Source: a virus
Direction: 5' to 3' (one strand)
DNA: 26,302 nucleotides
Virus record (IMG/VR): IMGVR_UViG_3300046465_000052
Coordinates: 1 to 26,302 of that record
Shown here piece by piece: positions 1 through 26,302 of this stretch (position 1 is its first letter; each line of letters opens with the position of its first letter). A program made the translations under genes and the position numbers. The notes beneath the pieces were generated by a model that saw only the letters and a list, made by a program, of their open reading frames with translations, did not search any database and was not told where the DNA came from.

Positions 1-1
1 G

Positions 2-190
2 AACCGTCAGTTTCACCGCGCGCTCACGGAGCAGCAAATTGAAGAAGTTTTATCGCTTTGGGCTGATGGTGTGCGCAAGGTTGCTATCGCCAGCATGACG
101 TCACTAGCACCCAACAGCGTCTACAACATCATCAACCGCTACAAGCTCGTTGATGGAGAAGTGACCCACCGAAAGCGAGGCATTGAATGA
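2..190 (+). CDS. helix-turn-helix protein, C-terminal part (5' end outside window)
   Basis: An open frame enters from the left edge and ends at TGA 188-190, giving the last 62 residues of a longer protein. The piece reads ALTEQQIEEVLSLWADG, then RKVAIASMTSLAPNSVYNII, which has the form of a helix-turn-helix of the resolvase/Hin or transposase type: a helix, a short turn, then a recognition helix that starts after a Ser/Thr-Ser pair. It is very probably a small DNA-binding regulator or the HTH end of a larger protein. Its stop overlaps the ATG of the DUF3310 gene (ATGA, 187-190), so the two are co-translated and belong to the early, + strand module that leads to the integrase. Its full length and exact role cannot be seen. 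Confidence 0.6.
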   Translation, partial: NRQFHRALTEQQIEEVLSLWADGVRKVAIASMTSLAPNSVYNIINRYKLVDGEVTHRKRGIE

Positions 191-447
191 ACAAGAGCAT
201 TGATGACGCAAAGCCAGAGGATTGGAATGCGCTGCGCAAACCGCCAGAGCACTACACCCAAGGCAGCATCGAGGTGATCGAGGTGATCCGCGACACGCTC
301 GATAGTGACCAATTCAAAGCCTACTGTCAGGGCAACATCTTGAAGTATGTCATGCGTGCCAATCACCACCGCCAGCCTACCGTCGAGCATCTGCGCAAAG
401 CGCGTGATTATCTTAACTGGTGGATCGATGAGGAAGTGCAGTCGTGA
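187..447 (+). CDS. DUF3310 family small phage protein
   Basis: An 86-residue protein. The stretch from about residue 19, PPEHYTQGSIEVIEVIRDTL, followed by QFKAYCQGNILKYVMRA and LRKARDYLNWWI, matches the DUF3310 pattern (P-HY-IE-D-I, then F-G-IKY--R, then KA--YL). This is a very common small phage protein of unsettled biochemical function, sometimes annotated as nucleotide-kinase-like without proof. It starts within an ATGA overlap with the HTH gene, and its stop (445-447) overlaps the next start at 444 (GTGATCG), so it sits in a tightly coupled early operon. Nothing is unusual about its length. The family assignment is firm from the motif; the function is unknown. Confidence 0.85.
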   Translation: MNKSIDDAKPEDWNALRKPPEHYTQGSIEVIEVIRDTLDSDQFKAYCQGNILKYVMRANHHRQPTVEHLRKARDYLNWWIDEEVQS

Positions 448-713
448 TCGTGACCGAAGCAAAGTTGACTGAGATTACTGGATACACAAAGAATCAGATC
501 AAGCACCGCCGGTTGCAAGCGTGGAACAAAGGCATACATTATTGGGCTGATCCTGCAAACACGACTGTCTACGATACGGAGGCAATAACGGCATGGCAGA
601 CAAAACAGCGACCGGAATCAGAAACAAGCGCGGAAAATGCGAAATTCGGTGGTGGGAAGGCAACGTCAGGCGATCAGAGACGTTACCCATCGCCTATAAC
701 CAAACTGGTATAG
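444..713 (+). CDS. excisionase-like (recombination directionality) protein
   Basis: An 89-residue protein immediately before the integrase. LTEITGYTKNQIKHRRLQAW has the form of the winged-helix/HTH start of phage excisionases, and GIHYWADPANTTVYD followed by AITAW matches the W/G-hH-...-Y-...-AIxxW pattern of that family. The expected role is to bind the attachment region and turn the integrase towards excision. Its C-terminal 40 residues are polar and low in structure, and the gene runs 121 nt into the integrase gene in another frame. Phage lambda and P22 also overlap xis and int, but by much less. The start is supported by the overlap with the DUF3310 stop. The family call rests on short motifs plus position; it could be another MerR-like regulator. 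Confidence 0.65.
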   Translation: MIVTEAKLTEITGYTKNQIKHRRLQAWNKGIHYWADPANTTVYDTEAITAWQTKQRPESETSAENAKFGGGKATSGDQRRYPSPITKLV

Positions 714-1669
714 CGTCAGCGCAGCGCATTCGCGCTCGCAAGATTCAAGCATTTATTGAAGGGCACGAGGAGGCGACAGAATGGCAGCCCATGCCCACCT
801 TCGGCCAAATGGCTCAAGACAAACTGAACGAGATTAGGCACGGCAAGCCGTCGTCGCATCGCGCAATCAAAAGCCGACTACAAATTTACTGGATGCCTAA
901 ACTGGGCCAGCACCTGTTAACGCAGATCAAACAAAAGCACGTCAAAGAAATCGTTAACGAAATGCGCGACCTGGGACGCTCGCCCAAGTACATTCGCGAA
1001 GTGATTAGCGCGGGGAGCAGTGTCATGCAGATGGCGATCGAAAACGAATACATCGACCACAACCCTGCCTTAGCTGTCTCGCGCGCATTTACGCGCAAAA
1101 CAAAAACCAAGGTGCAGATAGATCCGTTCACGCAGGAAGAAATGAACGCCGTCATGCCGCTGTTAAATCACGACGACAAACTCTTCTTCGCTTTACGCTG
1201 GTATTGCGGGCTACGACCTGGCGAAGTAATTGCGTTGACTCGCCAAGATGTTCGAGATGGCTACATCCACGTCACGAAGTCGCGCGTCGAGGGTAACGAC
1301 GGTACAACGAAAACAGGAACCGAGCGCAAGGTGCCGTTACCGCCTCAAGTTGCAAAGCTCATATCGAGCCGAGTAACTGACTTACGAAACGACCACTTGC
1401 TGCTCACGCAATACGGCGAGCCGTACCTAAAACCTAGAGTCTTCAATGAGCGTTTTGTGCGCGCTTTGAAAGAAGCGGACGTTAGGTATCGCAACCCCTA
1501 CAACGTCCGACATGGTGCTGCGTGCCGCATGCTAGCGGCGGGTATGAAGCCAGGTTATTGCGCAAAAATTCTTGGTCATTCGCTGCAAATGTTCTTCACG
1601 ACTTACGCAAATTGGATTGATGCGGAAGAGACAAAAGCGCAAGAAAATATAATGCGCTCACTTAAATAA
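593..1669 (+). CDS. int: tyrosine-family phage integrase
   Basis: A 358-residue tyrosine recombinase that would insert the phage at a tRNA gene and, with the excisionase-like protein, excise it. The N-terminus (about 6-55, GIRNKRGKCEIRWW and a basic helix) looks like the DUF3596-type arm-binding domain. Residues about 65-165 form the core-binding, SAM-like domain. The catalytic domain shows R208 (GLRPGEV), K240 (TTKTG), R306-H307 (PYNVRHG), H329 (LGHS) and the nucleophile Y338 (TTYANW). The usual HxxR histidine is Y303, as in several P22-like integrases. The start is supported by GGAGG at 578-582, 10 nt before ATG. The gene ends 75 nt before a 3' tRNA fragment, the normal place for the attachment site. 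All catalytic residues are present, so it should be active. Confidence 0.95.
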   Translation: MADKTATGIRNKRGKCEIRWWEGNVRRSETLPIAYNQTGIASAQRIRARKIQAFIEGHEEATEWQPMPTFGQMAQDKLNEIRHGKPSSHRAIKSRLQIYWMPKLGQHLLTQIKQKHVKEIVNEMRDLGRSPKYIREVISAGSSVMQMAIENEYIDHNPALAVSRAFTRKTKTKVQIDPFTQEEMNAVMPLLNHDDKLFFALRWYCGLRPGEVIALTRQDVRDGYIHVTKSRVEGNDGTTKTGTERKVPLPPQVAKLISSRVTDLRNDHLLLTQYGEPYLKPRVFNERFVRALKEADVRYRNPYNVRHGAACRMLAAGMKPGYCAKILGHSLQMFFTTYANWIDAEETKAQENIMRSLK

Positions 1670-1744
1670 ACTGGTTATGGTGGGCCCAAACTGGGCCCAA
1701 ATTGATCCGTAAAAAATAAATTCCTTACCAATCAATAAGTTAAG

Positions 1745-1777
1745 TGGTCGGGGTAGAGAGATTCGAACTCTCACCGC
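1745..1777 (-). other. attachment core: 3' end of a tRNA gene (proline type)
   Basis: On the - strand this reads GAGAG-TTCGAAT-CTCTC, a perfect 5-bp T-stem with a 7-nt T-loop, then TACCCCG, a discriminator A and an encoded CCA. A complete tRNA would need to begin with CGGGGTA. A C1:G72 pair with A73 is the pattern of bacterial tRNA-Pro. No matching 5' half is present within 80 nt, so it is a fragment and not a working tRNA. Phages carry such 3' ends so that insertion restores the host tRNA gene. The exact left limit of identity with the host gene cannot be told without the host sequence. Confidence 0.8.
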
Positions 1778-1789
1778 TACTGGCTCAGC

Positions 1790-1870
1790 TTGGCGCAGCC
1801 GTAATTGACCTCAATAAAATCAATGACTTACAAATCCGGCTTGGCGCAGCTTGGCGTAAATTGGCGTATT
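1790..1870 (+). repeat. TTGGCG iterons, three in exact 10-bp tandem
   Basis: TTGGCGCAGC at 1790-1799 is repeated exactly at 1841-1850 and followed without gaps by TTGGCGTAAA (1851-1860) and TTGGCGTATT (1861-1870). The 10-bp period places the motifs on one face of the helix, as for cooperative binding of a small protein. Next to the attachment core, the natural candidates are excisionase or integrase arm sites. The binding partner is inferred; the repeats themselves are plain. Confidence 0.7.
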
Positions 1871-1909
1871 TCGAGCTCTAACTGGGCCCAAACTGGGCCC
1901 GCTTTGCGT

Positions 1910-2116
1910 TTAGACCAGCAAATTAAGCGTCGAAGACGACGCCAGCTGCTGCACTTCCACCCGCCCATCCTTAGCCGTGTAGAGCGTAGGCTGGATCGTC
2001 TCAACAGCCTCACGCACAAGCTGGCCCTCGCCGCCGGTGCGCAGCACTTCCTGGCGCTGCACGGCGACTGTCTTCCAGGTGACCGGCGCAGGCGCGCTTG
2101 TCATTGAGACGTCCAT
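1910..2116 (-). CDS. small protein at the distal end of the late operon, unknown
   Basis: A 68-residue protein, the last gene of the leftward operon. I do not recognise a family. It is a polar, mostly beta/alpha mixed sequence (VTWKTVAVQRQEVLRTGGEG, then VREAVETIQPTLYTAKDG) without membrane segments or cysteines. It is preferred over the other frames here because its ATG overlaps the stop of the large gene before it (TAATG, 2114-2118), the junction type used through the whole operon. It follows four candidate ejection proteins, so a small virion or assembly role is possible but unproved. Its stop lies 10 nt from one of the attP direct repeats. Confidence 0.6.
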   Translation of the reverse strand: MDVSMTSAPAPVTWKTVAVQRQEVLRTGGEGQLVREAVETIQPTLYTAKDGRVEVQQLASSSTLNLLV

Positions 2117-3921
2117 TACTGCTGTTGCAGACCTGCCGTAGCGCCGGCGGTGCCGTAAAAGATGTTCGGCAAACGACGCTGAGCCGCTGCAATAAACGTA
2201 TCAACGCTCTCTGAAGTCGCTTCGGACATCAGCCTGGCAGATAGTTCTGGATCAAGCATGGCCTGCACCACTAACTCTTGGATGTCGTCTTCGCCTAGAC
2301 CTAAAAAACTTAGTCGAGACGCCAGCGCTTGTGCCGGTTTTGTTTCGCTTAGTCCGCCAAAAGTGCGGCCAATCAACGCTGCAATGCTCAAGTTTTTCAT
2401 TGTGTCACTGCCTGGCGCTTTTACACCTGGCGCAGTAGCTGCAGTTGAGCGCTGAATGTCTGACAGGATTCTGTTGACCCTTCGCCGTTGCGCATCGCTA
2501 AGCCTGGCTAGTTTTTCTCGACCTGCTGGGCCGCGCAGTTGAGATGTTAATTTTGCAGGGCTTAGCACGCCATCACCAGTCACTAGATTTGGCGTTGCGA
2601 CTTCGCTACGCATTTGTATGTCTTGCAGCGTTTCCATTTGGTTAACCGGGCCGCTGCGTTGTGCGTAGGTTGATAGATAATCAGCAAAACCTGGCGCTGC
2701 AGATTCTAACCTTTCATCAATCATGCCGATAATTTCGCCAAGCTGCTTTCTAGCCAGCCTTTGATCTTGGCCGTCGCCCGACAATCTGCCTTGCGTCGCG
2801 CGGACAATCTCTTTGCGTAGGCCGTATAAGTCTTCAGCACTTATCGGTAACAAGTTGCCATCTGCGTCTGCCGTGAGCGTCTCTAATTCTTTGATGTAAA
2901 CGTCAATCGAAGAACGAACGGTCTTTTGGCTGCGCACGCCGGGCTTGTTCCTCACTGACATCATTGAGTCAATGAGCTCATTACTGTCGATGACGTCAGC
3001 GCCATCAAATGCGTTTTCTAGCATTGGCAGCGCAGCGGCGTCGCGCTTGCCTTTGGCAAACTCTACTGCCTCTGGATCTCTTGCCATTTGCGATAGCATT
3101 TCCGTGCGCGCCTGTTGCTGGTCAATTGCCCGTTGACCAATACGGTTAGCTGTATCTACGGCTCTAACAGGCGTTTCAAACGCCGCTAGGCCAGGATCGC
3201 GAGCAGCTTGCGCTGTTGTTGGTACGCTACCCGGCACGCGAACGTCGGCGTTTGTCTGCAGATTTTTTACTGCTCGATCTGGATCTGTCGCGACTGACCT
3301 TAGCAAGTTGCCCACTATCTTTTCTTGCTCGCTATTTAGAAGCGGCTTAACAACATCTTTACCTACGCCAATTGCGTTCGCGCCTGCGGGGATTAACGCG
3401 CCAAACATACCGCCTTGTATAGCGCCCGACGTGCGATCTTCATTCTCTGACAATGCTCCTGCTACTGCTCCTTCGCCTGCGCCTAAGCCCATACCTCTTG
3501 CAAGCGTCGCCAGCCTTGCCGTGTTCGCGGCGGCAGCTGCCCCACCAGTTGGCGCACCGACTCCAGGGATCGCAGTCAAAGCAGCCGTTGTGCCTAAAGC
3601 GCCAAGTGTTTGGCCAGTGAAAGCCTTGCCTGGATTATCAGACTGATAGTTTTGGATGCCTTGGTTAACAGCTGAAACTTCGTCCGCGTATGGGTTGCCA
3701 GACATTAAAGATCGGGCAAAGCCAGCGGCCTCATCGAACCCGCCCATAAGCGCGCCTTGTAAAACTTGCGTGCCAAAACCCGACTCGTCTGCACGAATCC
3801 GCAAGTCCTCTGGTGATATTTTTTCCGTCTCGTAGTACGACTCAATCACCGCTGCTGGTGCGTTTTGGTCGCGCAGCTTTTGCAGGTTTCTCAGATGACG
3901 GTCTTTGGTTTCGTTTTTCAT
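2116..3921 (-). CDS. putative DNA-ejection (internal virion) protein, 601 aa
   Basis: A 601-residue protein near the end of the late operon. Residues 1-45 are charged and helical. About 101-187 form a long Gly/Ala-rich, weakly hydrophobic region full of GxxxG-like spacing (FTGQTLGALGTTAALTAIPG, GGAAAAANTARLATLARGMG, GGMFGALIPAGANAIG). About 190-600 are polar and helical, with Arg/Asp-rich stretches. Large proteins with a glycine-zipper hydrophobic block placed after the nozzle genes of podoviruses are typically ejected from the capsid and may line a channel across the cell envelope, as P22 gp16/gp20 or T7 gp15/gp16 do. I see no lytic transglycosylase motif. It is coupled by TAATG at both ends. 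Virion role likely; exact function inferred. Confidence 0.6.
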   Translation of the reverse strand: MKNETKDRHLRNLQKLRDQNAPAAVIESYYETEKISPEDLRIRADESGFGTQVLQGALMGGFDEAAGFARSLMSGNPYADEVSAVNQGIQNYQSDNPGKAFTGQTLGALGTTAALTAIPGVGAPTGGAAAAANTARLATLARGMGLGAGEGAVAGALSENEDRTSGAIQGGMFGALIPAGANAIGVGKDVVKPLLNSEQEKIVGNLLRSVATDPDRAVKNLQTNADVRVPGSVPTTAQAARDPGLAAFETPVRAVDTANRIGQRAIDQQQARTEMLSQMARDPEAVEFAKGKRDAAALPMLENAFDGADVIDSNELIDSMMSVRNKPGVRSQKTVRSSIDVYIKELETLTADADGNLLPISAEDLYGLRKEIVRATQGRLSGDGQDQRLARKQLGEIIGMIDERLESAAPGFADYLSTYAQRSGPVNQMETLQDIQMRSEVATPNLVTGDGVLSPAKLTSQLRGPAGREKLARLSDAQRRRVNRILSDIQRSTAATAPGVKAPGSDTMKNLSIAALIGRTFGGLSETKPAQALASRLSFLGLGEDDIQELVVQAMLDPELSARLMSEATSESVDTFIAAAQRRLPNIFYGTAGATAGLQQQ

Positions 3922-5039
3922 TAGCGCTCCAAGCCATACTTTTCGTACAAGTCATCTGGTAGTCGAGTAAATGGATTAACAAAGACGTCTGCTGGGTCAA
4001 CACCAAGTCTTTTGGCTTCTTTGTTAAATATAGCAAGCTGGCTTTGTACTTCGGTTTGATAAGGCTGCAAATTTGCCATTGCGGCAGTTACTAGCAAATT
4101 GCGTTGCTCTGAACCAAGTAACTCGCCGTTAGCAGATTTTCTAAACGCATTAGCAATCGCGACCGGCAAGCCACCAGTGTTGGCGATCATGTCGAATTCG
4201 GACTCGCGCACGATTGAGCCTGGATCAAGCACCTTCATAAAGTTAGTCAGCAATGCAACGTCGCCATAGGCGCTGTTGAGATCCGCGCTTTCTCTTACTT
4301 TTTCAAAAGCAAAAAAGGCTGCAGACGGTTCTTTAATGGCTTTTTGCCAAGAGTCGCGTAACGTCTTTCTGCGAGTTCCAAGTTTGTCTACGTCTTCTCT
4401 TCTCGCTCTCTTTTGTTCAATAACAATTCGCTCTTGCTGCTCTGGCGTCATGGTTTTCGGAATGGTCTCCACCAATATCCGCGTGCCTTTCTTAAAGACA
4501 AGTATGGAGCCGCCAGTGTCTTGGGTGTCGTACTCTTGCCCCGGCGTATAGTCGATGACTCTTGCGGTGCCACGGTCACCCAGTTGATAGCCGACTCTGT
4601 TGCCTAACTTGTCAACGCCGTAGGTTGGGCTAGTGCTAAAAGTTTCGCGCGAAAACGCGCGCGACACGACATCGTCATAGGAAGCTATCGGGTTAGCTCT
4701 TGCGAGCTCCAGCTGCGCACGGCTCAAGCCAATCTGCGATGCAGCTTCAGGCGTTAGGTCATTAAAGTAGTTAATCGCCTGCGCTTGCAAAGCTCGATCT
4801 ATTGCCGACGATCTGTTGCGGTCTTGGTAGTACTGTTCTTGCGGTGATAATCGCAAGCCAAGCGATTCTTGCAGCGGCCTCACGATTCTGTTTTGCGCCA
4901 TGTTAGTGACAGCGCCCATAAACCCGCCGCGTCTGCCAGACTGATCGTTATCTGTAACAGGCGCTAAAGGCATTGGCCGCTGAACAGGAAAAAGCTCTTG
5001 GGCTAGTCTTCTCTCTTCTTCAAAATCAACCTCTGCCAT
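3921..5039 (-). CDS. virion-associated protein with LDPGSIVRESE motif, candidate ejection protein
   Basis: A 372-residue soluble, mostly helical protein. Residues 256-300 hold a signature, NSAYGDVALLTNFMKVLDPG followed by SIVRESEFDMIANTGGLP, that I recall from internal virion and ejection proteins of many tailed phages (fold-level function unknown). The middle, about 130-195, is a small beta-rich module (GNRVGYQLGDRGTARVIDY ... GGSILVFKKGTRILVETIP). The C-terminus ends in a short conserved-looking tail (FVNPFTRLPDDLYEKYGLER). The protein before it in the operon carries the same LDPxSxVR motif twice. TAATG overlaps join it to both neighbours. A structural or injected role is inferred from position and motif. 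Confidence 0.6.
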   Translation of the reverse strand: MAEVDFEEERRLAQELFPVQRPMPLAPVTDNDQSGRRGGFMGAVTNMAQNRIVRPLQESLGLRLSPQEQYYQDRNRSSAIDRALQAQAINYFNDLTPEAASQIGLSRAQLELARANPIASYDDVVSRAFSRETFSTSPTYGVDKLGNRVGYQLGDRGTARVIDYTPGQEYDTQDTGGSILVFKKGTRILVETIPKTMTPEQQERIVIEQKRARREDVDKLGTRRKTLRDSWQKAIKEPSAAFFAFEKVRESADLNSAYGDVALLTNFMKVLDPGSIVRESEFDMIANTGGLPVAIANAFRKSANGELLGSEQRNLLVTAAMANLQPYQTEVQSQLAIFNKEAKRLGVDPADVFVNPFTRLPDDLYEKYGLER

Positions 5040-5557
5040 TAGAACAAACCTCTTTGTGCGTCATTGAAGTAGCCAGTAGGCAGCTGGGTTGCTCGCTGAC
5101 CTGCAGAATAATTACTCAACCCTTGCTGCTGAAACGCTTGCATCTCTCGCATGCGCCTAGCTCGCGCGGCTTCTTGTTCATCAAGTCGGCCATCCATTGC
5201 CATCTGCAAGCGCATTTCTGCGTATTCCGCTGGATCTCTTATCGAATCGCGCAGTGCATCTATCTGAGGCTGCACAGCACCCATTAAGTACTCGCCAGGG
5301 TTTCTAAACACGTCACCAGCTTGCTGCGCTCGTTGACCGACTAACTCGCCCAACGACATCGCCTCGTTTTCTCTCACTACTGAGTTAGGGTCTAGCTTTT
5401 TCAACTCAGCAAAAGTAGGCGAGCTCATCATCTGCATTTCCCCCGGCCTCACTACTGAGTTAGGGTCTAATTGTTTTGCCAATTCCTCTTCTTCAGTCAG
5501 CAACCCCATAGGCGCGCCAACTCTCCCAGCCATTGTTGCCATTATCTTGCTAAACAT
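5039..5557 (-). CDS. small virion-module protein with two LDPNSVVR repeats
   Basis: A 172-residue protein, helical and charged, with no membrane segment apart from a mildly hydrophobic N-terminus. Residues 30-40 (LDPNSVVRPGE) and 55-65 (LDPNSVVRENE) are a 25-residue tandem duplication. The same motif occurs once in the next protein downstream at residues 271-281. At the DNA level the two copies share a 22-bp perfect identity, so the duplication is recent or maintained. The second half (EYAEMRLQMAMDGRLDEQEA, RARRMREMQAFQQQ) is likely coiled coil. I do not recognise a named family. Position between two candidate ejection proteins suggests a partner or adaptor of the neighbour. Confidence 0.6.
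   Translation of the reverse strand: MFSKIMATMAGRVGAPMGLLTEEEELAKQLDPNSVVRPGEMQMMSSPTFAELKKLDPNSVVRENEAMSLGELVGQRAQQAGDVFRNPGEYLMGAVQPQIDALRDSIRDPAEYAEMRLQMAMDGRLDEQEAARARRMREMQAFQQQGLSNYSAGQRATQLPTGYFNDAQRGLF
5373..5469 (-). repeat. 22-bp direct repeat, spacing 75 bp, inside a coding region
   Basis: The 22 bases at 5373-5394 recur exactly at 5448-5469. The spacing is 75 bp, exactly 25 codons, and each copy encodes the core of LDPNSVVR plus one codon beyond it. Synonymous sites are identical too, which points to recent duplication or gene conversion rather than protein-level convergence. Confidence 0.85.
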
Positions 5558-7173
5558 TATGAAATCCCCATGTTAAAGCCGCGCCCCCTGCTCGAACTGG
5601 TCAGCGGATTAGGCAACAAGCCAGCACCACTTCTCAGCACGTCAAACATGCGGAATGGGTACTCTCTGTCCTCTGCAAATCTGCGGTAACGATCGTCAAG
5701 CAGCTGCTGTGCCGCGGCTTGCTGCTGACCGCCAACGCCTTGTAGCGCAGCTGCGTCCGCGAACTGCGTACCGCGCAAGTCGCCACCAAGGTTTGCCAGC
5801 TGAGCTGCTGCGCCCTGGCGCATACCAGACGCCTGCATGCCGGCACGTTGGTTGGCTAGCGCCGCCTGCAAGCCCGCGTCTGCGTTAAAGCGCTGAGCGT
5901 CAAAGCCCAGTTGCTGACCGCGTAGCGCCGCGTTTTGATTAGCCAAAGCCGCACGCATCTGCGCGTCTTGGTTTGCTAATTGTCCGCGCTGATCAAATTG
6001 AGCGGCTTGGATGTTGCCCTGCTGCGTCGCCTGTTGCGCTGCCAAATTGTTTGCCGCGTTCAGCTGACCGGCGCGCATGAAGTTTGCAGCTGACGTGGTG
6101 TCTGCAGCCAAGCCTGCTTGCTGATTTGCCAGCGCTGCGCGCATGTTGGCGTCCTGCGAAGCCAAGCCACTTTGTAAGCCCATCTGAGCTATTTGCTGGC
6201 TTGCTTGTTGAGCTCGGCCTGCAGTGTCCTGCGCTGCCGTCAAAGACGCCCGCTGATTTGCTTGCTGGCGAGCCAAGTCAGCTTGTAGGTTTTGCCCGCC
6301 AGCTGTCAGGCCGGCTTGCTGGTTAGCGAGCGCTGCCTGCTGACCAAACTGCGCCGTCTGCATGCCGGCTTGCTGAGCTCGATTGAGATCCGCCTGCGCT
6401 TGCTGCTGCGCGTTTTGGAAGCCCTGCTGACGTAGGTTCACTGCAGTGCGTGCCGCTTGGTCGGCGAAGTTTCTGTTGGTCTCTGCCTCTACTAGCGCCT
6501 GCCGGTCTCCACCAAACGCGCCAGCCGATACGGCGCTTGCTGCGTTTTGATTTTGCGTCATCTGCCGCGCTCGATCCAAGTCGCCGAGCGCCGCGTCAAT
6601 AACGCCAGAGTCGTATTGGTTTTGATATGGCGTCAGATCCGTTTGCGCCAGGCTTTGCCCTGCAACGGTTTGGCCCTGCACCTGTTGCGCTTGCACTGGG
6701 TTTAAGCCGCCGATTTGTTGAGCGCTGATGCCTTGGCTTTGGATGTTACCGACGCCTACCGGCCCTGTTTGGCCTACTTGCTGCGCACTCACGCCCTGCG
6801 CCTGCACCTGTTGATTGCGAATAGGATCAAAGCCAAAGCCGGTTTGCACGTTAGATGCGCCCACATTGCCAACCTGCCCTGGCGCAGTGATTGGCCCAGC
6901 GGTCACTTGCGAGGGCTGAAAGCCTGTTTCTGCTCGCGTCGTGGCAATAGCGTCGTTGATCTCGCCTTGGCCTACGCCAGCACGCGCAGTGTTTGCAGCC
7001 ATATTCATGCCTTCAAGCTGCGCAGGCGCTAGCGGTGCAACCGTTGCAAAGTCGTAAGGCGTGTAAGGCGTTGCTGCGACACGCTGCCCTTGGCGAAACG
7101 TGTCAGTCAGTAGCCCTTTAAGCTCTGGGTCGAATGATTGATTAGAGCTCGATTTGTTTTTTCCTAAACTCAT
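5557..7173 (-). CDS. Ala/Gln-rich repetitive virion protein, 538 aa
   Basis: Residues 100-172 hold short Gln/Val/Gly repeats (QQVQAQGVSAQQVG, NIQSQGISAQQIG). About 187-250 is a more complex, probably conserved block (YDSGVIDAALGDLDRARQ, AGAFGGDRQALVEAETNR, FADQAARTAVNLRQQGF). About 251-450 is a long helical array with returning units such as DANMRAALANQQAGL (341-355), DAQMRAALANQNAAL (403-417) and DAGLQAALANQRAGM (432-446). The C-terminus has a charged motif (DDRYRRFAEDREYPFRMFD). I recall similar proteins near the tail genes of aquatic podoviruses, without a proven role. Extended helical rods of this kind suit an ejected protein or a fibre. Joined to its neighbours by ATGA and TAATG. Confidence 0.6.
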   Translation of the reverse strand: MSLGKNKSSSNQSFDPELKGLLTDTFRQGQRVAATPYTPYDFATVAPLAPAQLEGMNMAANTARAGVGQGEINDAIATTRAETGFQPSQVTAGPITAPGQVGNVGASNVQTGFGFDPIRNQQVQAQGVSAQQVGQTGPVGVGNIQSQGISAQQIGGLNPVQAQQVQGQTVAGQSLAQTDLTPYQNQYDSGVIDAALGDLDRARQMTQNQNAASAVSAGAFGGDRQALVEAETNRNFADQAARTAVNLRQQGFQNAQQQAQADLNRAQQAGMQTAQFGQQAALANQQAGLTAGGQNLQADLARQQANQRASLTAAQDTAGRAQQASQQIAQMGLQSGLASQDANMRAALANQQAGLAADTTSAANFMRAGQLNAANNLAAQQATQQGNIQAAQFDQRGQLANQDAQMRAALANQNAALRGQQLGFDAQRFNADAGLQAALANQRAGMQASGMRQGAAAQLANLGGDLRGTQFADAAALQGVGGQQQAAAQQLLDDRYRRFAEDREYPFRMFDVLRSGAGLLPNPLTSSSRGRGFNMGIS

Positions 7174-7877
7174 AGTCCTGCTATCCCAAAGTTAAAGTTG
7201 CGAAAATCAGGTTGAACAAATGACCTTTGTAAAGATGTCATATTTGGCGCACCGTACTGAAACCTATCGTTTGGCGCTAACTCTGGTAGCTGTGCCTGCA
7301 TAATTGGCTGCGGTGTTGGTTCCTGCATTGGTACTTGCGGCGCAGGCTCTGGAATAAACGCCCCAGCTGTTGGCATTATGGTTGGTCGATATTGACCACC
7401 AGCCATATCAAGAATCGGCATTGGTGGCGTTGGTGCCTGCGAGTCGTTCATTATTTCTTGCTGGGCTACGGGCTCTATACTTCTGGCGTATTGCTGTCCT
7501 GCAAGTTCCAATTCATTTTGCAACCCGGCTGGCATTCCTCGACTGTCGTAACTTTGGCCTTGGCCATTTAGAAAGAAATCAAAAATGGGGATGTTTGGCG
7601 CAGTGCGTGCAGGCGCTGGTGTTGGTGCAGGCACTTCAGCTTGCACTGGCTCACTGCTTGGTAACGGAAAGCTCTCGTAATAGGCCATGTCTGGCTGCGT
7701 AATCTCAGTGCCAGAGCCATAAAAGTCTGCGGGCAACATGGGAGGAGGAGCCATTGCCTGCTCAATAGGCGATGGCCCAGCGCCTTGCTGTAGTTGACCC
7801 ATCAAGTCTGGGTTCATCCGCAACAATTCTTGAAGGCCAACGCTTGCACCGCCGCCTGCACTGCTGTCTTTACTCAT
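7170..7877 (-). CDS. Pro/Gln-rich virion-module protein, unknown
   Basis: A 235-residue protein from the ATG at 7877, which forms an ATGA overlap with the stop of the gene before it. A longer reading from 7973 would run 100 nt into that gene and has no support. The sequence is low in structure: an N-terminal LQELLRMNPDLMGQLQQ helix, then Pro/Ala/Gln-rich linkers (VPAPTPAPARTAPNIPIFDF, PQVPMQEPTPQPIMQAQLPE) and Met/Pro patches. The C-terminus (TSLQRSFVQPDFRNFNFGIAG) may be a docking tail. No known domain is visible. It lies between a GNAT-like protein and the Ala/Gln repeat protein, so it is probably a virion component. Function unknown. Confidence 0.6.
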   Translation of the reverse strand: MSKDSSAGGGASVGLQELLRMNPDLMGQLQQGAGPSPIEQAMAPPPMLPADFYGSGTEITQPDMAYYESFPLPSSEPVQAEVPAPTPAPARTAPNIPIFDFFLNGQGQSYDSRGMPAGLQNELELAGQQYARSIEPVAQQEIMNDSQAPTPPMPILDMAGGQYRPTIMPTAGAFIPEPAPQVPMQEPTPQPIMQAQLPELAPNDRFQYGAPNMTSLQRSFVQPDFRNFNFGIAGL

Positions 7878-8257
7878 AGCTCTTTCACCAATGTTATGTG
7901 GGCTTCTTGCCAATTCATTTCTTTCAACGCCTTCGTCCAACCCCTGCGCCCGCTCATGCTTAGCGCTGAGCACTTCAGACTTTTTGCGAAAGCGATCAAA
8001 CTGGCTTCCATGTATTTAATCTCTGCCAAGTCGCCTGCTGCTAAAAAAACGTGCAACGCTCGCTTGCGCGGGTACTGAACAATTTCAGTGACCATGCAGC
8101 TTTTGCTAGCTGGCCAAAAAAACATATCGCCGACGCTGATTAGCTCCAGCACGTCTTCGTATGTATGCGTGCCGCCAGCGCGTGCCAAGGCCATTTCTAA
8201 AAGCTCGCGGTATGGCCCGACAATGTCTTCAGCTGTTTGTACGACCGCCTCGCTCAT
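7874..8257 (-). CDS. small GNAT-like virion-module protein
   Basis: A 127-residue protein. EDVLELISVGDMFFWPASKS followed by CMVTEIVQYPRKRALHVFLA, then a helix, then SALSMSGRRGWTKALKEMNW and a final beta strand (AHITLVKEL) resembles the small acetyltransferase-fold (GNAT-like) proteins found near tail and ejection genes of podoviruses, T7 gp13 being one. The G-R-x-G-W-x-x-x-L end motif is the recognisable piece. The usual acetyl-CoA loop is not clear, so it may keep the fold without the chemistry. It overlaps both neighbours by ATGA. The fold assignment is tentative; the gene is firm. Confidence 0.55.
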   Translation of the reverse strand: MSEAVVQTAEDIVGPYRELLEMALARAGGTHTYEDVLELISVGDMFFWPASKSCMVTEIVQYPRKRALHVFLAAGDLAEIKYMEASLIAFAKSLKCSALSMSGRRGWTKALKEMNWQEAHITLVKEL

Positions 8258-8460
8258 AATGACGTCGCCGATATGGTGCCGTCGTTAGCGACAGCGATAT
8301 TGAACCGCGTGCCGTCTGGGCTCTGCAGTATTAGTCGCTCACTGCGCAACTCAATGTCTTGATTCTTTTTGCGGTTCAAGTTGTCGGCCTGCTCAATCAG
8401 GTTGTTGCGCTGGTTCTCCTGCACAAAGTCATAGCTTCGCTGCGCTTCTGGCAAAATCAT
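8254..8460 (-). CDS. small protein with beta-hairpin tail, unknown
   Basis: A 68-residue protein with an N-terminal charged coiled-coil stretch (residues 10-45, Asn/Gln/Arg/Glu-rich) and a C-terminal sequence SPDGTRFNIAVANDGTISAT, which reads as two short beta strands with Asp-Gly turns. Short proteins with the same SPDG-x-[FW]-x-I-x-V-x-x-[DN]G-x-[IL] tail are common next to phage tail genes, where the element may be a small beta cap. ATGA overlaps at both ends place it in the operon between the nozzle-like protein and the GNAT-like protein. Function unknown. Confidence 0.6.
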   Translation of the reverse strand: MILPEAQRSYDFVQENQRNNLIEQADNLNRKKNQDIELRSERLILQSPDGTRFNIAVANDGTISATSL

Positions 8461-9944
8461 CGTCTGCTGCCCTCACGCACATCGAGCCGCATGTTGCCAA
8501 CGCGCCAGCTGCTAGGCGTGTTGCCGGTAACTGTCATCTGCACCTGGCGACCCTGAAATCGCACACTGGTTGGCGCTGCCATGTCGAACGGGCCAAACGT
8601 GCTCTCAGCTGCGTTAGGGTAAAAGCGCGTCTTGAATGTGGCGGTCACGTCGCCCTGCGTTTTTTCGTCAGGTATCAACGACGTTGCAACCATCATGCGG
8701 TCGCCGTTACCCAGCTGTAGCGGGCCTGTTTGCGCAAAAATCGTACTGCCAGAGTCGTATGCGTAGCCAACTTCGTGCTCGTAAACGTAGCCGTCTGCAG
8801 TGACGTAGTTTGGAAAGACAAACGCACCTACATCGACGCCAGCCGTGCGCGCCAGGGTGCCAATCTGCCAATGGTTCTCCATGTAGTTGTAGGAGACGTA
8901 GCTATCGTTTTCAGTAGATCCGCTGCTGGGATAGAACCAAATAATCTCGCTGAAGTTGCTGTTTTGAACTGCGTAAACCTTTGACCGCTCGGTGACGTTT
9001 AGGTTCTCAAAGATGAAGTCGCCGACACTGCTGCGCAATGGCTGCACGCTGCCGTTGTAAACAAAAAAGCCGTTGTTGCCCATCCAATAAGCCGCGCCGC
9101 CGGCAGTAGCGCAAGCGTTGGCGCTAATGACGCCGCACGCAGTGCCAACCTGTTGAAAGCCATATATGAATGGCGGGCCTTGGTATCTGGCTGTGTGTGC
9201 GTCTGTGTCTGTGAGCAAAAGCGTCTCGCCGCGCATGCGCTTGCCGGCCATCAAGTTGCCGTCTGTCGCCAGGGTGAAACTGCCTGCCTGGTTTGTTGCG
9301 GCGGGCGTCCAGACGTTGCTCTGCTCTTGGTCAGAGAACGCGACCTTATTACCTACGCCACCAGCACCTAGTGCAAAAACAAAACGCTCTGGGCTCACCA
9401 CAATGGCGCTGTTATCGACAGGCGCATTGCTGAGAACAGCTGCCACTGCGGCGGTGCTGTTGGCCCACTGATAAATCTTGCCGTCGCTTGTAGCTGACGC
9501 AATGACATATTCGCCAAATGTGTCGAGCGACCAGGTCGTTGCGGGCGTGTACGCGCCGCTGTCTGGTCTTGGGGTGTTCCAAGTGCTAGCGCTCCACGTC
9601 AGACCGCCATAGCCTAGATTCTGCACTGCGTTGGCGGTGCCGGTCGTAAAGCCCACTGGCGTGATGTCTGTCAGAGCATTATCTTCGCCGACGAAGTAAA
9701 GGTTCGTGTGCGTGCCTGCGACCGTGCGTCGGTTTCGACTGTTGTCGAGGTAGGCGATCAACGCGCGACAGACGCCAGACATAGCCGACGTCGTGCGAGC
9801 TCGCCAGCCGCCTACTGGCTGAAGCGAACCTTCGTACCAACGCACAAGGTTTGCGTCAGACCATGTGTTGGCCTGCTGTAAATCGGTGCCGTTTTTGACG
9901 ACGCCCGGTGGCGGCGCGATGTTAAGCAAAGACACGATATTCAC
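8457..9944 (-). CDS. beta-rich tail nozzle / packaged-DNA stabilisation-like protein
   Basis: A 495-residue, nearly all-beta protein. The start, IAPPPGVVKNGTDLQQANTW then SDANLVRWYEGSLQPVGGW, matches a type I recall from podoviruses: a GxxxxxT...W.D...VR...G....GGW opening followed by repeated short strands that suggest a beta-propeller. P22 gp10 and the SU10 nozzle are the functional models: a protein that closes the neck below the adaptor and keeps DNA inside. Many V-x-x-T-x-Y and DGNL/DGYVY turns support repeated blades. It overlaps the endolysin by 23 nt at its 5' end and the next gene by ATGA. Other possibilities are a fibre-binding or spike protein. No signal or membrane segment is present. 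Confidence 0.6.
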   Translation of the reverse strand: MNIVSLLNIAPPPGVVKNGTDLQQANTWSDANLVRWYEGSLQPVGGWRARTTSAMSGVCRALIAYLDNSRNRRTVAGTHTNLYFVGEDNALTDITPVGFTTGTANAVQNLGYGGLTWSASTWNTPRPDSGAYTPATTWSLDTFGEYVIASATSDGKIYQWANSTAAVAAVLSNAPVDNSAIVVSPERFVFALGAGGVGNKVAFSDQEQSNVWTPAATNQAGSFTLATDGNLMAGKRMRGETLLLTDTDAHTARYQGPPFIYGFQQVGTACGVISANACATAGGAAYWMGNNGFFVYNGSVQPLRSSVGDFIFENLNVTERSKVYAVQNSNFSEIIWFYPSSGSTENDSYVSYNYMENHWQIGTLARTAGVDVGAFVFPNYVTADGYVYEHEVGYAYDSGSTIFAQTGPLQLGNGDRMMVATSLIPDEKTQGDVTATFKTRFYPNAAESTFGPFDMAAPTSVRFQGRQVQMTVTGNTPSSWRVGNMRLDVREGSRR

Positions 9945-10356
9945 CTGTTTCGATCATGTCGCAAAGCTCCTCCGCTCGATAGCCAACTTGCTCTGCCCAC
10001 TTGCTTGCGTTGAATTCTGTGCTGGCCCAGAAGTAATCGCCTGACTCCATCGCGGCCAGCGCTTTCTTGAAGCCAAGCAACTTAGTGAGGCCAAGGTTGA
10101 ATGCAATGTCGATCATTGCCTCCCGTCGCACACTGTCGAGTTTGCTGTACCAGGTAAATCGATCAGTGAGCTCTTGCTCGACTCGCTTGATGTCGTTTGC
10201 AAGCAGCATGTCGATCTCAGAGTCGCTCAGGCCAATACCGCCGCTCTCGTCAATGTTGCGACCAACGCCGACTGTTACTTTGCCGGCGCTGCATTTATAA
10301 GCGTGGCTTTTCACGCCTTCGTGGCGCTTGAGCATTTTTATTAGTCGCTCGCTCAT
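9922..10356 (-). CDS. endolysin, T4-type lysozyme (glycoside hydrolase family 24)
   Basis: A 144-residue muramidase that would cut the glycan strands of peptidoglycan at lysis. RHEG gives the catalytic E13. YKCSAGKVTVGVGRN gives C22 and T28, at the spacing E-8-[D/C]-5-T of the family. The T4 enzyme has Asp at the second position; Cys there is common in P22-like enzymes and is known to be functional. The downstream SVRREAMIDIAFNLG and later helices fit the family helical lobe. There is no N-terminal signal or anchor segment, so release depends on the holin directly upstream. Starts in an ATGA overlap with the holin gene. Confidence 0.92.
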   Translation of the reverse strand: MSERLIKMLKRHEGVKSHAYKCSAGKVTVGVGRNIDESGGIGLSDSEIDMLLANDIKRVEQELTDRFTWYSKLDSVRREAMIDIAFNLGLTKLLGFKKALAAMESGDYFWASTEFNASKWAEQVGYRAEELCDMIETGEYRVFA

Positions 10357-10832
10357 TTTTCGCTCGCTTTATGTGACGCGCCGAAATAAAAAGCGCTGAT
10401 GGTGGATAGCACTCCAAAAAGGTTACCCAACACCAGCGAAACTATAGTGTCGCTGTTAGCGTCTGGCGGCTGAACTGTGACCATCGTGATGTAGCCGCCA
10501 ACAAAGAGCACCATCAAGATCGCAATGATTTTTGGCGTCCAATCCCCTGCGAAACTCTTGCGCGCGTGCTGCGTGTCTGCCGTTTGCAAGGCGAACACAT
10601 CAACGTCCAGCTTTTTCATTTGCACGGCGAAGTCATTATCTGCGCGTTTGATTTCTGCCAGTTGTTCGGGCGTAGCGTTTTGCACCGCTTGCTGCAAAGC
10701 CTTTGGCTCTGGCTCGCAATTGAGAACCTTCGCAATGGCTGACGCTGCGGTGCCTGCCAACGGGCCGCCAAGCGCTTGCGCAACCGTCGGTGCCAGACTG
10801 CCGATGATTCCTTTTATTGCGTCAAACTTCAT
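10353..10832 (-). CDS. holin of the GTA_holin_3TM type
   Basis: A 159-residue membrane protein. The N-terminus (8-37, IIGSLAPTVAQALGGPLAGT and following Ala-rich residues) is a semi-hydrophobic helix. A soluble charged part with the typical PEQLAEIKRADNDF motif follows. Two clear membrane helices lie at about 101-121 (KIIAILMVLFVGGYITMVTV) and 129-150 (IVSLVLGNLFGVLSTISAFY). The ending FYFGASHKASEK is also usual for the family. It would form the membrane lesion that lets the endolysin out. The family name comes from gene transfer agents, but it is widespread in phages. It is translationally coupled to the endolysin. Confidence 0.85.
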   Translation of the reverse strand: MKFDAIKGIIGSLAPTVAQALGGPLAGTAASAIAKVLNCEPEPKALQQAVQNATPEQLAEIKRADNDFAVQMKKLDVDVFALQTADTQHARKSFAGDWTPKIIAILMVLFVGGYITMVTVQPPDANSDTIVSLVLGNLFGVLSTISAFYFGASHKASEK

Positions 10833-10835
10833 TTG

Positions 10836-11048
10836 TTAGTCCCATGTCTGTGTATTTTTGGGCATTCGTTTTGGGATGCAGTAGGCGGTGATGTTTTCCT
10901 GCTTCTGCACCCGGCGGTCTCTTACTAAGTCAACTTTCCCGCTTTCTATGTACCTAGCGAACGTGTTGCACCTAGTGATGTCACGATAAAAAAACTGATC
11001 CCGTATAGGCTCGCCGTTCACGATTACTACCAGCAAAAACAGCATCAT
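10836..11048 (-). CDS. small exported protein with two cysteines, lysis region
   Basis: A 70-residue protein. A short hydrophobic start (MMLFLLVVIVNGEPI) is followed by a polar body with C27 (RCNTFARYI) and C57 (TAYCIPKRMP). Short proteins with this VNGEP...RCN.FA...AYCIP layout occur in many aquatic phages, in my recollection without a known function. The two cysteines could form a disulphide if the body is periplasmic. It sits between the holin and a single-TM protein, so a lysis accessory role (spanin-like or lysis timing) is possible. There is no lipobox cysteine near the N-terminus, so it is not an obvious o-spanin. It starts in a TAATG overlap. Confidence 0.65.
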   Translation of the reverse strand: MMLFLLVVIVNGEPIRDQFFYRDITRCNTFARYIESGKVDLVRDRRVQKQENITAYCIPKRMPKNTQTWD

Positions 11049-11512
11049 TATCCGTAAACTTTAATCATCATCATTAACCCGAAACCAATAATGACTGCCC
11101 CTATTAATAATGTTGTGCCGCCCACAAGGATCTGGTTTATCAGATGCTGTCTGGCCTTCTTTTTGCCAGCAATCATTTTTAAGTGCGCCTGCCTGTCGTG
11201 CTCCTGTTGCACTTTTGCGGCCTTGAAATCATCTAACAGTTTAGGATCGGCGACGAGCAACAGATCATGTACGCTCTGCCAGTGTCTTTCGTATTGGCGC
11301 TTTATCATCTGCAACTTTAAGATCTCGTTCTGCGACAACGGTTTGAATGTACTTTGTCTTCGCTGAGCCTCGAAGTTTGTTATTCCCTCGCCAAAATCAC
11401 TAATCATGCCCATCACTTGATGGACGCCTTGCCCTGTCTCGTTGACTTGAGAGATCAAGCCGTTAATGGCGCTCAGAGTGGCTGAAGCTGCCGCTATCGA
11501 CTCAATTACCAT
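11048..11512 (-). CDS. single-TM helical protein in the lysis region
   Basis: A 154-residue protein. The N-terminus (IAAASATLSAINGLISQVNE) is an amphipathic Ala/Ser helix. Residues 50-118 are charged and likely coiled coil (QNEILKLQMIKRQYERHWQS, FKAAKVQQEHDRQAHLKMIA). Residues about 126-151 form one strong membrane helix near the end (INQILVGGTTLLIGAVIIGF). I recall similar proteins beside lysis or tail genes of aquatic phages. A coiled coil with one membrane anchor would suit a spanin-type or holin-partner role, although i-spanins normally anchor at the N-terminus, so the topology here is reversed. Function unproved. Confidence 0.6.
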   Translation of the reverse strand: MVIESIAAASATLSAINGLISQVNETGQGVHQVMGMISDFGEGITNFEAQRRQSTFKPLSQNEILKLQMIKRQYERHWQSVHDLLLVADPKLLDDFKAAKVQQEHDRQAHLKMIAGKKKARQHLINQILVGGTTLLIGAVIIGFGLMMMIKVYG

Positions 11513-11515
11513 GAC

Positions 11516-11725
11516 TTAGCCCATAGACAATAAAAAAGGCACCAAAACCGAGCCAAGCACTAAGGCATACAAGCCAAAGATCATCCGCTCAAGCTTCTCA
11601 AAATTCTTTGCGCCGCTATCAAGGCGGCGCTCAATGTTGCTGAACCGCTCAAGACACAACGCCTCATGCGACTCAATGCGAGCCAGCGCTGCTTGCGCTA
11701 ATTCTTTTTGGGTCGGCCCCGACAC
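11516..11725 (-). CDS. XhlA-like small membrane protein (coiled coil plus C-terminal TM)
   Basis: A 69-residue protein. Residues 5-47 form a heptad-like helix (FSNIERRLDSGAKNFEKLER), and residues 48-68 (MIFGLYALVLGSVLVPFLLS) form a single C-terminal membrane helix. This is the layout of the XhlA/haemolysin-type cell-surface family that often partners holins in phage lysis cassettes. The gene lies three genes before the holin in transcription order. The match is by architecture rather than by conserved residues, so it could be another tail-anchored phage protein. It starts at the last base of the stop of the gene before it. Confidence 0.55.
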   Translation of the reverse strand: MSGPTQKELAQAALARIESHEALCLERFSNIERRLDSGAKNFEKLERMIFGLYALVLGSVLVPFLLSMG

Positions 11726-11943
11726 TAGGCCGACTCTTCCTCGTCTTCTTCGACCGCATGCACCAGGTCATGCAAATCAGCTGACCAAGCGTTTATGGTG
11801 CGCTCGCTTTCGATCATCTGAATCTGTAGCTGTTGCTGCTGATCCCGCAACATGCGAACTCGCTGCACAATGATTTGCGCCTCTGGCTGCAGGTCGCTGA
11901 AGTTAAAGTCGGTGTCGCCAATCGTGATTACTGCGTCTTCCAT
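11725..11943 (-). CDS. small conserved phage protein (DUF6447-like)
   Basis: A 72-residue protein from ATG 11943. AAGGA stands 9 nt before this start, which decides it over an in-frame ATG at 11967 that would overlap the previous gene. MEDAVITIGDTDFNFSDLQP, then a helix with Gln-rich heptads (QIIVQRVRMLRDQQQQLQIQ), then ARNxY-like TINAWSADL resembles DUF6447 proteins: a short beta hairpin, Y/F-x-[FL]-x-x-L, then one long helix. The C-terminus is very acidic (EEDEEESA). The function of the family is unknown. It lies between the fibre genes and the lysis genes. Confidence 0.6.
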   Translation of the reverse strand: MEDAVITIGDTDFNFSDLQPEAQIIVQRVRMLRDQQQQLQIQMIESERTINAWSADLHDLVHAVEEDEEESA

Positions 11944-11954
11944 GTTTGTTTTCC

Positions 11955-12287
11955 TTATGCCGCCCAAGGCACTCCAGAGGCTTCAGTAGGGTTCTTCTGC
12001 GCGTCTATGTTGGCCTGTAACGAGGTTTCTATCGCACTTTGGTCAACACCATTAGCCCAAATCCAGCCCTCCACATCGCTCTGTGTGACGCTTTCATAAG
12101 CCACAAAGTCTGATGCAGATGCGTCGTAAGTCAGGCCACAAGTGCCATATGAAGATGCTGTATAGGTAACAGCGTCATCGCCAGTGCCTACAGTTTCTTC
12201 TGCGTTGCAGCGCCAGTGCGCTACGTTGATGCCACCGTCAGCGATTACATGCTCACAGGTGGGGATGGTCCATGTAAATGTAGCCAT
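11955..12287 (-). CDS. small beta-rich phage protein next to the tail fibre
   Basis: A 110-residue protein. FTWTIPTCEHVIADGGINVA then HWRC, a strand pair ending YTASSYGTCGLTYD, then FVAYESVTQSDVEGWIWANG and a C-terminal ASLQANIDAQKNPTEA-like sequence is a layout I recall from small proteins near fibre genes of cyanophages and other aquatic phages (DUF7936-like, tentative). Those proteins have no proven function; a structural or chaperone role for the fibre is possible. Three cysteines are present (C11, C27, C50). GGAG stands shortly before its ATG. It follows the S74 fibre gene by 13 nt. Confidence 0.6.
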   Translation of the reverse strand: MATFTWTIPTCEHVIADGGINVAHWRCNAEETVGTGDDAVTYTASSYGTCGLTYDASASDFVAYESVTQSDVEGWIWANGVDQSAIETSLQANIDAQKNPTEASGVPWAA

Positions 12288-12300
12288 TTTAGTTCTCCAG

Positions 12301-14073
12301 TTAGATTGCTGAGATGATGAAGGCTAGTAGTTCTGAGTAGCGCACACCTAAGCGTGTATGCTCGTTACCATCGTCATCAGTCCATGTGTTTGATATAAAC
12401 ATTGCGTAGCGTCCAGCGTCTAAGCCTTCAGCGGTGAATGCGTCTTGTAAGTCTTGTGCAATGATTCCAAAGTGAATACGAGCATCATCACCGTTTTCTT
12501 CTACGCTGCTAATCCATCTGAACTTACGCAGTAAGCCTTTAGCTGCTACCGCAACCCGCTGCTCTGCGTCAGACAGTGCTTCAATGTCCTGCTTTTCGTT
12601 GCGGTCAGAAGTTTGGATAGTGCCGTTGGTAGCGTAGATGTCATCCCAGCGTTTTGTAATAAAACCTAGGTCATTTGCATTATCGTTTGTAGGGTAAAAC
12701 TGTGTTGTGTCCCAAGCATATTCGTCAGTTCCGTTAATCTGTAAACGGCCACCAGTTGTGCCGCTGATAGATAAATAACCTCCAGCAATACTGCCAATAC
12801 TACCGACTGGGGTGCCGTCTTTCTTAAATACCGCAATGGTTCCGTCAGTGGTTAGCCTGTCGAGGTTTAGCGGTTCATCACTATCTCTGGTGACTCTCAA
12901 AGAGCTACCGTTGAAGTAGACCATTCCTTCGTTGCCAGCAGTTGTCGTAGTAGTACCAACCAGCAAGTTGCCACCAGAGAGGCGCATGCGTTCTGTGGTA
13001 TCGTCCCTAAACCTAACGTCTTGTGCTTGGATTTGCAGTGGTCTAGCATTGCCACCACCTGTTTCTAAAGCATGTATTCGTCTAATGCTATCTGTTGAGT
13101 TGTAGTCAACACGCACTACTGCGGCGGCGGCGGTTTCAGTGTTTACCTCTAAATAGCCGTCATTAATTTTTACATTCCCACCAGAGATGCGCATGCTTTC
13201 TGTAAAACCAGCCCCAGTTACAGGATTAGTGCTACTGCCAATCCTATAATATCCATTAGAATCAATAACATCAGTAACATCACTTGTAGTGCTAATAAAC
13301 CTACTGGCTTGACCAGTACCAGTTGTAGCAGAACCGTTCTCTTGTATAGATATTGCGTTGGCTGTACTAGACTTAAGATGCAAAGGCGCACTAACTGAAC
13401 TAGTACCTATTCCAACGGAGCCACCATTTAGAATTGTAACCGCATCACTTGAACCGACGTTGAAAATTATGTCCTGTGGCGCAGTTACCTTTAAGTCTCT
13501 GCCACCATTTTGGACGTTAATCTTAGACGCCGCGAAACCTCCATCAGTATCCTCTAGCGTGATTTCAGTTGCGCCTGTTGATTCAAAGGCTCCAGCGGTA
13601 GCAGTCACTGTGCCCGTAACGTCGATGCCTGTGGTGGTTAAACCCGAAAGATTCGCAGACAAACCACTCAAAGCATCCGTAACTGCGCCAGTAGCGCCTG
13701 CGCCGTCTGTGACAATCATCTTTACCGCACCAGCAGCAACAGCGACGTTAGCGCCAGAGCCTTGGGTGAATGTCAGCGTGAAAGACGTTTCGTTGCTGAT
13801 GATCCAGACCTTGCTGATCGTATTAGGCGCAAGCGTCACCGTACACGCCTGGCCACCGCCAGTGCATTTCAAGTACATGCTGCGCGCTTCGTCTGCAGCG
13901 CCGTCTGCTAGGGTTATCGTGTGAGTTGATGCGTTAGGGATCGCTTCACTGCCCTGGCCAAACGCACTCGCTATGTTGCGTATGGTGGTGTTGAGAAGAC
14001 CGCCCCAAGTTCCCGAATTGGATCCCGACTCCTGTTCCCGGAGGCGAAGCGAATTGGAAAAGACGTCAGCCAT
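12301..14073 (-). CDS. tail fibre/spike with C-terminal S74 autochaperone
   Basis: A 590-residue receptor-binding candidate. The N-terminus (NSLRLREQESGSNSGTWGGL, LNTTIRNIASAFG) is the usual virion-attachment start of such fibres. The middle (about 100-470) is a Gly/Thr/Ser-rich beta repeat region with returning MRISGGNV and MRLSGGNLLVGTT units. The C-terminal 103 residues are an intramolecular chaperone of the peptidase S74 family: TSDRNEKQDI gives the Ser489/Lys494 catalytic dyad, and FGIIAQDLQDAF and LGVRYSELLAFI complete it. The chaperone trimerises the fibre and then cuts itself off. Both dyad residues are present, so release should occur. The gene is followed by small proteins that may assist it. 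Confidence 0.9.
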   Translation of the reverse strand: MADVFSNSLRLREQESGSNSGTWGGLLNTTIRNIASAFGQGSEAIPNASTHTITLADGAADEARSMYLKCTGGGQACTVTLAPNTISKVWIISNETSFTLTFTQGSGANVAVAAGAVKMIVTDGAGATGAVTDALSGLSANLSGLTTTGIDVTGTVTATAGAFESTGATEITLEDTDGGFAASKINVQNGGRDLKVTAPQDIIFNVGSSDAVTILNGGSVGIGTSSVSAPLHLKSSTANAISIQENGSATTGTGQASRFISTTSDVTDVIDSNGYYRIGSSTNPVTGAGFTESMRISGGNVKINDGYLEVNTETAAAAVVRVDYNSTDSIRRIHALETGGGNARPLQIQAQDVRFRDDTTERMRLSGGNLLVGTTTTTAGNEGMVYFNGSSLRVTRDSDEPLNLDRLTTDGTIAVFKKDGTPVGSIGSIAGGYLSISGTTGGRLQINGTDEYAWDTTQFYPTNDNANDLGFITKRWDDIYATNGTIQTSDRNEKQDIEALSDAEQRVAVAAKGLLRKFRWISSVEENGDDARIHFGIIAQDLQDAFTAEGLDAGRYAMFISNTWTDDDGNEHTRLGVRYSELLAFIISAI

Positions 14074-14083
14074 TATTTAATCC

Positions 14084-14731
14084 TCAAGCTGCCCGTTGCC
14101 ATGATGTGCTGGCGCTGGGCTGTTTTGTGTATGTCGTGCTTGTACCGGCTTGTTCCGTGTATGCTGTGCTTGCACCGGCCTGTTCTGTGTACGTCGTGCT
14201 TGCGCTGGATTCGTCTGACCAGCTGGTTGCGGCACCCGGTTCGGTTTGCCACTTAATCTCGCCAGAAGCCGTGACTGTGCTTTGAGCACTGATCGCTGCA
14301 GCGCCAAAGCGGATTTGACCGCCGTTTGCTGTAAACGTAGAAGCAGCTGCGATAGCTGCCCTACCGTTAGAAATAGTGCTAGACGACGCAGTGACTGAGC
14401 TCGTTGCGCTAATCGCAGCAGCTGCGTGGACAACCACGTTTGCATTCGCGCTAACGCTAGACGAAGCCGCAATGAGCGCAGCAACGTGTCTAAACCGCTG
14501 ACCGCTTGCCGTAACTGTTGAAGAGGCCGAGACTGTTGCGCTTGCTTCCCTAATGCGACCGCTATTGGCAGTAACCACAGAGCTAGCACTGATAACTGCC
14601 GCAGCGTTTGCCACCACCTGCGCAGCCGCTGTAACACTCGCTGTAGCAACGACAGTCGCGCTAGCGTCGTAGTAACTCCATTGACCATAGCGGCCAGCAT
14701 TCCAACTACCGTTTCCATATCCCTGACTCAT
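14084..14731 (-). CDS. fibre-like protein with exact 20-residue and 10-residue repeats
   Basis: A 215-residue Ala/Ser/Thr-rich protein. After a Gly/Tyr/Trp-rich start (GYGNGSWNAGRYGQW) come seven units of exactly 20 residues, of the form AAxISASSxVTANxxxxRxx, with the T/S of VT[A] at 34, 54, 74, 94, 114, 134 and 154. From 161 the period halves: aromatic residues stand at 161, 171, 181, 191, 201 and 211, in units such as YTEQAGASTA. A strand-turn-strand repeat building a beta shaft or solenoid is the natural reading. It lies between a virion protein and the S74 fibre, so a fibre shaft or decoration is likely. Another frame (14077-14718) gives a Leu/Gln/Arg-rich product, which is a shadow. Starts directly after the previous stop (TAAATG). 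Confidence 0.75.
   Translation of the reverse strand: MSQGYGNGSWNAGRYGQWSYYDASATVVATASVTAAAQVVANAAAVISASSVVTANSGRIREASATVSASSTVTASGQRFRHVAALIAASSSVSANANVVVHAAAAISATSSVTASSSTISNGRAAIAAASTFTANGGQIRFGAAAISAQSTVTASGEIKWQTEPGAATSWSDESSASTTYTEQAGASTAYTEQAGTSTTYTKQPSASTSWQRAA
14102..14251 (-). repeat. 30-bp tandem coding repeats (10-residue units)
   Basis: The 3' part of the fibre-like gene holds units of 30 bp. The copies around 14122-14201 are nearly identical (for example GTGCTTG[TC][AG]C...CTGTTC on the + strand), while the outer ones have diverged. They encode the [YW]TEQAGASTx units. Near-identical neighbouring copies make the unit number open to change by slippage. Confidence 0.75.
14240..14659 (-). 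repeat. 60-bp period coding repeats (seven 20-residue units)
   Basis: Seven in-frame units of exactly 60 bp without insertions or deletions between copies. The DNA has diverged more than in the 30-bp units further on, so these are older duplications held by protein structure. Confidence 0.75.
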
Positions 14732-15115
14732 TTAGTCCAACGTAACGTCTAGGTCGCCGGCAGGGATGCGAAACACGTCGCCGGTTTCGATCGTTCTGCT
14801 AGACGTCAAGTTTGACCAGGCTAAAAAGTTGCCTGAGCTCGCTGCATCAAAAATCGCAACTGCAACGATGGTGCCCCAATCGCCAGTAGCCGTTGGCCAC
14901 TCAACCGCTGAGGTATTTGTCGAAGCAGAGCTCGTCGTCGTAAAGGCGCAGCTTTGTCGCGCATAGGCGCTGCCGCTTAATTCTGTGCCGCCGCCCGCGT
15001 CTGTCGGAGCTACGGTGTAAAGTGCCAAATACTTAGTGCCAGGCTGCGAGAAAGACCCGCCGCTCAGCACATAATCGAGCACTTTGTTTTCTAGGTAGTC
15101 GCTAAAGCCCGCCAT
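14732..15115 (-). CDS. conserved phage tail/virion protein (YLEN...LDYVL family)
   Basis: A 127-residue beta-rich protein. It opens SDYLENKVLDYVLSGGSFSQ, followed by KYLALYTVAPTDAGGGTELS, SAYARQSCAF, a strand with VEWPTATGDWGTIVAVAIFD and a terminal IPAGDLDVTLD. This order (YLEN, LDH/YVL, YLALYT..PTDAG..TE, YAR, WP.A..DWG...A.IFD, AG.L.VTL) is that of a very widespread small phage protein usually annotated as a tail fibre or virion structural protein. In this context it may join fibres to the neck or decorate the tail. The gene sits 9 nt after the adaptor gene. Family recognition is good; the exact place in the virion is unknown. Confidence 0.75.
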   Translation of the reverse strand: MAGFSDYLENKVLDYVLSGGSFSQPGTKYLALYTVAPTDAGGGTELSGSAYARQSCAFTTTSSASTNTSAVEWPTATGDWGTIVAVAIFDAASSGNFLAWSNLTSSRTIETGDVFRIPAGDLDVTLD

Positions 15116-15124
15116 AGTCGTTTC

Positions 15125-15751
15125 CTATTGGAGCGCAGCCGCTCTCATTTTGACGCTGGTCTGGCCAGCCGTTCGTTGGTTGCTCACTTCCAGGTCATCA
15201 ATCGCTCGTTGATACAGGCTTGCCCATACGGTTATGCGCTCGTCGTTCTGCAGGTAAGGTGCGCTCTGCATCAACGTGCCGTATAGATAGATGTCTGGGT
15301 TGTGGGTGAGCAGCCAATTAGTTGTGTTCGTATCAGACAAAGCCGCGATCTTTGCGTAGTAGACGAGCTCTGCCGTATACCCGGTCGCCGTGTTGTCTGG
15401 TGCTGGAAAAACTTGGATCTCGGTGCCAACGTGGCTGTACCGCGATGGCGTGCCTGTAGCACTACTGCCCGACTTGAGCGTGTTAAGCGCCTCGTTTGTG
15501 ACAAACTCCATCTGCGTCACAGGGTTAGTCTCTAATATCAGACTGACCGTCTGTATCCAATCTGCTGGGGTCGCGCTGTACTCACTGTCGATGGTCGCTT
15601 GTGACCGAGTGATCATGTAGCGATGGCGGATGCTGCGGTTAAACTGCGATTCCGCCAAAGCCACAAAGTCACCTATCGCACTCGTCAGATCCGTGCGGTT
15701 TAGCCAATCGGCTGCACTCGCCTGGAGCTCTGAATACGTTGCGATCGCCAT
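15125..15751 (-). CDS. head-tail adaptor, phage SU10 adaptor type
   Basis: A 208-residue, mostly helical protein. SELQASAADWLNRTDLTSAI then GDFVALAESQFNRSIRHRYM is the usual opening. After it come PADWIQTVSLIL, a beta part around GTPSRYSHVGTEIQVFPAP, then AELVYYAKIAALSDTNTTNW followed by LLTHNPDIYLYGTLMQSAPY. This is the pattern of the SU10-like adaptor that docks beneath the portal dodecamer and receives the nozzle. It starts in a TGATG overlap with the small protein after the capsid gene. Together with the portal and DUF5309-type capsid it sets the SU10-like head and neck type. Confidence 0.85.
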   Translation of the reverse strand: MAIATYSELQASAADWLNRTDLTSAIGDFVALAESQFNRSIRHRYMITRSQATIDSEYSATPADWIQTVSLILETNPVTQMEFVTNEALNTLKSGSSATGTPSRYSHVGTEIQVFPAPDNTATGYTAELVYYAKIAALSDTNTTNWLLTHNPDIYLYGTLMQSAPYLQNDERITVWASLYQRAIDDLEVSNQRTAGQTSVKMRAAALQ

Positions 15752-16077
15752 CAGATACGCGCGTCTCGCGTGCGGAACGCGCGGTTATCCGGGTCGTTGA
15801 GCCATGCCTTCATCTTTTTAGGATCGTCGGCAATGCCTCTCGCTTTTAGGTCGTACAGAACGCTCAATGGAATGGACGCAACCTTTGACCACTCACCATG
15901 CTTCTGGTGTCGGTCTATTTCGTTACGGGCTTGCTTGTTCGCCTCAACGATTGCGGTCACGTCTTGCGATGTCGCAATCGTGATCTTGTCGTCCTTCAGC
16001 GTCTCGCCAGCTTCGTATACGAAGTCTGATTTGATGCCTGTTGTGGCATCGTTAGACAGGTTGCGTTTTATTTCCAT
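15751..16077 (-). CDS. conserved small protein between capsid and adaptor, unknown
   Basis: A 108-residue soluble protein. Features are DDKITIATSQDVTAIVEANK, an ARNEIDRHQKHGEWSKVASI stretch and the C-terminal WLNDPDNRAFRTRDARI. The ending (WLND-P-N--FRT) recurs, in my recollection, in proteins at this same place in other phages with this capsid type, so it is a syntenic conserved gene. It may be a neck or capsid-associated protein. No membrane segment or known catalytic motif is present. It lies 9 nt after the capsid gene and is coupled by TGATG to the adaptor gene. Confidence 0.7.
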   Translation of the reverse strand: MEIKRNLSNDATTGIKSDFVYEAGETLKDDKITIATSQDVTAIVEANKQARNEIDRHQKHGEWSKVASIPLSVLYDLKARGIADDPKKMKAWLNDPDNRAFRTRDARI

Positions 16078-16086
16078 TGGTCAGTC

Positions 16087-17055
16087 CTAGCTAGTGGATA
16101 GGTCAGCCACAACGCCCAGGCCAGCCTCTTGAGTGACGACCAAGCCGTATTCCGCCAAAGTGAGGAACTTGGTTGCGTCGCCGGTCTTCGCTAACTCTTC
16201 AGCTTGGATTGGGCGAAGCGTTGCCACTTCACACATATCTGGGTCGATGACGTAAGCGTCGCGTGCGCGGCTCTTGGTAGAGGGAACGATCTGTACAGAT
16301 CCGAAGTCACTGAGATACACATCAGCCGCCCCAACAATTGTTGTGGGGCCGTCAGAAGGTGCCATGTAACGCTGCGCAGCAATGCCGGCAAAGCCAGAGA
16401 TCACAGTCTTAACGTGCGGCCCAACCATGACGAACTGAGGCGAGCCTCCGTTTTCAAAAACGCCTTGCAGGACTGTTTTTAGCATGCTCTCGCTCATGGC
16501 GCGCTGGGTGCCATCAGTAGCAGCCGCGTTTACAACGCCGCCAGATACAGTTGGATCTGCACCGCCCGTACCGCGAGACGTGTTGGTCTTGATGAATGCG
16601 GCCAAAGGCGCAGTCTTACGCGCAGTCGTGCTGTTACCAGCGACCGCTGCATGGTTTAAACCACAGAGGTTATGTTCCATATCGTTAGCAAGACGCTTGC
16701 CGGCTAGACTGATCTGGTAGGCGACTTCTGCCCGTCGGCCCGCCAAATCTAACGCGCTCATTGTGTCGGACACGATGAAGTCTTTGCGGCTGATCTGCGT
16801 GTAGTTGCCCAAACGAACGGTTGGAGTAACTGCCGTGAAAGAAGCCAAGTCATCACCTTCAAGGTGATGGTTCGCTGCAGCTGCGCCAAGGTCATCAGTC
16901 TGCCATTCAAAGAATGTGTTTGTGACTGAGCGACTCTTGGTCATGTTGCTCATAAAAGGTCGGGTTTCGGGCGAAATCATAGTGATAATGTTAGAGAGAT
17001 CTTCCCGAACGCCTTTCGCGTCGTACTTTAAAAACGTGTTAGCAATAATGGTCAT
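16087..17055 (-). CDS. major capsid protein (DUF5309 / SU10 type)
   Basis: A 322-residue HK97-fold capsid subunit. The start, NTFLKYDAKGVREDLSNIIT then MISPETRPFMSNMTKSR, is the typical opening of the DUF5309-type capsid family. Following landmarks are FEWQTDDLGAAAANHHLEGD, NYTQISRKDFIVSDTM, and a C-terminal part with YVIDPDMCEVATLRPIQAEE then LAKTGDATKFLTLAEYGLVV. The length is normal and no signal or protease site is evident. It follows the scaffold gene directly, with an AAGG about 9 nt before its ATG, which would suit the high expression needed. Expected role: the icosahedral shell, assembled on the scaffold. Confidence 0.92.
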   Translation of the reverse strand: MTIIANTFLKYDAKGVREDLSNIITMISPETRPFMSNMTKSRSVTNTFFEWQTDDLGAAAANHHLEGDDLASFTAVTPTVRLGNYTQISRKDFIVSDTMSALDLAGRRAEVAYQISLAGKRLANDMEHNLCGLNHAAVAGNSTTARKTAPLAAFIKTNTSRGTGGADPTVSGGVVNAAATDGTQRAMSESMLKTVLQGVFENGGSPQFVMVGPHVKTVISGFAGIAAQRYMAPSDGPTTIVGAADVYLSDFGSVQIVPSTKSRARDAYVIDPDMCEVATLRPIQAEELAKTGDATKFLTLAEYGLVVTQEAGLGVVADLSTS

Positions 17056-17067
17056 TAGTTAAAGCCT

Positions 17068-18090
17068 TCATAAAAGAGATTCAATTAATGAGGCTGCATT
17101 TTCTGCAGTGCCTCGCTCTTTGAGACGTTGATACGCGGCTTTAGTTTTGCGAGCGCTTGGCTTCACCTGCTGTTGACGAGATCCTGACCTGACTGTCTTG
17201 CCCGATTGACCAGCCTTGCGTGCTTTACGCACTCGGCTCTGGCCTTTGTCGAAGAGCATCGCCTTTCGCAATACTGCGATATGGCTAGCGCGCACAAGTG
17301 CGCCAAGCTCTTCTTCCGCAACGCCGCTATCAAGCAAGTAGCTCTTTAGCTCTTCGCGTTCGCGGCTCGCCACCTTCTCGTCTTTCCACTCTGGGATGAC
17401 GTCAGGCAGTCGGGCTGCTTCCTGAGTAATTAGCCCGCGCATTTGCTCCGTTTGCTCTTGAGCGTTGGCGTCATTCACACGCTGCTGCTCGATAGCAATG
17501 GCTTGCATCTTTTGCGCTCGCTGCTCAGTCCGCTGTCGGTACTGTCGCTCTAGGCGACTTGCCTCAATCGGATCTTCCTCGTACAGACGATCGAAGTCCG
17601 GGGCTGGCTCGTCAAAAGCCTGTAGCTGCTGCTGCAAAGCTCCCAATAGCTGGGAATACTGTGTCCGCTCAAGAAGAACCGCGTCTCGGTCTTGCTGGAA
17701 GCTCTTACGCTCTTCCGCCAATGTCTGGCTCTTCTTGGTGTAGTCGGCCTGGCGTGAGTACCCGTTGCGGAGCTCGTCGAGAGAGACGTCAATTTCTTCA
17801 CCATTTACTTTTACGGTGAATGTATCGGCCTGCTCTTGTTCGCCCTCGTCTTCGTCGTATTCCTCTTCATCCAGATCGTCGGCATCATCGTCTTCTGAGT
17901 CGAATTCCTCTTCGGATTCTTCAAACTCAGCGCCTTCCAGTGCCTCGCCCCCACCAAGGGACTCGTCAACGTCGCTTGAATCTTCGGCTTGCCCTTCTAC
18001 GGGTTCCATCAATTTAGCGATAGCATCCTGGGCGTCGCCCAAGGTGCCCCCCATATATGGGGTTTGTTCATTACTTATTTTATCACTCAT
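17068..18090 (-). CDS. capsid scaffolding protein
   Basis: A 340-residue protein. Residues 30-90 are extremely acidic (runs of E/D such as EESEEEFDSEDDDADDLDEE). About 90-125 hold the usual small domain FTVKVNGEEIDVSLDELRNG then YSRQADYTKKSQTLAEERK. About 125-225 is a Gln/Glu/Arg-rich coiled coil. The C-terminus (280-340) is very basic (GQSRVRKARKAGQSGKTVRS), the part that typically grips the capsid protein. This layout and its position directly before the capsid gene are those of a scaffold that leaves after assembly. Starts in an ATGA overlap. A 14-bp perfect palindrome lies within its fourth to tenth codons or so. Confidence 0.9.
   Translation of the reverse strand: MSDKISNEQTPYMGGTLGDAQDAIAKLMEPVEGQAEDSSDVDESLGGGEALEGAEFEESEEEFDSEDDDADDLDEEEYDEDEGEQEQADTFTVKVNGEEIDVSLDELRNGYSRQADYTKKSQTLAEERKSFQQDRDAVLLERTQYSQLLGALQQQLQAFDEPAPDFDRLYEEDPIEASRLERQYRQRTEQRAQKMQAIAIEQQRVNDANAQEQTEQMRGLITQEAARLPDVIPEWKDEKVASREREELKSYLLDSGVAEEELGALVRASHIAVLRKAMLFDKGQSRVRKARKAGQSGKTVRSGSRQQQVKPSARKTKAAYQRLKERGTAENAASLIESLL
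18049..18062. repeat. 14-bp perfect palindrome near the start of the scaffold gene
   Basis: CCCCATATATGGGG is a perfect palindrome, about 30-40 nt inside the scaffold gene, coding for TPYMGG. The half CCCCCATATATG recurs at 22949-22960 at the start of another gene. It may be a protein site or an RNA hairpin after the start codon; neither is shown. Confidence 0.6.
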
Positions 18091-18320
18091 GGGTTATTCC
18101 GCTGTTTTGCGAAAGCAATCTCGTCGGCTGCTGCGCGCATCCGCACAACAATGTCGTCGAGTGCTTCCTGTTTTTGATGTAAGCGCTCCCGCATAGCGGG
18201 GTCACGTTCCTTGCACCACAGCTCGAAGAAATCGAGCCTTAGCATTTCGATGAGCTCGGCAAAGTCTTCGTCGTCTGCCAAGCGTTGGATGTTGAGTAGC
18301 GAGTTATGCGACAGGGGCAT
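18087..18320 (-). CDS. small helical protein between portal and scaffold
   Basis: A 77-residue, strongly helical and charged protein (NIQRLADDEDFAELIEMLRL then DFFELWCKERDPAMRERLHQ, and KQEALDDIVVRMRAAADEI). Small proteins of this helical type are usual behind the portal gene in phages with this head type; their role is unknown, possibly assisting portal or scaffold assembly. Its start lies 17 nt inside the portal gene end and its stop overlaps the scaffold ATG (ATGA), so translation is coupled on both sides. No recognised domain. Confidence 0.65.
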   Translation of the reverse strand: MPLSHNSLLNIQRLADDEDFAELIEMLRLDFFELWCKERDPAMRERLHQKQEALDDIVVRMRAAADEIAFAKQRNNP

Positions 18321-20385
18321 TCGGCACCTGTTGTTGTGCGGCCAGCTGCCTTACGAGCTCGCGGTCGCGGTCTGCATTAGCGCGTATCGACGCGACATCG
18401 ACCTGCGCGCCATACCTAGCGTTCATCTCCGCTGCCTTGAGCGCTATGTTTGCTTCGCTCTCGTCTCGCCGGCGATCGTCTTCGCGAATCATCTTTTCGC
18501 GTTCGAGCTCTAGCTCTGCCTGCTTCTTCTGAATGTTGGCTTGTATCTCAGCCATCTGAACCTGGATCAGCTGCTCGTTGATGTCAGGCTTTGGCGGCTC
18601 TGGCGGTGTTGGCGGCTGCTGACTTGGGTCTTTGAAGAACCGCTGCGGGTCTTTGAAGCCAGAGACTTCGAGTATCTGTACCAGCGTCTGGTAGTAGTTC
18701 TCAACGCTGACCAGTGGGTTCTCTGGGCCAAGCTGCTGCAATAGCTGCTCTTGTTTGTCAGCGACTTGTTGCAGCATCTGCATGCGCTCAACGTCGCCGC
18801 CCTTACCCAACACCACGTTACTAACGACATCCATGTTTGCGTGCCATCTATCAGGGCTCATGGGCACAAACGTGTTGCGCAGCCTGATCATCCGCGGCTT
18901 GTCCATATGCTTGATGATCAGCTGCAGCAAGCCTTTGTATAGCCGCGTCATGCCGCCATCGGCGAACAGCCTGGCAATCATCTCAGTGCGCTGCTGAGCG
19001 GCTCCTATGGTCTGCTGTACGGCCATTAACGTGGAGCTCTGCAACGCGCTAGGGTCGAGCCCGTCAGCCGCCTTAGAGACGCCTGTGCGGTTCTCACGCA
19101 TCTGGTCTAGGTAGTCGAGCATCGGGAATGCTTCTTTACCGACAAAGGGCAAGTTAAACGGCACAACAGCGCCAGGCTGACGCATTCTGATCACGCCGCC
19201 GGCTTCGTTATTCATCACGTCTTCCAGGCTCGCTTGGCCTTCCACGATGCCGACACGCGGGTGCGTGCTCATCGCCAGGCTGTCCAGGCTTGCTCGCAAC
19301 ACGGCGGTCTTGATCCGCTGTATGTCCATGGTCAGGTCGGCGATCGACATGCCAAACATCGCGTGGGGCTCTGGGTCTGGGCAGAAGAACGCAAACGGCA
19401 CCATGTCGGTCGGCTCATTGCGCAGGATTTCGTAATTAGGGCCAGCGCAGCAAATGCGTCGTAGTTCGGCTACGCCATCGCCGTCTGTGTCGATCTTGGC
19501 GTATGCCTCGACATAAAGAACGCGCCGCACCATCTCAGAGTTTTCAAACGAGCTCTGCTGATAGCGCTCGCGTGCTTCGACGTTAAAGAGCTCGAAGTCT
19601 GTGTCACTGGTGGTGGCGTATTGCTCAATCTCGTCGGCGTCGTAGCCGAGCTCGACCATGTCAGAAATTGTGAGGTACGCCCGGTGCGCGACCAAGTCAG
19701 CGTCTTCTAGGCTGCGGGCATTGCGATTGATCACAATCTCTTCTGGCGGCACTGACTCGACCTTAATCTTGCCAACCTTCTTGCGGTGAGTGACGCGAAC
19801 GGAGTGCATCGCCTCGGGGTTGTCGCTTGACGTCATGCTCTTGAGCATGTCGATTTCAACGTCTGGGTTGCTGTTGAGCGCCGCCAGGGCTTCGTCGTCT
19901 AGGTTTTCGAGCTCGTAGCTTTGCGTCTTCTCTGACTCGTCATAGCAATACTTGATAAAGCCAGAGCCCTTCACCAGCGCGTCTTTCATCGTCGCGTAGA
20001 TGATTTCGATGTACGACTGATCTTGGTCTTGGTTCAGTATGTAGTTAACGTAGTCAGTCGCCTGCTTCGCCATCTCAACGTCTTCTGGGCCGGTCGGTGC
20101 GTATTCCACAACGTGGTCAGAGCCACAGAAAATGCGCATAAGAGACGGCAGCATCGCCTGTACGGTATCGCGTACGTCCATCGTTTGTGCGGTGCTGCGG
20201 CCCTCTTCTTCGTTGCCCAGGGGCTCGCCGGCGTAATACTCAGCTGCCTCTGCGCGCACTGGCGAAATAGTGTTGTCGATGAAGTCCACGGCATCTTCGA
20301 TGGCGAGCGTGATTGCGGCCTGGATCTCTTCGTCGCCCATGCCCATGTCTTCTTCGATGAATTCTTCGTCGTATAGTTCTGCCAT
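18304..20385 (-). CDS. portal protein (SU10 type, 693 aa)
   Basis: A 693-residue protein that forms the dodecameric DNA gate at the capsid vertex. Landmarks are AEYYAGEPLGNEEEGRSTAQ then TMDVRDTVQAMLPSLMRIF (residues about 48-90), DYVNYILNQDQDQSYIEIIY then ATMKDALVKGSGFIKYCYD, the VPPEEIVINRNARSLEDADL segment, PFAFFCPDPEPHAMFGMSIA, and QMRENRTGVSKAADGLDPSA then LQSSTLMAVQQ. The last is the most typical portal motif (R-TG-S----GLD----------A). The C-terminal 100 residues are a long coiled coil (KKQAELELEREKMIREDDRR), probably the crown or barrel. Length fits the SU10-like type. The gene follows the ART-like gene by 2 nt. Confidence 0.93.
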   Translation of the reverse strand: MAELYDEEFIEEDMGMGDEEIQAAITLAIEDAVDFIDNTISPVRAEAAEYYAGEPLGNEEEGRSTAQTMDVRDTVQAMLPSLMRIFCGSDHVVEYAPTGPEDVEMAKQATDYVNYILNQDQDQSYIEIIYATMKDALVKGSGFIKYCYDESEKTQSYELENLDDEALAALNSNPDVEIDMLKSMTSSDNPEAMHSVRVTHRKKVGKIKVESVPPEEIVINRNARSLEDADLVAHRAYLTISDMVELGYDADEIEQYATTSDTDFELFNVEARERYQQSSFENSEMVRRVLYVEAYAKIDTDGDGVAELRRICCAGPNYEILRNEPTDMVPFAFFCPDPEPHAMFGMSIADLTMDIQRIKTAVLRASLDSLAMSTHPRVGIVEGQASLEDVMNNEAGGVIRMRQPGAVVPFNLPFVGKEAFPMLDYLDQMRENRTGVSKAADGLDPSALQSSTLMAVQQTIGAAQQRTEMIARLFADGGMTRLYKGLLQLIIKHMDKPRMIRLRNTFVPMSPDRWHANMDVVSNVVLGKGGDVERMQMLQQVADKQEQLLQQLGPENPLVSVENYYQTLVQILEVSGFKDPQRFFKDPSQQPPTPPEPPKPDINEQLIQVQMAEIQANIQKKQAELELEREKMIREDDRRRDESEANIALKAAEMNARYGAQVDVASIRANADRDRELVRQLAAQQQVPNAPVA

Positions 20386-20387
20386 CG

Positions 20388-22817
20388 TTATATTCCTGGT
20401 GCCAGTAGGCCGCCAAATGCCTCAAACGGCGCACGAAAAGCAGCGCGCTCAGCTGGGTCTTCCATGTACTGCTGGTCTAGCAGGCCGCGCATCGCAGGCG
20501 TGCTCATCATGGAATTTGGGTTTTGCGTCGGCGGTAGTTGTTGGTTTTGAATAAAACTATCCATTTGCTGGACGTAGCCCTGCGGGGACGCAATCGCGGC
20601 CCGTGGATCTGGTGCGGCCATGCCTTGCACGAACGTGTCTATGCCGCTCAACAAACCAGATACAAAGCCCTGACCTGCTTCTGCAGCGCGCGGTAAGACT
20701 TGGCTTTGCGCTTCTGCTGCAAGCAGTCCGCTTGGCGGGTTGTCGCGGCGATACTTTCTGCCGCCGGCACGGCGGGCATCAATCTCGTTTTGTATGTCTA
20801 TGTCTTCAGGCGGTATCGCCATAGCATTGCCAGAAGACGTAGCAGCTGCGATTGCGGCAGCACGGCCCATCTTCTTTTTGTCTTCAAGATATTTCATGAC
20901 GCCGTCTAGCCACTGCTGATCGGCTTTCTGGGCGTCTCCGCCCATCAACACTGCGCCAACACGCTCTTGCGCGTTAAGAGGCTCGCCAAAGCGTTTTGAG
21001 CTCTCTTTCGTTATTACCTTGTCGCCAGTGGCTCTGAATAGGTCTGGAAACATGACTTGCAGCGGAACGCTTTCCTCGAGCCCGCCGGCATAGATGCCAG
21101 GGATGCCGTGCGAGTAGGTGTCGTGGTAAGCGTTGTCGAGCAGCGGCGCTCCTGGCATGGCTTTTATTGTGCTGAAGCCGCTGTCGCCTCTTTCGAGCCC
21201 GCGTAGCTCTGGCTCCGTCAAGGCGCGCACTGTGTCTTCGTAGTCGGGAAAGCCTTTGTTGCCGTATTCTTTCTTTTTCATTTCGCCGACGACCAGCTTG
21301 CGCAAATCGTTCGACGACATGGCGTCACCGTTACTTGCACTCACGGCCATCTGGCCTTTCAGTTGCGCCAATCCCTCTGGCGTCTCAACGCCGGCGAAAT
21401 CAGGTACTGACTTGCGGATGACTCTGTTAAATTTTGCGAGCTCTTTCTTCGGCAGCTGCAGAGCGGGCAATTGCCGCACCATCGCCTCGGCGACCATAGT
21501 GTTGAAGTCCATCGCAAGGTCACCCATGCGCGCATACACGCCGCGCACGTCGTCGCCTAACAAGCCCGCCCTGGTAATCTGGTTTTGCTTTGTTTGGGCC
21601 GCGTCACGCATCGACGCCCATCCCAACAAGTTGTTGCCATACGAATTCATCAGCGGGTAGTTAGGGCCACCCTGCAGATATATTTCCTGGTCTAAGGGCA
21701 CGCCTTCGACATTGTCCAAAATCCCACCGGCAATACTGGCGTCACCCTGTATCGGCACCAGCATTTCACCCTGCATAGATTCAGGCGTGATGATATCGCG
21801 CGACATGACGTCTACGTCTGGTGACGCGCCAGGCGTCATGCGCATACGTTCGCGCCGACCAAATGCCGTGCGATCAGCGGCTATTTGCCCCAGGTACTTG
21901 TTAACAGAATTGAGCTCTCGCTTGCTGACCTCTTCGCCACGCAACACTTTGTCCATCGAGGCACGCAAGACCGGCGACAATGAGGCTGTGACGATTCCGG
22001 CCTCTGCTTCCTCTGGCGTAGCCAATGCGGCAGCGCCTAAAAACCCAGCAAGCAACGGCGGCCCACTTGCCAGTATGTCCTCCGATGCAGATTTTTTGGG
22101 ATCGAACTTGGCGTTGATCGAGCGAATTGCGGTGTCATCAAACGCCACAACGACATCAGTGGGTGCGAACAATTTGGCTGCAGCTGCCTCTCTGGACTGT
22201 TTTCTTAGGTCGTCGGGCACATTTGCGTATAACGACTTATCTGCCAATGACTGCAGTTCTTCATCCAGAGTCATAATTGGGTTATGAGTTGGGTTCGCTG
22301 GATAGCCCTGGCCTGCCAGATAATCCATGCGGTTCCTCAGCGTGCCCGACTTAACATTCGGGCCGACATCAACAATGCCCTCTATGATAACGCCTGGGTA
22401 ATCTTCGGAGAGAAGACTCGTAAGTTCGTCGGTGGACGTAATGTCTCGGTCGGCACCTAACTGCAGAAAACTGCGCGCGTCCTGGCCATCGATAGTCATC
22501 CCGTCTAATTTCAAATCACCATACAATTGCCCTGGCGTCGAAGGGCTGACGCGCGCGAAGCCTTCTTTTCTGATGAATACGGGGTAAACGACAGGCGCGC
22601 TCGGATTGCCAAACTCACGCATATTGCCAACGTAAGAAGAGGCGACGTCAGGCGAACCAGACGCAAAAATCCCCGTAGCGGGAACTTCAAACGATTCGAT
22701 GTCCGCGTCGGTGCCGTGGTAATAGACGGTGTCAACGTCGAAGCCCTGCTCGCGTGCTCGAGCAAGTCGGCTAGATTTACCAGGGATTAGCCCTAGCAGG
22801 CCGTCCAGCTTTGCCAA
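20388..22817 (-). CDS. large polyvalent-type protein with N-terminal ART-like domain
   Basis: An 809-residue protein starting at TTG, directly after the stop of the small gene before it (TAATTG) and with AAGGG just upstream; the nearest ATG would remove the N-terminal domain. Residues about 17-240 look ART-like: RLARAREQGFDVDTVYYHGT (H34-G-T36 motif), GIFASGSPDVASSYV (49-63) with a serine and tyrosine, PGVIIEGIVDVG and the closing VVVAFDDTAIRSINAKFDP. Residues 251-274 form a short hydrophobic piece ending in ATPEEAEAG. About 343-400 (QGEMLVPIQGDASIAGGIL, LDQEIYLQGGPNYPLMN) match a segment I recall from large phage and MuF-type polyvalent proteins. Such proteins are thought to be packaged and injected to disarm the host. 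ADP-ribosyl transfer is inferred. Confidence 0.65.
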   Translation of the reverse strand: MAKLDGLLGLIPGKSSRLARAREQGFDVDTVYYHGTDADIESFEVPATGIFASGSPDVASSYVGNMREFGNPSAPVVYPVFIRKEGFARVSPSTPGQLYGDLKLDGMTIDGQDARSFLQLGADRDITSTDELTSLLSEDYPGVIIEGIVDVGPNVKSGTLRNRMDYLAGQGYPANPTHNPIMTLDEELQSLADKSLYANVPDDLRKQSREAAAAKLFAPTDVVVAFDDTAIRSINAKFDPKKSASEDILASGPPLLAGFLGAAALATPEEAEAGIVTASLSPVLRASMDKVLRGEEVSKRELNSVNKYLGQIAADRTAFGRRERMRMTPGASPDVDVMSRDIITPESMQGEMLVPIQGDASIAGGILDNVEGVPLDQEIYLQGGPNYPLMNSYGNNLLGWASMRDAAQTKQNQITRAGLLGDDVRGVYARMGDLAMDFNTMVAEAMVRQLPALQLPKKELAKFNRVIRKSVPDFAGVETPEGLAQLKGQMAVSASNGDAMSSNDLRKLVVGEMKKKEYGNKGFPDYEDTVRALTEPELRGLERGDSGFSTIKAMPGAPLLDNAYHDTYSHGIPGIYAGGLEESVPLQVMFPDLFRATGDKVITKESSKRFGEPLNAQERVGAVLMGGDAQKADQQWLDGVMKYLEDKKKMGRAAAIAAATSSGNAMAIPPEDIDIQNEIDARRAGGRKYRRDNPPSGLLAAEAQSQVLPRAAEAGQGFVSGLLSGIDTFVQGMAAPDPRAAIASPQGYVQQMDSFIQNQQLPPTQNPNSMMSTPAMRGLLDQQYMEDPAERAAFRAPFEAFGGLLAPGI

Positions 22818-22970
22818 TTACTTACCCTTCTTGCTTGGCTTCTTCGTGGGGGCTCTTTTATTGAGCATCTTAGCGATGTCATTCGCGGCGTCTTGCACGC
22901 CGCCTGGGCCACGTCGATAGGTGTTTTTATCTGTATGCGCCATTCGAGCCCCCATATATGCCGATTTCAT
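22818..22970 (-). CDS. small basic protein between terminase and ART-like gene
   Basis: A 50-residue reading from ATG 22970 (alternative starts at 22955 and 22943 in the same frame; the last has GGGGG close before it and would give 41 residues). The product ends KKPSKKGK and has a helix QDAANDIAKMLNKRAP. It is preferred as a gene because it fills the space between the terminase stop and the ART-like gene exactly, with its TAA touching the TTG start of the latter. I do not recognise a family. A hairpin covers the first start codon. The basic tail suggests nucleic-acid or capsid contact. Confidence 0.55.
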   Translation of the reverse strand: MKSAYMGARMAHTDKNTYRRGPGGVQDAANDIAKMLNKRAPTKKPSKKGK

Positions 22971-22975
22971 GGGGG
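22949..22975 (-). promoter_or_regulatory. 7-bp inverted repeat over the small basic gene's start
   Basis: CCCCCAT (22949-22955) and ATGGGGG (22969-22975) can pair with a 13-nt loop. In the leftward mRNA the stem would hide the ATG at 22970 and the GGGGG that serves the ATG at 22943, so it could limit translation. No U-tract follows, so it is not an intrinsic terminator. Function is inferred. Confidence 0.45.
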
Positions 22976-22988
22976 TTAATTTTACCAC

Positions 22989-24389
22989 TCAGGTAATTGA
23001 CAGCCCTCGCCTGAGCGGTTTCTGCCAGCTGCTGGCAGCACTCATCGCGCCGCTCAGAGTCATTGCGTCGCTCGCGAACGTGAGGCAAAGCGAGTCGGCC
23101 AAGTCAGGCGAGCGCAGCCCGCGCTTGCGCATCTGGTCTTTGCTTTCCAGCTGCATCTTGCCGCTCGATGTAAATTTGTACTTAGCGCTGACGAGCTCTG
23201 CGAGCAGGTCGTCGTCTTGGGGCAGCGACACGTCACGGGCCTCAAGCCAGGCTTTCACCTTAAACCAGAGCTCAGCGCGCAGGTTGATGTAAGTCGCCTT
23301 GGAGCTCGGGCTCTCGCTGGTGTTGATACCTACCGCCGGCAAGCCGAGCTCACGCAGCCGGTCACACACACCACCGCCAAGACCAATGCTATCCACGTTA
23401 ATCTGAACCGGCTGCGTTCGCGGCTGCTGGCTCTCATACTCGGCAACCACTGCACCGCACAGCTGCATAAGATCCAAGCCCTGCCAGGTTTGTATGCCAA
23501 TGAGCTCTCTGCCCCGGCGCTTGCAAAGCGCACTGCGGTCGGAACCAAAACGGCTGACGTCCAAGCCCCATACAATCGGCTCGTCTTCCGTAATGACAAC
23601 CTCGCGCCTTTGCGCACTCTCGACGAGCTCAAGCGGGATCGCCGTGTCGTCGTCGCGCTGCGGAAACTCGCCAAGCACGCGCACGCGAAAAGCATTGCTC
23701 TCTTCGCCAAAGCGCGCAGCCATCTCACTCACATAGTCGTCACTCACCCTAGGCGAGTCGATGCAGCTGACCTTGCGAGTCCACCAATCGCCCGCCATGC
23801 GGTGGTGGGTGTCAAAGAAAAAGCCAGAGCTCCTGGTCGGGTTGCCGAGCAGAACGGTCGTTGCGTGCTCGCCAGACATCGAGCCAGCTGCTGCCTCAAA
23901 CACCGCCTCGGGGATACCCGACGCCTCGTCGCACACCAACATCACGTTGTCCGAGTGCACGCCCTGCAGCGCTTCTGGCGTTTCTGCCCTGGATGTCCGG
24001 CATGAAATAAACGCCTCGCTCGGCGCGGCCTTCAGGCTTACGCGGTCGCTCTTCACTTCCAAGAGCTCTTTGATCGCCACAGGGCACTCGTTAATCCAGC
24101 GCTTGAGCTCGGCAAACAGCGCGTCGAATAACTGCGCGCTGGTCGGTGCGGTTACGACCACTTTGACGGGATAGCGAGTCAGCAAAAAGTGCAGCATCGC
24201 CCAAGAGCTCGCCGTGGATTTGCCGGTGCCATGGCCAGAGCGCACGCTGATTTTACGCTCGCCAGATGCTATGGCATTGAGGAATTCTTTTTGCCAGGCG
24301 TCGGGCGACTGCTTGAGCACTTGCTCAACAAAAGCGACGGGATCGGTGCGAAAGCGCTTAACAAACGCCACATATGGGTTTTCTGCCAT
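22989..24389 (-). CDS. terL: terminase large subunit
   Basis: A 466-residue DNA-packaging motor. The ATPase part has Walker A SGHGTGKST (51-59, K57) and Walker B VMLVCDEAS (D154, E155), with a TTVLLGNPT coupling motif. The RNase H-like nuclease has D277 (VWGLDVSRFGSDRS), D333 (INVDSIGLGGG) and D429/D432 (SPDLADSL). All expected catalytic residues are present, so translocation and cutting should both work. Length is normal. No obvious small terminase lies before it; instead there is an array of short repeats. The start ATG 24389 is the only sensible one before YVAFVKRFRTDPVAFVEQVL. Confidence 0.95.
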   Translation of the reverse strand: MAENPYVAFVKRFRTDPVAFVEQVLKQSPDAWQKEFLNAIASGERKISVRSGHGTGKSTASSWAMLHFLLTRYPVKVVVTAPTSAQLFDALFAELKRWINECPVAIKELLEVKSDRVSLKAAPSEAFISCRTSRAETPEALQGVHSDNVMLVCDEASGIPEAVFEAAAGSMSGEHATTVLLGNPTRSSGFFFDTHHRMAGDWWTRKVSCIDSPRVSDDYVSEMAARFGEESNAFRVRVLGEFPQRDDDTAIPLELVESAQRREVVITEDEPIVWGLDVSRFGSDRSALCKRRGRELIGIQTWQGLDLMQLCGAVVAEYESQQPRTQPVQINVDSIGLGGGVCDRLRELGLPAVGINTSESPSSKATYINLRAELWFKVKAWLEARDVSLPQDDDLLAELVSAKYKFTSSGKMQLESKDQMRKRGLRSPDLADSLCLTFASDAMTLSGAMSAASSWQKPLRRGLSIT

Positions 24390-24410
24390 GCCATATTCTA
24401 CCGTTTTATG

Positions 24411-24474
24411 GTCTGAGCAAAGGTCTGAGCAGAAATGAGCAGCGTTCCGAGCAGAAATGGGACGCTGCGAGCAG
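24411..24474. repeat. GAGCA repeats leading into the iteron array
   Basis: GAGCA occurs at 24415, 24427, 24437, 24449 and 24469, that is with spacings of 12, 10, 12 and 20 bp, near the helical repeat. Two copies lie in the longer unit GAGCAGAAATG. The set lies in the leader of the terminase gene and runs straight into the 11-bp array, so the two probably work together. Confidence 0.6.
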
Positions 24475-24551
24475 GTCAGGGATTGAATAGGGATTGATCA
24501 GGGATTGGTCAGGGATTGGTCAGGGAATGAACAGCTATAGGTCAGGGACAG
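24475..24551. repeat. 11-bp iteron array upstream of the terminase gene
   Basis: Seven units of exactly 11 bp: GTCAGGGATTG, AATAGGGATTG, ATCAGGGATTG, GTCAGGGATTG, GTCAGGGAATG, AACAGCTATAG and GTCAGGGACAG. Four are near-perfect, one is degenerate. The array ends where the stop of the preceding gene begins (24553). A phased array beside the terminase gene is where many phages keep the packaging recognition site (cosB or pac). A replication origin or a regulatory site are the alternatives. Confidence 0.8.
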
Positions 24552-24552
24552 G

Positions 24553-24912
24553 CTATTCGTATGTGTGGCGCGGGTTGAGCTCGTCAGTTGGATTGTGAAA
24601 CGGGTCGTCAATGACTTGGCCGTCAGTGCTGAAGGTAATTTCTTGTTTGATCAAGTCCCTGACCATTTGATCTATCTCGTCGCTAGGGCTTCCGTCTACA
24701 TAGTCGCTGATCCAAGAAGTGACGCGCGCTAGGTAGATGAACTTGGGCGACGGATCGTCATACCGGAATTTCTTAATGTCAGGCGGGCTGACGTGGTAAC
24801 TCTCGTATGCAGCGCCAAGCTCGAAGTAAATGCTAATCGTGCCCCTGCGATACATTTCAGAGTCTTCGAGCTCTACCTCGACCAACAAATCGCCAAACTT
24901 TTTACTTACCAT
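24553..24912 (-). CDS. hypothetical protein, 119 aa
   Basis: A 119-residue acidic, soluble protein. KKFGDLLVEVELEDSEMYRR followed by GTISIYFELGAAYESYHVSP suggests an antiparallel sheet. A helix with WISDYVDGSPSDEIDQMVRD follows, and the end is polar. I do not recognise a family. There is no helix-turn-helix, so it does not look like a classical small terminase, although it holds that gene's usual position. AGGAT stands 8-10 nt before its ATG. It is the third gene of the leftward operon. Confidence 0.6.
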   Translation of the reverse strand: MVSKKFGDLLVEVELEDSEMYRRGTISIYFELGAAYESYHVSPPDIKKFRYDDPSPKFIYLARVTSWISDYVDGSPSDEIDQMVRDLIKQEITFSTDGQVIDDPFHNPTDELNPRHTYE

Positions 24913-24933
24913 GTCTGCATCCTATCACTATGC

Positions 24934-24949
24934 GCCCGCGTTAGCGGGC
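24934..24949 (-). other. GC hairpin with stop codon in the loop (71-aa gene)
   Basis: In the leftward mRNA the sequence is GCCCGC-UAAC-GCGGGC: a perfect 6-bp stem and a tetraloop that holds the UAA stop of the 71-residue gene (24941-24943). No U-tract follows, so it is not a standard intrinsic terminator. A similar structure ends the gene before it. Confidence 0.7.
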
Positions 24950-25156
24950 TGATTCGGTGAGCCTGTCGGATGCAGCCAGGAGTATATCGGCCAAGCCAAC
25001 AGCTGATATGTACCTGTGGTTCTTGCCATTTGGACTGATGTCTGGCGCGCGCTCTGCGTCGGCGGCGATGGCCTCTAAAAGCAGCGCCAGCGTAGAAGTG
25101 TCGAGATCCAGCGGATGCTTGCCGTGCCAGGGGGCTGGCAATTGTGTTGTTGTCAT
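24941..25156 (-). CDS. hypothetical protein, 71 aa
   Basis: A 71-residue protein. The C-terminal helix (HRYISAVGLADILLAASDRL) is amphipathic, and the first part has a short TSTLALLLEAIAADAERAP helix. No family is recognised. A strong GGGAGG about 5 nt before the ATG marks the start. Its stop codon sits in the loop of a GC-rich hairpin. It lies in the operon between two other unknown genes before the terminase, where phage regulators and small terminase-like proteins are usual, but no such motif is visible. Confidence 0.6.
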   Translation of the reverse strand: MTTTQLPAPWHGKHPLDLDTSTLALLLEAIAADAERAPDISPNGKNHRYISAVGLADILLAASDRLTESAR

Positions 25157-25166
25157 ACTGCCTCCC

Positions 25167-25180
25167 GCCGCTTACGCGGC
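25167..25180 (-). other. GC hairpin with stop codon in the loop (113-aa gene)
   Basis: In the leftward mRNA the sequence is GCCGC-GUAA-GCGGC, a perfect 5-bp stem closed by a GNRA-type tetraloop whose last three bases are the UAA stop of the 113-residue gene (25172-25174). The downstream arm leads straight into the GGGAGG ribosome site of the next gene, so folding could affect re-initiation. Confidence 0.7.
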
Positions 25181-25513
25181 TTCCGTCAGTTGACGCAGAG
25201 TTTCTTGGCCGACCCTATGCCTGGCTTGCGCTGCTCCAGACAATCGGCAATCGGGCTGTTGCTCAATCAGGCCCTTCTCGAAGCCATAGAGGTCATCCTC
25301 TTGCGTTAGCCAAGCGCCGTTTACACCAGTAAATCCAACCTTGTATCCAGACTCCTGCTTGTGGATCTTCTTAATCTTAGAGATTGCTTCTCTGCGAGAT
25401 GCAGCTTCAACAACTCCGAGAAAGCACAGAAGGTTTGCGGGGTGGTCGCCGTAACTGTACTCAGCTGTATTTTCAGAATATAAAAAATGGTCGATTGCGT
25501 AGTATCTGGTCAT
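25172..25513 (-). CDS. hypothetical protein, 113 aa, first gene of the leftward operon
   Basis: A 113-residue protein. A beta strand with TRYYAIDHFLYSENTAEYSY leads into NLLCFLGVVEAASRREAISK, then IKKIHKQESGYKVGFTGVNG. The VxEAxSRREAI-K-I stretch resembles a small alpha/beta repeat element in which residue-rich helices follow a strand, but I cannot name a family. The last 30 residues are Gln/Arg-rich. GAGGAA precedes the ATG by 9 nt. It is the gene nearest the palindrome-bearing promoter, the place where phages often keep a regulator, but no helix-turn-helix is visible. Confidence 0.6.
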   Translation of the reverse strand: MTRYYAIDHFLYSENTAEYSYGDHPANLLCFLGVVEAASRREAISKIKKIHKQESGYKVGFTGVNGAWLTQEDDLYGFEKGLIEQQPDCRLSGAAQARHRVGQETLRQLTEAA

Positions 25514-25541
25514 GTCGTCGTTCCTCGTTGTTATGGCCCTA

Positions 25542-25569
25542 ATTATACCGATATTGTTCTATCTGTCAC
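25542..25569 (-). promoter_or_regulatory. sigma70-type promoter for the leftward late operon
   Basis: On the - strand a -35 GTGACA (25564-25569) is followed after 16 bp by a perfect -10 TATAAT (25542-25547). It stands about 30 nt before the first leftward gene. This is the best promoter in the window and could drive the terminase, head, tail, lysis and ejection genes. Its -35 box lies in the palindrome at 25564-25582. Confidence 0.7.
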
Positions 25570-25582
25570 CTTTTTGGTGACA
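25564..25582. promoter_or_regulatory. 19-bp perfect palindrome, candidate operator between divergent genes
   Basis: TGTCACCTTTTTGGTGACA has two perfect 7-bp arms around T5. Each arm supplies a GTGACA box, so the same sequence is a -35 element in both directions. A dimeric regulator bound here would cover the leftward -35 and control transcription of the divergent small genes too. The palindrome could also act as a stem-loop, but no terminator tract lies outside it. Confidence 0.65.
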
Positions 25583-25603
25583 ATAAATAGAAATAAATAT
25601 GAG
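25577..25603 (+). promoter_or_regulatory. possible weak rightward promoter
   Basis: GTGACA (25577-25582) on the + strand, followed by a 15-bp A/T-rich spacer and TATGAG (25598-25603). The spacer is short and the -10 is poor, so this is only a candidate, but the rightward genes need a promoter here and no better one is seen. Confidence 0.35.
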
Positions 25604-25610
25604 AAAATTA

Positions 25611-25639
25611 GAGCTCCACAATCACCACATATGGAGCTC
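25611..25639 (+). promoter_or_regulatory. leader hairpin covering the ribosome site of the basic 43-aa gene
   Basis: GAGCTCCA (25611-25618) and TGGAGCTC (25632-25639) form a perfect 8-bp stem with a 13-nt loop. The right arm contains the GGAG (25633-25636) that serves the ATG at 25642, so a folded leader would block translation. Function is inferred from position. Confidence 0.5.
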
Positions 25640-25641
25640 CC

Positions 25642-25773
25642 ATGTACGGATCACACTCGAAAACCATGAAAGCCATGAAAGGTAAAAAGAGCGCAGGCAA
25701 AAAAGCCAACAACGCCCGCATGATCGCCGGCACCAACTCAGCCGTCGTTAAGCCACCCTACCCACCACGCTAG
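25642..25773 (+). CDS. small basic protein, 43 aa
   Basis: A 43-residue protein, MYGSHSKTMKAMKGKKSAGK then KANNARMIAGTNSAVVKPPY and PPR. It has eight lysines, two arginines and no acidic residues. GGAG five nt before ATG supports the start. Very small proteins that start MYG and carry a lysine cluster accompany other basic small genes in many aquatic phages, in my recollection with unknown function. It begins the rightward cluster of three basic proteins, and the next start (GTG) follows 2 nt after its stop. DNA or capsid binding is inferred only from charge. Confidence 0.65.
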   Translation: MYGSHSKTMKAMKGKKSAGKKANNARMIAGTNSAVVKPPYPPR

Positions 25774-25775
25774 CC

Positions 25776-26030
25776 GTGGCCACACCACGCAAAGGCAAGG
25801 CCCGCGTCAAAGTGACTGCCTCGGGAAAACGTGTTTCGTATGGCCAGGCGGGCAAGGCCAAAGACGGATCGAGGCGCGTGCAGCCATCTACCAAAAAAGG
25901 CGACGCCTACTGCGCGCGGAGCGCGGGCCAGATGAAGAAGCACCCGAAAGCCGCCAAGAACCCAAACAGCCCGCTGCGCCTTTCGCGAAAACGCTGGAAG
26001 TGCGCGGGTACGAAATCGAGGAGAAAGTAA
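25776..26030 (+). CDS. basic two-cysteine phage protein (DUF6321-like)
   Basis: An 84-residue protein with a GTG start at 25776, 2 nt after the previous stop. VKVTASGKRVSYGQAGKAKD, then PSTKKGDAYCARSAGQMKKH and SPLRLSRKRWKCAGTKS is a pattern I recognise as a widespread small phage family (DUF6321-like): VTASGK, G-AG/S, G-KKGD[AS]YCARS, P--LSRKKW-C-G--S. Two conserved Cys (C46, C76) may bind metal or form a disulphide. The function of the family is unknown; its strongly basic charge suggests nucleic-acid contact. TAATG joins it to the next gene. Confidence 0.8.
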   Translation: MATPRKGKARVKVTASGKRVSYGQAGKAKDGSRRVQPSTKKGDAYCARSAGQMKKHPKAAKNPNSPLRLSRKRWKCAGTKSRRK

Positions 26031-26212
26031 TGCCTGCAAAGAAACCTGGCTTGTATGCCAACATCGCCCGAAAACGTCGTCGTATTGCTGCGCAGAAAGC
26101 GGCTGGTAAAAAGCCCGAAAAGATGCGCAAGCCTGGCACCAAAGGTGCGCCTACTGCCAAAGCCTTCCGCGCTGCGGCGAAGACTGCGAAGAAGGGCACT
26201 CGAAGAAAATAA
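26030..26212 (+). CDS. small basic conserved phage protein, 60 aa
   Basis: A 60-residue, extremely basic protein, MPAKKPGLYANIARKRRRIA then AQKAAGKKPEKMRKPGTKGA and PTAKAFRAAAKTAKKGTRRK. The start at 26030 is set by the TAATG overlap and by GAGGAG seven nt before; an upstream ATG at 26000 would lie within the previous gene. The KxGLYANI-xKRxRI...EKMRKPG[TS]KGAPTAKAF--AAKTAK pattern occurs, in my recollection, as a conserved small protein in many aquatic phages. No function is known. The histone-like charge suggests a role with DNA, as packaged or host-directed protein. Confidence 0.75.
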   Translation: MPAKKPGLYANIARKRRRIAAQKAAGKKPEKMRKPGTKGAPTAKAFRAAAKTAKKGTRRK

Positions 26213-26302
26213 AATTTTTTTTCGGTGCGCGGAAGTGTAGTCCTCCACCCCCCACCCCCCTGCTGGTTCGAGGGGGGGGGTCGGCCATTGTTCCACGGAC
26301 TG
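26196..26302. other. non-coding end: A/T tract, then C6-A-C6 and G9 tracts
   Basis: After the last gene's stop (26210-26212) come ATTTTTTTT, then a C-rich run (C6 at 26248-26253, A, C6 at 26255-26260), an 11-nt spacer and G9 (26272-26280). The C and G runs can pair as a GC hairpin. No T-tract follows it, so it is not a clear terminator in either direction. The T8 after the last gene could help termination by itself. No gene is seen here. Confidence 0.6.

What the first reader, a model, noticed from the sequence alone, without database searches (positions are those of the whole stretch)
20388..22817. Injected-effector candidate: ART-like polyvalent protein between terminase and portal
The N-terminal 240 residues show a YYHGT motif, a following GIFASGSPDVASSY segment and a closing IRSINAKFDP, an order I recall from ART-like domains of polyvalent phage proteins (a class described by Iyer, Burroughs and Aravind). 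The rest contains a second module (QGEMLVPIQGD ... YLQGGPNYPLMN) seen in MuF-type and other large injected proteins. Lying in the head-gene block, it may be packaged with the DNA and modify host targets on entry. It uses a TTG start, coupled to the gene before it. Direct: motifs and context. Inference: packaging and enzyme activity.
Basis: partly seen in the sequence, partly recalled or inferred. Interest (0 to 1): 0.75.

Follow-up and report, generated by a model that had tools for sequence, protein, structure and literature searches.

The report
Swappable enzyme heads on phage protein
Next to its DNA-packaging genes this phage carries a protein whose front third has the fold of ADP-ribosyltransferases (probably a protein-modifying enzyme); near-identical phages carry a different such domain, or none, on the same rear part, and the joint looks like a signal-peptide cleavage region.

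Summary
The ORF is real: 809 aa, TTG start directly after the stop of a small ORF, between terminase and portal. Residues 9-245 have an ADP-ribosyltransferase (ART) fold: model pLDDT 89, the 50 listed solved-structure matches are all ARTs, and 40 of 44 relatives match Pfam ART-PolyVal. H34 is conserved; the 'Tyr' is Phe51 (F/Y/W in relatives) and the acid is not settled, so activity is unproven. The claimed MuF-type second module is not supported.

New here: (1) The head is an exchangeable cassette. Phages 91-95% identical on both sides carry a different ART (type B) or none on the same body; identity breaks at 22018 and resumes at 22798, and synonymous distances of head and body disagree (0.09 vs 0.78; 0.91 vs 0.23). 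(2) ART heads in unrelated phage proteins are often followed by a hydrophobic stretch and A-x-A, like a signal-peptide h- and c-region (33 of 43 hydrophobic tails vs 7.1 in controls); it survives at the N-terminus of head-less versions.

Best reading: a packaged, injected ART effector with swappable heads. Packaging, activity and cleavage are inferred. ARTs beside terminase/portal are already described; swapping and linker make this a new variant.

The parts
20388..22817 (-). 809-aa protein: ART head, signal-peptide-like linker, conserved body, C-terminal tail
   Evidence: terminase-portal slot conserved in relatives
22083..22793 (-). ART-fold head, residues 9-245
   Evidence: Pfam ART-PolyVal E 0.00033 for this stretch; model pLDDT 89; fold matches
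22716..22718 (-). His34, strand-1 histidine of the H-Y-D motif
   Evidence: 43 of 44 relatives
22665..22667 (-). Phe51 at the strand-2 'Tyr' position
   Evidence: F 28, Y 9, W 5 of 44 relatives
22632..22634 (-). Tyr62, second conserved aromatic position
   Evidence: 40 of 44 relatives
22018..22798 (-). Exchanged cassette: DNA identity with close relatives stops and resumes at these borders
21996..22076 (-). Linker, residues 248-274: hydrophobic stretch and PEEAEAG (A-x-A at 271-273)
20883..21995 (-). Conserved body, about residues 275-645, no known family
20391..20882 (-). C-terminal tail, about residues 646-809, itself replaced in some relatives
22818..22943 (-). 41-aa basic ORF whose stop codon abuts the TTG start
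22989..24389 (-). Large terminase subunit
   Evidence: PHROG match
18304..20385 (-). SU10-type portal protein

Best explanation
It is a modular, probably virion-borne effector. It is made late with the head proteins from the terminase-portal slot, packaged through its constant body or tail, and ejected with the DNA. The N-terminal ART head then uses NAD+ to modify a host target, as phage T4 Alt does. Heads are exchanged between phages by recombination at two fixed borders: just after the start codon, and at the hydrophobic/A-x-A linker. One delivery part therefore carries an ART of type A, an ART of type B, or none. The linker most likely inserts into or docks at the inner membrane and may be cut after AEA, separating head from body. 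Shown: ART fold (predicted), gene slot, head exchange, recurrence of the linker. Inferred: packaging, injection, catalysis, membrane role, cleavage.
For: ART fold: pLDDT 89, pTM 0.85; the 50 listed VIA-align rows are all ARTs (tankyrases, exotoxin A and its relatives, ParT; Z up to 6.9); BFVD hits from E 6e-11, several rows named PolyVal ADP-ribosyltransferase; 40 of 44 relatives match PF18760, best 2.8e-20. Slot: TerL and portal flank it in syntenic relatives, head present or absent. Body relatives at 24-35% identity lie in virion gene blocks, e.g. between terminase and portal in OQ984150, and next to a homolog of the window protein 2116-3921 in MW202879. Exchange: sharp breakpoints in 91-95% identical phages; all combinations of two body lineages and two heads occur; synonymous distances disagree: L007/L014 head 0.09, body 0.78; window/L001 head 0.91, body 0.23; window/L013 head 0.37, body 0.88; dN/dS is 0.07-0.37 in both parts. 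A second swap (L025/L097) has the same border logic. Linker.
Against: No virion proteomics or enzyme assay. Phe replaces Tyr at the strand-2 position and no single acidic column is conserved, so some heads may be inactive. Foldseek finds no PDB match below E 0.06, and the VIA Z stays under 8. The window protein alone scores 18 bits on PF18760 against a cut-off of 31.2. If the linker were cut by signal peptidase in the producing cell, the body might be exported before packaging.
Confidence: 0.6

Rival explanations
1. The ART-fold head is a pseudo-enzyme: it binds NAD, portal or DNA as a structural or docking part, and its variation follows capsid partners rather than host targets.
For: Phe at the Tyr position and no conserved acid in the family alignment; some phages do without the head.
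Against: His34 and two aromatic positions are strongly conserved. Two different ART types alternate on a constant body while portal, scaffold and capsid stay 90-99% identical, which argues against adaptation to capsid partners.
Confidence: 0.2
2. The protein is not packaged. It is made late and acts inside the producing cell, for example against host defences that sense terminase or portal, or against superinfecting phages.
For: The same gene position would result; PMC9503650 names protection of the packaging machinery as an alternative. Head-less forms begin with a signal-peptide-like segment, as an exported protein would.
Against: Distant body relatives also sit in virion gene blocks, in MW202879 beside a homolog of the window protein at 2116-3921. 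In long multi-ART relatives the ART proteins also lie in the late region near tail fibre genes.
Confidence: 0.2
3. The linker is only an alanine-rich flexible spacer that tolerates recombination; it has no membrane role and is not cut.
For: It is short and Ala/Gly-rich, and it coincides with the cassette border. Many other ART heads are followed by something else.
Against: The order hydrophobic stretch, then small-x-Ala is kept in 33 of 43 hydrophobic tails against 7.1 in controls, across two ART types and unrelated downstream parts, with varying codons.
Confidence: 0.45

Closest known systems
ART-PolyVal domains (PF18760) of phage polyvalent proteins, Tox-ART-HYD2 clade (Iyer et al. 2017, PMC5512222)
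   Same: Fold, motif order, His in strand 1, multi-copy relatives, late-gene context.
   Different: Phe at the strand-2 position, acid not settled, own score below the Pfam cut-off. The paper's main text has no hit for 'signal peptide' or 'transmembrane'.
Phage ARTs coded beside terminase and portal (Iyer et al. 2022, PMC9503650)
   Same: Same genomic setting, same proposed injection.
   Different: Exchange of heads on a constant body, head-less alleles and the hydrophobic/A-x-A joint were not seen in the passages read.
T4 Alt
   Same: Packaged, injected ART: the functional model.
   Different: Alt belongs to the R-S-E class; the head here has His at the first position.
Polymorphic toxins and the mosaic polyvalent protein jhp1044
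   Same: Variable effector domains on a constant part, rapid domain exchange.
   Different: The variable part is the N-terminal head, in a phage head-gene slot, with no immunity gene recognised.

Membership tests
ART-PolyVal (PF18760) | Sequence similarity to the family profile | tested here: met
   Domain alone E 0.00033, 21.9 bits, below the 31.2 cut-off; 40 of 44 aligned relatives match, best 2.8e-20, and L030 and L153 pass the cut-off
ART-PolyVal (PF18760) | ART fold | tested here: met
   Model pLDDT 89; the 50 listed PDB rows are all ARTs, Z up to 6.9; BFVD E 6e-11
ART-PolyVal (PF18760) | His in strand 1 | tested here: met
   H34, 43 of 44
ART-PolyVal (PF18760) | Tyr in strand 2 | tested here: inconclusive
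   Phe51 here; F 28, Y 9, W 5 among 44 relatives, so an aromatic residue rather than Tyr is the rule in this branch
ART-PolyVal (PF18760) | Asp in strand 5 | tested here: inconclusive
   D221 and D227 are candidates; neither column is acidic throughout
ART-PolyVal (PF18760) | NAD-dependent transferase activity | not testable with these tools
   needs an assay
Polyvalent proteins | Several unrelated effector domains in one polypeptide | tested here: inconclusive
   One recognised domain plus an unknown body; relatives have up to three ART copies detected
Polyvalent proteins | Coded with packaging or virion genes | tested here: met
MuF-type proteins | MuF domain | tested here: not met
   No MuF match in Pfam or PHROGs at E<=1
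T4 Alt family | R-S-E active site | tested here: not met
   His at the first position; R-S-E as defined
Polymorphic toxin-like systems | Variable effector part on a constant delivery part | tested here: met
   (N-terminal instead of C-terminal; delivery itself untested)
Polymorphic toxin-like systems | Adjacent immunity gene | tested here: inconclusive
   Only the 41-aa ORF abuts the head, and it does not vary with it
Signal peptidase I substrates | Hydrophobic stretch followed by small residues at -3 and -1 | tested here: met
   AEA|G after a hydrophobic stretch; 33 of 43 related tails against 7.1 in controls
Signal peptidase I substrates | Cleavage | not testable with these tools
   needs N-terminal sequencing

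The most novel reading that the evidence does not exclude
These injected phage effectors are built like polyproteins. Each ART module is followed by an internal signal-peptide-like element that inserts into the host inner membrane during ejection and is cut by the host's own signal peptidase, separating the effector from its delivery part. The same joint is where phages swap effector heads.
Probability: 0.22. Interest if true: 0.8.

Novelty: new variant of a known kind. Interest (0 to 1): 0.55.

Why it matters
ARTs beside terminase and portal have been listed as probable injected effectors, but their delivery and turnover are little explored. Here nature supplies closely related phages that differ mainly in the head (type A, type B, none), which would let one ask what the head does for infection. 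The recurrent hydrophobic/A-x-A joint gives a precise, testable idea of how head and delivery part might be separated, and may help to find module borders in other injected phage proteins.

Tried and rejected
The first structure job, on an alignment with poorly matched long inserts, gave pLDDT 46 and was discarded; a tighter 44-sequence alignment gave 89. PDB sequence searches with the body and the type B head found nothing, with the type A head only chance-level hits. Foldseek against PDB gave nothing below E 0.06. A single-protein genome-contig search found no relative; the alignment search found three weak ones in MAGs, one of which (L212, an Acidobacteria MAG) also has a hydrophobic stretch and AxA after its ART. 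tblastn of the type A head in the phage records found nothing. A MuF identity for the body was looked for and not found. A DNA-level reason for the linker motif (shared recombination sequence) was rejected because synonymous codons vary. Virion mass-spectrometry evidence was sought: Sulfitobacter phage phiGT1 has a related ART gene (phiGT1_5) between portal and scaffold, and PMC10386132 did virion mass spectrometry, but the result per protein is in Figure 1 and Table S3, which could not be read. No paper describing the linker was found in two searches. Distances in the active site could not be measured because coordinates are not exposed.

Full report
What was checked. The ORF at 20388-22817 (minus strand) is 809 aa with a TTG start. 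The TTG directly follows the stop of a 41-aa basic ORF (TAATTG or TAGTTG) in the window and in 12 related loci (the ORF). The neighbours are a large terminase subunit and an SU10-type portal, followed by scaffold, SU10-type capsid and SU10 adaptor genes. The record is a 26.3-kb viral contig with a tyrosine integrase at the other end. The host is unknown.

The head. Pfam ART-PolyVal matches the whole protein weakly (E 0.0053, 18 bits, cut-off 31.2) and the domain alone at E 0.00033. Of 44 aligned relatives, 40 match the model, the best at 2.8e-20. A model built on that alignment has mean pLDDT 89 and pTM 0.85. A second-look structural alignment lists 50 PDB entries, all ADP-ribosyltransferases: tankyrases, exotoxin A and its relatives, ParT (Z up to 6.9). 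Viral predicted structures match from E 6e-11, and several listed rows are named PolyVal ADP-ribosyltransferase. The Foldseek E-values against PDB are weak (best 0.06), so the fold claim rests on the uniformity of the list together with the Pfam link. His34 is kept in 43 of 44 relatives and Tyr62 in 40. The strand-2 position described as Tyr for this family (PMC5512222) is Phe51 here and F, Y or W in 42 of 44. No acidic column is conserved throughout. Activity is therefore likely but not shown.

The head is a cassette. A scan of viral contigs found many relatives that match only from about residue 266 on, at 69-99% identity. In DNA several of these phages are 91-95% identical to the window on both sides, but identity stops at 22018 and resumes at 22798 (L003, L007, L009, L010, L011). 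The replacing segment encodes another ART (type B, YHGSPxxFDxF ... GxGxYFA), which also hits ART-PolyVal below the cut-off and aligns with type A at 92.6% probability. In L012 and L016-L018 the cassette is absent and the protein is 568-569 aa. Two body lineages each occur with both head types. Synonymous distances show that heads and bodies have separate histories: L007 against L014, head 0.09 and body 0.78; window against L001, head 0.91 and body 0.23; window against L013, head 0.37 and body 0.88. dN/dS is 0.07-0.37 in both parts, so both are under purifying selection. A second case, L025 against L097, swaps one ART subtype for another between nearly identical flanks, and the C-terminal tail changes too. 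In L140/L141 the whole gene is replaced by a different ART gene between terminase and portal regions that are 87-90% identical in DNA. More distant phages carry yet other ART proteins in the same slot (L150, L167, L194).

The linker. After the ART domain comes ILASGPPLLAGFLGAAALATPEEAEAG (residues 248-274): a hydrophobic stretch followed by A-x-A. The same order follows type A and type B heads in unrelated proteins, and also stands before a following ART in some multi-ART proteins. Among 79 non-redundant tails with at least 60 aa following, 32 have a hydrophobic 12-mer followed by A-x-A; shuffles give 5.6 on average (maximum 11 in 200 runs) and other windows of the same proteins 3.0 (maximum 8). 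In a second test that did not select for A-x-A, 33 of 43 hydrophobic tails carry a small residue at -3 and Ala at -1 within eight residues of the end of the stretch, against 7.1 in controls (maximum 14 in 500 runs). The set was gathered with queries that included some of these tails, so the exact enrichment is approximate. Synonymous codons vary, which points to selection on the protein. In head-less versions the element stands at the N-terminus and looks like an ordinary signal peptide. Iyer et al. 2017 has no hit for 'signal peptide' or 'transmembrane' in its main text, and two literature searches found no description of such an element.

The body. Residues 275-645 have no match in Pfam, PHROGs, NCBIfam or the PDB sequences. 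Relatives at 24-35% identity occur in four phage records, in each case among virion or packaging genes: between terminase and portal in OQ984150, and next to a homolog of the window protein at 2116-3921 in MW202879. This supports a virion role for the body. A MuF relation is not supported.

Mechanism. Inference from context and from T4 Alt: synthesis with head proteins, packaging, ejection with DNA, ADP-ribosylation of a host target. The linker could anchor the head at the inner membrane or be cut there. Cutting in the producing cell would conflict with packaging, so the site would have to act at ejection, or the element is uncut and only inserts or docks. Packaging, activity and cleavage are each open.

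Known and new. ARTs in polyvalent proteins, and ARTs coded beside terminase and portal, are already described (PMC5512222, PMC9503650). New here, as far as the papers searched show, are the demonstrated exchange of ART heads on a constant virion-linked body, with all head/body combinations and head-less forms, and the recurrent signal-peptide-like joint. I rate it a new variant of a known kind.

Noticed in passing
window 22818-22943 (-): 41-aa Lys/Arg-rich ORF (45 aa from an upstream in-frame ATG) between terminase and the ART gene; its 3' end and stop are conserved in relatives whatever head follows.
   Followed up: partly
window 14077-14731 (-): Two overlapping ORFs in different frames (213 and 215 aa) over an alanine-rich repetitive region; relatives such as L028 (ORF at 13903) have repeats with VTTDAEANVTLTGQAITS-like units.
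   Followed up: no
window 593-1669 (+): Tyrosine integrase on the opposite strand: the phage is probably temperate.
   Followed up: no
L025:1690-3582 and L097:697-2607: Relatives whose middle domain is replaced by an unrelated one (VTMYRAVPNDKN ... GDFVTLSPKYAEIHAYSGYG), which from memory resembles R-S-E type ARTs; Pfam gave no match for that part.
   Followed up: partly
L154, ORF at 701 (+), 388 aa: A non-ART ORF upstream of an ART protein that begins with the same hydrophobic/DDAEAG element at its N-terminus.
   Followed up: no
L026 (after residue 725), L028 (after 303), L064, L067, L086, L089: A second recurrent follower of ART heads, LLKAxGGxI/V-like, stands where others have the hydrophobic/AxA element; meaning unknown.
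   Followed up: no
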